Assembly: GCA_015665455.1 (NCBI GenBank)
Contig: JADFAD010000009.1
Span: 186,001-250,000, forward strand
Direction: 5' to 3'
DNA length: 64,000 nucleotides
Origin: Oceanospirillaceae bacterium
GTDB lineage: Bacteria > Pseudomonadota > Gammaproteobacteria > Pseudomonadales > Litoribrevibacteraceae
Shown here piece by piece: positions 1 to 64,000 of this stretch. Both the position numbers and the translations under genes were made by a program. The notes under the pieces are model-generated. The model did not search any database, was not told the DNA's origin, and saw nothing but the letters and a program-made list of their open reading frames with translations. Each line of letters starts with the position of its first letter. Positions within the stretch are counted from its first letter, which is position 1.

Positions 1-251
1 AAACATGGGTTGTCGGCATTGAAGTCAATGAAGTTACTAAAGCCTATCCATTTCCTGAGTTAGCCAAAACCTCAGGAAAGATCACCGATTCTTTCGGAGG
101 AGAAACCTTTACGATCACTTACAACCACACCGCAAACAGTGTTCAAGTGACAAACTCAAACGGCAAGAAAGTCCCTGTTATTACCGCATTTTGGTTTGCT
201 TGGATGGCATTTCATCCAGAATCAGATGTGTTCCAAGCTCAAGATAAATAA
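1..251 (+). CDS. DUF3179-like protein, C-terminal fragment
   Basis: This is an open frame that enters from the left edge (reading from base 3) and stops with TAA at 249-251, leaving about 82 residues. The fragment contains WVVGIEV and KAYPF near its start and FWFAWMAFHPES near its end. That pattern fits the C-terminus of DUF3179-type proteins, whose function is unknown. The start and most of the protein lie outside the window. A strong hairpin follows directly. The family call rests on remembered motif similarity only. Confidence 0.55.
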   Translation, partial: TWVVGIEVNEVTKAYPFPELAKTSGKITDSFGGETFTITYNHTANSVQVTNSNGKKVPVITAFWFAWMAFHPESDVFQAQDK

Positions 252-276
252 TCAAGTTATTAATGATGGAACATAA

Positions 277-308
277 AAAAGGGGAACTTCGATTGAAGTT
301 CCCCTTTC
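277..308. terminator. Bidirectional rho-independent terminator
   Basis: A perfect 10-bp stem, GGGGAACTTC (281-290) and GAAGTTCCCC (295-304), closes a GATT loop. An A-run precedes it and a T-run follows it. It lies between the convergent DUF3179-like gene and the RND permease gene, so it can serve both strands. Confidence 0.85.
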
Positions 309-324
309 CTCTAGCTAGAGCGCA

Positions 325-3300
325 TTATTGAGCGGTCTTCGTTTTATTTTTACGCATTAAATAATAAAACACGGGTGTTAGAACCAAACCAAAGAAGGTC
401 ACTCCTATCATCCCTGAGAATACAGCAACCCCCATCGCTTGCCTCATCTCAGCACCTGCACCTGTTGAAAAGACCATAGGCACCACGCCCATGATGAATG
501 CAAAAGAAGTCATCAGGATGGGACGTAAACGCAATCGGCCTGCTTCTTTAATGGCCTTCATCGTCGACATTCCTTTATCTTCAAGTTCCTTCGCAAACTC
601 AACAATCAAAATCGCATTCTTGGTCGCCAACCCGACCAGTACAATGAACCCGATTTGAGTAAAGATGTTGTTATCGCCACCAAATAAGATAACCCCAGTC
701 ATCGCGGACAATAACGTCATCGGCACAATCAAGATGATCGCCAAAGGCAAGCTTAAGCTTTCATACTGAGCGGCTAAAACCAAGAACACCAACAAAACAA
801 CCAAAGGAAAGACAAACAAAGACGCATTACCCGCTAAGATCTGCTGATACGTTAACTCTGTCCATTCGTACGTCATGCCAAGCGGTAGTGTTTCATCAAG
901 AATACGTTCAATAGCCGCTCTTGCTTGACCTGAGCTGTACCCTGGCGCTGGTGCACCATTAACTTCTGCCGTCGTAAAGCCATTGTAATGCATTACACGA
1001 TCTGGCCCTGCACTGTGACTGACATTAATGAACGAACCTAATGGGATCATGTCACCATTTTGATTACGCACTTTCAATTGATTAATCTGTTCCGGTTCTT
1101 GTCGGAAAATATCATCCGCCTGAACATTCACTTGATAGGTGCGGCCAAACTGGTTGAAGTCATTGACGTAAATGGAGCCCAAATACGCTTGCATGGTTTG
1201 GAACGCTTCGTCCACCTGAACCCCTTGGCTTTTGGCTTTCGTCCGGTCTAAATCCACCTCCAGCTGCGGCACATTAACTTGGAAACTCGTAAAGTTACCC
1301 GTCAACTCCGGTGCAGCCCATGCTTTTTGTACGACTTGTTGAGTTACCTTATAAAGTTCTTCGTACCCCAAGTTGCCTCGATCTTCAATTTGCAACCGAA
1401 AACCACCGATCGTACCTAAGCCTGACACCGGCGGAGGTGGAAAGATAGCAATGAAAGCATCTTGAATTGTACCGAATTGGCCGTTCAACTGACCTGCAAT
1501 ACTGTAGGCCGTTAAGTCTGACGTGGTACGCTCACTGAAGGGTTTTAACGTCACAAAAACAATGCCGCTGTTAGGGCTATTGGTGAAGCCGTTAATGCTC
1601 AGGCCAGGGAAAGCCACTGCAGATTCAACACCAGGATGGTCCAACGCGATTTGAGACATGTCTCGAATGACTTTTTCCGTTCGATCCAATGAAGCGGCAT
1701 CAGGCAGTTGAGCAAACGAAACCAAATACATCTTATCCTGACCCGGTACGTACCCTGTTGGGGTTGAACTGAACTGATGATAGGTAAGCGCCATTAAACC
1801 CGCGTACAACACCAATACCACGCCACTCAACCGGATCAACTTATGAATGCCGACGGTATAAGCCTTAGCACCACGATCAAATAAACGGTTAAACGGTTTA
1901 AATAACCAACGACCAAACAATACATCGATTAATCGAGTTAATTTATCCTTCGGGGCATCTTCGCCTTTCAACAACAGCGCAGATAACGCAGGACTCAATG
2001 TGAGCGAGTTCAACGCAGAAATGAAGGTTGAAATAGTAATCGTCAGCGCAAACTGCTTATAGAACTGCCCTGTTAAGCCTGACATAAACGCCGTTGGAAT
2101 GAACACCGCAGCCAACACCAAAGTGGTCGCAATAATAGGCCCTGTTACCTCTTTCATCGCCTGTTTTGTTGCTTCAACCGGAGTAAGACCTTCGCTGATG
2201 TTTCTTTCTACGTTTTCAACCACCACGATGGCATCGTCTACAACAATACCAATTGCAAGTACTAAACCGAACAGAGACAAAGCATTCAGTGAAAAGCCCA
2301 GTAAATGCATGACAGCAAATGTGCCCACTAACGAAATAGGCACCGCCACCAATGGAATAATTGATGCACGCCAGTTTTGCAGAAACAAAACAACAACAAG
2401 CACGACGAGCAATAGCGCTTCAAACAACGTATTAATCACCGCCTTAATGGAGCCTCGAACAAAAACCGTTGGATCATAAACAATCGAATAATCCACCCCT
2501 TGAGGGAATGTTTTCTTCAGTTCAGCCATCGTGGATCGAACGTCGTCCGATATTTGAATGGCATTAGAACCCGGAGCTTGGAAAATAGGCAGAGCAACGG
2601 CTTGTTTGTTATTAAGCAACGAACGAAGCGAATACGTATTCGCACCTAATTCAATGCGAGCAACGTCCTTTAAACGAGAGATTTCACCGTTTTGGCCTAC
2701 CTTAATAATGATTTCGCCAAACTCTTCTTCAGAAACCAATCGCCCTTTAACATTAATCAGCAATTGAAAGTCATTGCTGCCCGTAGGTTGTGCCCCTAAA
2801 GAACCTGCAGCAGCCTGTTGATTTTGTTCGCGAATGACGCCAACAATATCACTTGGGTTCAAACTCAATGCAGCAACTTTCTCAGGATCAAGCCAGATAC
2901 GCATACTGAATTCGCCAGCACCAAAGAGATTTACGTCCCCTACGCCTTCAATCCGAGCAAGCTCATCTTTAACTTTTAAATTCGCATAGTTCGATAAGTA
3001 CAGCATGTCATAACGATCATCCGGTGACGTTAGATGCACTACCATGGTTAAATTAGGGGATGACTTTTTAGTGACGACACCTAAACGCTGAACTTCCTGA
3101 GGCAAACGAGGTAACGCTCGATCCACTCGATTCTGAACCAATACTTGGGCTTTATCAGGATCGGTTCCGATGGCAAATGTCACAGTTAAAGACATTTGGC
3201 CATCTGACGTTGCCTGAGAAGACATGTACAACATGCCTTCCACACCATTAATTTGTTGCTCTAATGGTGAAGCGACTGTTTCAGCAATAACTTTGGGGTT

Positions 3301-3477
3301 TGCACCTGGGTATGTTGCAGTAACAACGACCGTCGGTGGAACCACTTCAGGGTATTCTGTAATCGGTAATTTCCAAACTGCCAGCGCTCCAGCAATGAAA
3401 ATCATCAAAGAAATAACGCCCGCAAAAATCGGGCGTAAAATAAAGAATTGAGATATGTTCAAGTGATCACCTACCAC
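325..3477 (-). CDS. RND efflux permease, MexF-like (HAE1 family)
   Basis: This is an inner-membrane proton-driven multidrug exporter, the pump subunit of a tripartite system. The 1050-residue length is normal for the hydrophobe/amphiphile RND family. The N-terminus (ISQFFILRPIFA, then LPITEYPEVVPPTVVV) and the segment MVVHLTSPDDRYDMLYLSNYA closely resemble remembered MexF. The TM4 proton-relay pair appears in GIVVDDAIVVVENVERN. It overlaps the end of the adaptor gene by 7 bp, so the two are translationally coupled. A TTG a few codons downstream, just before NISQFF, is an alternative start. No outer-membrane factor gene follows; a terminator does. The substrate cannot be told from sequence; MexF relatives export chloramphenicol, quinolones and trimethoprim. 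Confidence 0.93.
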   Translation of the reverse strand: MVGDHLNISQFFILRPIFAGVISLMIFIAGALAVWKLPITEYPEVVPPTVVVTATYPGANPKVIAETVASPLEQQINGVEGMLYMSSQATSDGQMSLTVTFAIGTDPDKAQVLVQNRVDRALPRLPQEVQRLGVVTKKSSPNLTMVVHLTSPDDRYDMLYLSNYANLKVKDELARIEGVGDVNLFGAGEFSMRIWLDPEKVAALSLNPSDIVGVIREQNQQAAAGSLGAQPTGSNDFQLLINVKGRLVSEEEFGEIIIKVGQNGEISRLKDVARIELGANTYSLRSLLNNKQAVALPIFQAPGSNAIQISDDVRSTMAELKKTFPQGVDYSIVYDPTVFVRGSIKAVINTLFEALLLVVLVVVLFLQNWRASIIPLVAVPISLVGTFAVMHLLGFSLNALSLFGLVLAIGIVVDDAIVVVENVERNISEGLTPVEATKQAMKEVTGPIIATTLVLAAVFIPTAFMSGLTGQFYKQFALTITISTFISALNSLTLSPALSALLLKGEDAPKDKLTRLIDVLFGRWLFKPFNRLFDRGAKAYTVGIHKLIRLSGVVLVLYAGLMALTYHQFSSTPTGYVPGQDKMYLVSFAQLPDAASLDRTEKVIRDMSQIALDHPGVESAVAFPGLSINGFTNSPNSGIVFVTLKPFSERTTSDLTAYSIAGQLNGQFGTIQDAFIAIFPPPPVSGLGTIGGFRLQIEDRGNLGYEELYKVTQQVVQKAWAAPELTGNFTSFQVNVPQLEVDLDRTKAKSQGVQVDEAFQTMQAYLGSIYVNDFNQFGRTYQVNVQADDIFRQEPEQINQLKVRNQNGDMIPLGSFINVSHSAGPDRVMHYNGFTTAEVNGAPAPGYSSGQARAAIERILDETLPLGMTYEWTELTYQQILAGNASLFVFPLVVLLVFLVLAAQYESLSLPLAIILIVPMTLLSAMTGVILFGGDNNIFTQIGFIVLVGLATKNAILIVEFAKELEDKGMSTMKAIKEAGRLRLRPILMTSFAFIMGVVPMVFSTGAGAEMRQAMGVAVFSGMIGVTFFGLVLTPVFYYLMRKNKTKTAQ

Positions 3478-4724
3478 GTATTAACAGAATCAGAAGCGTT
3501 ATAAGCGTGTTGTTCAAAACGAACACGGCTCAAACTGTCATCGATGCGCTCTTGTAACGCATGCAACTCATCCAATGTTTTTTGCTCAACCATAGGCACA
3601 AACTCAGGTGATACAGGGGTGCCAGGACGAACGCGCTGAAGGCCTTTCACAACAATCTTATCTTCTGCATTTAAGCCAGACTTCACAATTCTCATCCCGT
3701 TTAACTTCTCACCTAAAGTAATCGGTCGGTATTGAACGGTGTTGTTTTCATCCAGTACGAGTACGAACTTACTGTTCAAATCTGTACCAATGGCTTTGTC
3801 GTCGATTAAGATACCTTCGTAAGTCGCGCTTCCAACCAGTTTAATTCGAGCAAATAAGCCTGGAATAAACGCCCCTTCATTATTCTGAAATACAGCTCGG
3901 CCACGAATCGTACCCGTAGAAGGGTTCACTTGGTTATCAACAAAATCGATATAACCTTCATGAGGATAATTCGACTCATTTGCCAACGCCATATACACCG
4001 GATTTTTCACATCGCGAGAGCTAGGACGTGCCCCCTCTTTTGCCAATTGAACATACTTTAGATATGTCTGTTCATCGGCATCAAAGTACGCATATACGCG
4101 ATCAATAGAAACGATACTGGTTAACACGGATTGGCCGGCTGACACGTAGTTACCTGACGTGATTTTTGCACGAGATACACGGCCTGTAATGGGAGCCTCT
4201 ACTCGAGTGTAGCTCAAATTCAACTTAGCCAAATCCAATGCAGCAACAACGGATTGTACTCGCGCTTTTGCTTGTTCTAACTCAGCAAAGCGATTGTCAA
4301 AAATCTCTTTTGACAACGTATTTCTCGAAGTCAGAGTATCCGCACGCTCATAACTGATTTTAGCTAGCTTAAGTTGGCTTTTCGCACCCGTTAGATCAGC
4401 ATCTAGGCGCTTGATTTCAGCTTCGAAGGGACGGCTGTCAATAAAGAACAAAGGCTTGCCCGCTTCAACGATTGAGCCTTCCTCAAATGCTACGCTTTCA
4501 ATATAACCCGATACTCGCGGGCGTAATTCCACACTTTCAGGGGATTCAAGACGACCTGTGAACTCGTCCCACTCGGTGAGGCGCTCGTAAATAACCGGTG
4601 CAACCGATACTGTCGGAGCTTGAGGTTGTTGCTGTTGTGCTTGAGCATTATTATCGCTACAAGCGGACAACAAACCGATGCTACTCAGTAAAACGCCGGC
4701 CTTAAAACTGTTCATTAAAGACAT
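3471..4724 (-). CDS. RND periplasmic adaptor lipoprotein, MexE-like
   Basis: This is the membrane-fusion subunit linking the RND permease to an outer-membrane channel. The start at 4724 (MSLMNSFKAG) is preferred over an upstream in-frame codon because GGGGG lies a few bases before it. A hydrophobic signal ends in the lipobox LLSAC, so the protein is probably lipid-anchored in the periplasm. A Q-rich linker follows, then the biotinyl-lipoyl hairpin half (RPRVSGYIESVAFEEGSIV), a long alpha-helical hairpin around residues 90-165, the second lipoyl half (RVEAPITGRVSRAKI), and beta-barrel and membrane-proximal domains. It overlaps the permease gene by 7 bp. It is divergent from a MexT-like LysR gene with a nod-box-like site between them. 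Confidence 0.92.
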   Translation of the reverse strand: MSLMNSFKAGVLLSSIGLLSACSDNNAQAQQQQPQAPTVSVAPVIYERLTEWDEFTGRLESPESVELRPRVSGYIESVAFEEGSIVEAGKPLFFIDSRPFEAEIKRLDADLTGAKSQLKLAKISYERADTLTSRNTLSKEIFDNRFAELEQAKARVQSVVAALDLAKLNLSYTRVEAPITGRVSRAKITSGNYVSAGQSVLTSIVSIDRVYAYFDADEQTYLKYVQLAKEGARPSSRDVKNPVYMALANESNYPHEGYIDFVDNQVNPSTGTIRGRAVFQNNEGAFIPGLFARIKLVGSATYEGILIDDKAIGTDLNSKFVLVLDENNTVQYRPITLGEKLNGMRIVKSGLNAEDKIVVKGLQRVRPGTPVSPEFVPMVEQKTLDELHALQERIDDSLSRVRFEQHAYNASDSVNTW

Positions 4725-4804
4725 GATGATCCCCCAATAATTTATTATGGGGAGCATTATGCGTTCGCAAAAAAAATAAAAATAATTATATTTTTATATA
4801 AAAC

Positions 4805-4830
4805 ACATCAAAAAAAATGATGTATTCTAT
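4805..4830. promoter_or_regulatory. Nod-box-like LysR site between pump and regulator
   Basis: The 141-bp divergent intergenic region is very AT-rich. It holds a perfect inverted repeat, ACATCA (4805-4810), seven A, TGATGT (4818-4823). Read as a nod box it gives ATCA-N5-AATGAT-N4-TCTAT, close to the motif I recall for MexT, ATCA-N5-GTCGAT-N4-ACYAT. The position, between a MexT-like gene and a MexEF-like operon, supports a regulator-binding site. Function is inferred. Confidence 0.55.
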
Positions 4831-4865
4831 AATTCTTCTATAAAACTACGTTCGCGAGCGCATCT

Positions 4866-5813
4866 ATGAAGCATCAAGAATTAAACCTACTCGTCATTTT
4901 TGATGCAATTATGACAGAAAGCTCTATCACCAGAGCAGCTGACCGGTTAGCCCTAACACAGCCCGCTGTGTCCAATGCACTCTCAAGAATGCGAGCAGCA
5001 TGGGATGACGAATTGTTTGTGAAAGACGGCCGCAACATTCAACCGACCATTTATGCCCAAAACTTGTGGGCACAAATTAAAGGCCCCTTGCACGATCTTG
5101 AAGAGGCTGTTGACTCTAAAAACTTCGATCCTGCAACGGCCAAGCGAACCTTTCGATTAGCAGCCGCCGACGTCATCATTGAAACCGCATGGCATCCGCT
5201 TAGAAAGATTATTGAAGAACAAGCCCCAAGCATAAACGTCCATGCCGTACCTTATACAATATTTAATGCTGAAGATGTGTTACAAGATGCGGAAGTCGAC
5301 ATGGTTGTGGGCGCAATGAACACCAACAGTAATGTCATTCGGAGTGAATTCCTTTACAACCCTTGCTTCATTTGCGTAATGCGCCCAGATCACCCGCTTA
5401 CAAAAACCAACCTATCCTTAGCCAAGTTTGCAGCGGCTGAGCACTTGCTGGTCTCCCTTTCTGGAGACAGTACAGGCCTTACCGACCAAGTGTTGGCTCA
5501 GCACGGATTAACTCGTCGCATCGCGATGACAGTAAACCATTTTTCATCCGTTTCTGATCTATTAAAAGGAAGCGACCTCATTGCTGTGGTGCCATCCACA
5601 GCAGTGCATAAAGCCATTTTTAGCGGTGAACTTGCAGTAGTTGAGCCCCCAGTACAGATCAACCCACACCAAGTCTCAAGCTTTTGGCATAAACGACAAG
5701 AAAAAGACCAAGGTTTGATTTGGTTCAGAGAACACGTCAACAGACTCATTAAAGAACAAGCGCATTCACACTTTGAAGAGCTTAAACGCAGAATTTGTGG
5801 AAAGTGTTCATAA
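4866..5813 (+). CDS. LysR-family regulator, MexT/NodD-like
   Basis: This is a 315-residue LysR-type transcription factor. The N-terminal winged HTH (about residues 5-65) carries the typical SSITRAADRLALTQPAVSNALSRMR pattern in two adjoining parts, followed by DELFVKDGR. A periplasmic-binding-protein-like effector domain occupies about 90-300. It is divergently transcribed from the RND pump, the arrangement of mexT and mexEF-oprN, and so probably activates that pump. In MexT the effector response is linked to redox and electrophile stress; whether that holds here is unknown. The start is the ATG at 4866, just after the AT-rich operator region. The family is certain and the MexT assignment is inferred. 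Confidence 0.9.
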   Translation: MKHQELNLLVIFDAIMTESSITRAADRLALTQPAVSNALSRMRAAWDDELFVKDGRNIQPTIYAQNLWAQIKGPLHDLEEAVDSKNFDPATAKRTFRLAAADVIIETAWHPLRKIIEEQAPSINVHAVPYTIFNAEDVLQDAEVDMVVGAMNTNSNVIRSEFLYNPCFICVMRPDHPLTKTNLSLAKFAAAEHLLVSLSGDSTGLTDQVLAQHGLTRRIAMTVNHFSSVSDLLKGSDLIAVVPSTAVHKAIFSGELAVVEPPVQINPHQVSSFWHKRQEKDQGLIWFREHVNRLIKEQAHSHFEELKRRICGKCS

Positions 5814-5964
5814 CCATACAATCTTTATGCGAATTCAAGAATGCACTTGGCAACATGAGAGGGTATAATTTTCGAAAAAATAATAATACTTAAGTGTAAC
5901 GCTCGTTCTAACGGATACAGAACAATTAAATGCTGCACTTATCCAAGGATGAAAAACGAGTCAA

Positions 5965-8088
5965 ATGGACATTTTAATAAAAAAGCTCATCAACTGTGGG
6001 TGCACTGAAGAAACCTCATCCAGTCTCGAAAAATGCCTCCGTTTAAGTAACGTCGCTGCGATCATTATTTCTATAGCAATGATCCCTTTCGTCTTAACCT
6101 ATGGCTTCAATCAACTCTACGTTGTTTTCTCCACAGTAACATTTCTTTTATTTTTTAATCTGTTGATTCCTCTCTTTAATCACCTCGGCCATCACAAATT
6201 TGCCAGAGTGACGTTCTTAATGGTGAATTTTAGTATCGGCTTCATCAACTCCACCTTTTTAGGAAACGATGCACTGGTTTACCTATATCTCATTCTAAGC
6301 TTACCTGTGTCAGTAATGATCTTCAGACCAAAAGAAAACGCGCTGTTGTTTTTGTGTCTTGGCTGGCTACTGATCCTTGTGATTCTAGATATCGTATTTG
6401 AAGTTACGCCCTTCTATACCTATGAACTATCGGACAATCTCCTTCAACAAATCCGTTTGTGGGTCGTATTTAATTGCATTAGCTGTCTCCTACTGTTTTC
6501 TTTATTTATACGAAAAGAAAGTGCCGTAGCACGAAGAAACTATGAACAGTTAACAATTAATTCTCAAATCCTTAAAAACAATCTCGATGCAGTTTTCTTT
6601 TGTGATACAGATCAGCGAATAACCTTTGCAAACAATGCAGCAGAAGTACTCTATGGGTACTCCGCCAGTGAGTTTGAAGGTAAAGCGCTCAATTGGTTAG
6701 ACAGCAAAAATAATAACTCGACAACAACTGAACAACTGGCATTAGAACAGCACAACGAAACGGACGAAGTAATTCAGAAAAGAAAAGATGGTAGCCTTTT
6801 CACGGCGCTTACCACTCAATTTGTAGTGACCGACGACAAAGGCCAACCGATTGGCGTGGCCTCAACCAGAAAAGACATTTCACCGCATAAGAAAACAGAG
6901 CAGGCGTTAATCGAAGCCAAAGAAAAAGCAGAAGAAGCCGCAACGGCTAAAGCCAACTTCCTTGCGACCATGAGCCATGAAATCCGAACACCGCTCAACG
7001 GTGTCATTGGTACTTCTTACCTCCTTTTAGAAGACAACCCCAAGCCAGAACACGTTGAAAGCCTAAATATTTTAAAATTTGCCGCAGAAAACCTACTGAC
7101 ACTGGTCAACGATGTTCTGGACATCAGCAAAATCGACGCAGGCAGAATCACCTTAGAAACGGTACCATTTTGTTTGAAGGAATTGATGAAAAGCATCGAA
7201 ACCAGTTCAAGATATCAAGCTCTTGAGAAAGGAATAGAGTTTCATGTGACACAGGATCAACACCTAGAAAACGCCTATCAAGGCGACCCTATTCGTCTAA
7301 CTCAAATACTGTTAAATCTCATAAACAACGCTATCAAGTTCACCAATCACGGCAAGGTGAGCCTTTCTATGTCATTGATAGAATGTAACGAGCAAAGTGT
7401 CGACATTGAATTCAAAGTGTCTGATACCGGCATTGGAATCCAACCCGAAAAGCTGGAAACAATTTTTGAACAATTCTCTCAAGCAGACCATACCATCACC
7501 CGTCATTATGGCGGCAGTGGATTAGGCTTGGCCATTACCAAAGGCTTACTAAATGCGTTTGGAAGTGAAATCAAAGTACAAAGCCAACCGGAGACCGGAA
7601 CCGAATTTTCTTTCATCTTAAACATGCAGAAACTGACTAACGAAGACAAACTCCAGTTAACGCAACCCGCCCTAACGCCCCATACTTCCTTAAATAACAC
7701 GAACAAAGCGGACGATGAATTTACAGGCCTCTCAGTACTGGTTGCAGAAGACAACCCGGTCAATGTAATGGTTATTCAAAAGCTTCTGACAAACTGGGGA
7801 ATGTCGCTTGATATTGTTCACAACGGGCAGGACGCCATAGAAAAGGTTCAGAAGAAGAACTATCACTTAGTATTAATGGACATTCAGATGCCTGTCTTAG
7901 ACGGTCTTCAAGCAACACAAGCCATTCGAAAGATTATGAAGCACGTCACCCTGCCCATCATTGCTTTAACAGCATCATCGACCGAAGAGTTACTTGAACA
8001 AGCCTACGCCGTAGGTATGGACGATTTTCTAGGTAAACCTTTCAACCCAAATCACTTAAAATCTAAAATACGTCGCTGGTGTTTATGA
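5965..8088 (+). CDS. Membrane hybrid sensor histidine kinase (PAS-HisKA-HATPase-REC)
   Basis: A 707-residue hybrid kinase. About five or six hydrophobic helices fill residues 25-180. A PAS domain follows (about 195-310; note ITFANNAAEVLYGYSASEFEG), then HisKA with the H-box MSHEIRTPLNGV, phospho-His at about 338. The HATPase shows N-box NLINNAIKFTNHG, G1 SDTGIGI and G2 GGSGLGLAI. A C-terminal receiver (about 590-705) has the predicted phospho-Asp at 639 in LMDIQMPVLDG. No HPt domain is present and no response regulator is adjacent, so phosphotransfer must go to a protein encoded elsewhere or stop at the REC. The signal is unknown; the membrane part does not match a sensor domain I can name. 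Confidence 0.93.
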   Translation: MDILIKKLINCGCTEETSSSLEKCLRLSNVAAIIISIAMIPFVLTYGFNQLYVVFSTVTFLLFFNLLIPLFNHLGHHKFARVTFLMVNFSIGFINSTFLGNDALVYLYLILSLPVSVMIFRPKENALLFLCLGWLLILVILDIVFEVTPFYTYELSDNLLQQIRLWVVFNCISCLLLFSLFIRKESAVARRNYEQLTINSQILKNNLDAVFFCDTDQRITFANNAAEVLYGYSASEFEGKALNWLDSKNNNSTTTEQLALEQHNETDEVIQKRKDGSLFTALTTQFVVTDDKGQPIGVASTRKDISPHKKTEQALIEAKEKAEEAATAKANFLATMSHEIRTPLNGVIGTSYLLLEDNPKPEHVESLNILKFAAENLLTLVNDVLDISKIDAGRITLETVPFCLKELMKSIETSSRYQALEKGIEFHVTQDQHLENAYQGDPIRLTQILLNLINNAIKFTNHGKVSLSMSLIECNEQSVDIEFKVSDTGIGIQPEKLETIFEQFSQADHTITRHYGGSGLGLAITKGLLNAFGSEIKVQSQPETGTEFSFILNMQKLTNEDKLQLTQPALTPHTSLNNTNKADDEFTGLSVLVAEDNPVNVMVIQKLLTNWGMSLDIVHNGQDAIEKVQKKNYHLVLMDIQMPVLDGLQATQAIRKIMKHVTLPIIALTASSTEELLEQAYAVGMDDFLGKPFNPNHLKSKIRRWCL

Positions 8089-8262
8089 TTGTAAAAGCCA
8101 GTGACGTGAAACGCTTGATGAATAGATCCGAGTCCTTTCCAGTAACTAACAATTTGATAACGATCACTGAAAGGCCAATAAACCCCCTCTAAATACTCAG
8201 TACCTCTTACCTTTGAGGCGTAAAGCGAATACCATTCAAACACCGTTCAAACAATGTGAATT

Positions 8263-8658
8263 ATGAAAACTTCATTACTTCCTGATTTCAAAGGCAAACG
8301 CTGGCTAAAGATTGGCCTTCGCACCTTCCACTTAGTCGGCTTTGCTGGTGTATTTGCTTCTGCTTTAAACCAAAGCGATCAACCCGTATTTTGGGCGTTA
8401 ACCATTTTTACAGGTGTTGGTTTATTAATTCTTGAGTCTCTTTCAAATCTGATTTGGTTTGTTCAAGTAAGGGGCTTAATTATCTACATTAAGCTGGGGC
8501 TTTTATATGGGCTCTACGTTCTGCCAGAATTCGCTGTCGCATGGATGATAGCCATCATTGTCCTCTCGGGCATCATTTCTCATGCGCCCAGTTCATTCAG
8601 ATATTTTTCATTACTTCATGGTAAAAAAGTCACCAGTCTTCAAGACACTAAGGGCTAG
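8263..8658 (+). CDS. Small polytopic membrane protein, unknown function
   Basis: A 131-residue protein with about four hydrophobic segments (roughly 20-38, 45-68, 75-92 and 95-115). It begins with a basic cytoplasmic stretch, KGKRWLKIGLR, and ends with a short polar tail. The motif SHAPSSFRYFSLLHGKKV near the C-terminus looks conserved in proteobacterial hypothetical proteins, but I cannot name a family. It stands alone, 174 bp after the hybrid kinase gene and 389 bp before the exported-protein cluster. The start ATG is well placed. No function is claimed. Confidence 0.7.
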   Translation: MKTSLLPDFKGKRWLKIGLRTFHLVGFAGVFASALNQSDQPVFWALTIFTGVGLLILESLSNLIWFVQVRGLIIYIKLGLLYGLYVLPEFAVAWMIAIIVLSGIISHAPSSFRYFSLLHGKKVTSLQDTKG

Positions 8659-9047
8659 TGACTGCGTTCTAATATGAAAACAAACCATACATTCTTTCTT
8701 TATATCTCCTGAAAACTACTATTCATATTAACTTGATCCTTCAAAACATATAGCAACTGCACAATATACTCGTACCCAATAGCAATACCCCTATCCAGCC
8801 TTAAAACCTACAGTGAGCTATCCAGTATCAATTCATTGAATTGATACTGCTTTGTTTATCAGTAGTTTAACAAACCGAAACGTTTTAAAAACGGATCACT
8901 CTGTTCAGAAAACATACCAAATGGTAGTATATGAAAAAATTTGACAACTAGATCTATTTCAGGATTCAGCGTTTAAAAAGCGCAGATCTCGCACCACATA
9001 AAACTATAAAGCGAGACAGAGAAAAACTAACGACGGAGAAGTACCCT
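8659..9047. promoter_or_regulatory. Non-coding region with a 27-bp palindrome upstream of the lipoprotein cluster
   Basis: No convincing gene is visible in these 389 bases. A perfect palindrome with a single central base occupies 8823-8849 (arms CAGTATCAATTCA and TGAATTGATACTG around T8836). Such a short centre suits a dimeric-regulator operator better than an RNA terminator. TTGACA at 8941-8946 could be a -35 element, but the matching -10 is poor. The leader ends with GGAGAA at about 9034-9039 before a TTG start. Confidence 0.5.
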
Positions 9048-11606
9048 TTGAACCTAGCCCGCAGTATTTTTGCCTGCCTATTCATTGCAGCGTTTTTAAG
9101 TGGTTGTAAGTTATTACTTCCAAAGTCTTTTACTGAAGCCGAATCTCATTTTTCATCACGACAATACGATAGAGCCATTACTGCGTATCAAAGAGCAGAT
9201 CAAGAAACACCAAATAACGTCCACATTAAGCAAGGTCTTATTAAAGCTTATTCTCATAAAGCAGTGGCACTGTTTGAAGAGGCAAAAGGTCGCCCTACAG
9301 AAGACGTTGACAACAAAATAAAAATGTATGGTCAGGCTCAATCAGCAAACGACAGTGCTCGACAATACATCAATGAGGTAAAGCGCATTGAGCCGCTTGA
9401 TCCAAACGTTAAAACACCTAACTCGCGTCCTCGCCAATTGCTTCTGCCCGTCAACGATGAAATGGATTACACAGCAAAAATTCGCTTGTACGAAAAAACG
9501 CTTCAAAAGCATAAAGCCTATGTAGCCCATGAGCTAATTGATGAAGAAAAGAAACAGAACGAAATAATTGATGGTCTGAAGTCTGCGGTTGCTCTTATGT
9601 CTCGTAAGCCCGATGGGCCAATTCAAGCTTACGACGCATTCAGACCCTACGACAAATACGCGGCTCATATGACAAAAGCGTCCAAGGCAAAAAACGCCAT
9701 TGAAAAAACGGCCATCAATTTTTATGAAGCCAGAGGCCTTCATTTCGTTTCAAAAAATAAGTTTTCTCAAGCAAATAAAGACTTTAAATCCGCTCAATCG
9801 ATTAATCCTAGCTCCCACCAAGCTACTGCAGGTATTCTTGCAGTCCAAACAAAAAAACAAATCACAAAGTCACAGTTTGAAGCGGCTTATGCATCTCTGA
9901 ATGAAATCAACCTTCAGCACCCTAAAAGTCGGTTTTACAATAAGCACATGGAAAATGTGCGCACTCAAGTGGTTACTCGAGGGTTAGCCAAAGCAAAGAA
10001 ACACACTAAAACCTCCTCCATAACAGATAAGGCTCTCGCCTTTGATATTTATCATCAAATGCAGCCAATCGCTCAACCAAGCCCAGGACTAACAAGTAGA
10101 GTTTCTCTTGCAATTTCAGCGCTGCAAACACAAGTCGCCAGTGACTTGACAGCTCGCGCAATGGTTCTAAACCAACGCAATGCGTTTGCGTACTCCTCAA
10201 ATATTTCTGCGCTACTATCAAACGCTTATGGTTTCTCAGACAAAGCAGCCCTGCCTTACAAACAAATGGCCTACCGAGCGAACCAGATTTCTTCAGAGAA
10301 ACTGGCCTTGCCCGTACTGTTCACCACGCAAGGCAAAAAATCCAAACAACGCACTCACTTTAGAGATTGGTTGGATGGCGAAATTTTTGACACGATTCCA
10401 AATCTCGACATTGAAAATGTGACAGCCACGGATTTATTTGATATCCCTGAAGAAGGTGCACTACTCAATAGATCTAACGTATTCACATCGACGGCAATAC
10501 CATTCGAGCAAACCGAGATTGTATTCATGCTCAATCTCAGAAAACACGATTTCAAAGAGACGGGCCGCGATCGCGCAAAACGCAAGTCATCTAAATACGT
10601 ATCCAAACGCTATAAGATCCATAACAACGAGTGGGACAGAGCGAAACAACGCTTAGAAAACGCCAAAGATGCGCATAGAGAAGCTAAAATTGCAGCTGAA
10701 GAACTTTACAATTTGTGTAAGCGTGAAGCCTCTCGAGCAGCCGCAGCATTGGGGCCGTTTGGAGATATTGCAGCAGGTGGCCTTTGTAGCTATGGCACAA
10801 ATGCATTAACCAGTGAACTGTCAGGTCTCAATGATGCGAGAGCAGAATTTAGCAAAACACCGAAACAAATCGAAAAGAAAGAAATCTCCCGGTACCGTTA
10901 TGAAGAATACACCGTTCAAGTAAGAGGCGATTTAGTTGCTGACCTGATTGCTTATGATCGTCGAAATAAAAAGACGATTAAACTGGAGCCCATCAAGCTT
11001 TCAGTTAACAAAAGCGGGAAAATATTCAAAAACGTTAAACGCGAAGACGTAAACGGCCTGAAAAACGGAGAAAAAGACGTTCCTGAGATCGACGCTGAAA
11101 TTGAAAAGAAAGAACAATCCGTTTTCAAACACACTCGAGCTCAAATTGCGATGTTCCTTGAAGACCACCGCTGGAAACGCTTTTGCTACCAAGGTGACGC
11201 GCTCACCAAAAAGAGATTACCGCACGCTGCAACGGATGCATATTCTCAATGTATAAACACTGCTCCAAGAGAAGAAAAAGGCAGCAAAGAGATCATTGCA
11301 GCCAATAAAGCCATCCAGAAATACATGGGATTCAACCCCGAAATGGTTGCCAAATACGGTTCAAATAAAGACTACCAGAGCTTCTCTAACAACGATTACA
11401 GTCTGAGCGACAGTGAACTCGAAGCCACAAGAAAAGCAAATACGTTAGCATTTATGAGCCAACCTAGCATTTCTCTAACGAATTTCAACATTGAGAAAGC
11501 CGTCGCAAATTTCAGAACAGGCAACTTCCAAAACGATTCAATGATTGCCTCGCCTGTACTGGAAAACAACACTCAAACCGTTTCATTTGATCTTGAAGCA
11601 CAGTAA
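9048..11606 (+). CDS. Large TPR-containing lipoprotein (paralogue A), unknown function
   Basis: An 852-residue exported protein. Translation likely starts at a TTG preceded by GGAGAA. The signal peptide ends in the lipobox LSGC, so the mature protein begins at about Cys20. Residues 24-80 look like TPR helices (AESHFSSRQYDRAITAYQRA), and further TPR-like pairs occur near 225-300. The middle contains the blocks RPRQLLLP and MSRKPDGPIQAYDAFRPYDK. A charged, coiled-coil-like stretch of about 535-590 follows. The C-terminal third holds YEEYTVQVRGDLVADLIAYDRR and WKRFCYQGDALTKK. Nearly every block recurs in the same order in the gene at 11749, so the two are tandem paralogues. It is first in a five-gene exported cluster and looks like a periplasmic scaffold; no enzyme motif is seen. 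Confidence 0.85.
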   Translation: MNLARSIFACLFIAAFLSGCKLLLPKSFTEAESHFSSRQYDRAITAYQRADQETPNNVHIKQGLIKAYSHKAVALFEEAKGRPTEDVDNKIKMYGQAQSANDSARQYINEVKRIEPLDPNVKTPNSRPRQLLLPVNDEMDYTAKIRLYEKTLQKHKAYVAHELIDEEKKQNEIIDGLKSAVALMSRKPDGPIQAYDAFRPYDKYAAHMTKASKAKNAIEKTAINFYEARGLHFVSKNKFSQANKDFKSAQSINPSSHQATAGILAVQTKKQITKSQFEAAYASLNEINLQHPKSRFYNKHMENVRTQVVTRGLAKAKKHTKTSSITDKALAFDIYHQMQPIAQPSPGLTSRVSLAISALQTQVASDLTARAMVLNQRNAFAYSSNISALLSNAYGFSDKAALPYKQMAYRANQISSEKLALPVLFTTQGKKSKQRTHFRDWLDGEIFDTIPNLDIENVTATDLFDIPEEGALLNRSNVFTSTAIPFEQTEIVFMLNLRKHDFKETGRDRAKRKSSKYVSKRYKIHNNEWDRAKQRLENAKDAHREAKIAAEELYNLCKREASRAAAALGPFGDIAAGGLCSYGTNALTSELSGLNDARAEFSKTPKQIEKKEISRYRYEEYTVQVRGDLVADLIAYDRRNKKTIKLEPIKLSVNKSGKIFKNVKREDVNGLKNGEKDVPEIDAEIEKKEQSVFKHTRAQIAMFLEDHRWKRFCYQGDALTKKRLPHAATDAYSQCINTAPREEKGSKEIIAANKAIQKYMGFNPEMVAKYGSNKDYQSFSNNDYSLSDSELEATRKANTLAFMSQPSISLTNFNIEKAVANFRTGNFQNDSMIASPVLENNTQTVSFDLEAQ

Positions 11607-11624
11607 TTCGAAGAAGTAACTTAG

Positions 11625-11655
11625 GCATTTTGTCAGCTTATTGCGTACAAAATGC
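11625..11655. repeat. Inverted repeat between the two paralogous lipoprotein genes
   Basis: GCATTTTGT (11625-11633) and ACAAAATGC (11647-11655) form a 9-bp stem with a 13-base loop just after the stop of the first lipoprotein gene. No T-run follows, so it is more likely an mRNA-end or processing hairpin than a complete terminator. Confidence 0.4.
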
Positions 11656-11748
11656 TTAATACAGGCAATAAACTAGCCAAATCCTATTGAAAGAAATAAA
11701 ATTCAGCCTCTTTAATTTGCTGAACAGTCAAACCACAGGAGATCGACC

Positions 11749-14526
11749 GTGCGCTTCGTCGGAAAACTTTTTTTAATCTCTGCACTTATTATGTCTTTAA
11801 GTGCTTGCAAAACGTCTTCTTCGACGAGCTCCGTCAACCAAGCCGAAAGTTTCTTCAACAGCCAACAATACGACAAGTCCATTTCAGCCTATAAGAAAGC
11901 GATAAATACATCACCAGACAACGCTAATATTAAGATGGGCTTAATTAAAGCCTTATCAACCAGCGCGGTGTCTCTTTATGAAGAAGTCGAAACAAGACCC
12001 ATTGAAGATTTAGACAGTCGAGTTCAACTTCTTGAAAAAGCCAACAGTCAGCGTGAAGAAGCGTTGTCAGTATTAACAAAAGTGGAACAACTTAAGCCAG
12101 TAAACCCGCAGATTAATGCGCCGTACGCACGCCCAACTCAGCTTTTGCTCCCTTACGACAACAGCATGGATTACAGCGCTCAAGTGAAGCTGTATAAAGA
12201 AACACTCGCGAAGCATGAACAACTCAGTTCTAAAAAGCTAAAAGAAGAAATGTCTAATCGTGACAGCATCTTTTCCGAAATAAACGCCGTTGTTGCAAAA
12301 ACGAACCAAAGCCCCGATGGCCCTATTGTTGCCTATAATGCATTCAAGCCCTACAACAAGTATGTCCAGTACGTAGATAAGGCTAAAGCAGATCAAAAAA
12401 ATCTTATTTCTAACGCGATCAATTATTATGAAGCCAAAGGGTTAAAAGCGCTTTCTAACAACCAATTTGAGATTGCATCGGCTCACTTTAAAAATGCAGA
12501 AAAAGTCAAACCAAACTCCAATCAAGCCAAAGCAGGTTTACTGGCTGTCGGTGTCAAGAAGCAAATTAATGCGAATGATCAATTAGCCGCGTACTCAGGG
12601 CTAAACACGCTCTACCAAGTTCTACCCACCAGTACATTTTACTCAAAACACATGCCTACCGTTCGCAACCAAATTGTTAATGGCTATCTGACCGAAGCCT
12701 CAAAGTTAGCTAAAACTGATTCAATTCAAGACAAAGCAAAAGCATTTGATTTGTATTTCAAAGCCAAACCAATCGCAAAGCCTTCACCTCCACTCATAGG
12801 CAAAGTTACTGACGCAATCAGTGCACTCCAAGATAGAATTGGTATCGAACTGACTGCACGCGCTGTCGTACTTAACAAACAAGATCCTTATGCCTATCCT
12901 GCGGTTGTTTCTGCTCTTCTGAGTAACGCATACAGTTTTTCAGAAAGTGCACCCATGGCATACAAGCAAACAGCCCGTAAAGCGAATGCGATCGTACCAA
13001 ACCAACAAGGGTTATCCATTCTTCTCTCAACCGATGGAAAGATAGCGCAAGAAAAAGCGTCTTTTTCAAATTGGTTAAAAGAACAATTTTCAAAGCAGTT
13101 AGAAAGCGAAAACGTTTCGCAACTAACCGTTATCGACCCACAGGATCTACAAACTCAAGTTGCAGAATTGTCTACATCCAATGTATTTTCTGAAACTCCT
13201 ATCCCATTTGAGTCCGCTGAACTTATCTTCCTATTAGATTTGACGAAGCACGACATCCAAGAAAGCGGTCGTGACCGAGCAACATATAAGCAATCCCAAT
13301 TTGTTTCGGGCCAAAAAATGGTCGACAATCCAGAATATAAAAAGGCTGAGATCGCAAAAGACGAAGCAAAAACAAACTTAATCAAGGTGGAAGCTCTAGA
13401 GAAACAGGCCTTTGATCAATGTAAAGCGCTTAATGCTCAAGGCTACGCCATTGACTGTTCTTACGGCAGTCTCGATTTAGACGCCGCTAAAAACACCGTA
13501 ACATCCACAGAACAAGCGTTTCTAAAGACTTCTAAGCAGATAGAAGAAAAAACAACTTCTGATTACAAATACGAAGAATATACAATCAGAGTTAAGGGCG
13601 AAATCAAGGCAGAGCTGTCAGCGTATGATCGCAGAAGTAAAAACACATTTAATCTAAAACCAATTACCTTAACCGTCGATAAAAATGGTCAATTAAGAAA
13701 CGGCGTTAAAGAAAACGACGTTACAGGCATTAAAAACGGAGAAGACGGGCTACCCCGCGTTGGCGAAGAAACCTATGAGCTCGAAAAACAACTTCTAGAT
13801 CATGTTGTTAATGAAGTAACTGAATTTAGAAAAGCACATGACTGGCAACGCTTCTGCCTTCAAGCTGAAGCACTCAATAAATCAGGCCGCACTCATGCAG
13901 CAGCAAACGCAAGCATTCAATGCGTAGCCAAAGCATCGAAAGACAACAATTCAGAATACATAGCAACTGCGAACGAAAGCATACAAAAATACATGGGTTT
14001 CACAAATAACCAAGTCAAGAAGTATGGAAGAAACTCAAATAGCCCTAGCTTTAATAGCACTCCTGACTCTAGCAATGGCAACGCCTCTCTTTCCGCACAA
14101 GAAAAACAAACTGCACTTAAATCGTCCACACTTTCTTTTGCAAACCAAAGTAAAAAGCCGTTTAACTTTAAACAGTTAGTACGTAATCAAATTAAGACTG
14201 AAGAATCAAAAGCTCGACGCCTAAATGCAAAGAAACCAAAACACATAAGCACACCAGCTACCGTCGTTACCACACCTGAAACGGCAACAGCCCCAGTAAC
14301 GGCCACCCCTAAGAAAAAGATCATTAAAAAAACAGAACAGGCAAAATCAGTTAGTCGTGCACCAATGAGCGTACCAAAACAAACACACCAACAACCTGCT
14401 TCAACTAAAACGGTTGTCAAACAAGTTGAGGAACCAAAAGAACAAACGCCACCAACCGTCATCAACGAAGAGGAAGGCCAAGAGTTTGGTTTCGATTTTG
14501 ATATTGTTGAGCCAGTAGATTTATAG
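11749..14526 (+). CDS. Large TPR-containing lipoprotein (paralogue B), unknown function
   Basis: A 925-residue exported protein with a GTG start and a good site (AGGAG) before it. The lipobox LSAC predicts lipidation at about Cys20. It matches paralogue A block by block: ESFFNSQQYDKSISAYKKA (TPR), RPTQLLLPYDNSMDYSAQ, SPDGPIVAYNAFKPYNKY, ESGRDRATYKQSQFVSG and YKYEEYTIRVKGEIKAEL. Unlike A it carries a C-terminal extension of roughly 125 residues. This begins basic, continues as a Thr/Pro/Lys/Ala-rich linker (PATVVTTPETATAPVTATPK) and ends in the acidic tail EFGFDFDIVEPVDL. That tail could be a docking peptide. Duplication followed by divergence is the simplest origin. No enzymatic motif is visible. 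Confidence 0.85.
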   Translation: MRFVGKLFLISALIMSLSACKTSSSTSSVNQAESFFNSQQYDKSISAYKKAINTSPDNANIKMGLIKALSTSAVSLYEEVETRPIEDLDSRVQLLEKANSQREEALSVLTKVEQLKPVNPQINAPYARPTQLLLPYDNSMDYSAQVKLYKETLAKHEQLSSKKLKEEMSNRDSIFSEINAVVAKTNQSPDGPIVAYNAFKPYNKYVQYVDKAKADQKNLISNAINYYEAKGLKALSNNQFEIASAHFKNAEKVKPNSNQAKAGLLAVGVKKQINANDQLAAYSGLNTLYQVLPTSTFYSKHMPTVRNQIVNGYLTEASKLAKTDSIQDKAKAFDLYFKAKPIAKPSPPLIGKVTDAISALQDRIGIELTARAVVLNKQDPYAYPAVVSALLSNAYSFSESAPMAYKQTARKANAIVPNQQGLSILLSTDGKIAQEKASFSNWLKEQFSKQLESENVSQLTVIDPQDLQTQVAELSTSNVFSETPIPFESAELIFLLDLTKHDIQESGRDRATYKQSQFVSGQKMVDNPEYKKAEIAKDEAKTNLIKVEALEKQAFDQCKALNAQGYAIDCSYGSLDLDAAKNTVTSTEQAFLKTSKQIEEKTTSDYKYEEYTIRVKGEIKAELSAYDRRSKNTFNLKPITLTVDKNGQLRNGVKENDVTGIKNGEDGLPRVGEETYELEKQLLDHVVNEVTEFRKAHDWQRFCLQAEALNKSGRTHAAANASIQCVAKASKDNNSEYIATANESIQKYMGFTNNQVKKYGRNSNSPSFNSTPDSSNGNASLSAQEKQTALKSSTLSFANQSKKPFNFKQLVRNQIKTEESKARRLNAKKPKHISTPATVVTTPETATAPVTATPKKKIIKKTEQAKSVSRAPMSVPKQTHQQPASTKTVVKQVEEPKEQTPPTVINEEEGQEFGFDFDIVEPVDL

Positions 14527-14670
14527 TTTATACATGCGACAGAAGTCCATAATAGATTGGGCTTCTGTTGTTAGAAAAACGTAAATATATCTAAGAATTA
14601 CCTCTTTTAGATATTAATCAAAACGGATAAAGTAATTAAATAAATCTAATTAGAACCTGTATAAAAATTT

Positions 14671-15945
14671 ATGTTTAATCGACTCTTTACGTATATATTA
14701 TTTATCTTCTTACTCATGCCTTTAGCCCATGCAGAGTCAAAGGACAGCTTAGTTCTTTTAAGCGTTCAAACAGAAGAAATAAACTTAATTTCCACTTACA
14801 CGTCGGCAATACACGAAGGCCTTAATGAAAGGTATAACGTGTATTCTGGCGACAATGTCGAGGACTTCATTGAAGAATTCCAAGACAATGAAATCGAATG
14901 CACGCCAGAGAAATGTATGGGGGCAGTTTCTCAAGAGTTTGGGGTGGAATTGATTGTTGACGCCTCTGTAAGCAAAGTACAGGACGAATATATACTTAAA
15001 ATGTCCGTACAGAGCATTTTAAGAAAAGATCCAGTAGAAGAAAAAACAGAAACATGCCGTAACTGCACAATCAGTGACAGACTAAAAATATTAAAATTAA
15101 TGGGCGCGGGTAAAACGGTTTCAGACCACTGGCAGCCAACGTTGTCTGAATCAAGCAACAGCGCAACGTTAGTTTTTGACAGTTATCCTTCGGATGCAAG
15201 TGTATACATCAATGGCCAGAATGTAGGTGTCACACCCTATCGCGGCGTTGGATATGATATAGGCCAAGATCTTGAAATTGAAATTAGAAAGTTTGGCTAT
15301 AGAGCTTTCCATAAAACCATTATGCTGAACCAGCGCATTAGAAAATTTAACACCCCTTTCGAGCTTATTAAAAAACAAGGTCAACTTGAAATAACTACAG
15401 ACCCGTATAAGTCTAATGCCACTGTATTTATTAATGACAAACTAAGAGGTTCTTCAGATAACACGCTTATATCTCCCGTTGGAGAGATCGAAATCTACGC
15501 CATAGCAGATGGCAAACAATCTGAAGTAATCACCACCTCCCTTCTCGATGGCGAAACAAAAAACATCACCTTGGTTTTCGTTGATGAAGAGGTAACTAAC
15601 GACCCTGTTTTCGTTTTTACCAAGCCTCAAGGCAGCAAACTCGTATTCAAAGGCAAGTCCAAAAAGGGATTTGAAACGGGCCAAGTTGACTTGTATCTGA
15701 AGGAAGGTAGCAATAAATTCACGCTCAAATTAGATAACGGCAGAAGTATCTACGGTGACCTTCAGCTCACATTCATAGATCAGAAAGTCAAAGAACAGAT
15801 ATTTGGCCTAAATGAAGCACTTCCAAAACCAAGACACATCCAGGCCTCCATGCGAGGAAGCCCGGTAAAATACAGAATTAAAATGAATACAGACAGCGGC
15901 GCCAAGGAAGTCATTAATTACCGCTTAAGTCTAAGACCTATATAA
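14671..15945 (+). CDS. Exported PEGA-domain protein
   Basis: A 424-residue protein with an N-terminal signal peptide (LLMPLAHAES, cleavage near residue 21). The first mature domain (about 25-145) resembles the TolB-N/CsgG-like fold found ahead of PEGA repeats, with two cysteine pairs, C77-x4-C82 and C129-x2-C132. Two PEGA-type beta-sandwich repeats follow, at about 167-234 (SYPSDASVYINGQNVGVTPY) and 237-302 (TDPYKSNATVFINDKLRGSS). PEGA domains are typical of surface or periplasmic proteins and are thought to bind glycans or proteins. The remainder, to residue 424, is beta-rich and unassigned. It lies 144 bp after paralogue B and 32 bp before the next lipoprotein gene, so it is likely co-transcribed with the latter. 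Confidence 0.8.
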   Translation: MFNRLFTYILFIFLLMPLAHAESKDSLVLLSVQTEEINLISTYTSAIHEGLNERYNVYSGDNVEDFIEEFQDNEIECTPEKCMGAVSQEFGVELIVDASVSKVQDEYILKMSVQSILRKDPVEEKTETCRNCTISDRLKILKLMGAGKTVSDHWQPTLSESSNSATLVFDSYPSDASVYINGQNVGVTPYRGVGYDIGQDLEIEIRKFGYRAFHKTIMLNQRIRKFNTPFELIKKQGQLEITTDPYKSNATVFINDKLRGSSDNTLISPVGEIEIYAIADGKQSEVITTSLLDGETKNITLVFVDEEVTNDPVFVFTKPQGSKLVFKGKSKKGFETGQVDLYLKEGSNKFTLKLDNGRSIYGDLQLTFIDQKVKEQIFGLNEALPKPRHIQASMRGSPVKYRIKMNTDSGAKEVINYRLSLRPI

Positions 15946-15977
15946 AAACTTATTACGCCTAAAGTTGGAGAAAATAA

Positions 15978-16973
15978 ATGAGCCTAACTAAATTCAAGAC
16001 AGGCCTTGTAGTCACAGCCTCTTCCATCGCATTAACAGGGTGCTTAAGCAGCGGCGGTTTTAACGCCAACGTTAAGCCAACGGATACGCCATACGGATTC
16101 GTAGCAAAAGAATCTACATTACGTATGTCCATAGGCGACCTATACCCGAACCCGAAGCTACGTGAAAAGCAACTGGATAACGGGACTGAAACATTTTCAG
16201 CATTCATACGCACACCAACAGAGCACGTTGTTTGTTTTAACAACAACCCCCAAGGAATTCCTGTACCTGCCAAGAACGAAAAAGGTGAAGAAGTTCCTCT
16301 TCACTTTGTAAATGGCATGTACCCTTTCGAGATTTACAACCTTAAAAAAGACGCTAAAGGAAAGCCTAAAAACGACTGTTCAGATCTTAAGAAACCTTTG
16401 TACATTGGTGCCATGGCGTTCTTCGGCTACGACCAGGACATGGAGTTCGCCACATTTGGTGCAGATGAAGATACCTCTCTCATCAAAAAAGAGATCGTAG
16501 ATAAAGTATCTAAAGGCGTTCTAGGCAGTCACACCATTAGCTACGACAATAAAGAACGTATCAAGTATTGGGTTGGGAACCGTTCTGACCTATACAGCGG
16601 TGGCCCAGCAACCGTTGAAGTTGATTTCCGAAAAGCAAACCTTCGAGACCTAAAAATCAACAAAGAAGAAGTAAAAGGTATGCAAACTGAACTGGAAATT
16701 TATGAAGTTTACCAAGATCAGTACGGCCGCCCAGCTAAGAAAAAGAAGCAACATCGCCTTGAGTTCACAACAAAAGACGGTAAAAAATTCGCTGGTTACC
16801 TAAAAGACCTACAGGACAATGAATACACGGCCTTCATGAAGATCCCTGCGGACATCCCTGCAGAATTATATGAAGCGGCAGGTAAAGGAACTGTTTCTAA
16901 GTTTGACGTCATGTCGAAAACTCAACATGGCAGTGCTCGCATTGCTCAAATCGTATTTGGTCTTAAGCGCTAA
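15978..16973 (+). CDS. Lipoprotein of unknown function
   Basis: A 331-residue protein. Its start has a good site (TTGGAG) upstream. The signal ends in ALTGC, giving a lipidated Cys at about residue 22. The mature part is rich in beta-forming and Lys residues, with no family I recognise; notable are RTPTEHVVCFNNNPQGIPVP and SDLYSGGPATVEVDFRKANL. Two further cysteines (in VVCFNN and NDCSD) could pair. It is the fourth gene of the exported cluster, 32 bp after the PEGA gene. A 13-bp hairpin follows it. Its role probably belongs with the two large lipoproteins, but this is inferred from position only. Confidence 0.75.
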   Translation: MSLTKFKTGLVVTASSIALTGCLSSGGFNANVKPTDTPYGFVAKESTLRMSIGDLYPNPKLREKQLDNGTETFSAFIRTPTEHVVCFNNNPQGIPVPAKNEKGEEVPLHFVNGMYPFEIYNLKKDAKGKPKNDCSDLKKPLYIGAMAFFGYDQDMEFATFGADEDTSLIKKEIVDKVSKGVLGSHTISYDNKERIKYWVGNRSDLYSGGPATVEVDFRKANLRDLKINKEEVKGMQTELEIYEVYQDQYGRPAKKKKQHRLEFTTKDGKKFAGYLKDLQDNEYTAFMKIPADIPAELYEAAGKGTVSKFDVMSKTQHGSARIAQIVFGLKR

Positions 16974-16989
16974 TCCATCAAAGCGACAT

Positions 16990-17019
16990 TTAATTAGCTG
17001 GTTTTCACCAGCTAATTAA
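16990..17019. terminator. Strong intergenic hairpin, possible partial terminator
   Basis: A 13-bp perfect stem, TTAATTAGCTGGT (16990-17002) and ACCAGCTAATTAA (17007-17019), closes a TTTC tetraloop between the fourth and fifth genes of the exported cluster. The following bases (TCTCTTTA) are only weakly T-rich. It may attenuate or protect the mRNA rather than fully terminate it. Confidence 0.6.
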
Positions 17020-17060
17020 TCTCTTTATGCCCAAAATCCACGAAGAATGAGTATTTCATT

Positions 17061-18296
17061 ATGCGTTCAAAGCACATTTTGTTCTGCACTGTTGCAGGCT
17101 TAACGTCTGCGACAGTTCATGCATCCGAGGACTTCTTCCCTCCGCTTAAAGCGTTTACCGATGCACCTTATGAAGTCATAAATTTAGGTTCACAACCTAA
17201 ATACGACACATCGAATGGTTTGTTCCCGAGATTGGCCCCAAGCGAAGTCATTGCGTTCTACATTGACTATCAGTCGAATGTACAAGCCATCACATGTGAT
17301 GCAATTTCTCAAAACGTAAGAACCCCCGAAATAACGCGTGAGATTCAAGGCACAATCACCAACACAGGTAAAGAATCATTTGTTGGCTCTGTAGCAATAA
17401 ACTCAACGCACATAGATTCTGGTGCTCACTCAGCGGTAAGCCAACTGGCGACAGAAAGCTACAGTCAAGAAGCTGGTACGAGCTCTTCAACTAGCTCTGT
17501 TTCTATGGATAACCAGCAAGTAAAAGACGATACATCAAGTCAGCAATCACAAGTTGATATCGCTGAAACAGAATCTTTGACTGGTGGTCTTAACGACACA
17601 TCGCTGCAAACCACTGTGTCAGAAACAGTTAATGTATCAGGCTTTAGAAGCTCTCAACAGAAAGCATCAACCCATGATGTTTTTTCTATTTCAAAAACAC
17701 TGTTGGGATATTTCGAAGACTTCTTCCAAAACGCCATTGATGAAAGCGACAACGCCATCATGGTTGATGAAGAAGGAAACGCAGTTGATCAAATTCTTGA
17801 TGGTGACGAACTCGCCCTGGTTGATGAAGCAAAAGGTGTTTGGTTAGAGCGTGCAAGCCGTTTCAGCTATGAAGACTCGTTATTAACCTATTTGACTGAC
17901 TTTCCAACCGATGAATTCAGGAAAGACATCACGCTGCCAGAAAACCCTGAGAACAGTTCAGACATATCTTGCAGCTACAAAGTGCCTAACGATTTAGATG
18001 GAATACAATACGGTCATCACGCAGGAATTCGTTTTGAATTGAAGAATACAGGAAACATTCCTCTTACTGATCTATTGATCGCGATGTCGCCATCAGACAA
18101 CACGACATACCTTGCAGCACAGGAGCGAAAAGCTGATATTACAAGCTATATCCCCTCTTCTGAAGTAGTACTGCACCGTCGATTTATGCCTATTCCAGCA
18201 GGAAACACCTACAGAACTCAATTGTTCGTTATGGCTGATAAATGGGAATTACCAAAACCTCCCGAAGAAGAAAAAGGCTTCTTTGACTTTTTCTGA
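17061..18296 (+). CDS. Secreted protein with Ser/Thr/Gln-rich segment, unknown function
   Basis: A 411-residue exported protein with a signal peptide (about residues 1-21, cleavage after VHASE-like AxA). The first 110 residues look like a beta domain containing EITREIQGTITNTGKESFVG. Residues about 115-205 are Ser/Thr/Gln-rich and low in complexity, like an extracellular linker. An acidic helical segment (about 215-275) follows. The C-terminal half contains HHAGIRFELKNTGNIPLTDL, reminiscent of Ig-like or CARDB/DUF11 beta sandwiches. Two cysteines (ITCDA and DISCSYK) could form a disulfide. The protein ends in an aromatic tail, GFFDFF. It is the last gene of the cluster and is followed by a strong terminator. 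No function can be assigned. Confidence 0.75.
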   Translation: MRSKHILFCTVAGLTSATVHASEDFFPPLKAFTDAPYEVINLGSQPKYDTSNGLFPRLAPSEVIAFYIDYQSNVQAITCDAISQNVRTPEITREIQGTITNTGKESFVGSVAINSTHIDSGAHSAVSQLATESYSQEAGTSSSTSSVSMDNQQVKDDTSSQQSQVDIAETESLTGGLNDTSLQTTVSETVNVSGFRSSQQKASTHDVFSISKTLLGYFEDFFQNAIDESDNAIMVDEEGNAVDQILDGDELALVDEAKGVWLERASRFSYEDSLLTYLTDFPTDEFRKDITLPENPENSSDISCSYKVPNDLDGIQYGHHAGIRFELKNTGNIPLTDLLIAMSPSDNTTYLAAQERKADITSYIPSSEVVLHRRFMPIPAGNTYRTQLFVMADKWELPKPPEEEKGFFDFF

Positions 18297-18312
18297 TTCA
18301 ACAGAAACTCCT

Positions 18313-18341
18313 AAAAACCTAACACCTTGTTAGGTTTTTTT
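18313..18341 (+). terminator. Rho-independent terminator closing the exported-protein cluster
   Basis: AAAAACCTAACA, loop CCT, TGTTAGGTTTTTTT: a perfect stem of 9 or more bp followed by seven T residues, 16 bp after the stop of the fifth gene. Confidence 0.9.
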
Positions 18342-18423
18342 GGTTTAACAGGCATCAAATTTAACTTGAGCTTGTACTCATCTTTTGGCATGTTTAACGA
18401 AACCACATAAGAGTTAATAAAAA

Positions 18424-18849
18424 ATGCCAGCACATCATATTTCCATCGAAAAAGAATACAACAAGCCGCTCAGTGAAATTTTCTCAGCAATCACAGACCA
18501 TGAGAATTTCGGAAAACTGATCGGAGCAAAAATAAATAGAGTAAAACAAGGCTCAGATAATCATATAAACGGCCTTGATTCGATACGTAGAATCAACATC
18601 GGCCCCCTTCCGTCTTTTGAGGAAACCGTAACTGGATTCATTAAAGATGAATACTTTGAATACAAAATAAGCAAAGGTAGCCCTATAAAAAATCATATAG
18701 GGAAACTGGTATTCAGTACATCAGGCGAACAAACAAAATTAATCTACACGATTGATTTTGATATGAAGCTGCCCTTGCCCCTTATAGGGAGCATTGTTAA
18801 AAATACACTTGAAAAGCAAATCTCAAAAGGCCTCAACAAGCTAAAGTAA
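18424..18849 (+). CDS. SRPBCC (START-like) family protein
   Basis: A 141-residue protein spanning a single helix-grip fold: the N-terminal strand ISIEKEYNKPLSEIFSAITDHENF, central strands GLDSIRRINIGPLPSFEETVTGF, and a long C-terminal helix, PLIGSIVKNTLEKQISKGLNKL. This order fits polyketide-cyclase/dehydrase-type SRPBCC proteins that bind hydrophobic ligands in a cavity. No catalytic residue can be pinned down. It has no signal peptide and is probably cytoplasmic. The ribosome-binding site is weak (AAGAG about 10 bases upstream). It stands alone between two intergenic regions. Confidence 0.75.
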   Translation: MPAHHISIEKEYNKPLSEIFSAITDHENFGKLIGAKINRVKQGSDNHINGLDSIRRINIGPLPSFEETVTGFIKDEYFEYKISKGSPIKNHIGKLVFSTSGEQTKLIYTIDFDMKLPLPLIGSIVKNTLEKQISKGLNKLK

Positions 18850-19164
18850 GCTACGTAGGTTTTTAAATATGGGCTTTAAAATAAACGCTAGCCAATCCAC
18901 TTTGTCTGGCGCTTATACTTGACCCACTGACTACCTACCAATTTATAAAAATAGGCCAACTCGCCATGCTCAGAAGGATACTTCACACAAACAACATCAC
19001 CCAATAACGATACACTCATACCGACACCACTCGTTGTTAAAAACAATATACATGTATTTATATACAGTACTGTATATTTAATCAATACATTTGTATGAAT
19101 TTTATGTGAAATTGACGCTTAAATTTGTAACTAACCCCTTTAGACTGCAGTACGGGAAAATATA
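18850..19164. other. Intergenic region with AT-rich palindrome
   Basis: This 315-base stretch holds no gene I can support. A 65-codon minus-strand frame (18888-19085) reads plausibly in its last 40 codons but has no ribosome-binding site. A perfect 16-bp palindrome, TATACAGTACTGTATA, lies at 19061-19076, about 90 bp upstream of the alpha/beta hydrolase start. It is a possible operator for that gene. Confidence 0.4.
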
Positions 19165-20118
19165 ATGAAAAAGATCGCCATAACTAGCCTACTACTAATC
19201 TTTGCCTTATCGACATTCTGGGCAACCGTCACAGACACTGAAAAGCTCAACTTTTTTACAAGTCTAGAACGCTCTGCTGCTGGCCTAACGAAAAAACAGG
19301 TTCAAGTTGGTAATGACACGGTTGTTTATCTGGATGGTGGACAAGGCGAAGTAATATTAATGATTCATGGGTTTGGCGCCAACAAAGATAACTGGTTAAG
19401 ATTGGCCAAACACTTTACTGACAATTACAGAGTGATCGCAATCGACCTACCGGGCTTCGGAGAGTCAACTATAAGCGAAACTAGTAGCTATGATGCAGTA
19501 CCACAGGCTCAACGCCTGAAAAGCTTCTTAGAAGCCCTCAACATCGATAAGGCTCATATCACAGGAAACTCCATGGGGGGCTACATCTCAGCAAACTTTG
19601 CATCACTGTATCCTGAAAAAACCATTTCTACTTGGTTATTAAATCCATTAGGAGTACAAACTGCGGCGCCAAGTGAAATGTTTGAAATCATTCAAGCTGG
19701 AGGTCAACCTTATGTATTGCCTAGAAACTTAGAAGAGTTTTATTCATTATTGGATAAGGTATTTTTTGAACAACCGTTCACACCTGATTTTGCCATCAGA
19801 GCGCTGTCAAAAGATTTTGAAGACCACTACAAAAGCAATGAACGCACAGGCCATGAAATCCACAACTTACAGGACAACAAAATAACGTTCACGAGCCCTA
19901 TTGAGATTGCTCTTCAAAATTACAAAAAACCACTGCTTATCATCTGGGGAGACAATGACAAAATCCTGAGCCCTGATGGCTTACGTGTTTTAGCTGAAGA
20001 GCTGCCCACAGCAGAAACTATCATGATGAAAAATATGGGCCACGCTCCTATGGTAGAAAGACCAGAAGAAACAGCAAATACCATCAAGGCATTTTTGAAG
20101 AGTAAAAGCTCAACCTAA
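19165..20118 (+). CDS. Exported or membrane-anchored alpha/beta hydrolase
   Basis: A 317-residue serine hydrolase. A hydrophobic N-terminus (ITSLLLIFALSTFWAT) acts as a signal peptide or anchor, placing the catalytic domain in the periplasm. The domain shows the oxyanion strand MIHGFGANKDNW, the nucleophile elbow GNSMGG, a candidate acid in WGDNDKILSPDG and a C-terminal catalytic His in MKNMGHAPMVERPEE. The cap region (about 170-230) is helical. The family includes lipases, esterases and C-C bond hydrolases, and the substrate here is unknown. In a likely hydrocarbon or lipid user, a monoacylglycerol or ester substrate is plausible but not shown. Its 3' end overlaps the convergent YqaA gene by 9 bp. 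Confidence 0.88.
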   Translation: MKKIAITSLLLIFALSTFWATVTDTEKLNFFTSLERSAAGLTKKQVQVGNDTVVYLDGGQGEVILMIHGFGANKDNWLRLAKHFTDNYRVIAIDLPGFGESTISETSSYDAVPQAQRLKSFLEALNIDKAHITGNSMGGYISANFASLYPEKTISTWLLNPLGVQTAAPSEMFEIIQAGGQPYVLPRNLEEFYSLLDKVFFEQPFTPDFAIRALSKDFEDHYKSNERTGHEIHNLQDNKITFTSPIEIALQNYKKPLLIIWGDNDKILSPDGLRVLAEELPTAETIMMKNMGHAPMVERPEETANTIKAFLKSKSST

Positions 20119-20553
20119 CAACTCTAATAAACCCAACTCAAGCGTTGCTCCAACCAAGATCAAATAACGTAAAGATTTCCCGATGAGAGTGAGTAAAAGG
20201 AAGACACCGAGTTTCACTCTCATTACTCCTGCTATAAAGGTTATAGCGTCGCCACCAATGGGCGCCCAAGCCAACAACAAGGACCAAACCCCATATTTCT
20301 GAAACCATCGCTGAGCAGCGTCTAAAGCCCTCCCCTTAAAGGGAAACCACTTCTTTTCTTTATAGTGAAGCATGTACTTCCCTATCGCCCAGTTAACCCA
20401 TGCACCAAGCGTATTACCTATAGATGCTGTTAACCACAATAAAAACCAGCTTTCAGGTGCAGCAACCAACAGACCAATTAAAACAACCTCAGAATAGAAT
20501 GGTAAAATTGTTGCCGCACCAAACGCAGACAAAAATAAAATTAAATAATCCAA
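20110..20553 (-). CDS. YqaA/DedA-like inner-membrane protein
   Basis: A 147-residue protein with about four hydrophobic segments: the N-terminal LILFLSAFGAATILPFYSE, SWFLLWLTASIGNTLGAWVNW, the re-entrant-like GVWSLLLAWAPIGGDAITFIAG and the C-terminal LTLIGKSLRYLILVGATLE. This layout and the GNTLG motif match the YqaA family, part of the SNARE-associated/VTT (DedA-like) group implicated in lipid scrambling or transport. YqaA itself is uncharacterised. It sits downstream of the amidoligase gene on the same strand (33-bp gap) and may be co-transcribed. Confidence 0.85.
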   Translation of the reverse strand: MDYLILFLSAFGAATILPFYSEVVLIGLLVAAPESWFLLWLTASIGNTLGAWVNWAIGKYMLHYKEKKWFPFKGRALDAAQRWFQKYGVWSLLLAWAPIGGDAITFIAGVMRVKLGVFLLLTLIGKSLRYLILVGATLELGLLELLG

Positions 20554-20586
20554 TACAACCTCTAACGTATTTATCCTACTTCTGAC

Positions 20587-21561
20587 CTAAGCGATTGAAG
20601 CCAGTAATTGCTCCACTTGCTCAGACCACTGAGACTTTCTTACAAACCCTAACCGATCAAGATGATTCATATACAGCCGACTCATTTCATCCAGCCGATG
20701 GGAGTCAGCCGCCAAACGCTCAACCTGTATCCAGCCACTCCATGCGCGGGCAAGAGACCAATCAGGGTCATCTACTTCCGAGTTTGGTAAGCGATAATGA
20801 AACGTTGGTCTCGCCGATACCAAATCAGAGCTCACTTTCGATTGAATTAACTCGGGCATTAAATATGCGAAAAGAGGCAACATATCTAATGGCCTATTTC
20901 GTGTGGGATTATATTTGAGATAATCCTCAATAATAAGATCCAACGGCGGCTGATACCTTGGATCTATAACCATACGAACATATTTAACAGGAAAGGCTTG
21001 AATGTATGGCGACACCTTTCTAGCAAAATCAACTTTCTCGTAATCAATCAGCCAACAATGCAAGCAAAGGAAAGACTTCAAGTATTTCAATACACTGGTA
21101 GCCTCAAAGGAAATCACCTCTGGATTAAAGTGCACACCTAACGCTCGAAACGTTTGCACCCTTGTTCCTTTTGCCCCTAAACATCTTAACTTAGAAATAA
21201 GTTCATCAATTCGGTACAACTGGTTTAAATCGATTGGCGGCGAGATAATCTCCAGAGCACTCACATTTTTGAATATCTTACGCAGCGCACTTGAAGCCAT
21301 CTCATCGAACTCAGATGATAGTTCGTCTGAAACTGAGTGCTTCAAATAATTGGAATCATACTCAAGCCGGAACGTTCCAAACTCCGTTTTCTCAATCCAA
21401 ATTTCAAACTCACTACGAATTGACGAATGCCCACCAAAACAAGCGATTACCGCATCAGCAAGTTCAGATAAATTAAGCTCGGAAAGCTCCAACTCAACAC
21501 CAACTCGCCTTATTTTACCTTTTACCGTAACAATTACGGGTGGTAAATCGTAATTACTCAT
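20587..21561 (-). CDS. Amidoligase-family protein (ATP-grasp-like peptide ligase)
   Basis: A 324-residue protein. The N-terminal GVELELSEL, the middle ALGVHFNPEVIS, and RMVIDPRYQPPLDLIIEDYL and LDMLPLF later fit the putative amidoligase family (PF12224-type), thought to form amide bonds between amino groups and carboxylates in small peptides. In other genomes such genes sit beside a glutamine-amidotransferase-like or gamma-glutamyl hydrolase gene; none is adjacent here, where a YqaA gene follows instead. The start is the ATG at 21561 with GAGG upstream. It occupies the place after rpsA where many relatives have ihfB, so it may be an insertion. Product chemistry is unknown. Confidence 0.75.
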   Translation of the reverse strand: MSNYDLPPVIVTVKGKIRRVGVELELSELNLSELADAVIACFGGHSSIRSEFEIWIEKTEFGTFRLEYDSNYLKHSVSDELSSEFDEMASSALRKIFKNVSALEIISPPIDLNQLYRIDELISKLRCLGAKGTRVQTFRALGVHFNPEVISFEATSVLKYLKSFLCLHCWLIDYEKVDFARKVSPYIQAFPVKYVRMVIDPRYQPPLDLIIEDYLKYNPTRNRPLDMLPLFAYLMPELIQSKVSSDLVSARPTFHYRLPNSEVDDPDWSLARAWSGWIQVERLAADSHRLDEMSRLYMNHLDRLGFVRKSQWSEQVEQLLASIA

Positions 21562-21660
21562 TTTTCAGCCTCAACTTGGTAAAAGCAACTCAAGACTAGA
21601 AAAGCAATATGTCAAAACGATGAACGAAATATTTCGGAGTACCTCCAAATCTCAGACATA

Positions 21661-21689
21661 AAAAAACCCGCGCAAGCGCGGGTTTTTTT
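21661..21689. terminator. rpsA terminator
   Basis: AAAAAACCCGCGC, AA, GCGCGGGTTTTTTT forms a GC-rich 7-bp core extended by A:T pairs, 38 bp past the rpsA stop on the minus strand. The symmetric A and T runs would let it work on both strands. Confidence 0.9.
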
Positions 21690-21726
21690 ATTTGACTAAT
21701 AGTCGAAACGATTTAACTCGTAACGA

Positions 21727-23403
21727 TTACTGGTCAGCAAGCTGCTGCTTGATAAGGTCACCAATGGTAGTTGGGCCTGCAGTTTCTTGCTCTGTTTCAC
21801 GTACTTTCTTAAGCGCAGTCTTAGTTTCATCTGTGTCTTTAGACTTAACAGACAAGCTAATTGTGCGGTTCTTACGATCAACAGCAACGATCTTAGCTTC
21901 AACCGAATCACCTTCGTTAAGAACGTTACGTGCATCTTCTACACGCTCAGCGCTAATTTCAGATGCTTTCAAAGTAGCTTCAACATTATCGGCTAGTTCG
22001 ATTACTGCACCTTTAGCGTCAACTTCCTTAACAGTACCAGTTACGATTGTGCCTTTGTCGTTCTCAGCTGCGAACTCAAGGAAAGGATCGCTTTCTAGCT
22101 GCTTAACACCTAGAGAGATACGCTCACGCTCTGGATCGATAGAAAGGATAACAGTGTTGATTTCGTCACCCTTCTTGTATTCACGTACTGCATCTTCGCC
22201 AGTTTCATTCCAGCTGATGTCAGATAGGTGAACCAAACCATCAATACCACCTTCAAGACCAATGAAGATACCGAAGTCAGTGATTGACTTGATCTTACCA
22301 GTAACTTTATCGCCTTTGTTGAAGTTGCCTGAGAAATCTTCCCAAGGGTTAGTGTTACACTGCTTGATACCTAGAGAGATACGACGACGCTCTTCATCAA
22401 TATCAAGGATCATAACGCCAACTTCGTCACCTAGCTGTACAACCTTAGATGGGTGGATGTTTTTGTTAGTCCAATCCATTTCAGATACGTGTACAAGACC
22501 TTCAACGCCTTCTTCAAGCTCTGCGAAACAACCGTAGTCTGTAAGGTTAGTAACACGTGCAGTAACTTTAGCGCCTTCTGGGTAACGATCAGTGATTGCT
22601 TGCCATGGATCTTCACCTAGCTGCTTAAGACCTAGTGATACGCGGTTACGCTCACGATCGAACTTAAGAACTTTAACGTTGATTTCATCACCAACGTTCA
22701 CGATTTCACTTGGGTGCTTAATACGCTTCCAAGCCATATCTGTGATGTGTAGAAGACCGTCAACACCACCAAGATCAACGAATGCACCGTAATCTGTAAG
22801 GTTCTTAACGATACCCTTGATTTCTGAACCTTCAGCAAGCTCAGCAAGAAGAGCTTCACGCTCAGCACTGTTTTCTGCTTCAAGAACAGCACGACGAGAA
22901 ACAACAACGTTGTTGCGCTTCTGATCCAACTTGATAACTTTGAAATCAAGCTCTTTGCCTTCCAAGTGCGCAGTATCGCGAACTGGACGAACATCAACCA
23001 ATGAGCCAGGTAGGAATGCACGGATGCTGTTAACGTCAACTGTAAAGCCACCTTTAACCTTACCGTTAATGATACCTTTAACAACTTCACCAGCTTCGTA
23101 TGCGCCTTCAAGCTCAATCCAAGACTCTGCACGCTTAGCTTTTTCACGAGATAAGCGAGTCTCACCCCAACCGTCTTCAACAGCTTCTAGTGCAACCTGA
23201 ACTTCGTCACCGACGTTAAGATCAAATTCACCGTTGTCGCTTAAAAATTGAGAACGTGGAATAACACCTTCAGACTTAAGACCCGCATGAACTGTTACCC
23301 AGTCATTTGTGATCTCAACAATAAGACCGGTTACAATTGAACCAGGCTTCATGTCTACGGATTTAAGGCTTTCTTCAAATAGTTCTGCAAAGCTTTCGCT
23401 CAT
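21727..23403 (-). CDS. rpsA: 30S ribosomal protein S1
   Basis: S1 is the ribosomal mRNA-binding protein that unfolds structured leaders during initiation. The 558-residue length and six S1 OB-fold repeats match gammaproteobacterial S1. The repeats are visible as [86 protein letters not shown] and [20 protein letters not shown]. The N-terminus [14 protein letters not shown] is the ribosome-docking region. The terminator lies directly downstream. The usual downstream neighbour ihfB is absent. The leader upstream holds hairpins that may serve S1 autoregulation. Confidence 0.98.
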
Positions 23404-23540
23404 TTCTATACCTAATGTATGTATGCGGCTGTATCTGACAAATGTCAGTCATACCACTCACCATGTACCAGTCCACATGGGTCTGCTTATGATAATCCTG
23501 CTCAATATCCTGACTGGAATGAGTGACAAAAAGCAGGGAT
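23404..23540 (-). promoter_or_regulatory. rpsA leader with possible autoregulatory hairpins
   Basis: The 137 bases between cmk and rpsA contain a small stem, CTGACA-AA-TGTCAG, near 23434-23447 and a second, ACCATGT...ACATGGGT, near 23461-23481. S1 of E. coli represses its own translation through leader hairpins. A similar role is plausible, but no sequence homology was checked. Confidence 0.4.
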
Positions 23541-24218
23541 TCAGATCAAGCCTACGTTGGAAAGCGCATCAGAAATTTGGTCAACAACCTGATCAATGGT
23601 CAGGCTGGTGCTATCAATCTCTATCGCATCGTCTGCTGGCTTAAGTGGCGCCACTTCGCGGTTCATGTCCCGCTCATCACGCGTTCTGATCTCGTTTAAA
23701 ATGGCGGCAATACTAACAGTTTCGCCAGAATTCTTCAACTGATTATAGCGCCTTTCCGCGCGTTCTTCCGCCGAAGCATTTAAATATATTTTTACAGGTG
23801 CATCAGGAAACACAACCGTCCCCATATCACGCCCATCAGCAATCAACCCGTCTTCAGTCAAGAAAGCCCTTTGGCGGTCTAAAAGAGCATCTCTAACTGG
23901 TGTCAACGCTGCAACCTTAGACGCTGCTGAGCCACACTCTTCTGTTCGTATCAGGCTTGCAACATTTTCGCCTTCAAACACAGGGATCAATAACTCACTG
24001 TCTGCCTGTAACTCAAACTTAACATCTAAGTTCAATGCCAATTTCGCCAGAGCATCACAATCATCCAGCGCAATACCGTGCTTAATAGCACCAAAGGCAA
24101 CAAGTCGGTACAAAGCACCACTATCTAAAAGACTCCAACCCAGTTTCTGAGATAAAATCTTAGCGACTGTTCCCTTACCACTGCCACTAGGCCCATCAAT
24201 GGTTATTACTTTTTGCAT
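23541..24218 (-). CDS. cmk: Cytidylate kinase
   Basis: It phosphorylates CMP and dCMP with ATP in pyrimidine nucleotide salvage. About 225 residues. The P-loop [10 protein letters not shown] is near the N-terminus, [11 protein letters not shown] is the CMP-binding stretch, [13 protein letters not shown] is the conserved nucleotide-monophosphate site, and [14 protein letters not shown] leads the lid region. The start at 24218 is preferred because TTGGA lies 7 bases upstream; a further in-frame ATG at 24224 is too close to it. It lies between the aro genes and rpsA, the classic aroA-cmk-rpsA order. A terminator separates it from the upstream tyrA-aroA gene. Confidence 0.96.
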
Positions 24219-24242
24219 ATGCATTCCAACTTTAGAAATATA

Positions 24243-24264
24243 AAAAAGGCCCCAACGGGGCCTT
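24243..24264 (-). terminator. Terminator between tyrA-aroA and cmk
   Basis: AAAGGCCCC, loop AA, CGGGG-CCTTT forms a GC-rich stem flanked by A and T runs, 18 bp past the aroA stop. It should separate the aromatic operon from cmk-rpsA transcription, at least partly. Confidence 0.8.
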
Positions 24265-24281
24265 TAATAAAAGACCAGAAA

Positions 24282-26516
24282 CTAAACTTCTTTGGACTCG
24301 ATATTCATACCTAATCCAGAAGACAGCTCCACAAACCCAGGGAAAGATGTAGCAACATGCACTGCATCCTTAATGACAATACTTCCTTTTGAGCGCAAAC
24401 CAGCAATCGAGAAAGACATCGCAATCCGATGATCACCATGACTATGAACCGTTGCAGATCCCATTTCGCCACCCTTGATAATCATGCCATCAGGCGTCGG
24501 CTTAGCATCAATGCCCAGCTCAATAAGCCCGTCCGCCATAACCTGAATACGATCACTCTCCTTAACACGCAGCTCTTCCGCACCAGTAAGGATCGTTTCA
24601 CCTTCAGCACATGCAGCAGCAATGAAAAGCGCCGGAAACTCATCAATCGCCAAAGGCACTTGATCTTCGGGGATATGTATACCCTTTAATTGCGCTGAAC
24701 GAACGCGGATATCAGCCACAGGCTCACCGCCCACCTCGTTCTCATTAGAGAGTTCGATGTTGGCTCCCATCGCCTTAAGAATATTAATGACACCAACACG
24801 CGTAGGGTTCATTCCAACATGCTGAATCGTCAAATCAGAATCCGGAGCTATACTGGCAGCAACCATGAAGAATGCTGCAGATGATATGTCAGAAGGCACA
24901 TCAATCTTAGCCGCCGTTAATGTTCCGCCTGCCTTTAAGGACGCAGTAGCACCATTCTGCTCTACGGGATACCCAAAGCCATTCAACATACGTTCAGTGT
25001 GATCTCTGGTTGGCGCAGGTTCTGTTGTACTTGTCTGCCCTTCAGCATACAAACCCGCAAGTAGTACACAAGATTTCACCTGCGCACTTGCCATAGGTAA
25101 GTCATAATGAATGCCTTGAAGTGCCTGACCACCCTTGATCTTAATCGGTGGACGACCACCTTCACCCGTTTCTATGACAGCGCCCATCTCACGCAATGGC
25201 TTCGCAACTCGCTCCATCGGGCGCTTTGATAAGGAATCATCACCTGTCAATGTCACATCAAAGTCCTGCCCTGCTAATAAGCCACACAGCAAACGCATTG
25301 ATGTACCAGAGTTACCTACATAAATAGGCCCTGGTGGTGACTGTAAACCATGAAGACCTACACCGTATATTTTAACTTCACCGTCGTATGGCCCCTCAAT
25401 AACAACGCCCATATCCCTGAACGCTTGAAGTGTTGCTAAGGCATCTTCACCCTCTAAGAAACCACTGACTTCAGTGATTCCCTTAGATAACGCCCCTAAC
25501 ATAATAGAGCGATGTGAAACAGATTTATCACCAGGAACACGAATAGACCCTTTTACAGAGCCACCTGGTTGTACATGGTATTCGATATTATTACTACTCA
25601 TAGGATTAATGTACGGAGTTCCGTCCAGTATACGATTGAAATGTTCTCTAGCCGCTTTTGCTCGAGTAAAGATCCCCAGCATTTCTCGACTATCCTGATC
25701 TAAAATTGCCTGTTTAACGCGCTTAACACCTAGCTCAAAGTTCTCTAACGACTTCATTAAAGCACTGGTATTCGATAAAAATATATCATGCCACATCGTC
25801 GGGTCACTCGCAGAGATACGAGTAAAATCTCTAAAACCGCCGGCCGCATATCTAAATATATCTAAGCTCTCATCTTCCCTGGCTAAGGTATCGACCAAAG
25901 AAAACGCCAATAAATGAGGAAGATGACTGGTCGATGCCAAAACCTGGTCATGCTTTCGCGGAGACATAGCAAGCACCTCTGCGCCGGTCTTCGCCCAAAG
26001 ATTACGAACCGAATTCACTGCCTTCGAAGAGACACCTGAAGGCGGAGTAATGATAATCTTGTGATTTGCGAACAACTTAGCATTCGAAGCCTCAACACCA
26101 CTCTTTTCTGAACCAGCAATGGGGTGTCCAGGTACGAAACAACGCGGTAAATACCCGAATGCATCTGCAACAGCATCAATAACCGCCCCTTTTACACTAC
26201 CAACATCAGTAATAATCGTCTGCTCTGCAACATGATCTCGCATCTCGCGCAAAACTTTATTCATTGCCTTCACTGGCACAGAAAGCATTATTAAATGCGC
26301 TTTGTCAGCACCAAATGCTAGACTTTCAGCTTTCTCATCGATAACACCTAAACGAATAGCAGTGTCCATCTCAGCATCATTTCGATCATAACCAATGATA
26401 TGTAAAGAAGGGTCAGCCTGTTTAATAGCACGAGCAAACGAGCCACCAATCAGCCCCAAACCAACAACAAATACATTTTGTATAGGCAAAGACTGAATAA
26501 TTCTATCCGAATTCAT
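24282..26516 (-). CDS. tyrA-aroA: Fused prephenate dehydrogenase / EPSP synthase
   Basis: A bifunctional protein of about 744 residues. The N-terminal TyrA domain (about 1-290) oxidatively decarboxylates prephenate (or arogenate) with NAD(P); it shows VGLGLIGGSFARAIK, TDVGSVKGAV and PGHPIAGSEKSG. The C-terminal AroA domain (about 305-740) makes 5-enolpyruvylshikimate-3-phosphate, with PGDKSVSHRSIMLGAL, YVGNSGTSMRLL, ESDRIQVMADGL and HGDHRIAMSF. The start is the ATG at 26516, which overlaps the hisC stop by one base (TAATG), implying translational coupling; an upstream in-frame codon inside hisC is less likely. This fusion is known in Pseudomonas and relatives. It precedes cmk after a terminator. 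Confidence 0.96.
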   Translation of the reverse strand: MNSDRIIQSLPIQNVFVVGLGLIGGSFARAIKQADPSLHIIGYDRNDAEMDTAIRLGVIDEKAESLAFGADKAHLIMLSVPVKAMNKVLREMRDHVAEQTIITDVGSVKGAVIDAVADAFGYLPRCFVPGHPIAGSEKSGVEASNAKLFANHKIIITPPSGVSSKAVNSVRNLWAKTGAEVLAMSPRKHDQVLASTSHLPHLLAFSLVDTLAREDESLDIFRYAAGGFRDFTRISASDPTMWHDIFLSNTSALMKSLENFELGVKRVKQAILDQDSREMLGIFTRAKAAREHFNRILDGTPYINPMSSNNIEYHVQPGGSVKGSIRVPGDKSVSHRSIMLGALSKGITEVSGFLEGEDALATLQAFRDMGVVIEGPYDGEVKIYGVGLHGLQSPPGPIYVGNSGTSMRLLCGLLAGQDFDVTLTGDDSLSKRPMERVAKPLREMGAVIETGEGGRPPIKIKGGQALQGIHYDLPMASAQVKSCVLLAGLYAEGQTSTTEPAPTRDHTERMLNGFGYPVEQNGATASLKAGGTLTAAKIDVPSDISSAAFFMVAASIAPDSDLTIQHVGMNPTRVGVINILKAMGANIELSNENEVGGEPVADIRVRSAQLKGIHIPEDQVPLAIDEFPALFIAAACAEGETILTGAEELRVKESDRIQVMADGLIELGIDAKPTPDGMIIKGGEMGSATVHSHGDHRIAMSFSIAGLRSKGSIVIKDAVHVATSFPGFVELSSGLGMNIESKEV

Positions 26517-27631
26517 TATGCCAAGATCTCTTGTAGTGTTGTTAAAAAACACTGATTTTCTTCATTAGTACCAATACTGACACGTAAGAAATTCGGCATA
26601 CCGTAATTAGCAACAGGCCGTACAATCACTCCCTTTGCCAATAAGGCTTGATTAATCGGTCCTGCATCCTGTCCAAAATCAACAGCAATAAAGTTACCAA
26701 AACTAGGAATATACGAAAGCCCTAAATCACCCAACCCTTGCTTTAACTGGCTCTTACCCGAATCATTCAACGCTCTACTTTTAGCCAAATACTCAGTATC
26801 AGATAATGCAGCCACTGCGGCAGACAGTGCAAAAGAATCAACATTAAATGGCTGACGAACACGGTTTAATAAGTCAGCAATTTCAGGGGCACACGCAGCA
26901 TAACCAACTCGTAAAGACGCCAACCCATATGCCTTTGAAAAAGTTCGAGTGACAATCAAATTCGAATATTCAGGTAAATACTCAAGACCATCAGGGTAAT
27001 TATCTGCATCAACGTACTCACTGTACGCTTCATCCAACACAACCAAAACGCGATCAGGCACTTTAGCCATAAAGGAAACAAACTCTTCCCTACCAAACAT
27101 TGTCCCTGTTGGGTTATTCGGGTTTGCTAAAAATACAACCTGTGTTTGCTCATTGATTGCAGCGGCCATTGCAGGCAAATCATGCGCATAATTTTTAGCA
27201 GGTACAACATTCAATTCAGCGCCTACGGCTTGGGTTGAAATAGGATACACAGCAAATGCATATTGAGAAAAAACGGCATTTTTACCAGGCTGTAGAAAAG
27301 CCCTAGCAATTAGATCCAAAACATCATTTGAACCATTACCCAGCGTTATCTGATCAGGAGACAACTTAAAACGAGCACTTAGAGCAGCCTTCAACTCAAA
27401 CCCATTACCGTCTGGGTATCGGGTTAAATCCGCTATCTGCTTTTGCAGCGCATTGACCACTTTTTCACTTGGCCCTAATGGATTCTCATTACTTGCCAGC
27501 TTAACAATGCTATTAATATCTAAGCCTAATTCTCTGGCAAGCTCATCTACAGGCTTTCCCGGTAAATAAGGATGCAAATTAGCCACGCCCTGCACTGCAC
27601 CTTTAATCAATCCTTCAACTCCACAACCCAT
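26516..27631 (-). CDS. hisC: Histidinol-phosphate / aromatic aminotransferase
   Basis: A 371-residue fold-type I PLP aminotransferase. Key blocks are KLASNENPLGPS, NGSNDVLDLIARAF, FLANPNNPTGT, VLDEAYSEY and the PLP-lysine motif TRTFSKAYGLASLRVGY. Family members convert imidazole-acetol phosphate to histidinol phosphate and often also act on aromatic keto acids. Its place between pheA and tyrA-aroA supports an aromatic role. The start ATG at 27631 is 9 bases after GGGAG; a TTG one codon earlier is an alternative. It overlaps the next gene by one base. Confidence 0.94.
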   Translation of the reverse strand: MGCGVEGLIKGAVQGVANLHPYLPGKPVDELARELGLDINSIVKLASNENPLGPSEKVVNALQKQIADLTRYPDGNGFELKAALSARFKLSPDQITLGNGSNDVLDLIARAFLQPGKNAVFSQYAFAVYPISTQAVGAELNVVPAKNYAHDLPAMAAAINEQTQVVFLANPNNPTGTMFGREEFVSFMAKVPDRVLVVLDEAYSEYVDADNYPDGLEYLPEYSNLIVTRTFSKAYGLASLRVGYAACAPEIADLLNRVRQPFNVDSFALSAAVAALSDTEYLAKSRALNDSGKSQLKQGLGDLGLSYIPSFGNFIAVDFGQDAGPINQALLAKGVIVRPVANYGMPNFLRVSIGTNEENQCFLTTLQEILA

Positions 27632-27663
27632 CAAGACACTCCCGTTCTCAATTACCGATTAAA

Positions 27664-28755
27664 CTAAAGAACACCACAAGGGTATGAACCTAAGACTTTA
27701 AGATCCGCAGCCTGCTCAGCAACTTCTTTAAGTGCCTGCTTAGCCTTATCGCTTGAGCTATGCCCTTTAAAATCTATAAAGAATACATAGTTCCATGCGC
27801 CTGACTTGGACGGTCTGGTTTCTACTCGAGTCAAATCAATGCCTAACTTATGAAATGGCGCTAATAGATCATGCAACGCACCAGGCTTATTTCTCATAGA
27901 GACTAAGATTGATGTTTTATCATCGCCACTTTCAGGAATTGGGTGATTCCCTATGATTAAGAAGCGAGTTGAGTTATCAGGCTGGTCCTCAATTTTTTCA
28001 GAAAGCTTTGAGAGATCATACATCTCGGCAGCGGTTTCACCGGCAATCGCAGCAGCGTTCCACTCACCTCGAACAAATTTAGCCGCCTCAGCATTACTGC
28101 TAACAGCTACTCGCTCAGCATTAGGGTAATGAGCATCCAACCACTTTCTACATTGAGCAAGTGATTGAGCATGAGAATAAATACGAGAGATTTTGTTCTT
28201 GCGCGTTACATCGCTGATCAACAGATGATGATGAATTCTTAAAACCACTTCGCCACAAATATGAATATTACTATCCATAAAGTTATCCAAAGTATGATTA
28301 ATAACACCTTCTGTGGAGTTCTCTACAGGCACCACACCATATGCAACACTGCCTGAAGCTACCTCACGGAAAACCTCATCAATTGCCGTCATTGGTACCG
28401 TCACCGCTGAATGACCAAAATGCTTCAAAGCCGCTTCTTGAGTGAACGTACCTTCAGGCCCTAAGAAAGCGACCTTAACAGGGCTTTCCAGAGCCAAACA
28501 CGCAGACATAATTTCACGAAACAGCCTCGCCATTTCCTCGCCATCTAACGGCCCTTCATTCAGGTCCATTATTTTTCGCAAAACCTGGGCTTCACGTTCA
28601 GGGCGATAAAACTGAGTGGTATCAGAACCCGCTGCCGTTTTAACTTCTGCTACACGTTGCGCACAAGTTGCACGCTCACTGATCAATTTCAAAATTTGCC
28701 GATCTATTGAATCAATGGTATCTCTTAGACCCAGCAGTTCTTTTTCTGTAGACAC
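27664..28755 (-). CDS. pheA: Bifunctional chorismate mutase / prephenate dehydratase (P-protein)
   Basis: Converts chorismate through prephenate to phenylpyruvate for phenylalanine synthesis. 363 residues, as expected. The chorismate mutase domain (about 1-90) contains LRDTIDSIDRQILKLISERA. The prephenate dehydratase domain (about 95-270) shows FLGPEGTFTQEAALKHFG, VPVENSTEGVINHTLD and the catalytic NSTRFLIIG. The C-terminal ACT domain (about 280-355) has KTSILVSMRNKPGALHDLL and the Phe-binding block LTRVETRPSK, so feedback inhibition by phenylalanine is expected. It is 32 bp upstream of hisC and 56 bp after serC, consistent with one operon. Confidence 0.97.
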   Translation of the reverse strand: MSTEKELLGLRDTIDSIDRQILKLISERATCAQRVAEVKTAAGSDTTQFYRPEREAQVLRKIMDLNEGPLDGEEMARLFREIMSACLALESPVKVAFLGPEGTFTQEAALKHFGHSAVTVPMTAIDEVFREVASGSVAYGVVPVENSTEGVINHTLDNFMDSNIHICGEVVLRIHHHLLISDVTRKNKISRIYSHAQSLAQCRKWLDAHYPNAERVAVSSNAEAAKFVRGEWNAAAIAGETAAEMYDLSKLSEKIEDQPDNSTRFLIIGNHPIPESGDDKTSILVSMRNKPGALHDLLAPFHKLGIDLTRVETRPSKSGAWNYVFFIDFKGHSSSDKAKQALKEVAEQAADLKVLGSYPCGVL

Positions 28756-28811
28756 TGTTATTACCTTGTTCGTTTATGTGCTTACGTATGCAAGCATCTA
28801 AAATCAAATTA

Positions 28812-29891
28812 TCAGCCGTGCTCTTTCTCAAAGTTAGCCATAAAGCCAATTAACGCATCTACAGCAGACTCAGGAACAGCATTATAAATACTTGCACGCA
28901 TCCCACCGACAGAGCGATGACCAGCTAAGTTTAATAATCGTGCTTCATCAGCCTTCTTCAAAAACACCGATTCCAAAGCTTCATCAGCCAAAGTAAAAGG
29001 CACATTCATACCTGACCGATAGCGAGGCTCAACAGGATTTCCATAAAACCCGCTTTCATCAATAAAGCTATAAAGCTTGCTCGCTTTTCTCTTATTGACC
29101 TCTGCAATCGCGGAAACACCACCCTGTTTCTTCAACCACTTAAAAACCAACCCAGCCAAATACCACGAATACGTTGGCGGAGTATTATTCATAGAAGAAG
29201 CCTTTGCATGCACGTCATAATTGAACACGGCAGGAGTAAAGTCCTTCGCCTTACCAAGAAGGTCTTTACGCACAATAACCAAAGTCAAACCCGCAGGGCC
29301 AATATTCTTTTGAGCACCGGCATATATCAAGCCGAATTTACTTACATCCAAAGGCCCCGAAAGAATACTTGATGAATAATCAGCAACCAACGGCACATCA
29401 ACTTCTGGAATATAATCAAACTCTACACCACCAATTGTTTCATTCGGTGTGTAATGTAGGTACGCCGCGTTTTTTGATAAATTCCATTGCTCGAAACTTG
29501 GAACCGTAGAAAAATTTTCATTTTCACTACTGGCAACAACATTCACATCGCAATAACGTTTCGCTTCAGCAATTGCCTTTTTCGACCACTGACCTGTATT
29601 CACATAATCAGCGGAAGAATGATCACCTAAAAGATTCAAAGGAATCATAGAAAACTGAGCGCTCGCACCACCCTGAAGAAACAAAACCTCGTAATCATCA
29701 CTGATCGACAGTAAATCACGAAAATCCTGAGTTGCCTCATTGGCAATGGATACAAATTCTTTACTTCTGTGACTCATCTCCATTACAGATGTACCAACGC
29801 CACGCCAATCTGACATTTCTTCTTGCGCTTGAATCAAAACATCATCCGGCAAAGCAGCCGGACCAGCACAAAAGTTATACGCTCTAGCCAT
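28812..29891 (-). CDS. serC: Phosphoserine aminotransferase
   Basis: A PLP enzyme that forms 3-phosphoserine from 3-phosphohydroxypyruvate and glutamate; it also serves pyridoxal phosphate synthesis. 359 residues. The N-terminus YNFCAGPAALPDDVL, SVMEMSHRSKEF, LQGGASAQFSMIPLNLL and the PLP-lysine stretch LIYAGAQKNIGPAGL are all diagnostic. HRSVGGMRASIYNAV near the end supplies the phosphate-binding site. It opens the serC-pheA-hisC-tyrA/aroA row, downstream of gyrA and its terminator, as in Pseudomonas. Confidence 0.98.
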   Translation of the reverse strand: MARAYNFCAGPAALPDDVLIQAQEEMSDWRGVGTSVMEMSHRSKEFVSIANEATQDFRDLLSISDDYEVLFLQGGASAQFSMIPLNLLGDHSSADYVNTGQWSKKAIAEAKRYCDVNVVASSENENFSTVPSFEQWNLSKNAAYLHYTPNETIGGVEFDYIPEVDVPLVADYSSSILSGPLDVSKFGLIYAGAQKNIGPAGLTLVIVRKDLLGKAKDFTPAVFNYDVHAKASSMNNTPPTYSWYLAGLVFKWLKKQGGVSAIAEVNKRKASKLYSFIDESGFYGNPVEPRYRSGMNVPFTLADEALESVFLKKADEARLLNLAGHRSVGGMRASIYNAVPESAVDALIGFMANFEKEHG

Positions 29892-29935
29892 TTATTTTCC
29901 AATCTTTAATTTTCTAAAATTACTTCGCATTAACG

Positions 29936-29963
29936 AAAAAAGCTGCTTTCTTTCGAAAGCAGC
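29936..29963 (-). terminator. gyrA terminator
   Basis: On the minus strand GCTGCTTTC, a GAAA tetraloop and GAAAGCAGC are followed by TTTTTT. The 9-bp stem starts 33 bp after the gyrA stop. Confidence 0.88.
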
Positions 29964-29995
29964 GTTTTCAATACACTTACACAAACCGAAAAAAA

Positions 29996-32659
29996 TTATT
30001 CATCAGCTGTTGGCTCTGCACCACTGTCTTCGTCAGATACCAAGCTTTCTGGGGCTGTGCTTTCAGGCGCAGTACTTTCTACCCCTGCATCACCTTCCGC
30101 AGACTCTAATGCCTCATCATCTTCGGCGTCTGCAGGTTCTGATATTCGTTCAACACTTACTAGCTTTTCATCACCAGATAAGTTAATCAATCGAACACCC
30201 TGCGTATTTCGGCCTAAGACAGACACTTCATCAATGCGAGTACGAACGAGTGTCCCCTGATCACTGATCAGCATCATCTCATCATTATCATGAATAAGGG
30301 TTGCACCAACCACCTGACCATTACGATCTGTAGTTTGCATGCCAATAACGCCCTGACTGCCACGATTGTATGTCGGGAAATCTACACAACGGGTACGCTT
30401 ACCATAGCCATTTTCACTGGCAGTAAGTACGTAACCATCTTCGTCTGGAATGATAAGAGATATTACCTTAGCACCCTCTGGTAACTTAATGCCTCGCACA
30501 CCACGAGCTGTACGCCCCATGGCTCGAACATCATTCTCATCAAAACAAGCCATCTTACCGGTGTTTGCTGACAACATAATTTTCTGATTGCCATCAGTAA
30601 TTGCAGCACCAATCAAACGATCATCATCTTGAAGCTCTACAGCTATCAAACCAGAACTACGAGGCCTTGCAAACGAAGTAAGATCAACCTTCTTAACCAC
30701 ACCCTGCTGAGTAGCCATAAACACATAATGACCTTCAACATACTCTTTCACAGGAAGAATGGTTGAGACTTTTTCATCATCATCAAGCGGCAATAGATTT
30801 ACAAGAGGACGACCTTTGGCCTGTCTACCAGCCGCAGGGATCTCAAACACCGTCAACCAATACACCTTACCTTTGTCAGTAAATAGCATAATGGTTTCAT
30901 GCGAACTTACGACGAGCAGATGCTCAATATAATCTTCATCTTTCATCGAAGTCGCAGACTTACCACGACCTCCACGACGCTGTGCTTGATAAGTGTCCAA
31001 CGGTTGAGTCTTCGCATACCCAGTATGAGAAATAGTTACCACCATCTCTTCTTCTGGTATCAAATCAGCAACGGTTAAATCCATGCGAGAAGCAATAATT
31101 TCAGTACGACGATCATCACCGTACTCTTCGACGATCGCTTCAAGCTCTTCACGAATCACTTCCATTAGGCGCTCACGGCTACCTAAGATTTCAAGCAATT
31201 CTGCAATCAGGTCGACTTTCTCTTTGTATTCTTTGATCAGTTTCTCATGCTCTAGCCCCGTCAAACGGTGCAGACGAAGCTCCAAAATAGCCTGAGCCTG
31301 CTCAGGAGAAAGATAGTATTTACCATCTCTCATACCATACTGTTCAGGTAGATCTTCTGGTCGACATGCATCTGGTCCTGCACGTTCTAGCATGCCAGTC
31401 ACATCACCTGGTTGCCAAGGGTTTGCAAGTAAACGTTCTTTCGCTATCGCAGCACTTTCAGACTTTTTGATTGTCTCAATAACAGGATCAATGTTAGCAA
31501 GCGCAATGGCTAAACCTTCCAGGATATGACCACGTTCGCGAGCTTTTCTTAACTCAAATACTGTACGGCGTGTAACAACCTCACGGCGGTGCTGAACAAA
31601 ATGCTCAAGCAGCTCTTTAAGGTTTAGAATTTTCGGCTGACCATCCACCAACGCAACGGTATTAATACCAAATACGTTTTGAAGCGGAGTTTGTGTAAAT
31701 AAGTTATTTACAAGAACATCTGCATTCTCACCGCGTTTCATATCTACCGCTATACGCAAGCCGTCTTTATCTGACTCATCACGTAATTCAGCAATACCTT
31801 CAATCTTCTTATCTTTAACAAGCTCTGCAATTTTTTCAATTAATCGAGCTTTGTTAACCATGTACGGAATTTCGGTGAAAACAATCGTTTCACGGCCCGA
31901 TTTCGAATCCGTTTCAACATGGTGACGTGCACGCATATAAATACGACCACGACCAGTACGATAAGCTTCAACGATGCCTGCACGGCCGTTGATGTATGCA
32001 CCTGTAGGGAAATCAGGCCCTGGAATGTATTCCATTAAGGCATCGATATCCAAATCAGGGTTTTCGATCAAGGCAAGGCAGCCACTCACAACTTCAGTTA
32101 AGTTGTGCGGTGGAATATTTGTTGCCATGCCCACAGCAATACCAGATGAACCGTTCACCAATAGGTTTGGTATACGAGTTGGCATTACTTCAGGAATTTG
32201 TTCTGTACCATCATAATTCGGTACAAAGTCCACGGTTTCTTTCTCAAGATCGGCTTGAATAGAATGAGCAATTTTATTCATGCGAACTTCGGTATAACGC
32301 ATGGCTGCCGCAGCATCACCATCAATAGAACCGAAGTTACCCTGACCGTCGACCAGCATATACCTCATCGAGAATGGCTGAGCCATACGCACGATGGTGT
32401 CATACACAGCAGAATCACCATGTGGGTGATACTTACCAATTACATCGCCGACGACACGTGCCGACTTTTTGTAAGGCTTATTCCAATCATTACCCAAAAC
32501 ATTCATCGCAAATAAAACACGACGATGCACTGGTTTTAATCCATCCCTAACGTCAGGCAATGCACGCCCAACAATTACACTCATCGCATAGTCAAGGTAA
32601 GACTGCTGTAGCTCTTCCTCAATATTGATGTTACTAACTTGTTTTGCAAATTCGACCAT
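29996..32659 (-). CDS. gyrA: DNA gyrase subunit A
   Basis: The breakage-reunion subunit of the type II topoisomerase that introduces negative supercoils. 887 residues. The quinolone-resistance region reads [20 protein letters not shown], with Ser and Asp at the two classic positions, i.e. the quinolone-sensitive state. The active-site Tyr is in [11 protein letters not shown]. The C-terminal beta-pinwheel carries the GyrA box as QRRGGRG, one conservative change from QRRGGKG. The last 45 or so residues form an acidic tail rich in E, D, A and S. It has its own terminator. Upstream are 277 non-coding bases that must contain the divergent gyrA and mtaD promoters. Confidence 0.98.
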
Positions 32660-32936
32660 AAAAACTAATTCCCTTGTCGTTACACACCCTTGTGCTTGTT
32701 ATTTAGTTGCGACTATCAAACTGCAATTTATGCTTTTGGTCTTATTCATGCAGCGAAGGTTACATGCACAAGCGCAACGATTTATCAGAAGCATCCGTAA
32801 ATGGCGAGTTAACTATCTGAAAATAAGATCGAAATCATACACCAGCTTGGCCGTTTTTTATAGAAAAACATAAACCAATCATGGACAATAGCCAGCCATC
32901 GATGAACGAATCAAAATTTAAGAAGGACTAACACAA

Positions 32937-34256
32937 ATGGCGGCACCTTTCACATCATTAGAAGCACAATGGATCATCCAATTCAACGCCCCATTTATCC
33001 TTGAAAACCACACATTGGTGATTAATGAATCCCACATCGTGGATATCCTACCAACTGCGGATGCACGTCAGAAATACCCAACGAATATCATAGTAGAATT
33101 ACAAGAGCATGCACTGGTACCAGGCTTCATTAATACGCACAATCACGCTGCAATGACACTCTTTAGAGGAATGGCCGACGATCTACCTCTGATGACTTGG
33201 CTAAATGATCATATCTGGCCTGCAGAAGGAAAGTGGGTTCAAGAAGAATTCGTAAAAGACGGCACAAAGCTCGCCATTGCAGAAATGCTTCTCTCAGGAA
33301 CAACAACCTTCAGTGACATGTACTTCTTTCCAGAAGCTGCCGCCAAGGTTGTTGAAGACGCAGGGATAAAAGCTCAACTTTGCACCCCCATCATGGAATT
33401 TCCAACAGCATGGGGCAGCGGACCTGACGAATACATCAAAAAGACAGAGCAATTATTGGAACAGTATAAAGCTCATCCTCGAATCACCATTGCAGCAGGA
33501 CCTCATGCACCTTATACAGTCTCAGATGAAACCTTTGTAAAATGCATCAAACTTAAAGATAAGTACAACTGCAAACTTCAAGTTCACTTACATGAAACTC
33601 AATTTGAAGTTGACGAATCAGTAAAACAACACCAAATGACACCTATCGATCGCCTAAATAAACTGGGCGTTTTAGACAATGACACGCAATGCGTTCATAT
33701 GACATCCCTTACAGATGCAAACATCACCAGCATTTCTGAATCAGGCGCTCACATAATCCACTGCCCAGAATCCAATTTAAAGCTTGCTAGCGGCTTATCT
33801 CCCATCAATAAAGCTCAACACGCAAACATCAACATTGCCCTTGGTACAGACGGCGCGGCCAGCAACAACGATCTAGATATGCTTTCGGAAGCCAGAAGTG
33901 CAGCCTTTTTAGCAAAAGCCGTCAGTTCTGACGCAACAGCACTAAGCGCAATAGAAGCATTAAAAGCAGCAACAATTAACGGAGCCAAAGCATTAGGCAT
34001 CGATGAAAAGACGGGTAGCCTAGAAACAGGGAAACTTGCAGACATCATTGCCATTGATCTATCCCCTCTGCATTGCCAACCCGTTTATGATCCAATATCG
34101 CAAATCATATACGCATCCAGAAGCGACCAAATCACCAATGTTTGGTCCGAAGGTCAACGCTTGGTAGAGAATAGGAAATTAACAAAAATGAACACCGCTG
34201 AAATAATAAACCAAGCCAAAGCTTGGGCGAGTAAAATCAAAGAAGCCAATAAGTAA
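32937..34256 (+). CDS. mtaD: 5-methylthioadenosine/S-adenosylhomocysteine deaminase
   Basis: An amidohydrolase of 439 residues (TRZ/ATZ family) that deaminates 5'-methylthioadenosine and related nucleosides. Metal ligands appear in PGFINTHNHAAMTLFRG, in HLHETQFEV and in HCPESNLKLASG; GTDGAASNNDLDML supplies the catalytic Asp. The order gyrA, mtaD, ubiG, mupP, yciK matches Pseudomonas, where mtnA lies between gyrA and mtaD; mtnA is missing here. AAGGA precedes the ATG. Distinction from guanine or chlorohydrolase relatives rests on context. Confidence 0.88.
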   Translation: MAAPFTSLEAQWIIQFNAPFILENHTLVINESHIVDILPTADARQKYPTNIIVELQEHALVPGFINTHNHAAMTLFRGMADDLPLMTWLNDHIWPAEGKWVQEEFVKDGTKLAIAEMLLSGTTTFSDMYFFPEAAAKVVEDAGIKAQLCTPIMEFPTAWGSGPDEYIKKTEQLLEQYKAHPRITIAAGPHAPYTVSDETFVKCIKLKDKYNCKLQVHLHETQFEVDESVKQHQMTPIDRLNKLGVLDNDTQCVHMTSLTDANITSISESGAHIIHCPESNLKLASGLSPINKAQHANINIALGTDGAASNNDLDMLSEARSAAFLAKAVSSDATALSAIEALKAATINGAKALGIDEKTGSLETGKLADIIAIDLSPLHCQPVYDPISQIIYASRSDQITNVWSEGQRLVENRKLTKMNTAEIINQAKAWASKIKEANK

Positions 34257-34316
34257 GCAACCACAAAAGAACAAATAATTTTCAGTATAAACTACGTTTC
34301 AAAATCAGGTATGAGC

Positions 34317-35036
34317 ATGACAGAACAACCAAACACTCTAAATGTAGACGCAGAAGAAGTTGCGAAGTTTGAAGCATTGGCCAGCAGATGGTGGGATCAA
34401 AGCAGTGAATTCAAACCCCTTCATGAAATCAACCCTTTGCGCCTGAATTTCATAAACGAAAAAACAGCACTGCAAGGCAAGCGCGTTTTAGATGTTGGCT
34501 GTGGTGGCGGAATTCTTGCTGAGTCAATGGCTCGCAGAGGTGCAAACGTACTTGGAATAGATATGGGCGAAGCCCCCTTATCAGTAGCACAACTTCACGC
34601 ATTAGAAATGGGCGTAGAAAATGTAGAGTATAAAAAAATACCTGTTGAAGAGCTGGCAGAACTCGAACCCGGAAGCTTTGACGTGGTGACATGCTTGGAA
34701 ATGCTTGAACATGTACCAGACCCATCATCAATCATCGCTGCCTGTTCTAAACTAGTAAAACCGGATGGCCATGTGTTTTTCTCTACCATTAACAGAAACC
34801 CCAAAGCATTTATGTTTGCTATTGTCGGAGCTGAATATGTACTCCATATGCTTCCAAAAGGCACCCATGAATTCAAAAAATTCATCAAACCAGCAGAACT
34901 TTCTCGTTGGGCAAGACAAGCAAACTTGAAAACCCACGAAAGCATCGGCCTAACGTACAACCCTCTTACCAAAGTCTACAAGCTGGCCAACGATGTTGAC
35001 GTAAATTACATGATCCACACGACTAAAGAAGCCTAA
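34317..35036 (+). CDS. ubiG: Ubiquinone biosynthesis O-methyltransferase
   Basis: Catalyses both O-methylation steps of ubiquinone synthesis with S-adenosylmethionine. About 239 residues. The N-terminal [20 protein letters not shown] and [13 protein letters not shown] are UbiG signatures, and the SAM site is [16 protein letters not shown]. The ATG at 34317 is chosen because AGG lies 7 bases ahead; the ATG at 34311 is only one base from it. It sits between mtaD and mupP as in Pseudomonas. Confidence 0.95.
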
Positions 35037-35045
35037 ACAGGTTAC

Positions 35046-35714
35046 ATGAGCCAGAAGATGAGCACAAAGTACAAAGCAATTTTATTTGATCTTGACGGCA
35101 CCATCCTTGACTCCGCCGTTCACTTTCACACCATACTTCAAAAACTGGCTCAAGATTTAGATACAGCACCGCCAACACTTAAGCGAGTTCGAAACTGGGC
35201 CTCAAATGGGGCTTCAGTCATGATTGACAAGTGCCTTAACGTACCCAAAGACAACTCGACACACCAACAGCTTTGCGATCAATTTCTAAACCTTTACGAC
35301 AAAGAAGTACTGAGCAGCTGCCCACTATTTGAAGACGTAGAAAAAACATTAACAGGCTTAAAAGAAGCAAGTATTCCTATTGCTATCATCACCAACAAAG
35401 GAAGGCGCTTCTATCAGCATATCGAACCTCAAATAGAAGCATTCACACCAATTACAGTCGGTATAACAAGGGACGATGTCCTTAACATCAAACCAGACCC
35501 TGAAGGATTGCTTACATCATCCAGCATTCTCAACATAAGCCCCAAGGACTGTCTATACGTAGGCGACCACAAACGCGACATTGAAGCAGCCATCAATGCC
35601 AAAATGCCTAGCGCAGCAGCCTGCTGGGGGTACATTCAACCTAACGACACTCCAGAGACATGGAATGCAGATCACTTATTAAAAAACCCAACGCAGCTGT
35701 TTAATCTTATATAA
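35046..35714 (+). CDS. mupP: HAD phosphatase, MupP-like (N-acetylmuramate 6-phosphate phosphatase)
   Basis: A 222-residue HAD hydrolase with the nucleophile motif LFDLDGTILDSA, motif II IITNKGRRF, a Lys at NIKPDPEGL and motif IV YVGDHKRDIEAA. The C-terminal GYIQPNDTPETWNADHLL resembles Pseudomonas MupP, which dephosphorylates MurNAc-6-P in the peptidoglycan recycling route that bypasses de novo synthesis. Location right after ubiG supports this over phosphoglycolate phosphatase. Its partners AmgK and MurU are not in the window. It starts 9 bp after the ubiG stop. Confidence 0.82.
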   Translation: MSQKMSTKYKAILFDLDGTILDSAVHFHTILQKLAQDLDTAPPTLKRVRNWASNGASVMIDKCLNVPKDNSTHQQLCDQFLNLYDKEVLSSCPLFEDVEKTLTGLKEASIPIAIITNKGRRFYQHIEPQIEAFTPITVGITRDDVLNIKPDPEGLLTSSSILNISPKDCLYVGDHKRDIEAAINAKMPSAAACWGYIQPNDTPETWNADHLLKNPTQLFNLI

Positions 35715-35765
35715 TCTAGAAATTCAGACACAGCCCTAACACACACATAAATAGAAGACGTAATC

Positions 35766-36506
35766 ATGTTTGACTTTAATGCACCCAAAGATTGCCTGAA
35801 AGGCAAGAAAATCCTAGTAACTGGTGCTGCCGCCGGAATAGGCAGAGCTGCCGCAGTAGCATTTGCCCAATATGGTGCAATTGTTTTACTTCATGGCCGA
35901 AATGAAGAATCTCTAAACCCTGTTTATGATGAAATTGAAGCTTTAAACCTAGAACAACCTGCGATCTGCCCTCTCGACCTTGAATTCGCTCAACCTGAGC
36001 AGTACGAAGAGCTGGCTGCATTAATTGAACAAGAGTTCGGCACCATCGACGGCCTACTGAACAATGCGAGTTTACTTGGTGCTCGATCACCGATACAAAG
36101 CTATGATCAATCTCTTTGGATGAAGGTCATGCAGGTTAACGTAAATGGCTCATTCATGATGACACAAGCAATGCTTCCGTTACTCGACCACGACCAGCCA
36201 GCCTCTGTAATCTTCACATCTTCCAGCGTTGGCCGTAAAGGTAGAGCACACTGGGGCGCCTATTCCGCATCAAAGTTTGCAACCGAAGGCTTAATGGAAA
36301 CACTGTCAGATGAGCTTCCTGGAATATCCAAGATTCGAGTAAACTCATTAAACCCAGGTGCTACACGAACCCAAATGCGCACATGGGCTTACCCAGGCGA
36401 AGATCCTAAAACCAACCCTACACCAGCAGAAATCATGAATGCTTACCTTTTCTTAATGTCTGACGACAGCATTGGCACTAACGGTCAAAAGATAGACGCT
36501 CAATAG
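35766..36506 (+). CDS. yciK: YciK-like short-chain dehydrogenase
   Basis: A 246-residue classical SDR oxidoreductase with a Rossmann fold. The cofactor motif is VTGAAAGIGRAAAVAFA, the NNAS motif is LLNNASLLGARSP, the catalytic Ser lies in FTSSSVGRKGRAHWG and the Tyr-Lys pair in YSASK. Its substrate is unknown across the YciK family. It follows mupP by 51 bp, as in Pseudomonas, and probably ends the mtaD operon. A wobble-containing hairpin lies 15-40 bp after the stop. Confidence 0.88.
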   Translation: MFDFNAPKDCLKGKKILVTGAAAGIGRAAAVAFAQYGAIVLLHGRNEESLNPVYDEIEALNLEQPAICPLDLEFAQPEQYEELAALIEQEFGTIDGLLNNASLLGARSPIQSYDQSLWMKVMQVNVNGSFMMTQAMLPLLDHDQPASVIFTSSSVGRKGRAHWGAYSASKFATEGLMETLSDELPGISKIRVNSLNPGATRTQMRTWAYPGEDPKTNPTPAEIMNAYLFLMSDDSIGTNGQKIDAQ

Positions 36507-36814
36507 ATCCAAGAAAAAAAGCAGCCTTAAGGTCTCCCCTTAGGGCTCCCCCTCCCTATCAAGACAGTCAAAAAGCCAACACCCTAACTTATAAAAAGCA
36601 GAAGCGTCAGTTACCTGACGGCAAATTATTGCCACCACATATCTCCTGCGTCAACAAAACATCAAAACTATCAATAAGCAACATCAAATCAAACTCAACC
36701 TATTGTTTTAAAAAGAATTTTAATCTTTGGCACAGCTTTAGCTTTTACCAAACCCAAATGAATCTAAACGAAAAAGTCTTAACCGACATTTAGAAAATAA
36801 AGTCCGAGGTAAAT
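36507..36814. other. Intergenic region with two small hairpins
   Basis: No gene is visible in 308 bases. AGCCTTAAGG and CCTTAGGGCT (about 36521-36545) form a hairpin after yciK without a T-run, a weak terminator at best. CGTCAG-TTAC-CTGACG (about 36605-36620) is a second small hairpin. The remainder is AT-rich and presumably holds the promoter of the diguanylate cyclase gene, whose start has GAGG upstream. Confidence 0.45.
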
Positions 36815-37735
36815 ATGGTTACTACTGTGCAACCAAGACAACGAGTTTCTCTTAAAGATGCTAAATCTTTTTCAGCATTTACGAATCTTGTAAAAACACA
36901 AGAGCGTCAAAAAGAAGTTCGCCAAAGATTGACCGCACAACTTCAGACTACTCTAGACGTCGACAAGCTTTTGAATATATTCTATCGTGAGATACAACAA
37001 GTGGTTCAGGTTGGAGGTATTGTCTACCAAACCAACGATGGAGATAACCAAACAATCACCCTAGGTCAACAGAACACACACCGCTGCACATACCAGCTGT
37101 CTTCTGAAACCGAAAGCATGGGCGAGATCACTCTGTCGAGATCTAAGCGCTTCATCGAAGAAGAGCTTACCATCCTAGAGGGACTATTCAGCACCCTGTA
37201 CTTCCCTCTTAAAAATTCACTGGCTTATAGAGCCGCAATTACAGCCGCACGTAAAGACCCACTCACGAACACATGGAATCGTGCAGCAATGGACGAAACC
37301 TTAGCCCGCGAAGTGGAACTGTCAAAGCGTCACAACTTACCCATGTCGATATTAATGATGGATTTAGATCACTTTAAATCGGTTAATGATCGCTATGGGC
37401 ACAGTGCTGGCGACCAAACACTCAAAGACACCGTCGCAATCATTAAAGACGTTTGTAGACAAACAGATTTACTGTTCCGATATGGCGGTGAAGAGTTTTT
37501 ACTCGTACTGAACAAAACAGACCATAACGGCGCTCAAATCATTGCAGACCGCATTAGAAGTAAAATTGAAAAACACTCAGTGAAGTGCGGCGAGAGCATG
37601 ATTGATGTAACAGCAAGTATTGGAGTAGCAAGCTGTCGAAATGCAGATAATACAGAGCAGTTAATTTGCAGAGCAGATAAAGCGCTCTACCAAGCAAAAA
37701 TCTCAGGCAGAAACCAAGTAAAGTCAGGCGAGTAA
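36815..37735 (+). CDS. GGDEF diguanylate cyclase with GAF-like N-terminus
   Basis: A 306-residue cytoplasmic protein predicted to make cyclic di-GMP from GTP. The N-terminal half (about 35-140) looks like a GAF-type sensor domain. The GGDEF domain (about 145-305) has LTNTWNRAAMDETL, the metal-binding MDLDHFKSVND, the active-site YGGEEF and a C-terminal ADKALYQAK. An inhibitory I-site RxxD is present as RQTD just before the active loop, so product inhibition is expected. A similar GGDEF gene occurs near this position in Pseudomonas. It converges on rluB. Confidence 0.93.
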   Translation: MVTTVQPRQRVSLKDAKSFSAFTNLVKTQERQKEVRQRLTAQLQTTLDVDKLLNIFYREIQQVVQVGGIVYQTNDGDNQTITLGQQNTHRCTYQLSSETESMGEITLSRSKRFIEEELTILEGLFSTLYFPLKNSLAYRAAITAARKDPLTNTWNRAAMDETLAREVELSKRHNLPMSILMMDLDHFKSVNDRYGHSAGDQTLKDTVAIIKDVCRQTDLLFRYGGEEFLLVLNKTDHNGAQIIADRIRSKIEKHSVKCGESMIDVTASIGVASCRNADNTEQLICRADKALYQAKISGRNQVKSGE

Positions 37736-37773
37736 ATTCTTACCGCCCGACTTCAAAAAACAAAAACAACAGC

Positions 37774-38619
37774 TTAACGACGCTTTGGTTTTCTGGATGT
37801 ACGGCGCTGAGTATGCTTTTGCTGGCGCTTACGACGATCCATATCAAGCTTCTCATCTAACGTTCGACGAACGAACGCAATCTTCTTCAATCCCAGTCGA
37901 ACTCGTAGATCGTTCACTTCTTTATTCGGCATCTCTTCCCAAGTACCTATTTTACAAGAGGAAGGTAAAAACACTGAACCATAGCGAACACGCTTCAAGC
38001 GATTCACTTCAACTTCTTGAGAAGCCCATAAGCGACGAACCTCTCGATTACGACCTTCCATCACACAAACATAAAACCACTGGTTCCGGCCTTCACCACC
38101 ACCGTGAACGATGTCTGTGAATTGCGCCATACCATCCTCAAGAAGCACACCCTCTCTCAAACGATTAACCATTGGCTCATCCACCGGACCATGCACTCGG
38201 CACAAATACTCTCTATCGATTTCACTCGAAGGATGCATTAACTTATTAGCCAACTCTCCGTCCGTAGTAAACAACAATAAACCAGTGGTATTTACATCCA
38301 AACGGCCAACACTAATCCAACGCTGCCCTTTCAATTTAGGCAAGCGGTCGAATACCGTTGGACGCCCTTCAGGATCACTTCGAGTACAGACCTCACCTTC
38401 TGGCTTATTATAAATAAGTATCCGGCATTGCCCTTCATCCAATCCTTTCAAATCAACGGAGCGACCATCCAAAAACACCTGATCTCGAGAATCCACCCGA
38501 TCACCCAGCTGCGCGACTTCATCACCAATTCTCAAACGGCCATCAGCAATCCAGCGCTCAATTTCACGACGGGAGCCAAGCCCCAAACTGCCCAGGACTT
38601 TTTGCAAACGTTCTTTCAT
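37774..38619 (-). CDS. rluB: 23S rRNA pseudouridine synthase RluB
   Basis: Isomerises U2605 of 23S rRNA (E. coli numbering). About 281 residues. An S4 RNA-binding domain (about 3-50, [21 protein letters not shown]) precedes the RsuA-type catalytic domain, with [23 protein letters not shown] holding the catalytic Asp. The tail is strongly basic ([18 protein letters not shown]), as is common in RluB. The ATG at 38619 is preferred, with GGGAG 10 bases upstream; a TTG five codons earlier is in frame. It lies downstream of scpB, the usual order. Confidence 0.94.
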
Positions 38620-38664
38620 TACTTCGACTCCCAATCACTCATTAAGGTATTATTTCTACTCATA

Positions 38665-40050
38665 TTAACTTTCATCATCTTCTTCCGGAGATCGACTCTC
38701 CAATAAAGCAGCTTGCTCAGCTAATTTCTTCTGAATAAACTGCTGAAAATCTTCATCACTCATGGACTCGTCAGGTAAAGACGAAGCCTCATCATCACCT
38801 GAAGTCACAACTGAATCATCACTTAATTCATTAGTAATGCCTAAACCCAAACCCTCTGAGTCAGTGAGCCCACCTTCTAAAACAGAGGCACCTTCCCCTG
38901 CCTCTGACACACCAAGCACTGCCTCTTGATTTTCAACCGGCAACTCATTCGCCTGCTGCTCAACCAATAAAGCCTTTTGCTCTATCTCTTCCGTCGCCGT
39001 CTCAAGCTGATCAGCCCACGCTGCAAATCGGGAGCGCTTTGGATCTTTAACTTCATTTTCTTTAGCTTCAGCACCTTCAACGTCAGCGCCTTCAACTTCA
39101 GTACCACCCGCCTTAAACGCCGCATCGGTTTTTTCAGAGTCAGCTGCCGTTACCAACCAACCCGGCTTTTCAAAAACATCGTCTGACGCCACCGCCTCTC
39201 CCGGCATAACCTGCGCCTCAGGCGTGCGAATCATTTTCTCTATCGCGGAGTTGTACCTATCTATGTCCTGAAGCTCTTCTCGAGCAGCCATCTCCAACTT
39301 AAACTGAGCTTCTTTATTTGCCTCTTCCTTCGCAAGTCGAATGCGCTCTTTATCTTCTTCAGATATTGATTCTATCGCCTGCTCAGAAGGCTCCTCAGCA
39401 TCAGGAATCAAATCAGCACTTTCACCATCAAACTCAGAATCCAAATCCTCTGCATCAGAAGAGGACAACTGAAATTCATCCCCAAAATCAAGTTCTGGGT
39501 TTATTTCTTCTAAGTCCCTCACTTCAGAGAGCTCAGGTAATTCAGTTAAAGACTTTAAATTAAAATAGTCCAAGAACTTACTTGTTGTCGCATAAAGAGC
39601 CGGTCGTCCAGGCACATCTTTATGACCTACAACACGAACCCACTCCCTTTCAAGCAAGGTGCGTACAATATTACTGCTGACCGCCACACCACGGATATCT
39701 TCAATATCCCCACGAGTGATCGGCTGTCGATACGCTATTAAAGACAATGTCTCCAAAAGCGCACGAGAATATCTAGGAGGTCGCTCCTCCCATTGCTTAA
39801 TAACATAAGGCGCAGCGGCTTTTGCAACCTGAAACCGAAATCCCGTACCAACTTCCTTTAGCTCTATGCCCCTTGCCTTATAGCGCCGCACCAACTTTTG
39901 AAAAGTCTGTCGAATTTCTGTTGATGGAGGTATTAAGTCATCCTCACCAAAATAATTTCTAATATCAGTCACCGAAACAGGTTTGCCTGATACCAAAAGA
40001 GCCGCTTCAATGATTTGCTCTAGTAACTTCGCGCTTATTTTATTCGGCAT
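38665..40050 (-). CDS. scpB: Condensin accessory protein ScpB with long acidic tail
   Basis: Part of the SMC-ScpAB condensin complex. The conserved part (about residues 1-185) has two winged helices: ISAKLLEQIIEAALLVSGKP, RYSRALLETLSLIAYRQPI and GRPALYATTSKFLDYF. The remaining 275 or so residues are acidic, Glu/Ser/Ala-rich and probably disordered. At about 461 residues this is clearly longer than typical ScpB proteins (200-300). The ATG at 40050 is chosen because it overlaps the scpA end by 11 bp with AGG 9 bases ahead. Upstream in-frame starts inside scpA look artefactual. It is translationally coupled to scpA. Confidence 0.92.
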   Translation of the reverse strand: MPNKISAKLLEQIIEAALLVSGKPVSVTDIRNYFGEDDLIPPSTEIRQTFQKLVRRYKARGIELKEVGTGFRFQVAKAAAPYVIKQWEERPPRYSRALLETLSLIAYRQPITRGDIEDIRGVAVSSNIVRTLLEREWVRVVGHKDVPGRPALYATTSKFLDYFNLKSLTELPELSEVRDLEEINPELDFGDEFQLSSSDAEDLDSEFDGESADLIPDAEEPSEQAIESISEEDKERIRLAKEEANKEAQFKLEMAAREELQDIDRYNSAIEKMIRTPEAQVMPGEAVASDDVFEKPGWLVTAADSEKTDAAFKAGGTEVEGADVEGAEAKENEVKDPKRSRFAAWADQLETATEEIEQKALLVEQQANELPVENQEAVLGVSEAGEGASVLEGGLTDSEGLGLGITNELSDDSVVTSGDDEASSLPDESMSDEDFQQFIQKKLAEQAALLESRSPEEDDES

Positions 40051-40969
40051 CAACATCATCCTGCAGACTGTCTTGTTCACTCCCACCTTCAGCGACCAAA
40101 CCAGAATCCGACTCATTTTCTGTTACATCCATTCGGGCCCGAAGATAGATTTCTCCAAACACATCCGACTGAGATAACTCAACCAAAGACTCTTTTACCA
40201 ATTCCATTACGGCCATAAAGGTAACAACCACCCCCATCTTCCCTTCTTCAACAGTAAACAAAGAAACAAATGGAACGAGCTGACCAAATTTCATTTTATT
40301 TAAGACTTGCGACATTCGTTCTCGCACAGAAAGCACTTCACGGCTGATGTGATGGTGCACAAACATGTCTGCACGCTTCAAAATATCAGACATCGCCAAT
40401 AGAACTTCACGCAAGTCCACATCTGGATGCTTCTTCACATGTTCAAACTCATCATGCCGAGCCGCAGGAACCATAATGTCACGCTCCAGACGCGGAATCT
40501 CATCCAAGTTTTCCGCAGCAACCTTAAAACGTTCATACTCTTGCAAACGACGAATCAACTCAGCCCTAGGGTCTTCTTCCTCAATATCATCTTCATTATT
40601 TCTTGGAAGTAAACTCCTAGACTTAATCTCCGCCAGCATTGCAGCCATGACCAGATACTCAGCCGCCAATTCAAATCGAGTCGACTTCATCAACTCAACA
40701 TACTCCATGTACTGAAGAGTGATTTGGCTAATATTAATGTTCAGGATATCTATATTCTGCTTACGAATAAGATAAAGAAGTAAATCTAAAGGCCCTTCAA
40801 ACGCATCTAAAAAAACTTCAAGGGCTTCAGGCGGGATATATAAGTCTTGAGGAATTTCAGTCACAAGCTGACCACCCACTTTTGCAAGCGGTAGCTGCTG
40901 CTGTTCAGGATGGGCGATATTATCGCTTTCTGAGACAGATTCTACTGTTAAATCAACAGAATCAGACAT
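40040..40969 (-). CDS. scpA: Condensin kleisin subunit ScpA
   Basis: The kleisin that bridges SMC heads in chromosome segregation. About 309 residues. After a polar 50-residue lead comes the kleisin N-domain with FEGPLDLLLYLIRKQNIDIL and YLVMAAMLAEIKSRSLLP. The C-terminal winged helix includes FVSLFTVEEGKMGVVVTFMAVMELV in two adjoining parts. The ATG at 40969 with TAGGA 6 bases upstream is preferred over a TTG eight codons earlier. It overlaps scpB and follows trpS, the conserved trpS-scpA-scpB-rluB row reading in the order scpA, scpB, rluB. Confidence 0.95.
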   Translation of the reverse strand: MSDSVDLTVESVSESDNIAHPEQQQLPLAKVGGQLVTEIPQDLYIPPEALEVFLDAFEGPLDLLLYLIRKQNIDILNINISQITLQYMEYVELMKSTRFELAAEYLVMAAMLAEIKSRSLLPRNNEDDIEEEDPRAELIRRLQEYERFKVAAENLDEIPRLERDIMVPAARHDEFEHVKKHPDVDLREVLLAMSDILKRADMFVHHHISREVLSVRERMSQVLNKMKFGQLVPFVSLFTVEEGKMGVVVTFMAVMELVKESLVELSQSDVFGEIYLRARMDVTENESDSGLVAEGGSEQDSLQDDVDAE

Positions 40970-41028
40970 GGTATTCCTATTGTTTCCCAACAATCACTGA
41001 TTAAACATCAATCGAATACTAAACAAAT

Positions 41029-41052
41029 ATTGGCGACCTTAAGATCGCCAAT
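41029..41052 (-). terminator. Hairpin after trpS
   Basis: ATTGGCGA (41029-41036) and TCGCCAAT (41045-41052) form an 8-bp stem. On the minus strand it is followed by the moderately T-rich ATTTGTTT. It probably ends or attenuates trpS transcription before scpA. Confidence 0.6.
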
Positions 41053-41086
41053 TTACCACAAAACATCAGCCCTGTGGTTTTTACCA

Positions 41087-42295
41087 TTAATTTCTGTAAG
41101 AAAGCGCCATCGCATCACGAACTTCAATCAATGTGGCCCGAGCTTCTTCTCTTGCCCTTTCATTACCTTCTTTAATAATATTCTTCACCAACTGAGGATT
41201 ATTCTCATACTCAACAGCTCGCTCATGAATCGGCGCCTGTTCTTTTAGAACGGATTCAATAATTGGTTTCTTACAATCAAGACAACCAATACCCGCTGAA
41301 CGGCAACCTTTTTGCACCCAATCTTTTACATCTTCTTCAGAATATACTTCATGCAACTGCCAAACAGGACACTTAGAAGGATCGCCAGGGTCAGTTAAAC
41401 GAACACGCTGAGGGTCCGTCATCATTCGTTTAATTTTTTCTTCAACGACATTTGAATCTTCACGAAGCGCAATCGTATTATTATACGACTTAGACATTTT
41501 TTGGCCATCAAGACCCGGCATTTTAGATTCAGGAGTAAGCAAGGATTGAGGCTCAGGTAAAATCACTTTACCACTGCCTTCAATGTAGCCAAGCAAACGT
41601 TCTTTATCACCGATCGTTATGTTTTGCTGGTCGTTTATTAAAGCACGGCCTTTTTCTAAAGCTTCAACATCCCCACGCTCCATATATTCTTTTCGCATGG
41701 ACTTATACAGCTTTGCCGCTTTCTTACCCATCTTCTTAATGGCTGTTTCAGCCAACACTTCAAAATCCGGCTCACGACCATAAATATGATTAAAACGTCG
41801 AGCGACCTCACGTGTTAACTCAATATGCGATACTTGATCTTCACCCACCGGAACAAGACCGGCACGATACATCAAAATATCAGCACTCTGAAGAAGCGGA
41901 TATCCAAGAAAACCATAAGTAGACAAATCTTTATCTTTCAGCTTTTCTTGCTGGTCTTTGTAGCTCGGCACTCGTTCAAGCCAACTTAATGGTGTCATCA
42001 TAGACAACAATAAATGCAATTCAGCGTGCTCAGGCACTTTTGACTGAATAAACATGGTAGAAGAGCCAGGATTCACACCTGCGGCAAGCCAATCAATGAC
42101 CATATCCCAAGTATGCTGTTCAATGTCTCTAGGATCAGCGTAATGCGTTGTTAGCGCATGCCAATCTGCAGCAAAGAAAAAACAATCATAGCTGTGCTGA
42201 AGATCAATCCAGTTCTTAAGAACGCCATGATAGTGACCTAAATGAAGACGACCCGTAGGTCTCATACCTGACAAAATACGGCGCTGCGAATCCAA
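41087..42295 (-). CDS. trpS: Tryptophanyl-tRNA synthetase
   Basis: Class I aminoacyl-tRNA synthetase charging tRNA-Trp. 402 residues. The N-terminus RILSGMRPTGRLHLGHYHG contains the HIGH-type motif GHYHG, and KMSKS is present in LDGQKMSKSYNN. The length, with an insertion that includes GCRSAGIGCLDCKK, is the longer form seen in Pseudomonas and some other Gammaproteobacteria. The start appears to be TTG at 42295, with TAGGAG and TTAGG upstream. The gene is bracketed by hairpins on both sides. Confidence 0.96.
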   Translation of the reverse strand: MDSQRRILSGMRPTGRLHLGHYHGVLKNWIDLQHSYDCFFFAADWHALTTHYADPRDIEQHTWDMVIDWLAAGVNPGSSTMFIQSKVPEHAELHLLLSMMTPLSWLERVPSYKDQQEKLKDKDLSTYGFLGYPLLQSADILMYRAGLVPVGEDQVSHIELTREVARRFNHIYGREPDFEVLAETAIKKMGKKAAKLYKSMRKEYMERGDVEALEKGRALINDQQNITIGDKERLLGYIEGSGKVILPEPQSLLTPESKMPGLDGQKMSKSYNNTIALREDSNVVEEKIKRMMTDPQRVRLTDPGDPSKCPVWQLHEVYSEEDVKDWVQKGCRSAGIGCLDCKKPIIESVLKEQAPIHERAVEYENNPQLVKNIIKEGNERAREEARATLIEVRDAMALSYRN

Positions 42296-42442
42296 CGTAC
42301 CTAACTCCTACAATCCATTCATCTAACTACAAAAATTTAGGGGCGCATTATAGCCCTTTTTTTCTCGGATAATCATGGGTTTTTAACAGTATTTAAGTGT
42401 TAGCCCACAACCAATAACAATGAATATCATTTACAACATAAA

Positions 42443-42470
42443 AAGGCCTTCAACGGACGTTAAAGGCCTT
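42443..42470 (-). terminator. Terminator after yciO
   Basis: On the minus strand AAGGCCTTTAACG, TC, CGTTGAAGGCCTT forms a long stem with one G-T pair, followed by TTT. It lies 32 bp past the yciO stop and upstream of trpS. Confidence 0.85.
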
Positions 42471-42501
42471 AAATTTTTCATGTACTACCATTCAAAACAG
42501 A

Positions 42502-43125
42502 TCAATACTGGAAGGCAGACACATCACCAGCGCCTTCACGAATGATTTCTACTTCATCGTCAGTCAAATTAATAACCGAGGTAGGTTCAAAGCCACAAAA
42601 ACCACCATCAATCACTAGATCAACTTGGGATGCAAGCGTATCCCTAATGTCATAAGGGTCCGTCATGGGCATATCTTCACCCGGCATGATCAATGTCGTT
42701 GAAATCAAAGGCTCAGCAAATTCAGCCAACAGAGCATGACAGATTTTGTTTTCAGAAACCCGAATCCCGATGGCTTTACGCTTAGGGTGCAATAAACGGC
42801 GCGGTACATCTTTAGTCGCATTTAAAATAAAGGTATACGGCCCTGGTGTATGCTGCTTTAACAAACGGTAAAGGTCATTATCCACTCGAGCATAGCTCGC
42901 AATTTCAGACAAATCCTTACACATCAATGTGAAATTGTGTTTGTCATCCAATTGACGGATCGCTCTCACACGGTCAAGCGCCTTTTTGTCCCCCAAATGA
43001 CAACCAAGGGCATACCCTGATTCAGTAGGGTAAACAATGACACCGCCGCCATTAAGGCACTCTGCCGCTTGTGAGATAAGCCTTTTTTGTGGATTATCAG
43101 GATGAATCTGAAAAAGTTGAGTCAT
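42502..43125 (-). CDS. yciO: YciO, Sua5/YrdC-family protein
   Basis: A 207-residue single-domain YrdC-type protein. Members bind tRNA and nucleotides and can make threonylcarbamoyl-adenylate; YciO is a paralogue of TsaC with a less certain role. The N-terminus FQIHPDNPQKRL, GGVIVYPTESGYALGCHL and KHNFTLMCKDLSEIA resemble E. coli YciO, and KRKAIGIRVSENKICHALL is the central block. It starts 3 bp after the stop of the PHP gene, matching the rnm-yciO pairing in E. coli. Confidence 0.92.
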   Translation of the reverse strand: MTQLFQIHPDNPQKRLISQAAECLNGGGVIVYPTESGYALGCHLGDKKALDRVRAIRQLDDKHNFTLMCKDLSEIASYARVDNDLYRLLKQHTPGPYTFILNATKDVPRRLLHPKRKAIGIRVSENKICHALLAEFAEPLISTTLIMPGEDMPMTDPYDIRDTLASQVDLVIDGGFCGFEPTSVINLTDDEVEIIREGAGDVSAFQY

Positions 43126-43128
43126 TAA

Positions 43129-44010
43129 TTATTTCTCTTCAATAATTGAAAGCGCGACAGGTTCTTCCAAAATAGAGTTGTGAACCCAGTTTAGCCCAAC
43201 CTCAGGAATTGCACTGAACATTCCCAAATCAGACCATGACGCGCTTGCATGAAAATCGCTCCCAAATGAAGCCATCATATTTCGTTTATCAATCTGGCGA
43301 ATCATCCAACCAGTATCGTCTTTCTTCTGTCGACTGCTTACCACCTCAAGGGCGTCACCATCCATATCCCAAAAATCATCAATCAAACGAGACAACTTCG
43401 TTTTCGTCATTTTGTATTTAAATGGATGAGCTAAGACAGCTTTTCCTCCGGCCTGATGAACCAGTTCGATAACATCCCCCACTTCAGGCCAAATCAACTT
43501 AATATCACCTATCTTTCCAGCGCCAAGAAACTTATTAAAGGCCTGCTCCATCGTTGATACTACCCCCTGTTCGATTAAAAAGCGGGCAAAATGAGGACGA
43601 CCTAAAACGCTGTTCCCTGAAATGGCTTTAACCTGAGTTAAAACATCCGGTATAGACAAATACTTTTCTAATTTCTCAGAGATAGTGACTGCACGCTGTT
43701 CTCTTATTTGATCCTGCAATGCTTCTGCTTTCTTCATAGCATCGGAGTTCGGGTCCATACCGAGAGCAACCATGTGGATGTTTATTTTATCTATTTGACA
43801 TGAAAACTCGGCCGCTGAAATTAATTTGATCCCTGCTTCATCAGCCAAAGGTTTGCATTCACGATAACCATTAATTGTATCGTGATCAGAAACGGCTAAT
43901 ACATTCAGCCTGTTCTTTTGGGCAAGCGCCACTAATTCAGCGGGTGATAATGCACCATCTGACACAGTTGTATGGCAATGTAGATCAATATTATGACGAA
44001 ACTGCTGCAT
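43129..44010 (-). CDS. rnm: PHP-domain phosphoesterase / RNase AM (YciV)
   Basis: A 293-residue PHP-family metallo-enzyme. E. coli YciV (RNase AM, also TrpH) hydrolyses 3',5'-nucleoside bisphosphates and trims 5' ends of rRNA. Metal-binding motifs are DLHCHTTVSDGALSP, VSDHDTINGY, AAEFSC, GRPHFARFL, LAHPFKYK and a C-terminal GSDFHA. It begins the yciV-yciO minus-strand operon and is divergent from yciB over an 82-bp gap, the same gene neighbourhood as in Enterobacteria and Pseudomonas. Confidence 0.9.
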   Translation of the reverse strand: MQQFRHNIDLHCHTTVSDGALSPAELVALAQKNRLNVLAVSDHDTINGYRECKPLADEAGIKLISAAEFSCQIDKINIHMVALGMDPNSDAMKKAEALQDQIREQRAVTISEKLEKYLSIPDVLTQVKAISGNSVLGRPHFARFLIEQGVVSTMEQAFNKFLGAGKIGDIKLIWPEVGDVIELVHQAGGKAVLAHPFKYKMTKTKLSRLIDDFWDMDGDALEVVSSRQKKDDTGWMIRQIDKRNMMASFGSDFHASASWSDLGMFSAIPEVGLNWVHNSILEEPVALSIIEEK

Positions 44011-44092
44011 TTCTGCGGTTACCCCTTCACTTCGCTCTAAAAACCTTTATTATTTTGCCACTATCACTCATAACAGGCTAACCATTTCGACT

Positions 44093-44659
44093 ATGAAATT
44101 TTTGATCGACTTTTTACCTATCGCAATTTTCTTCGCTGTTTATAAATATACTGAAGATATTATCCTTGCAACGGCAGTTCTTATCCCTGCAACTGCCCTA
44201 CAGATTCTTTATACCTGGATCAAAACTAAAAAAGTTGAAAAAATGCACTTAGTCACCTTAGCGCTCGTTCTTGTGCTGGGAACAATGACCATCATATTTA
44301 ATGACAAGACATTCATTCAATGGAAACCAACCATCGTCAATTGGTTGTTTGCAGTTGTATTTCTCGGCAGTCAATTTATCTCAAAGCGCACTATTATTGA
44401 AATGATGATGAGCAACAACATTGACCTGCCTAAACCTGTCTGGAAAAAGCTTAATCTTTCATGGGTTGTCTTCTTTATTGTAGCTGGCGCAGTCAACATT
44501 TACGTTGCTTATAACTACAGCGAAGATACGTGGGTAAACTTCAAGCTATTTGGTTTATTGGGAATGACGTTTATTTTTGTTCTTCTTCAAGGCATTTATA
44601 TGTCCAGACACATGAAAGAAACCGATGAAACAGCTGAAATAAACAAACCAGATCAATAA
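44093..44659 (+). CDS. yciB: Inner-membrane-spanning protein YciB (septation protein A)
   Basis: A 188-residue protein with about five hydrophobic segments. The N-terminus MKFLIDFLPIAIFFAVYKYT and the central WKPTIVNWLFAVVFLGSQF and KLNLSWVVFFIVAGAVNIYVA (in parts) are typical of YciB/IspA (septation protein A). It takes part in cell-envelope maintenance and division-linked processes. It is divergent from the PHP gene and followed by a YciI gene, which reproduces the yciB-yciI neighbourhood seen widely. Confidence 0.94.
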   Translation: MKFLIDFLPIAIFFAVYKYTEDIILATAVLIPATALQILYTWIKTKKVEKMHLVTLALVLVLGTMTIIFNDKTFIQWKPTIVNWLFAVVFLGSQFISKRTIIEMMMSNNIDLPKPVWKKLNLSWVVFFIVAGAVNIYVAYNYSEDTWVNFKLFGLLGMTFIFVLLQGIYMSRHMKETDETAEINKPDQ

Positions 44660-44720
44660 TTTCCATTAAAAACAACCAAGATATTAAGCATCAGTTTATT
44701 TTTTCAGGAAAAATTGTAAT

Positions 44721-45020
44721 ATGTACTACGCAATCATAAGCCAAGATATTGAAAATAGCCTTCCTCTAAGGAAAAAGGCTCGTCCAGACCACTTGGCTCG
44801 ACTTGAAGAATTAAAAGCACAAGGCCGTTTATTAGTAGCTGGTCCTCACCCGGCAGTTGATAGTGAAGATCCGGGTGAAAATGGTTTTACAGGGAGTTTA
44901 GTTATTGCCGAATTTGAAAGCCTTGCATCTGCGCAGGCTTGGGCAGATAAAGACCCTTATGTTTCTGCTGGCGTCTATCAGTCAGTTATCGTTAAACCAT
45001 TTAAAAAAGTGCTTCCATAA
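44721..45020 (+). CDS. yciI: YciI family protein
   Basis: A 99-residue ferredoxin-like-fold protein. [24 protein letters not shown] and the following [18 protein letters not shown] fit the YciI family; the His-Asp pair used by dehalogenase-like relatives may correspond to RPDHLARL. Its role in bacteria outside chlorocatechol degradation is unknown. It lies 61 bp after yciB and 21 bp before the SH3 gene, probably in the same transcript. Confidence 0.93.
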
Positions 45021-45041
45021 ATTATAAGGCACAAAGAATCG

Positions 45042-45722
45042 ATGAAAAATTTAATCAAAGTACTATTAATCGGAGGTTCAATATTAGCCACCGATCTTGT
45101 ATCCGCCCAAACAGCGTACATCCGAGACACAATATATGTCCCTCTTAGAAGTGGCGAAGGATCGTCATACCGAATCATCCATAAAGGTATGAGATCTGGC
45201 AGTAAGCTCGAAGTACTTCAAGTATCCGAAGAAAGTGGCTACACCAAAGTTAGAACATCAAAAGGCATTGAAGGCTGGCTTCAGAATCAATACCTAAGCT
45301 ATGAGCCTGTGGCAAGCCTTAAGCTCGTCACCGCTGAAAAAGAGATTGCTCGTTTAACTACTGATAACAAAGCTCTGTCATCGTCTAAAAATGAGCTCTC
45401 AGGTAAAAGCTCAAACTTAAGTAGCTTAGTTAAGAAGCTTGAGAAAGAAAACGCCTCCCTTACCAAAGAACTTAATGAAATTAAAACAATTTCATCTGGT
45501 GCTCTTAAGCTGAACGAAGATAACCTAAAGTTAACAGAGAGCACCCAATTACTTAAAACTAAAATTGATCTACTGGAAGCTGACAACACACGCTTACAAG
45601 GGGATAAAACCAAAAGCATGTGGTTAACAGGCGCCTCTATTGCGTTTATTGGAATTTGCTTTGGTTGGTTTTTCTCCAGCAGAAAGCGAAAAGGCGGCAG
45701 CTGGGGTAACTCTGGCCTGTAA
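45042..45722 (+). CDS. SH3-and-anchor domain protein, YgiM-like
   Basis: A 226-residue envelope protein. A signal peptide (about 1-24, ends in VSAQ) is followed by a bacterial SH3 domain (about 25-90; YIRDTIYVPLRSGEGSSYRI and GIEGWLQNQYLS). Then come a Lys/Glu/Leu-rich coiled coil (about 100-190) and a C-terminal membrane helix (WLTGASIAFIGICFGWFF) with a basic cytoplasmic tail. This order matches the TIGR04211 family that includes YgiM. The SH3 domain probably contacts peptidoglycan or a protein partner in the periplasm. A strong terminator follows. Confidence 0.9.
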   Translation: MKNLIKVLLIGGSILATDLVSAQTAYIRDTIYVPLRSGEGSSYRIIHKGMRSGSKLEVLQVSEESGYTKVRTSKGIEGWLQNQYLSYEPVASLKLVTAEKEIARLTTDNKALSSSKNELSGKSSNLSSLVKKLEKENASLTKELNEIKTISSGALKLNEDNLKLTESTQLLKTKIDLLEADNTRLQGDKTKSMWLTGASIAFIGICFGWFFSSRKRKGGSWGNSGL

Positions 45723-45733
45723 ATAAAGATCCG

Positions 45734-45761
45734 AGGCCAAACCTTCTGTTTGGCCTTTTTT
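45734..45761 (+). terminator. Rho-independent terminator after the yciB-yciI-SH3 operon
   Basis: AGGCCAAAC (45734-45742), loop CTTCT, GTTTGGCCT (45748-45756), followed by TTTTT. Confidence 0.92.
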
Positions 45762-45800
45762 ACTTTAAATTGTTAATAACCAAATACATCGGAATTCAAT

Positions 45801-46433
45801 ATGTCCAAAATAAAACACATCACTTCTATCTTTACTGTTCTTTTTTCATTGCTTTCTCTTTCTCAGTCGGCCATTGCAGAATCTCCTAAAGTCGTGTTAG
45901 AAACGAATCATGGTGACATCACCATCATCCTAAACCAGGAAAAAGCGCCTAAAACGGTTGAAAACTTTTTAGAGTATGTAAATGACGGTTTTTACAACGG
46001 CGTGGTCTTTCACCGAGTAATCCCTCATTTTATGATTCAAACCGGTGGGTTCGATTCTAAAATGTCCCGAAAGGCAACACGTTCTCCAATTGAAAATGAA
46101 GCCACTAACGGCCTTAGCAATAAACGAGGTACAGTTGCTATGGCAAGAACATCATCTATTAATAGCGCTACATCACAATTTTTTATCAACGGCATAGACA
46201 ACCTATTTTTAGACCATAAAGATGGCAGCAGCCAGAAGTTCGGCTATGCCGTTTTTGGTGAAATAACAACGGACAGCTATTCAACTCTAGATTCGATTTC
46301 TACCGTACCGACTCAACCAAAGTTTGGACACCAGAATGTTCCAACTACAGAAGTAATTATTAATAAAGCGTATCAGCTTGAAGCCTCTACTGAAGAAGCA
46401 AATGCAGCGAGCCAAACACCGACAAACTCATAA
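45801..46433 (+). CDS. Periplasmic cyclophilin-type peptidyl-prolyl isomerase
   Basis: A 210-residue protein with a signal peptide (cleavage near residue 26, SQSAIAES). The cyclophilin domain includes VVLETNHGDITIILNQEKAP, VVFHRVIPHFMIQTGGF with the catalytic Arg, RGTVAMARTS, SATSQFFINGIDN and YAVFGEI. It catalyses cis-trans isomerisation of X-Pro bonds during folding of exported proteins and resembles PpiA. The last 20 or so residues are a low-complexity polar tail. It stands alone between two hairpins. Confidence 0.93.
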   Translation: MSKIKHITSIFTVLFSLLSLSQSAIAESPKVVLETNHGDITIILNQEKAPKTVENFLEYVNDGFYNGVVFHRVIPHFMIQTGGFDSKMSRKATRSPIENEATNGLSNKRGTVAMARTSSINSATSQFFINGIDNLFLDHKDGSSQKFGYAVFGEITTDSYSTLDSISTVPTQPKFGHQNVPTTEVIINKAYQLEASTEEANAASQTPTNS

Positions 46434-46443
46434 AAGATTATTT

Positions 46444-46472
46444 AAGTAGAGCCATACTTCATGGCTCTACTT
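46444..46472 (+). terminator. Hairpin after the cyclophilin gene
   Basis: AAGTAGAGCCAT (46444-46455), loop ACTTC, ATGGCTCTACTT (46461-46472): a perfect 12-bp stem 11 bp after the stop. No T-run follows, so termination strength is uncertain. Confidence 0.65.
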
Positions 46473-46598
46473 CATGTTATCGACAACCCCCATAAGTTCA
46501 CGCATCGATATAAAAATATCCAACATTCTTTCCCTCTCAACTTAATCTCCTCGTATTATCACGTCGATTAATACGCCGCTATCAGGAAAGCAATCATC

Positions 46599-48611
46599 AT
46601 GAAACACGCAAACTTAGAATGGGATGAATCAGGTACACCTTGCTCCCTTCAATTCGATGATTACTATTTTTCTACTGATGGCGGCTTGGATGAAACTCGA
46701 TATATATTTCTAGAACATAATAATCTCGAAGATCGGTTTCGTAGCCTTGCCCAACAAACAACACCAAAAACGTTTGTCATTGCTGAAACGGGCTTTGGAA
46801 CAGGTCTAAATCTCCTGGCTGTTTGTCAGCTATGGGATAAATATTTATCGGAGAGCAACCACACACTCGAATTCATTAGCACCGAAAAGTTCCCGCTCAC
46901 CCACAAGGACATGACAAGAGCACTGACTACTTGGCCAGAACTGAAACCTTGGGCGGACGCTCTCACCGAAAACTACCCAAAAATGTGTACAGGCTTTCAA
47001 AAAGTTATTATCAGTGATCAGATATCCGTCATTCTGGCATTTGGTGATGCCTCTGCATCTTTTTCTAAAATGGTTGCGGACGTCGATGCTTGGTTTTTGG
47101 ACGGCTTTTCTCCGTCAAAGAACCCTGAAATATGGACATCTGAGTTATTTGCTCAAATTCAGCGCCTAAGTCATAAAGAAACGACTTACGCTACCTTTAC
47201 AGCAGCACGAGTCGTCAGAGACCTACTGTCTGGAAACGGCTTTAGTGTTACTAAAGATAAGGGCTTTGGTGTAAAACGAGAAATGGTTTATGGCTCTTTT
47301 ATCAAAGAGCAGCCCTTTGATTCACAACAAGAAAAAGCCAATTCAAAACCTTGGTTCAAATCCAGAGCTGATATCAAATACGCGACCAATAAAGAAAAAA
47401 CAGCAATCATCATTGGCGCTGGTTTGGCAGGCGCGCACACAGCGTCTTCTCTAGCTAAAACAGGTTGGAGAGTAACTGTTTTGGATAAAGCAGATCAAAT
47501 TGCATCAGGGGCCTCTGGCAACTACCAAGGCGTCATCTACACAAAGCCTGCAAGTAAAGAAACAAAAGAAGACGGCTTCTACCTATCCGCATTCCAATAC
47601 GCCGTTCAGCATTTCAAATGCAACTTCAAGCCACTGACCGATAAAAACGCCACCCTTTGGAAACAAACAGGCTTACTTCAATTAGCACAAACAGCAGACG
47701 ACGAAGCGCGACTACAAAGTGTCATAACAAGCAGTGAAGGCAGCGACTTGATGTCTTGGCAAACACCCGAGCAAGCAAGCACTATTTCGGGCATACCTTT
47801 GGACTGCCCAGCTCTATTTTACCCTGATTCAGGGTGGGTAAACCCTGTTGAAGCATGTCGTACGCTACTTCAACATGAAAACATCCAAGTAATTTGCCAT
47901 CAAGAAGCCATAAACATTGAACAAGCATTAGATGATTGGATCGTTACAACTAAAGACAACACATTCAAAGCGAACATTGTTGTTTTAGCTGCGGCCTGGG
48001 AAAGTGATCGCTTTGAGCAGACAAATCATCTAAACCTAACGCCCATCCGAGGCCAAGTCAGCAGACTAGCGCTTAATGAAGCCAAACCTACAGCCACTCC
48101 AAAGGTGGTCATTTGCTCTGATGCCTATGTTACCCCCATTGACTCAAATCACTTGAACTTCGGTGCAACCTTTGACTTAAAAGATACGGACACCCAATAC
48201 AGGCTAGAAGACGTCGAAAAAAACGTTAATAAGCTCAAAAAAATAAGCCGCGAGTTTGATTCCCTCAATCAAATAGAACTAAACCAATATGAAGGTCGAG
48301 CGGCCGTCCGTTGCATTACTAATGATCGACTGCCCGTTGTTGGCCAAATCAACAATCACACAGCGATGTTGAATCAATACGGAAAACTAAGAAAAGATAA
48401 AAACTGGAAATATGAAGAACTTGGAAATTACCATTCAGGTTTATATTCAAACCTAGGACACGGCTCAAAAGGGCTTACTACCATCCCTATTTGCACAGAG
48501 CTTCTCTGTGCAATGATTAATGAAACGCCTCTGCCCTTACCACAAGCTCTGATTGACTCGCTAAGCCCAACACGATTCACAATCAAAGGGCTGATTCGAA
48601 ATAAGTTTTAA
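46599..48611 (+). CDS. mnmC: Bifunctional tRNA wobble-uridine enzyme MnmC
   Basis: Completes 5-methylaminomethyl-2-thiouridine at position 34 of certain tRNAs. 670 residues. The N-terminal MnmC2/MnmD methyltransferase domain (about 1-240) has DDYYFSTDGGLDETRYIFLE, AETGFGTGLNLLAV as the SAM site and DAWFLDGFSPSKNPEIW. The C-terminal MnmC1 FAD oxidoreductase domain (about 265-660) opens with IIIGAGLAGAHTA and removes the carboxymethyl group. A linker of about 25 residues joins them. The start is the ATG at 46599 with AGGAAAG upstream. It has its own hairpin downstream. Confidence 0.95.
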   Translation: MKHANLEWDESGTPCSLQFDDYYFSTDGGLDETRYIFLEHNNLEDRFRSLAQQTTPKTFVIAETGFGTGLNLLAVCQLWDKYLSESNHTLEFISTEKFPLTHKDMTRALTTWPELKPWADALTENYPKMCTGFQKVIISDQISVILAFGDASASFSKMVADVDAWFLDGFSPSKNPEIWTSELFAQIQRLSHKETTYATFTAARVVRDLLSGNGFSVTKDKGFGVKREMVYGSFIKEQPFDSQQEKANSKPWFKSRADIKYATNKEKTAIIIGAGLAGAHTASSLAKTGWRVTVLDKADQIASGASGNYQGVIYTKPASKETKEDGFYLSAFQYAVQHFKCNFKPLTDKNATLWKQTGLLQLAQTADDEARLQSVITSSEGSDLMSWQTPEQASTISGIPLDCPALFYPDSGWVNPVEACRTLLQHENIQVICHQEAINIEQALDDWIVTTKDNTFKANIVVLAAAWESDRFEQTNHLNLTPIRGQVSRLALNEAKPTATPKVVICSDAYVTPIDSNHLNFGATFDLKDTDTQYRLEDVEKNVNKLKKISREFDSLNQIELNQYEGRAAVRCITNDRLPVVGQINNHTAMLNQYGKLRKDKNWKYEELGNYHSGLYSNLGHGSKGLTTIPICTELLCAMINETPLPLPQALIDSLSPTRFTIKGLIRNKF

Positions 48612-48623
48612 TAGTCAGCTTAG

Positions 48624-48652
48624 TGCGTCGGTCATTCATCCTGACTGACGCA
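48624..48652 (+). terminator. Hairpin after mnmC
   Basis: TGCGTCGGTCA (48624-48634) and TGACTGACGCA (48642-48652) form an 11-bp stem with one G-T pair and a 7-base loop. No T-run follows. Confidence 0.5.
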
Positions 48653-48744
48653 ATCCATGCTTAAGTTCAAATGCACTTTCAAGCTCAGATACATTTTTAA
48701 GCCCTGATACACCTACGAAGCTTCACCGAATAAACAGCTTAGGA

Positions 48745-49104
48745 TTACCCTCCAGACTTTTTAACCTGGAACCCCTTAGCTTTTAACAGCTCAACCAAAA
48801 GATCACGCTGATCACCTTGTATCTCCACAACTCGATCTTTGAGTGCTCCGCCTGTTCCACACTTTTGCTTAAGCTCTTTTGCAAGTTTCTTAAGCTCGGA
48901 TAACTCCAAAGGAATGCCAGTAATTAAAGTCACGCCTTTTCCTTTCCGGCCTTTCGTCTCCTTGCTCACTCGAACAATTCCATCCCCTTCAGGAATCCCC
49001 GTATCGTCTTTACAAATACATTGATCAACAGGTTGATCACACTCAGGACACGCCCGACCAAATTCAGTAGAAAACACCAGTTTTGTATTTTTCTGTCTTG
49101 CCAT
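48745..49104 (-). CDS. yciH: SUI1-family translation factor YciH
   Basis: A 119-residue eIF1/SUI1-type protein. A small Cys cluster near the N-terminus (RACPECDQPVDQCICKDD) precedes the SUI1 domain, with GRKGKGVTLITGIP, KKLAKELKQKCGTGGALKD and the C-terminal VEIQGDQRDLLVELLKAKG. In E. coli YciH influences initiation fidelity and is not essential. Its start overlaps the MscS gene stop by one base (TAATG), so it is translationally coupled to that channel gene. Confidence 0.93.
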   Translation of the reverse strand: MARQKNTKLVFSTEFGRACPECDQPVDQCICKDDTGIPEGDGIVRVSKETKGRKGKGVTLITGIPLELSELKKLAKELKQKCGTGGALKDRVVEIQGDQRDLLVELLKAKGFQVKKSGG

Positions 49105-50183
49105 TATGAGTTCTCTTTTGCCTTCGCTTTTGCTAAATCAATAGAATGTTGAGTTGTTTCCACTTCAAGCTTTAGGGTATTAATTTGATTATCCAGCTTT
49201 TCAAGTTCGTCACCATCCGTCACTTTAACTTTTAAACTTTCAAGGGACGAAATTCTCTCTGTAACTTCTGTTCTGAGTTGGCGTAACCGTTCCAATTCAG
49301 TTAAACCTTCCGCTTTATCAAACATCATGGCTTCCGGTGTGGCCGATAAATCATTTTTTGATTCTGATTTGACCTTTCTTCTCGGCATCACCTTTTCTGT
49401 GGGATCGAGAGGTCTTTGATTCATAAACCCAGGTGAAACAATCTCTACTCCCGCCCCATGCAGAGTAGAAATAACGTTCTTTCTTAATAAGGAGCGTACA
49501 GTAACCAACTGGCCTACATCGGTAAGGAAACCTGCAACTCGATAACTGATTGAAAAGTCGCCCAATGACGTGACTAACACAAAAGGATCCGTCAAACCTG
49601 TTTCCGTCGCGGCCTGCTGTAAAAGCTCTTCAACCTTGTTTACAGGAAGATCGTACCCTAAGGAGAGATCAACAGTAATAATGGTTCCAGAACTGTGCAC
49701 CACAGTTACAGAGTTGGTTACCAAATATAAGTTAGGAAACGTTGTTAAGTCTCTATCCTCCGTTTGGATTTCTGTATGGAATAATCCTCGCTCTGTCACT
49801 CGACCAAAACTGTCACCAATGCGTATAAAATCCCCCGGCTTATAACTGTTAATCAACCGAAGTAATAAACCAGACATAGCATTTGCAACAAAAGTTGTGG
49901 AAGAGAGAGCAATCACACCGGTAAAGACAACACCCAGTAAACTGAGCACCTGCCCTCGAGTGGAATCAGACATAGGCAACAAAAGTACGATGGTGAGGAA
50001 ACCACATATACTTAGGCACAACATCAGTAGCTGGCGAGGGAGTTTAGCTTCAGCCCCAAGCTTTAAACGTCGCCCTAAGAAAAACCAGTTAGCAAACGAC
50101 AAACTTAGAAAGATAACGGCCATAGCAAATAAGACCGGTAAAAATTCTTTAGCCGCTACCAAGTAATTTGAGAGAATATCCAT
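49104..50183 (-). CDS. MscS-family mechanosensitive channel
   Basis: A 359-residue inner-membrane protein. About four hydrophobic segments fill residues 10-125. The pore-lining helix and following beta domain include SSTTFVANAMSGLLLRLINSYKPGDFIRIGDSFGRV, read in parts, then the conserved TEIQTEDRDLTTFPNLYLVTN. A C-terminal coiled coil (about 285-355) follows. Such channels release solutes upon hypo-osmotic shock. It lies between ybaK (17 bp upstream) and yciH (1-bp overlap), suggesting a three-gene operon. Confidence 0.92.
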   Translation of the reverse strand: MDILSNYLVAAKEFLPVLFAMAVIFLSLSFANWFFLGRRLKLGAEAKLPRQLLMLCLSICGFLTIVLLLPMSDSTRGQVLSLLGVVFTGVIALSSTTFVANAMSGLLLRLINSYKPGDFIRIGDSFGRVTERGLFHTEIQTEDRDLTTFPNLYLVTNSVTVVHSSGTIITVDLSLGYDLPVNKVEELLQQAATETGLTDPFVLVTSLGDFSISYRVAGFLTDVGQLVTVRSLLRKNVISTLHGAGVEIVSPGFMNQRPLDPTEKVMPRRKVKSESKNDLSATPEAMMFDKAEGLTELERLRQLRTEVTERISSLESLKVKVTDGDELEKLDNQINTLKLEVETTQHSIDLAKAKAKENS

Positions 50184-50200
50184 TTAGTCTCACTTTTTTA

Positions 50201-50668
50201 TTATGCTTGAATGCTCGCAAACACGGCCCTTGTCAGTTTAGCTAGATCGGAAGGGCTCAATTCAATCTCCAAACCTCTACGACCGGCACTGACAAAGATG
50301 GTATCAAAACCACGAGCAGACTCATCAATAACCATTTTTAATCGTTTTTTCTGCCCCAAAGGACTGATACCACCTACAACATACCCCGTAGATCTCTCTG
50401 CCTCGGCAGGATCTAACATCACTGCTTTCTTGGCGTTTACCGTGGAAGCGCAAAGTTTTAAATTTAGTTTATGACTCACAGGTAATACAGCAACAACCAA
50501 CTCCTGTTTATCCGTTTTAATTAACAACGTTTTAAAGACCCGATCTGAAGAGATAGACAGTTTCTCTGCTGCTTCCATTCCATAGGAAACCGCCGCAGAG
50601 TCGTGAGCATATTGATGGGTTGTGAAATCAACTTTTGCTTTTTTAACAACATTAACTGCGGGTGTCAT
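50201..50668 (-). CDS. ybaK: Cys-tRNA(Pro) deacylase YbaK
   Basis: A trans-editing enzyme that removes Cys from mischarged tRNA-Pro. 155 residues, the normal length. MTPAVNVVKKAKVDFTTHQY, VFKTLLIKTD, VAVLPVSHKLNLK, the catalytic-loop TGYVVGGISPLGQKKRL and DTIFVSAGRRGLEIELSPSDL are typical of the YbaK subgroup. It is the first gene of a probable operon with the MscS channel and yciH. Confidence 0.95.
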   Translation of the reverse strand: MTPAVNVVKKAKVDFTTHQYAHDSAAVSYGMEAAEKLSISSDRVFKTLLIKTDKQELVVAVLPVSHKLNLKLCASTVNAKKAVMLDPAEAERSTGYVVGGISPLGQKKRLKMVIDESARGFDTIFVSAGRRGLEIELSPSDLAKLTRAVFASIQA

Positions 50669-50823
50669 TCTTAGCTTCTAAACTCAATTGCTCGAAGAAG
50701 TGACAGTATAACAGCCCTATTGATATTTACTTATGTCCTTTGATAAACAAAATCTCGAATCATTTCCTCCCATTACATACAATAATCCAGCAACATTAAT
50801 TTAATAGGTTTAGGACGTTAGTT

Positions 50824-51066
50824 ATGACACCTCCAATCCAACTGGAAGGCAACCACAAGGTAGAACCTGGTCTATATCAGCATTATAAAGGCCCCCAATA
50901 CCGAGTATTAGGTACAGCTCAACACAGCGAATCGGAAGAATGGCTTGTTATTTATCAGGCACTCTATGGTGAACAAGGTTACTGGGTTAGGCCATTAAAC
51001 ATGTTTACTGAAAAAGTTTCCATTGAAGGCAAGTCAACACCTAGATTCCAGCGAATTGGTAATTGA
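50824..51066 (+). CDS. DUF1653 domain protein
   Basis: An 80-residue protein whose core PGLYQHYKGPQYRVLGTAQHSE, read in two parts, followed by WLVIYQALYGE and YWVRPLNMFTEKV is characteristic of DUF1653. The fold is small and beta-rich; function is unknown. It is upstream of alkB on the same strand but separated by 247 bp. A wobble-containing stem-loop (51094-51121) lies after its stop without a clear T-run. The start is the ATG at 50824 preceded by TAGGA. Confidence 0.9.
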   Translation: MTPPIQLEGNHKVEPGLYQHYKGPQYRVLGTAQHSESEEWLVIYQALYGEQGYWVRPLNMFTEKVSIEGKSTPRFQRIGN

Positions 51067-51219
51067 CACCATATACCTTAGACACATGAAGTACACATCC
51101 ATGAAGCATATTATGGGTGTGAGCTCCATTTCTACACTTCGTACATCACTTCAAATATTTCTTTCTATATTGAATTTAAGCCTTCATTTTAACAAAATTT
51201 GATTAAGCAACCATCAATA

Positions 51220-51274
51220 CCTAACTATAGTTGGGTAGCATCCACCATTCATTCTGATAGATTGTCAGACAATC
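51220..51274 (+). promoter_or_regulatory. alkB upstream region with two palindromes
   Basis: GATTGTC-A-GACAATC (51260-51274) is a perfect 7-1-7 inverted repeat 39 bp before the alkB start. CCTAACTATAGTTGGG (51220-51235) is a second near-palindrome with a perfect 10-bp core. Both fall where an operator or promoter of an alkane-inducible gene would be expected. TATAGT at 51226-51231 could be a -10 box, though no well-spaced -35 was found. Confidence 0.45.
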
Positions 51275-51313
51275 CAACAGCGGATTAGCAAAAGAGCATA
51301 TAGGAGAAATACA

Positions 51314-52519
51314 ATGTCTCAGACAATGACAGACTCAACAAAGATTGAGATCAGTGAAAAAGATCAGCGATGGGCAAAAATTAAAAAGTACTGGTACATG
51401 ATAACCTTCATTGTACCTGCCGTGATGCTTGCTTCAGCTGGCTTAGCTGTCTACACAGGAAATGGCGCTTGGTTTTGGTCATTAGTCACTGTGTTCTATT
51501 TAATCATCCCTATTGTAGATACCATTGTCGGTGAAGATCCATATAACCCGACCGAAGAAGAAGAAAAAGAACTCACTGAAAATGACGCTTACTACAAGCG
51601 AATTTTGTATGTGGCTACAGCAGGTCAATGGCTTGCGTTGATTGCAACCACCTATGCTGTAACCCAATATCAATGGACTTGGTATGAGATTTTGGGCGCA
51701 ATCCTGAGTATCGGCTCTCTGCATGCCGTAGGTCTAACAATGAGCCACGAACTTGGCCATAAAATTAAAGATCGAGGCCAAGTCATAGCGGCTCAAATTT
51801 GCTCTGCATGCTGTGGTTACGCGCACTTTAATATCGAGCACAATAAAGGCCACCACAAAGACGTTGCGACACCTAATGATCCAGCATCATCACGCATGGG
51901 AGAGTCTCTGTATAAATTCGCACTTCGAGAGCTTCCTGGTGCTGCACACAGAGGCTGGGAATTAGAAGCTCAGAGATTAAAACGACTAGATAAATCATTT
52001 TTCTCTCCTAGTAATGAGCTCCTACAATCAATGTACGTCACCATCTTAGCTTACGGTCTTATGACTGCGATCTTTGGCTTAATGGCGCTTCCATTCCTAC
52101 TTGTGACCGCTATTTACGGAATGTTTCAACTTACTATGGCCAACTACATTGAACATTACGGTTTGTTACGCCAAAAGCTAGAAAGCGGCCGTTTCGAACG
52201 CTGCCAACCAAAACACTCTTGGAACAACAATTTCAAAGCAACTAACCTCCTGACGCTGCACCTTCAGCGCCATTCGGATCACCATGCACACCCAACACGC
52301 TCCTATCAAGTTCTGCGAGACTACCCTGAAGCACCTCAGCTACCCCATGGGTACCCTGCAATGATGGCTCTGGCAATGGTTCCACCAGCATGGCGCTATG
52401 TAATGGATCACAGAGTTGTTGAATGGGCCGAAGGCGATATGTCTAAAGTTAATATCGACCCCGCCCATGTCGATAAAATGTTTGCTCGTTACCATCAACC
52501 TGAAGCAAGTGCAGCGTAA
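51314..52519 (+). CDS. alkB: Alkane 1-monooxygenase
   Basis: An integral-membrane non-heme diiron hydroxylase that oxidises the terminal carbon of n-alkanes with electrons from rubredoxin. 401 residues with about six hydrophobic helices. All three His boxes are present: H145-ELGH149K, EH176NKGH180H181 and L-QRH320-SDH323H324, with the AlkB-specific NYIEHYGLLRQ and HHAHPTRSYQ. GGAG precedes the ATG. Two rubredoxin genes follow within 30 bp and 14 bp, making an alkB-rub-rub operon. No rubredoxin reductase or alkane-sensing regulator is adjacent. Confidence 0.97.
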   Translation: MSQTMTDSTKIEISEKDQRWAKIKKYWYMITFIVPAVMLASAGLAVYTGNGAWFWSLVTVFYLIIPIVDTIVGEDPYNPTEEEEKELTENDAYYKRILYVATAGQWLALIATTYAVTQYQWTWYEILGAILSIGSLHAVGLTMSHELGHKIKDRGQVIAAQICSACCGYAHFNIEHNKGHHKDVATPNDPASSRMGESLYKFALRELPGAAHRGWELEAQRLKRLDKSFFSPSNELLQSMYVTILAYGLMTAIFGLMALPFLLVTAIYGMFQLTMANYIEHYGLLRQKLESGRFERCQPKHSWNNNFKATNLLTLHLQRHSDHHAHPTRSYQVLRDYPEAPQLPHGYPAMMALAMVPPAWRYVMDHRVVEWAEGDMSKVNIDPAHVDKMFARYHQPEASAA

Positions 52520-52546
52520 CCCTTTCTATGAAACCAGGAGTAGAAG

Positions 52547-52717
52547 ATGTCTAAATATAAATGCCCTGATTGCGACTATGTGTACGATGAAAGAGAAGGT
52601 TGCGAGCATGAAGGCTACCCAGCAGGAACTCGATGGGAAAACATACCAGACAGTTTCCCTTGCCCCGATTGCTTTGTTCGAGAGAAACCCGATTTCGAGC
52701 CTCTTGATGAAAAATAG
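52547..52717 (+). CDS. Rubredoxin, AlkG1-like
   Basis: A 56-residue iron-sulfur-free single-iron protein. The iron ligands are two CxxC knuckles, C6-PD-C9 and C39-PD-C42. YVYDE, HEGYPAGTRW and CFVREKPDF match the AlkG1 type (the N-terminal rubredoxin of Pseudomonas AlkG), which has one extra residue, an Arg, after the second knuckle. AlkG1-type proteins are known as poor electron donors to AlkB, so this copy may have another partner. An unusual extra Cys (C19) is present. The start at 52547 has CAGGAG upstream, 27 bp after alkB. Confidence 0.93.
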   Translation: MSKYKCPDCDYVYDEREGCEHEGYPAGTRWENIPDSFPCPDCFVREKPDFEPLDEK

Positions 52718-52731
52718 ATAAAGGTATCAGA

Positions 52732-52899
52732 ATGAGCTTTAAAAAATACAACTGCATAACCTGTGATTTAATTTATGATGAAGAACTAGGATGGCCTGAT
52801 GAAGGCTTCCCACCCGGCACAAAATGGGAAGATGTTCCAGATGACTGGACTTGTCCAGACTGTTCCGCATCGAAAGATGACTTCTATCTTGATGAATAA
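52732..52899 (+). CDS. Rubredoxin, AlkG2-like
   Basis: A 55-residue rubredoxin with iron ligands C8-IT-C11 and C41-PD-C44. DLIYDEELGWPDEGFPPGTKW and CSASKDDFYLDE follow the AlkG2 pattern (the C-terminal rubredoxin of AlkG), the type able to pass electrons to alkane hydroxylase. The usual Gly after both knuckles is replaced (CD and CS). It lies 14 bp after the first rubredoxin gene and is most probably the physiological partner of AlkB. Confidence 0.94.
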   Translation: MSFKKYNCITCDLIYDEELGWPDEGFPPGTKWEDVPDDWTCPDCSASKDDFYLDE

Positions 52900-52917
52900 T
52901 TAAGTAAGTCACCTTTC

Positions 52918-52979
52918 CTAAACGAGCCTTTTGGTTTAGTGTCATTAGTAAGTCTAATGAAGGGAATCAAAGGCTCGTT
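52918..52979 (+). promoter_or_regulatory. Leader hairpin masking the ribosome-binding site of the HD-GYP gene
   Basis: AACGAGCCTTT (52921-52931) is the exact complement of AAAGGCTCGTT (52969-52979), which contains the AAAGG Shine-Dalgarno 6 bases before the ATG at 52980. The loop holds an inner stem CATTAG-TAAGT-CTAATG. The left arm can instead pair CTAAAC (52918-52923) with GTTTAG (52934-52939), giving two exclusive folds, as in a translational switch. The structure could also serve as a terminator for the alkB operon, though no T-run is present. Confidence 0.55.
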
Positions 52980-55952
52980 ATGTTTCGAAAACGGTTTTCT
53001 ATAAAGATACACATCACCACCTTGTTCATCGCCCTGATTCTTGCTGTTGGTGGGGTACTTGCTTGGTTTAATTACCTTAAGATTTCCGATCTACTCATGT
53101 CTGCATCTGACAAGATGTTCCGACAAATAGCCACTGAAGTTACCCTAGATTTCAAAGCCACGTATTTGCCTGTTGCCAGTAACGTCAAACTCATTTCTGA
53201 CACCCAGCTTCCTGTGCTATCAACAAAAAGTGAACGACTTGAAAAAGTGCCTATGATGATTTCACTTCTCAAAGGCAGTTCACAAGTTGCAGCCATTGAA
53301 GTGGGTTACCCTGATGGGGATTATTTCATTGTTAGAGCCATCACCAGCGATTACATGAAGAGACAGTTTGATGCCCCATTCGGTGCGTCTTATATGGCTG
53401 ACCACATCAACCACCAAACATCCAACTCAAAGATTGAGCGAATTTTCTTTAATATCATGGGAGAGAGAATAGGTTCTGAGAATACAATCCCAACCGACTA
53501 CGATCCAAGGACACGTCCTTGGTTTACTGACGCAACTGAGAATACGGACCTAGTAGCAACACCACCCTACCTATTTTACTTCATAGGTAAATTGGGCATC
53601 ACGCTTTCATACTTTGATACAGACAGCGGCGCTGTTATTGCTGCGGACATTACCTTAGAACAACTAAGCCATACTATTTCCAAGCATTTTGTCACCCCTT
53701 CTTCTGAGCTCGTAATGACTGACAACAATCACGAGATCGTTGCTTATAAAGAGCGAGATCTGGTGGTTGAAAGTACGCTCGAAGGAACCCCACAAAGAGT
53801 ACACCTAAGCAAGTTGAACAACCCCGTTTTAGAACACTTTTTACAGGTTGATTCAGACCAAAACACGTCCTTCAGTTATTTAGGTCAAAATTGGATAGGC
53901 ACCACCCTTCCAATAAATTTGAGCCGAGGTAACATCTCACTCACAGTAATAGCACCAGAAAATGAACTACTGGCCGAGGCGGTCGAAATAAGAAACACCT
54001 CCACCATTCTTGCCGCAGTCATTTTATTGCTTTCCCTGCCAATTACTTGGTTTTTAGCGCACCGAGTCGCTAGGCCCCTCGTAAAACTGACCCGCGAAGC
54101 GGAGTCCATTAACAAACTCGATTTTCGACAAACATCGAACACTCGATCCTTTGTTCTTGAAATTGATTACCTATCCAAATCCATCAATACAATGAAATCA
54201 ACGATTAACCAATTTCTTAACTTGATAGGTTCGGTCACCGGAGAGCAAGATCTGGATCGTCTAATTAATACGGTCACAGCCGAAACGAGAAAAGCATCGA
54301 CCGCCCAATCAGTGGCTCTCTACTTGATCGATGAAACTATCAACACGATTCACCAATCCAGCTTCAGTTCTGACAACCCCAACCCTGCGCATTCCGATCG
54401 AACGGGCATGCATAATCTAAAATCATTCCCCTCATTCATTACCAGCGCAATCGAACTAAAGAAAACCCAACAACAAACCTATCAGCTCGCAAATGGGTCA
54501 TCCCTTACTCATCTCGACGAGTTATTACTCGATAGCGAACTAACGGAAGCAGAGTTGGTAGCAATTCCATTAGTCGATCGAAAGAAGAATGTCATGGGTC
54601 TATTAGTGTTGACCTTTGGATTAGACGAGCAAGACAACGCCTCAACCATCAAAAGCAAAATCAGTTTCGCTCAGATATTGTCCGGCTTCTGTGCGGAATC
54701 CTTAGAGAAAAACCAACTCTACCTTGAGCAAAAAGAACTTCTCGAATCATTCATCAAGCTCATGGCGGGTGCCATTGATGCCAAATCGCCGTATACCGGC
54801 GGTCACTGTCAAAGAGTGCCTGAATTGGCCAAGTTGCTGACTCAAGCGACCTGTGAAAGCACTAAAAAAGAATTCAAAGACTTCTCAATGAATGACGAAA
54901 AATGGGAAGAATTGCATATCGCGAGTTGGCTTCACGATTGCGGTAAAGTCACAACACCAGAATACGTCGTCGATAAAGCCACTCGCTTGGAAACGATTTA
55001 TAACCGAATTCATGAAATACGGACCCGTGTTGAAGTGATCAAACGAGATCTAGCAATTAATCACCAAACACAACGAGCTGATTTAGCACTGATAGGTGCC
55101 TTGGATGAAAACCAAGAAATTAGGCTTAAGTCAGAATACGATCAAGAAATAAAAGCACTGGAAGACGACTTTATGTTCATCGCCGAATGCAATTCTGGTG
55201 ATAAATTCATGAACGAAGATAATATAAAACGACTTGAATCCATTTCAGAACGGACGTGGTATCGAACACTCAGTGACCAAGTTGGCCTCTCTTGGGTAGA
55301 GAAAAAGCGACAAAAATTCAATTCCGATACTCTGCCAGTGAAAGAAAAGCTCCTTTCTGATAAAGCAGAACACCTAATAGAAAGAGACTGTCAAACCAAC
55401 ATAGGTGAAGCAAATCCTTGGGGATTCAAAATGGATGTCCCCGAAAAGAAATTTAATTTGGGTGAAGTTTACAACCTATCCATTAAGGCAGGGACATTAA
55501 CCAACGAAGAACGTTTCATTATTAATGATCACATCATTCAGACCATCATAATGCTGGATAAACTCCCCTTCCCTAACCACCTAAAAGATGTCCCTGAAAT
55601 TGCAGGCAATCACCATGAAAAGATGGACGGCACAGGCTATCCTCGAAAGCTAACTTCGAGCGAAATGTCTATACCAGCCAGAATCATGGCCATCGCAGAT
55701 ATCTTTGAAGCATTGACGGCCAGTGACCGCCCTTACAAAGAAGCAAAATCACTGAGCGAATCACTTAAGATCATGAAGTTCATGGCGAAAGATCAACACA
55801 TAGACAAGAACCTATTTGAGGTGTTTTTAAAATCGGGCACTTATTTAACGTACGCTCAACGTTTTCTGGATGCGTCACAAATTGACAAGGTAAATATAGA
55901 GGATTACCTAGAAGCACCCGAATCAGAGAACGTTGAAAAACATGAGTCATAA
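52980..55952 (+). CDS. Sensor HD-GYP protein (dCACHE-HAMP-GAF-HD-GYP)
   Basis: A 990-residue membrane protein expected to hydrolyse cyclic di-GMP. A first membrane helix (about 8-30) and a second (about 340-360) flank a periplasmic dCACHE-type domain (about 35-335). A HAMP domain (about 360-415), a GAF domain (about 420-590) and an HD-GYP output domain follow. Catalytic signatures are H652-D653 in HDCGKVTTPEYV and H878-H879-E880 with GYP at 886-888. These two parts are 225 residues apart, whereas about 65 is usual, because about 160 residues are inserted; the insert includes charged helices. The leader hairpin may control its translation. No cognate GGDEF is adjacent. Confidence 0.9.
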   Translation: MFRKRFSIKIHITTLFIALILAVGGVLAWFNYLKISDLLMSASDKMFRQIATEVTLDFKATYLPVASNVKLISDTQLPVLSTKSERLEKVPMMISLLKGSSQVAAIEVGYPDGDYFIVRAITSDYMKRQFDAPFGASYMADHINHQTSNSKIERIFFNIMGERIGSENTIPTDYDPRTRPWFTDATENTDLVATPPYLFYFIGKLGITLSYFDTDSGAVIAADITLEQLSHTISKHFVTPSSELVMTDNNHEIVAYKERDLVVESTLEGTPQRVHLSKLNNPVLEHFLQVDSDQNTSFSYLGQNWIGTTLPINLSRGNISLTVIAPENELLAEAVEIRNTSTILAAVILLLSLPITWFLAHRVARPLVKLTREAESINKLDFRQTSNTRSFVLEIDYLSKSINTMKSTINQFLNLIGSVTGEQDLDRLINTVTAETRKASTAQSVALYLIDETINTIHQSSFSSDNPNPAHSDRTGMHNLKSFPSFITSAIELKKTQQQTYQLANGSSLTHLDELLLDSELTEAELVAIPLVDRKKNVMGLLVLTFGLDEQDNASTIKSKISFAQILSGFCAESLEKNQLYLEQKELLESFIKLMAGAIDAKSPYTGGHCQRVPELAKLLTQATCESTKKEFKDFSMNDEKWEELHIASWLHDCGKVTTPEYVVDKATRLETIYNRIHEIRTRVEVIKRDLAINHQTQRADLALIGALDENQEIRLKSEYDQEIKALEDDFMFIAECNSGDKFMNEDNIKRLESISERTWYRTLSDQVGLSWVEKKRQKFNSDTLPVKEKLLSDKAEHLIERDCQTNIGEANPWGFKMDVPEKKFNLGEVYNLSIKAGTLTNEERFIINDHIIQTIIMLDKLPFPNHLKDVPEIAGNHHEKMDGTGYPRKLTSSEMSIPARIMAIADIFEALTASDRPYKEAKSLSESLKIMKFMAKDQHIDKNLFEVFLKSGTYLTYAQRFLDASQIDKVNIEDYLEAPESENVEKHES

Positions 55953-56022
55953 AAAGCTGATGAAAAAGCATCCAATTATGAACTAAACTTATAAATCGTT
56001 ATTCCCTCCCCCTAACGTTATG

Positions 56023-56050
56023 GGTCTCGGTAAAACAAGTCGCCGAGACC
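56023..56050. repeat. Hairpin between the HD-GYP and sensor kinase genes
   Basis: GGTCTCGG (56023-56030) and CCGAGACC (56043-56050) form a perfect 8-bp stem with a 12-base loop, about 70 bp after the HD-GYP stop. No T-run follows. The rest of this 294-bp gap is AT-rich with no gene seen. Confidence 0.5.
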
Positions 56051-56246
56051 TATTCACTGCCGCCGAAGACTCCAAAGACTCATTAATTTTTAAAGTTAAC
56101 GTCACACTGAGAAGAAATATTCGAACAATTAACCTAAAATTCCTAAAGGGTTTTTAAAAACAATTACAACACCTTAAGGATTTACTTGAATTGCTTTATG
56201 GCTACCGGACTAATAATGGCGATCAACAAGGTGGGAGATAAACAGC

Positions 56247-57866
56247 TTGCTTGGTCTTAAACATGCAATACCCTCAAAATTAGGCCGACGACTTTTACTT
56301 ACCATCGTTGCGTTTAGCACCGTGGTGACACTCATCACTACGATTATTCTACTGTTACTGGATTACCAACGGGACTTATCCGTAATTGAAGAACACCAAC
56401 ACAGGATTGAAGACGTCTACCTCAAACAACTCAGCCTAGATTTGTGGGAATTCGATATACCAGGCGTGGAACTCAAACTGGAAGGCCTACTAAATTATCC
56501 AGAGAATGATTACGTGTATATTGTATTGAAAGGTGGGGAGAAAATGGCTCACGGCGACCCGACAAAATATCCGTACTCAGAGCTGTTTGATTACCCCCTT
56601 GCCTACGATGATAGAGACATAGGAACGCTGTTCGTACAAGTCAATTATGGTTACCTCTACGACCGACTTTTTGAAAAGGCAGTCAGTATTCTGATCACAC
56701 AATTCTTTAAAACGTTCATCGTATCTCTGTTCATCCTATCGATTGTCCATCAAATTGTGACCAGGCATCTCTATAAACTCGCTACCTTCGCACGAAACCT
56801 ATCACTTGAAACGCTTGACGATACACTGGAGCTTAATCGTCAAAAACAAGATGATGAACTTCAAATCGTAACTGACTCGTTGAACGATATGAGTAGCAAT
56901 CTCAAACAGGAATTAGAGCAAAGAGTAAAGGTAGAACAAGAGCTCATTCTTGATCGAGCCAAACTGGCTGAATTAAATAAAGAATTGGAAGAGAAAGTCC
57001 AAGAGCGCACTTCTGAATTAAGAAAAACCAATACCGAATTGTCGGTCGCTCTGGATAATGTCAATGAGATGATAGAGCAACTACAAGAAACCCAAAAGCA
57101 ATTAATTGTTCGTGAAAAAATGCTTGCCACCGGAGGAATGGTGGTAGGCCTTGCGCACGAACTAAACACGCCTTTAGGTATTTGTAAAACGTCAGTGAGC
57201 GCAATCTCAGACTTTGTAGAAAAACTAAGGCACGACACTGATAACAATCATTTAAGTAAATCAGTCCTATACGGTGCTCTCAATGACATTACGTCATTAA
57301 CTGACATGAGCGAAAATAACATCGATCGAATGAATGGGCTGATAGAAACGTTTAAAGAGCTTTCTGTAAGCCAAGAATGTGAAACGCTGTCTGAAATCGA
57401 AATCACACAATTTTTAAATGAGTTTGTTTTATGGAATGGAGAGCAACTCCAAAAAGAAGTAACCATAACGATCAAAAGTCCTATCAAGATCATCGTAGAA
57501 ACCTTTGCAACCTCACTGCATAAAGTACTTCAGGCCCTGATTGAGAATGCAAATACCCATGCCTTCAAAGAAAACACGGTCGGCAATATATTCATAGAAG
57601 TAAGAAAAAACGAATCCTTAGGTACAGTAAATATATCTGTCTCTGACGATGGGTGCGGGATCAAAGAGAGCGATCGCCAAAGGATCTTCGAACCTTTTTA
57701 TACCACTCGAAGAAACAAAGGCGGTTTAGGGTTAGGGCTAAATATCATATATAACTTGGTCACTCAGGCACTCGGAGGCAGTGTGGAATGTACAGACTCC
57801 CAATATGGCGGAATCTGCTTTAATATCACACTACCTCTTAATCTTCGAAATAAGCCCCGGAGTTAG
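56247..57866 (+). CDS. Membrane sensor histidine kinase
   Basis: A 539-residue kinase. TTG at 56247 is the likely start (GGGAG about 10 bases upstream). One helix (about 17-40) and another (about 145-170) flank a short periplasmic sensor of about 100 residues. A HAMP-like segment and a long coiled coil (about 215-290) lead to the H-box GLAHELNTPLGICKTS with phospho-His at about 304. The HATPase has N-box QALIENANTHAF, G1 DDGCGI, F-box FEPFYTTR and G2 GGLGLGLNI. There is no receiver domain and no adjacent response regulator, so it is an orphan kinase. Its neighbour on the other side is the convergent alkylsulfatase gene. Confidence 0.92.
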   Translation: MLGLKHAIPSKLGRRLLLTIVAFSTVVTLITTIILLLLDYQRDLSVIEEHQHRIEDVYLKQLSLDLWEFDIPGVELKLEGLLNYPENDYVYIVLKGGEKMAHGDPTKYPYSELFDYPLAYDDRDIGTLFVQVNYGYLYDRLFEKAVSILITQFFKTFIVSLFILSIVHQIVTRHLYKLATFARNLSLETLDDTLELNRQKQDDELQIVTDSLNDMSSNLKQELEQRVKVEQELILDRAKLAELNKELEEKVQERTSELRKTNTELSVALDNVNEMIEQLQETQKQLIVREKMLATGGMVVGLAHELNTPLGICKTSVSAISDFVEKLRHDTDNNHLSKSVLYGALNDITSLTDMSENNIDRMNGLIETFKELSVSQECETLSEIEITQFLNEFVLWNGEQLQKEVTITIKSPIKIIVETFATSLHKVLQALIENANTHAFKENTVGNIFIEVRKNESLGTVNISVSDDGCGIKESDRQRIFEPFYTTRRNKGGLGLGLNIIYNLVTQALGGSVECTDSQYGGICFNITLPLNLRNKPRS

Positions 57867-57891
57867 TTCAAACAGTAATTTGGGTAAATAA

Positions 57892-59925
57892 CTAAGGGGT
57901 TACAATATTGAAAGTCCCTTTTGGTTTTTCTATTAATGAAAAGAACCGAATAAGATCAAGCTTACTGCCTTCAACCGAGAGATCATCAGAGAATAATGTT
58001 TCTTTAATACCAGCTTCACCAATGGCCATTTTTATAAATAAATCATACGTTAACTTTAAAGTTGCATCGGCATTTGGATCTAAATCCGATTTGTGATGAT
58101 GCAATACCGCATTTTCAACCCTTAACACATAATTCTCTTGCAGATCAGTAAAAGAAAGATTAATCAGAAACTTTTCACCAAATGCTTCAGGCCCATTTAA
58201 GCGAACAGCCATGGATTGAAGGAAGTTCTCAATCGGAGTCTGCTCAAAGACACCCTTCATCATCGCAATATTGACACCAACATCAGGTGAACCATGACGC
58301 AACTCAAACGCAGCCGTTAGGTACACATCTCGCCAAGGTCCTGATTCAGACTGATAACCAAGTTGATCATACGCTTTAGCCAGTAATTCCTTAGCGCTTT
58401 CGTTACTCGATTCAGCAAACACCAAATGATTTAACAATTCAGCAACCCAACGATACTCACCTTGATCAAACGCCTCCTTCGCGTGAACTAATAACTGTTC
58501 AGCGCCCCCCATTAACTTAACGTACTTCACTGATGAATCTTCAGGAGGAAGCGGATCGAGGTTTGCAGGGTTTGCGTCGTACCAACCTAAATAGGCTTGA
58601 TAAACGGCCTTTGCATTATGCTTAGTAGTTCCATAATACCCTCGATTCGAAAAGGATTGCTGCAAGTTCGGAGGAAGTACGATTTGCTCGGCAATTTCGG
58701 TCGAAGTCAAACCGTCGTTCAACATGCGGACCGACTGATCATGGATATATTTATACATGTCTCGTTGATTTTCTAGGAACTGAACAATGGAGTCTTGCCC
58801 CCACAAAGGCCAGTGATGACTGCCGAAATACATGTCAGCTTCACCCAATAACTCGATGGCTTGATCAATAGAATCACTCCACTTCACTGCATCTCGAACT
58901 TTTGTTCCCCTTAAGGTATATAAGTTATGCATTGTCCGAGACACCAACTCAGCACCACAGAAAGCTTTTAGCTCTGGTAAATAAAATGTGAACTCTGCGG
59001 GTGCTTCGGAACCAGACACAATCTGAAACTCAAATTCAACACCATCCAGCACCAATTCCTGTCCCGTTTCTTTGATCAACACATTGGGTTCCAAAATACC
59101 AAAAGCGCCAAACGCAGGTTCTTTACCGAGCCCCGATCCTACATGCCCTCGCTCTGAACGAGGTAGGCGCTTTCCATACATGAACATTGCTCGACGCCCC
59201 ATAGCCATCCCCGCAACAATGTTCTCGCTTGTGGCCTCCTCCATAAACCCTTCAGGGGCGATAACCTTAATGTTTTGCTCTTCCACTTCTTGGGCGCTTG
59301 CTATGCCCAAGGCACCACCGAAATGATCAATATGGCTGTGAGTAAATAAAATTGCAGTAACTGGTTTATCGCCTAGCTTCTTTCTTACAAAATCCATAGC
59401 AACTTTAGCCGTTTCAGCCGTAGTAAGAGGGTCTACAACAATCCAACCTGTCTTACCTTCAATGACGGTCATATTGGCTAAATCAAAACCACGAACTTGG
59501 TAAATACCTTCTGATAACTTAAATAAACCATGGATGTTATTTAACTTGGCTTGACGCCATAGACTAGGGTTCACACTATCAGGCGCCGCACCATCAACAA
59601 ATTCATACGACGTAGTGTCCCAAGAGGTGTTTCCGTGCTTATCTGTCACTTGTAGATCAGGTATCGTAGCGATGAACCCATGATGTGAGTCTTTGAAGTC
59701 TCGTTGATCATGAAAAGGAAGCGACTCAAGGACTTTCCGATTGGCTTCTATTGTGAATTCTGACGCGGGGGTAAAGCCATACTGATCAGGTTCATCAGAT
59801 CCGTAAGAGCTTAACGTTGTGTTCGTTGTATTACTGGAATCGCAACCACTCATTCCAACAACTAACGCCAAAGTACTGACTGCTAAAACACCTAATTTCA
59901 AGATACATCTCCAATTCAATCCCAT
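57892..59925 (-). CDS. SdsA-type alkylsulfatase lipoprotein
   Basis: A 677-residue metallo-beta-lactamase-fold alkylsulfatase of the SdsA1 group, which cleaves alkyl sulfates such as dodecyl sulfate to alcohol and sulfate. The signal ends in the lipobox VGMSGC, so it is lipid-anchored at about Cys28. The zinc site is T-H196-S-H198-I-D200-H201 in LFTHSHIDHFGGALG. TFYLPELKAFCGAELVSRTMHNLYTLRG, read in parts, gives further ligands. A helical dimerisation domain (about 500-560) and a C-terminal SCP2-like domain (about 565-675, LSFTDLQENYVLRVENAVLHH) complete it. It lies downstream of an AraC regulator on the same strand. Alkyl-chain release fits the nearby alkane gene. Confidence 0.92.
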   Translation of the reverse strand: MGLNWRCILKLGVLAVSTLALVVGMSGCDSSNTTNTTLSSYGSDEPDQYGFTPASEFTIEANRKVLESLPFHDQRDFKDSHHGFIATIPDLQVTDKHGNTSWDTTSYEFVDGAAPDSVNPSLWRQAKLNNIHGLFKLSEGIYQVRGFDLANMTVIEGKTGWIVVDPLTTAETAKVAMDFVRKKLGDKPVTAILFTHSHIDHFGGALGIASAQEVEEQNIKVIAPEGFMEEATSENIVAGMAMGRRAMFMYGKRLPRSERGHVGSGLGKEPAFGAFGILEPNVLIKETGQELVLDGVEFEFQIVSGSEAPAEFTFYLPELKAFCGAELVSRTMHNLYTLRGTKVRDAVKWSDSIDQAIELLGEADMYFGSHHWPLWGQDSIVQFLENQRDMYKYIHDQSVRMLNDGLTSTEIAEQIVLPPNLQQSFSNRGYYGTTKHNAKAVYQAYLGWYDANPANLDPLPPEDSSVKYVKLMGGAEQLLVHAKEAFDQGEYRWVAELLNHLVFAESSNESAKELLAKAYDQLGYQSESGPWRDVYLTAAFELRHGSPDVGVNIAMMKGVFEQTPIENFLQSMAVRLNGPEAFGEKFLINLSFTDLQENYVLRVENAVLHHHKSDLDPNADATLKLTYDLFIKMAIGEAGIKETLFSDDLSVEGSKLDLIRFFSLIEKPKGTFNIVTP

Positions 59926-60002
59926 GTGAATGAAATTATCTTAAATTAGAATGAGTCAATGAGATCGGTCTCTTTACGCCAAAGTATTATCCCCAGAGAC
60001 AA

Positions 60003-61016
60003 TCAACCATATTTATTACGGTAATCGGTTGGACTACAGCCATTCCAGCGCTGAAATGCGCGATTGAAATTACTTGAATCAGAGAACCCCAACTTCAAAG
60101 CAATATCATTCACTGTATTGTTGGTTTGAACTAGGAAGTAATGAGCTAATTCTTTTTGTTTTTCTTGTAAGAGGGATCGAAAACTAACCCCCTCTTCTTT
60201 CAAGTAGCGACTTAAAGTACGCTCACTTAAATTAAGAACATCAGCAATCGAAGCCAAACTCGGTTCACCAGATAAGAGTAAGGAATGCAGAATGTGTTTC
60301 ACTCGCTCACTCCAAGATAGAGCATTCATGGTTCCCAAATAGTTTTTTACTACCGCTTCATTTTGAGCCGCTAATTCTTTATCCCCTAATATAAGGGTGT
60401 TTTCTAAAACTGTTCGATCCATCCAAAGACAATTTGTAGATTCTTTAAAACTTATTTCACAGCCAAAGAGATCTTTCCAGGGCACAATGTCTTCTGGTTT
60501 AGATCGTTGCAAGTCTACTTTAAGTATAAATTCTCGATCAGAAACGACTTGTTTCGTTAACTGCAGAACTGTGGCAAAAAAAGCGTCTATTGCCAATTCA
60601 CTGATATGGATGCCTTTTAAGGGTTCAATAATAAAGCCTAATTGGTCGGGCTTTCTTTCTAGCTTAAGTAAAACAGAGTTACTCACCAAAACATAATAAT
60701 CAGCCAATTTCTGAATGGCCTGAGCTAACGAATCACATGTGAGAAACAAAAGCCCTAAAGCTCTAAAGTGCATAGGCTGAGCTTGCTTTGCTACCTCAAA
60801 ACCAAACGCTGGATTCCCTGTCGCTTCTTCAGATAAGCGCCAAAGACGAGTCATCAATTCAATCGAAATTCTATCTTCCGGGCTATTTTCAATTTCATTT
60901 AAATCTAAGCCCACGCATTTAAGAATAGGTTCAGGATCAACACCCGAAACTTCCAATGCGCGTGATATTGCTAACGTCCAGGCCGCAAGCGTTGTGTATT
61001 TAAGGTCTGTCATCAT
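60003..61016 (-). CDS. AraC-family regulator with arabinose-binding-like N-domain
   Basis: A 337-residue transcription factor. The N-terminal about 190 residues match the arabinose-operon-regulator-like domain (PF12625 type): FGFEVAKQAQPMHFRALGLLF and LADYYVLVSNSV. The C-terminal HTH_18 pair contains SLASIADVLNLSERTLSRYL and NNTVNDIALKLGFSDSSNFNRAFQRW, in parts, then GCSPTDYRNKYG. It is 77 bp upstream of the alkylsulfatase gene and probably regulates it. Relatives near lipid and alkane genes respond to fatty-acid-like ligands; the ligand here is unknown. It is a two-ATG start (MM), the exact one undecided. Confidence 0.9.
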   Translation of the reverse strand: MMTDLKYTTLAAWTLAISRALEVSGVDPEPILKCVGLDLNEIENSPEDRISIELMTRLWRLSEEATGNPAFGFEVAKQAQPMHFRALGLLFLTCDSLAQAIQKLADYYVLVSNSVLLKLERKPDQLGFIIEPLKGIHISELAIDAFFATVLQLTKQVVSDREFILKVDLQRSKPEDIVPWKDLFGCEISFKESTNCLWMDRTVLENTLILGDKELAAQNEAVVKNYLGTMNALSWSERVKHILHSLLLSGEPSLASIADVLNLSERTLSRYLKEEGVSFRSLLQEKQKELAHYFLVQTNNTVNDIALKLGFSDSSNFNRAFQRWNGCSPTDYRNKYG

Positions 61017-61276
61017 AAATTAGGCAAAATCAAATATTTTAATACATTGTACGTGAAGCTAACCATAAAACGTTAGGCTGGCCTTACTGATCAATATCTA
61101 TCTACAAAATACTGTGTCATATACGAGTTTGAATCAAGGCGATTAGACTATATGGAGAGAATCAATGATGAAACGAGTGAAGAGAATAAAACATAAAAAA
61201 GGAGCATTGTTAACACTGAGAAATTAAAGAATCCGGTCACTGGTAGTATCCATAGACCGAATTCAATAATCATTAA

Positions 61277-61510
61277 TTAAGCAAGGTCTGCGATTGCAGC
61301 ACCAAAATTAATGTGGAACGGCTGACCTTCAACAACAAGAGCAGGTACCGACTGAACGCCAGCAGATTTTGCAGCTTCCAGTTGATCTTTTTCTTCAGCC
61401 AAATGAACTACTTTTACCGAATACTGTTTAGGATCCAGAGCTGTCACAAATTGAGACTCAGCATCAACACAGATTGGGCAACCAGCATGATAAAAAATTG
61501 CAGACTTCAT
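61277..61510 (-). CDS. Small thioredoxin-like protein (CPIC active site)
   Basis: A 77-residue thioredoxin/glutaredoxin-like protein. FYHAGCPICVDAESQF carries the redox pair C11-PI-C14, and QSVPALVVEGQPF has the cis-Pro loop. The protein is about 20 residues shorter than ordinary thioredoxin, like NrdH- or Grx-type minimal folds. It has no signal peptide, so it is cytoplasmic. AAGGA precedes the start. It may share a transcript with the upstream HTH and EF-hand-like genes. Partner unknown. Confidence 0.85.
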   Translation of the reverse strand: MKSAIFYHAGCPICVDAESQFVTALDPKQYSVKVVHLAEEKDQLEAAKSAGVQSVPALVVEGQPFHINFGAAIADLA

Positions 61511-61593
61511 AAAATATTCCTTTTTTATTTCATAAGTTAAGTTTTACATTTATTTTTACAACACTTGATCAAAGCAGCCTAGATTGAAAGTCA

Positions 61594-61857
61594 TTAACAC
61601 TCTTTCCTAGCAAGCTGCTTTTTTAATAAATCTATTTCCAGTAACGAATCAGCTAATAACTGTTTGAGTCGGTTGTTTTCTTGACCTAAAGACCCACACG
61701 ACTCATACACATCAGATAACCTGTAACGAGCACGCCAGTTATAGAAAGTGGCAACAGAAATACAATGTTTGTCACAAATCTCTTGTGGCGTCATACCTGC
61801 ACTCTGCTCTAACAGAATCGTTTTTATTTCACTTTCTGTATAACGCTTTTTTGTCAT
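61594..61857 (-). CDS. Lone IS3 OrfA-like helix-turn-helix protein
   Basis: An 87-residue protein. The N-terminal HTH (YTESEIKTILLEQSAGMTPQE, CISVATFYNWRARY) and the C-terminal leucine-zipper-like NNRLKQLLADSLLEIDLLKKQL are the layout of IS3-family OrfA. No OrfB integrase, no DDE motif and no terminal inverted repeats are seen nearby, so this is either an insertion-sequence remnant or a domesticated DNA-binding protein. It sits between two minus-strand genes in line with them. No clear ribosome-binding site is visible. Confidence 0.75.
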   Translation of the reverse strand: MTKKRYTESEIKTILLEQSAGMTPQEICDKHCISVATFYNWRARYRLSDVYESCGSLGQENNRLKQLLADSLLEIDLLKKQLARKEC

Positions 61858-61931
61858 AAAAAGTCCATTTATATGATCTATATGAAGCGGGGAGAATCCA
61901 CATAGACCAATGATTCCTAATTAAAACAAAT

Positions 61932-62696
61932 TTACTTTTCTGCCAGTTCAATCTGTGGAACAAATCCAGGTAAACTCAAATTACCCGATGCCACTTTATG
62001 AACATTTTTCACACAAAGAAGAGGACTGTGAACGCTGGTGTTAACCTGCAGACCAGCAGTCACACCATCAAAGTTAAAAGTAGTCGGGAAGCCAAGTTCT
62101 TTCATAGGTACATTGATCGTTACTGTGTTACTTGCCAACTCAGGCTCATAACCAGGGCTGTCTAACATGATAGGAAGGCCAGGCCATGTTGCAGGTAATC
62201 TTGGGGTAGCACCTTTTGGAATGTCTTTAACTTTAAGTCCCGCAGGTCCGCAACTTGCGTCTTCTGTCAACACAACCCAATGGCTGTGCCATACATTACC
62301 ATCGTTATCAAGCTTTCCATCGTTGTTTTCATCGTACTTAGGCGTATCATCAAAATCAGGATGTGCAGTTAAAGCAAGAGCCAAAATACCTTCATTGTGA
62401 TCAAAACCAACCGCGTAAGTGTCCAAAGACGTTGGCCATACATAACTAAACACTTTGCTGCCAGCAAGCTTTCCAGTCTTTGTAGGCTTAGCTGAACCAA
62501 TCTCACCACTTACTTCTTGCTGAAATACTAAGTTAGTACCATTTCGGGTCACTTTAGCGTGAATAATATCGAACGTCTGTTCTACATCCTTATTACTCTT
62601 CGCTTGAATATGTCCATCATGGCCTGGTCCAGCTTGAGCAATACCCTGTATGCCTAGGCCTACACACAATGCCAATGCTACGCGATTAAATTTCAT
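61932..62696 (-). CDS. Exported protein with EF-hand-like loop, unknown function
   Basis: A 254-residue protein with a standard signal peptide (cleavage near residue 22, GIAQAGPG). Around residues 122-130 DENNDGKLD matches a calcium-binding EF-hand or dockerin loop. Two cysteines (ASCGPAG and LLCVKN) could form a disulfide. The remainder is beta-rich with HDGHIQAK at the N-terminus and HSHWVVLTED in the middle, offering several His residues; metal binding is possible. I do not recognise the family. AGAAGGAAAT precedes the start. It diverges from a MarR gene with palindromic sites between them and is upstream of the IS3-like and thioredoxin-like genes. Confidence 0.8.
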   Translation of the reverse strand: MKFNRVALALCVGLGIQGIAQAGPGHDGHIQAKSNKDVEQTFDIIHAKVTRNGTNLVFQQEVSGEIGSAKPTKTGKLAGSKVFSYVWPTSLDTYAVGFDHNEGILALALTAHPDFDDTPKYDENNDGKLDNDGNVWHSHWVVLTEDASCGPAGLKVKDIPKGATPRLPATWPGLPIMLDSPGYEPELASNTVTINVPMKELGFPTTFNFDGVTAGLQVNTSVHSPLLCVKNVHKVASGNLSLPGFVPQIELAEK

Positions 62697-62782
62697 GTTG
62701 ATTTCCTTCTTTGGTCGTCAGAGCTTCTGGACTTAGCTTTCAGTATTGCCTCAAATTAAGTCCGTTTATATTGTTACCGGTC

Positions 62783-62874
62783 AGTTTTTAGCTATATTGT
62801 GTTGACTAAAAACTTTCAGCTAGTTTAAATACATTCAAGCACACCCGTCAATATAGTTTCGACTCGAAACTATA
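62783..62874. promoter_or_regulatory. Divergent operator region with perfect 23-bp palindrome
   Basis: TATAGTTTCGA-C-TCGAAACTATA (62852-62874) is an exact 11-1-11 palindrome ending 21 bp before the MarR start. A second inverted repeat, AGTTTTTAG (62783-62791) and CTAAAAACT (62806-62814), lies nearer the other gene. The size and symmetry suit a MarR-type dimer operator controlling both directions. Confidence 0.7.
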
Positions 62875-62895
62875 AATAATTATTTAAGGCTATTT

Positions 62896-63459
62896 ATGAT
62901 TTTTAATCAAATAGAGCGCATATCGAACTTACTACGCGCAGAAGAAAGAAAAGAAGGAGGAGAATATGGGCTACAAGCGGTGCATATGGAAACCCTTTAC
63001 TACCTATCAAAATGCAATCGATTCAGTGACACCCCAGCCTCAGTAACTGAATACCTTCAACTGACCAAAGGCACCGTATCCCAATCATTAAGGGTCGTCG
63101 AATCCAAGGGGTTAATTAAAAAACAGACGGATGCCTGTGATCGACGTGTTATTCATCTCAAAATAACAGCTCGAGGAAAACGCGTACTGGCTAACAGCAT
63201 GCCACCATCACTGTTCTCTAACGCACTTGAAGAAATGCCTTTAGAAACTAAAGCACAACTCCAAACAGCGCTAGACACTCTGATAAAAGCATGCCAAAAA
63301 GAGAATAATTCAAAAAGCTTTGATGTATGCGGCAGCTGTCGTTATTGTCAACCAGTGGATGACAAAACGCACTTTTGCGGTCTTACAAAGCAGCCGCTAA
63401 GTAATGATGATATTCAGCTGATTTGCAGAGAACACACATTGATCCAGACGAACGAATAA
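62896..63459 (+). CDS. MarR-family regulator with C-terminal Cys cluster
   Basis: A 187-residue regulator. The winged-HTH (about 30-105) contains HMETLYYLSKC, SVTEYLQLTKGTVSQSLRVVE and the wing CDRRVIHLKITARGKRVL. The C-terminal extension holds a cluster C145-x2-C148-x2-C151-x9-C161-x15-C177, able to bind zinc or an iron-sulfur centre or to act as a thiol switch. It is divergent from the EF-hand-like gene, with a perfect palindrome in between, so autoregulation and control of the neighbour are likely. Redox sensing is inferred from the cysteines and the thioredoxin-like neighbours. Confidence 0.9.
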   Translation: MIFNQIERISNLLRAEERKEGGEYGLQAVHMETLYYLSKCNRFSDTPASVTEYLQLTKGTVSQSLRVVESKGLIKKQTDACDRRVIHLKITARGKRVLANSMPPSLFSNALEEMPLETKAQLQTALDTLIKACQKENNSKSFDVCGSCRYCQPVDDKTHFCGLTKQPLSNDDIQLICREHTLIQTNE

Positions 63460-63585
63460 TCATTTATATAATTAAGACACAATAACGCAGAGCCGCTCTA
63501 AATAAAGAGGCCTCATGCGTATGGATTGAGATAAGTTTGAACAGTCTATGAACGATAAACCAACCACAATCTCCATTGAACCCAA

Positions 63586-63999
63586 CTAAGCATGGGTTTC
63601 AAGGAGATTAATCAAATTCTGTTCATCAAGATGACCAAATGTTTGCAAAAGTACGTCAAAGTTTTTATTGAAAATAACCCACGTTGGCGTCCCTTGAAAA
63701 CCGTTTTCGAAGAATGTTTGGCCCCCTGTATACGGAACCATCCCCATTCGCTCATTCTCCTCACGAGGTACATTAGGCTCTCCCTTCAAACGATCAAAAG
63801 CAATAGGAAAGTCCAATTTATATGGCAATGTTGCCTCACCCATTTTTTGAAACATAGCAGACGTTTCTCCAACAAGTTGACCTCTTTGTTGAAGTAACTC
63901 CGTATTATTTAAAGTGTTCTTATCAAAGTCTTCAAAGGCTGTAGATAACGCAAAAGAAAATATACCTTTAGACTGTAAATACGGTTTGGCCTTGATCAT
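63586..63999 (-). CDS. Thioredoxin-fold (DsbA/redoxin-like) protein, truncated by window edge
   Basis: 137 residues are visible and the frame reaches the right edge, so the real start and probably the redox CxxC motif lie outside. The visible part has a long helical insertion (QQRGQLVGETSAMFQKMG) and the cis-Pro strand GTPTWVIFNKNF, as in DsbA- or TlpA-type folds. The ATG at 63997-63999 is therefore not assumed to be the start. A hairpin TTGAAACCCA...TGGGTTCAA spans its stop. It is another thiol-redox-type protein beside the Cys-rich MarR gene. Confidence 0.65.
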   Translation of the reverse strand: MIKAKPYLQSKGIFSFALSTAFEDFDKNTLNNTELLQQRGQLVGETSAMFQKMGEATLPYKLDFPIAFDRLKGEPNVPREENERMGMVPYTGGQTFFENGFQGTPTWVIFNKNFDVLLQTFGHLDEQNLINLLETHA

Positions 64000-64000
64000 A

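Follow-up and report, generated by a model that had tools for sequence, protein, structure and literature searches.

Five consecutive genes on one strand, all encoding proteins with export signals, lie in a 64,000-nucleotide stretch (the window) of contig JADFAD010000009.1 of an Oceanospirillaceae bacterium of the family Litoribrevibacteraceae. A reading of the sequence alone had taken them for a single envelope-side system, bounded by a palindrome and a terminator. Do these proteins work together, or do they merely share a place on the chromosome?

Five adjacent genes encode exported proteins

All five open reading frames were confirmed on the + strand:

9048..11606, + strand: gene 1, 852-aa TPR lipoprotein, TTG start, conserved anchor of the locus
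11749..14526, + strand: gene 2, 925 aa, paralogous to gene 1, GTG start, extra Pro/Thr/Lys-rich C-terminal tail
14671..15945, + strand: gene 3, 424-aa exported protein with a predicted TolB-N/PelC/CsgG fold and PEGA
15978..16973, + strand: gene 4, 331-aa orphan lipoprotein
17061..18296, + strand: gene 5, exported orphan of 411 aa with a Ser/Thr-rich middle

Judged by eye, each of the five N-termini resembles a Sec signal peptide (5/5), and lipoboxes are present in gene 1 (LSGC), gene 2 (LSAC) and gene 4 (LTGC); none was found in genes 3 and 5. The exported-only, envelope-side make-up described by the sequence-only reading, with its five signal peptides and three lipoboxes, is borne out. Gaps of 142, 144, 32 and 87 nt separate successive genes. 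Codon-use excess ranges from 0.030 to 0.060 in genes 1–5, with a median of 0.050 in the 34 other window genes longer than 200 aa, a resemblance that gives no indication of recent import. A defence or phage origin was set aside as well: 0/5 proteins matched PADLOC or PHROGs (E ≤ 0.1), and no gene-1 relative is encoded in any of 22 pattern-matched viral stretches. Genes 2, 4 and 5 had no match in plasmids.

Genes 1 and 2 encode a paralogous lipoprotein pair with N-terminal TPR support

The products of genes 1 and 2 had been described as paralogous TPR lipoproteins. Their paralogy is clear (40.4% identity over 837 aligned positions), whereas Pfam support for TPR is confined to the region near the N-termini (residues ~28–72). 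Gene 1 matches TPR_19 with 28.5 bits (cut-off 25); gene 2 stays below every Pfam cut-off (best 25.9 of 26.8), yet it is 40% identical to gene 1. Beyond TPR, no sequence family exceeds its cut-off in either protein. For the TTG start of gene 1, support comes from G001, the only other genome of the family listed by the searches: a GTG start lies there at the aligned position, and the leader and ribosome-binding site preceding it are similar.

In E. coli, the residue following the lipid-bearing cysteine sorts lipoproteins according to whether it is Asp, and those with another residue go to the outer membrane. As this residue is Lys, not Asp, in gene 1, its product would be expected at the outer membrane.

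The predicted model of gene 1 is poor (mean pLDDT 58). None of 173 Foldseek matches reached E ≤ 0.001, and no single well-covered fold match was present among the matches listed. VIA comparisons with TatT (Z 8.9, rmsd 4.8, 119 residues) and with a BamA-BamD fusion (Z 8.2, rmsd 2.1, 86 residues) gave values in a range common for helical models. The N-terminal TPR helices of gene 1 are reminiscent of TPR envelope lipoproteins such as TatT and BamD; unlike these, genes 1 and 2 encode 852–925 aa, with a long beta/helical-hairpin part behind the TPR and four conserved cysteines in addition to the lipid-bearing one. Two proposed links of the gene-1 middle region found no support. A gene-3 fold, for which strand order in the poor model was the sole basis, found no link in profile comparison (E 0.11, probability 0.5%), and the same method gave no support for a relationship with an FlgT-like protein of genome G505.

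Gene 3 joins a predicted TolB-N/PelC-type domain to PEGA

Two domains were delimited in gene 3:

14734..15114, + strand: N-terminal domain, residues 22–148, four cysteines invariant among the four members found
15163..15333, + strand: PEGA domain, residues 165–221 (Pfam)

The earlier label for this protein, CsgG/TolB-N-PEGA, holds for PEGA, which exceeds its Pfam cut-off (37.2 vs 20.8 bits), and for the predicted fold, but finds no Pfam support for CsgG/TolB-N: no family of the TolB-N/CsgG/PelC group matched the gene 3 sequence at E ≤ 1, or residues 1–160 alone at E ≤ 0.5. The domain model (10-residue pLDDT means of 69–92 over residues 21–150) has the predicted order beta-alpha-beta-alpha-alpha-beta-beta-beta-alpha. 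Foldseek matched it to TolB at E 7e-7 to 1e-4, and also to FlgT, LpoB, PelC and CsgG; PelC was the best VIA match (Z 10.6, rmsd 2.7, 106 residues). The predicted fold thus supports placing residues 22–148 in the TolB-N/CsgG/PelC fold group. Like the members of the TolB N-terminal/CsgG/PelC/LpoB/FlgT group, gene 3 is exported; unlike them, it has neither a sequence family match nor a lipobox, and its four conserved cysteines are followed by PEGA and further beta-rich sequence. Similarly, it resembles PEGA-domain proteins in its PEGA match and departs from them in the joined four-cysteine TolB-N-fold domain, a combination found only in gene 3 and a second copy in the same genome.

A gene-3 profile matched 91 of 322 genomes. 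Among the matches listed, the N-terminal domain was covered only in the organism's own genome and G505, and the remaining ones fell on PEGA or TonB_C columns, including the match in G001 (columns 312–395, E 5.2e-4). The two non-own tblastn matches among 56 relatives (G040 and G041) begin at residue 167, in the PEGA part. In G505, LPP20-like proteins, below cut-off, adjoin the relatives of the gene-3 domain. Within the open-licence literature, we found no paper pairing a PEGA domain with CsgG, which does not imply absence from print, none combining CsgG, PEGA domain, TPR, lipoprotein and operon, and none treating three or more of FlgT, TolB, CsgG and LpoB together; PEGA domain, lipoprotein and tetratricopeptide together led to Treponema only.

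Genes 4 and 5 are orphans

Genes 4 and 5, previously left unassigned, gave no convincing relative in Pfam/NCBIfam, tblastn or genome searches. For gene 5, 4 of 322 genomes apart from its own gave a match (E ≤ 0.01): G685, G650, G642 and G532. Those in G685 and G650 (residues 345–410) were taken as chance because of their frames, which we take to be polyphosphate kinase; the match in G642 (32% identity, residues 40–136), by eye an exported repeat-type protein, was unconvincing.

Gene 1 has different neighbours in a second genus

In G001, the gene-1 orthologue (62% identity) occupies the same syntenic place, before the same downstream genes, and is the only gene-1/2-type match. An unrelated 515-aa protein, coiled-coil-looking and with a lipoprotein-like N-terminus by eye, takes the place of genes 2–5. 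Genes 3–5 had no tblastn match in G001, nor was the gene-3 N-terminal domain matched there. Downstream, gene 1 is adjoined in both genomes by a START-like protein (69%) and an alpha/beta hydrolase (60%), a pair outside the borders previously drawn around the cluster.

Genes 1–2, 4 and 5 had no convincing match in any other genome searched. The gene-1/2 profile matched 4 non-own genomes among 369 of the class at 20–27 bits (G364, and G336, G400 and G120, whose matches are ordinary TPR-containing proteins by eye), gave 3 weak matches among 390 genomes of the order (19–23 bits), and had 0 matches in 97 pattern-matched genome contig stretches. The five genes together were therefore not found to recur, and the claim that they form one system finds no support in G001, which has gene 1 in its syntenic place without genes 2–5. 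Independent occurrence in relatives, which the sequence-only reading had itself counted as contrary evidence, is thereby seen for gene 1. As the five-gene set is not shared with G001, it does not look like a new machine of general occurrence; it appears instead to be a lineage-specific outer-membrane protein locus that changes fast around a single conserved anchor.

Hairpins occur within the locus and at its borders

Four structured elements were located:

8823..8849, no strand assigned: 27-bp near-perfect palindrome with 13-nt arms, terminator-like, core once in the genome
14536..14571, + strand: strong hairpin between genes 2 and 3
16990..17019, + strand: strong hairpin between genes 4 and 5
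18313..18339, + strand: terminator-like hairpin 3' of gene 5

Both proposed borders are real and fold better than shuffles (palindrome stretch z -4.4, 0/200 as good; stretch of the downstream hairpin z -2.9, 2/200), but such structure is not special to the borders: the whole 2/3 gap (z -6.4) and the whole 4/5 gap (z -5.1), each with 0/200, are more structured, and the 1/2 gap mildly so (z -2.6, 4/200). The strong hairpins inside the cluster make a single transcript over genes 1–5 doubtful. We rejected the palindrome as a recurring operator, its core having one genome site at up to 2 mismatches; no counterpart was seen upstream of the G001 gene-1 orthologue.

Genes 1, 2 and 5 end in similar tails

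Three C-termini stand out:

11577..11603, + strand: gene 1 tail, acidic-aromatic/aliphatic
14482..14523, + strand: gene 2 tail, FDFDI..PVDL
18273..18293, + strand: gene 5 tail, FFDFF

An acidic-aromatic tail is common to these proteins and the 515-aa protein of G001. In a post hoc test that sampled 508 kb of genome, the tail scores of genes 1, 2 and 5 rank 5, 2 and 3 of 387, with ties. The shared tail is possibly a docking peptide, a weak lead. It would be a long shot to extend this to a TPR lipoprotein acting as a periplasmic hub, which docks unrelated, exchangeable exported partners via an acidic-aromatic C-terminal peptide (FDF/FDL type) and into which each genus plugs its own clients (in this genome genes 2 and 5, in G001 the 515-aa lipoprotein).

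A tentative scaffold reading and its alternatives

We tentatively favor, at somewhat less than an even chance, a lineage-specific cell-envelope locus in which gene 1 and exchangeable partners build a periplasmic/outer-membrane complex. Gene 1 would be the core scaffold at the outer membrane, binding periplasmic partner proteins through a TPR-like helical arm and the beta/coiled-coil part that follows. Gene 2 would be an old duplicate with the same role for other partners, gene 3, with its TolB-N/PelC-type domain and then PEGA, would probably make up or be part of a ring or collar in the periplasm, and genes 4 and 5 may be fast-evolving client or surface proteins. Partners would be swapped between genera, genes 2–5 here and the coiled-coil-looking lipoprotein in G001. 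In plan, such a complex would recall the TPR arm of PelB docked in its PelC ring (PMC12141448), without being a Pel system. The export signals, lipoboxes, TPR matches, gene-3 domain model and window-like codon use argue for this envelope locus, as does the retention of gene 1 in G001, where the next gene is also lipoprotein-like. The missing lipobox of gene 3, unlike PelC or CsgG, counts against it, as do the poor gene-1 model, the negative profile comparison of the gene-1 middle region with the gene-3 domain, the internal hairpins and the failure to detect genes 2–5 in G001. The scaffold or assembly function proposed earlier stays putative.

The same turnover could reflect a hotspot of unrelated fast-evolving exported proteins that are mere neighbours, with genes 1–2, genes 3–4 and gene 5 as separate transcripts with separate roles. 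This possibility, which we consider real although rather doubtful, draws on the lack of conservation in G001, the hairpins in the 2/3 and 4/5 gaps, the gap lengths, and the presence of the gene-3 domain without genes 1, 2, 4 and 5 in the own-genome second copy and in G505; five consecutive exported proteins nevertheless speak for some link, and so does the similar tail of genes 1, 2 and 5, within the bounds of its post hoc test. A PelBC-, curli- or FlgOPT-type apparatus for export or surface assembly, with gene 3 as ring protein and genes 4–5 as cargo or surface parts, appears unlikely. Its appeal lies in the predicted gene-3 fold matching PelC, CsgG, FlgT and TolB, and in the PelBC exporter, where twelve PelC lipoproteins form a ring in which the PelB TPR arm docks (PMC12141448). 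Here too a TPR scaffold is encoded next to a protein of predicted PelC fold, a works-like comparison that does not extend to Pel membership: unlike PelBC, the TPR part is a lipoprotein, no Pel enzymes are among genes 1–5, and the candidate ring protein lacks the lipobox of a lipid-anchored PelC. No outer-membrane beta-barrel partner with a TPR arm was recognised in genes 1–5 by Pfam/NCBIfam, nor was a synthase. In contrast to curli CsgG, gene 3 has no lipobox and no PF03783 match, and the stronger CsgG match of the genome lies elsewhere (C5:133855-134481). Unlike the FlgO/FlgP/FlgT flagellar outer ring, genes 1–5 contain no LPP20 match at E ≤ 1. The N-terminal domain of gene 3, moreover, had no match in G001, which keeps gene 1.

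The locus contributes a TPR lipoprotein that has to date been met in a single family, a pair of exported orphans, and a predicted TolB-N/PelC fold in a four-cysteine version joined to PEGA. If tail docking proved true, it would offer a simple rule for partner swapping by periplasmic scaffolds between genera; if false, the locus would be an ordinary case of fast turnover in envelope proteins.

Layout and export signals of the cluster

All five genes described by the sequence-only reading are present on the forward strand between 9048 and 18296, separated in order by gaps of 142, 144, 32, and 87 nt. The export claimed for the whole set held on inspection, as the five products begin with Sec signal peptide-like N-termini (5/5, read by eye) and genes 1, 2, and 4 carry lipoboxes. 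The usual E. coli lipoprotein sorting rule reads the residue following the lipid-bearing Cys; because this is Lys, Lys, and Leu in genes 1, 2, and 4, respectively, the rule points to the outer membrane for these three lipoproteins. Gene 1 starts with TTG, aligned to GTG in G001, another genome of the same family carrying a gene-1 orthologue, and leader and ribosome-binding site are alike in both:

Window 8980-9048, + strand: gene-1 leader, CTCGC/GCGAG pairing preceding the ribosome-binding site
L025 (G001 locus) 9540-9620: similar gene-1 leader in a second genus, same pairing

Folding energy of this leader is ordinary, being no better than in shuffles (z -0.80 in the window and -0.77 in G001). 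A palindrome (8823-8849, z -4.4 against shuffles) and a terminator hairpin (18313-18339, z -2.9) had been taken to bound the cluster. Both are real, but they are not unique landmarks, as the gene 2/3 and gene 4/5 gaps are more structured (z -6.4 and -5.1, each with 0 of 200 shuffles as good). Lone hits in the hairpin scan mean little, because it returned 19 terminator-like sites versus 11.7 in shuffles. Likewise, a promoter-like site upstream of gene 3 (14498-14527) is without weight, since the scan gave fewer sites (6) than shuffles did (20.8).

Gene 1 is the conserved part of the locus

A profile of genes 1 and 2 matched 5/390 order genomes (own genome, G001 with 1158.9 bits, and three weak matches) and 5/369 class genomes (own genome and four weak TPR matches), the two samples being overlapping draws from larger groups and G001 the only further genome of the family among the matches listed. 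G001 holds a single gene-1/2-type match, upstream of the same genes as in the window, namely those of a START-like protein (68.8% identity), a hydrolase (59.8%), and a VTT protein (84.7%), followed in the same order by amidoligase, S1, and cytidylate kinase genes (assigned by eye in G001 and by Pfam in the window). Between the gene-1 orthologue and these shared genes lies a 515-aa lipoprotein, for which neither Pfam (E <= 0.05) nor the own genome (E <= 1) offers a match. Genes 3, 4, and 5 yielded no match in G001 via tblastn (E <= 0.001) or in six frames of its locus via phmmer (E <= 10); the gene-3 profile reached G001 on TonB_C columns only (E 5.2e-4), and PEGA had no match there at E <= 0.01. 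The proposal that the five genes form one system is therefore unsupported as far as a conserved unit is concerned. With two genomes to compare, this pattern would fit gain as well as loss of genes 3-5.

Gene 2 is about equally distant from gene 1 (40.4% identity) and from the G001 orthologue (38.2%), and those two are closer to each other (61.9%). Unless gene 2 has changed at a higher rate, the duplication thus probably predates the genus split and was followed by a loss in G001.

Pfam places a TPR match in genes 1 and 2 only at residues about 28-72, with TPR_19 over cut-off for gene 1 and gene 2 below every TPR cut-off. A PDB search with a profile of three relatives found 13 sequences at E <= 1, TPR proteins with designed ones first. 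Three sequences went into the AlphaFold model of gene 1, which is weak (mean pLDDT 58.3, pTM 0.33). In it, helices run as far as about residue 410 and are followed by a beta-rich part, which a long helical segment (about 527-603) interrupts, and by further helices. Of 173 Foldseek matches to this model at E <= 10, none reached E <= 0.001, and VIA reached Z 11.2, within the range common to helical models by the tool's own note. Cys 557, 580, 713, and 735, in addition to the lipid-bearing Cys, are identical across gene 1, gene 2, and the G001 orthologue.

Gene 3 belongs to a domain family rare among the genomes searched

Gene 3 exceeds the Pfam cut-offs for PEGA (37.2 versus 20.8 bits) and, barely, TcaA_3rd_4th (29.8 versus 27). 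Its model is good over residues 21-150 (10-residue block pLDDT means 69-92; whole-protein mean 58.5) and poor beyond about residue 220. Foldseek returned 1275 matches at E <= 10, of which 37 at E <= 0.001, with TolB on top and FlgT, LpoB, PelC, GNA1162, and CsgG included; VIA aligned 106 residues with PelC (Z 10.6, rmsd 2.7) and 108 with TolB (Z 10.5, rmsd 2.8). The N-terminal domain searched alone has no Pfam match, so the earlier CsgG/TolB-N label stands for a predicted fold, not for a sequence family. A CsgG family match of 265 bits lies elsewhere in the own genome (G000:C5:133855-134481), and G001 also carries one (84 bits).

A two-sequence gene-3 profile matched 91/322 order genomes at E <= 0.001. 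Among the matches listed, the N-terminal domain is hit only in the own genome (two genes) and in G505, another genome of the order (two places), the others falling on PEGA or TonB_C columns; the domain family is rare among the genomes searched. A pattern-based scan of 247 contig stretches gave one locus, fitting the G505 contig (Pseudomonadales bacterium isolate DT_90). The second gene in the own genome has a DsbA-like neighbor:

L014 (contig C4) 8433-9623: second gene-3-type protein, TolB-N-fold-type domain, PEGA, and TonB_C
L014 9774-10418, same strand as that gene: adjoining DsbA-like lipoprotein

In G505, one domain copy is joined with a domain of the FGE-sulfatase type and has DsbA-like and thioredoxin-like proteins as neighbors, and LPP20-like proteins (matches below cut-off) lie close to the domain copies. 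All four domain members share the Cys residues at gene-3 positions 77, 82, 129, and 132. The two conserved Cys pairs, together with DsbA-like neighbors in both genomes, suggest disulphides in this domain; gene 3 itself has no DsbA-like gene beside it. The G505 stretch L063:1900-6948, combining the LPP20-like run, both domain copies, and the thioredoxin-like and DsbA-like proteins in one envelope locus, may be worth separate study.

Genes 4 and 5 and the C-terminal tails

Genes 4 and 5 have no match in Pfam (E <= 1), PDB (E <= 10), or plasmids (E <= 0.01), and NCBIfam offers none for gene 5 and a single sub-threshold match for gene 4. Gene 4 matched the own genome only (1/56 relatives, 1/371 order genomes). 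Gene 5 matched 1/56 relatives and, at E <= 0.01, 5/322 order genomes; one of these five is the own genome, and the remaining four matches are weak (E 6.7e-5 to 0.009).

The 515-aa lipoprotein of G001 ends in 20 residues similar to the tails of genes 2, 5, and 1, a likeness spotted by eye ahead of the test. Against 299 ORF tails (window and loci of at least 5 kb), the top score (30) went to both gene 2 and gene 5, followed by gene 1 (25, one other ORF level). A simple picker took 387 ORFs from 508,254 bases of the own genome; in this set, genes 2 and 5 rank 2 and 3 (30, one other tied), gene 1 ranks 5 (25, three others tied), and genes 3 and 4 rank 255 and 358. Of the 387 ORFs, 8 carry F[DE][FLI] in their final 15 residues, three being genes 1, 2, and 5; the other three of four forms tried occur in 4 or 5/387 each, including two or three of these genes. 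A real tail signal common to genes 1, 2, and 5 and the G001 lipoprotein is possible. Against it stand the prior sighting by eye, motif forms picked afterwards, matches of just a few residues in genes 1 and 5, 71/5000 shuffles scoring as high as the gene 2 tail, and an unrelated protein at rank 1/387 (score 36).

Elsewhere on contig C4, L085:7702-11134 holds three adjoining genes (336-346 aa) whose starts look lipobox-like to a crude pattern expression. The 336-aa and 341-aa products end nearly alike (FSKRQ) and are possibly tandem paralogues.

A proposed conserved scaffold with changing partners

Because gene 1 is the conserved part, it is the likely core, and would hold partners as an arm in the periplasm that is anchored by lipid at the outer membrane. 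By predicted fold, gene 3 would group with proteins several of which form periplasmic or outer-membrane rings: CsgG builds rings, and the structure titles among the gene-3 Foldseek matches include a PelC dodecamer and the ring entry LPHT. In PelBC, a TPR arm docks within a PelC-type ring (PMC12141448). The likeness of genes 1 and 3 to PelBC is one of plan, not of membership, because gene 3 is without a lipobox, no barrel is recognized in the cluster, and no gene 3 was detected in G001 although its gene 1 is present. We take this to be an envelope locus specific to its lineage, in which one putative scaffold is conserved and the partners change.
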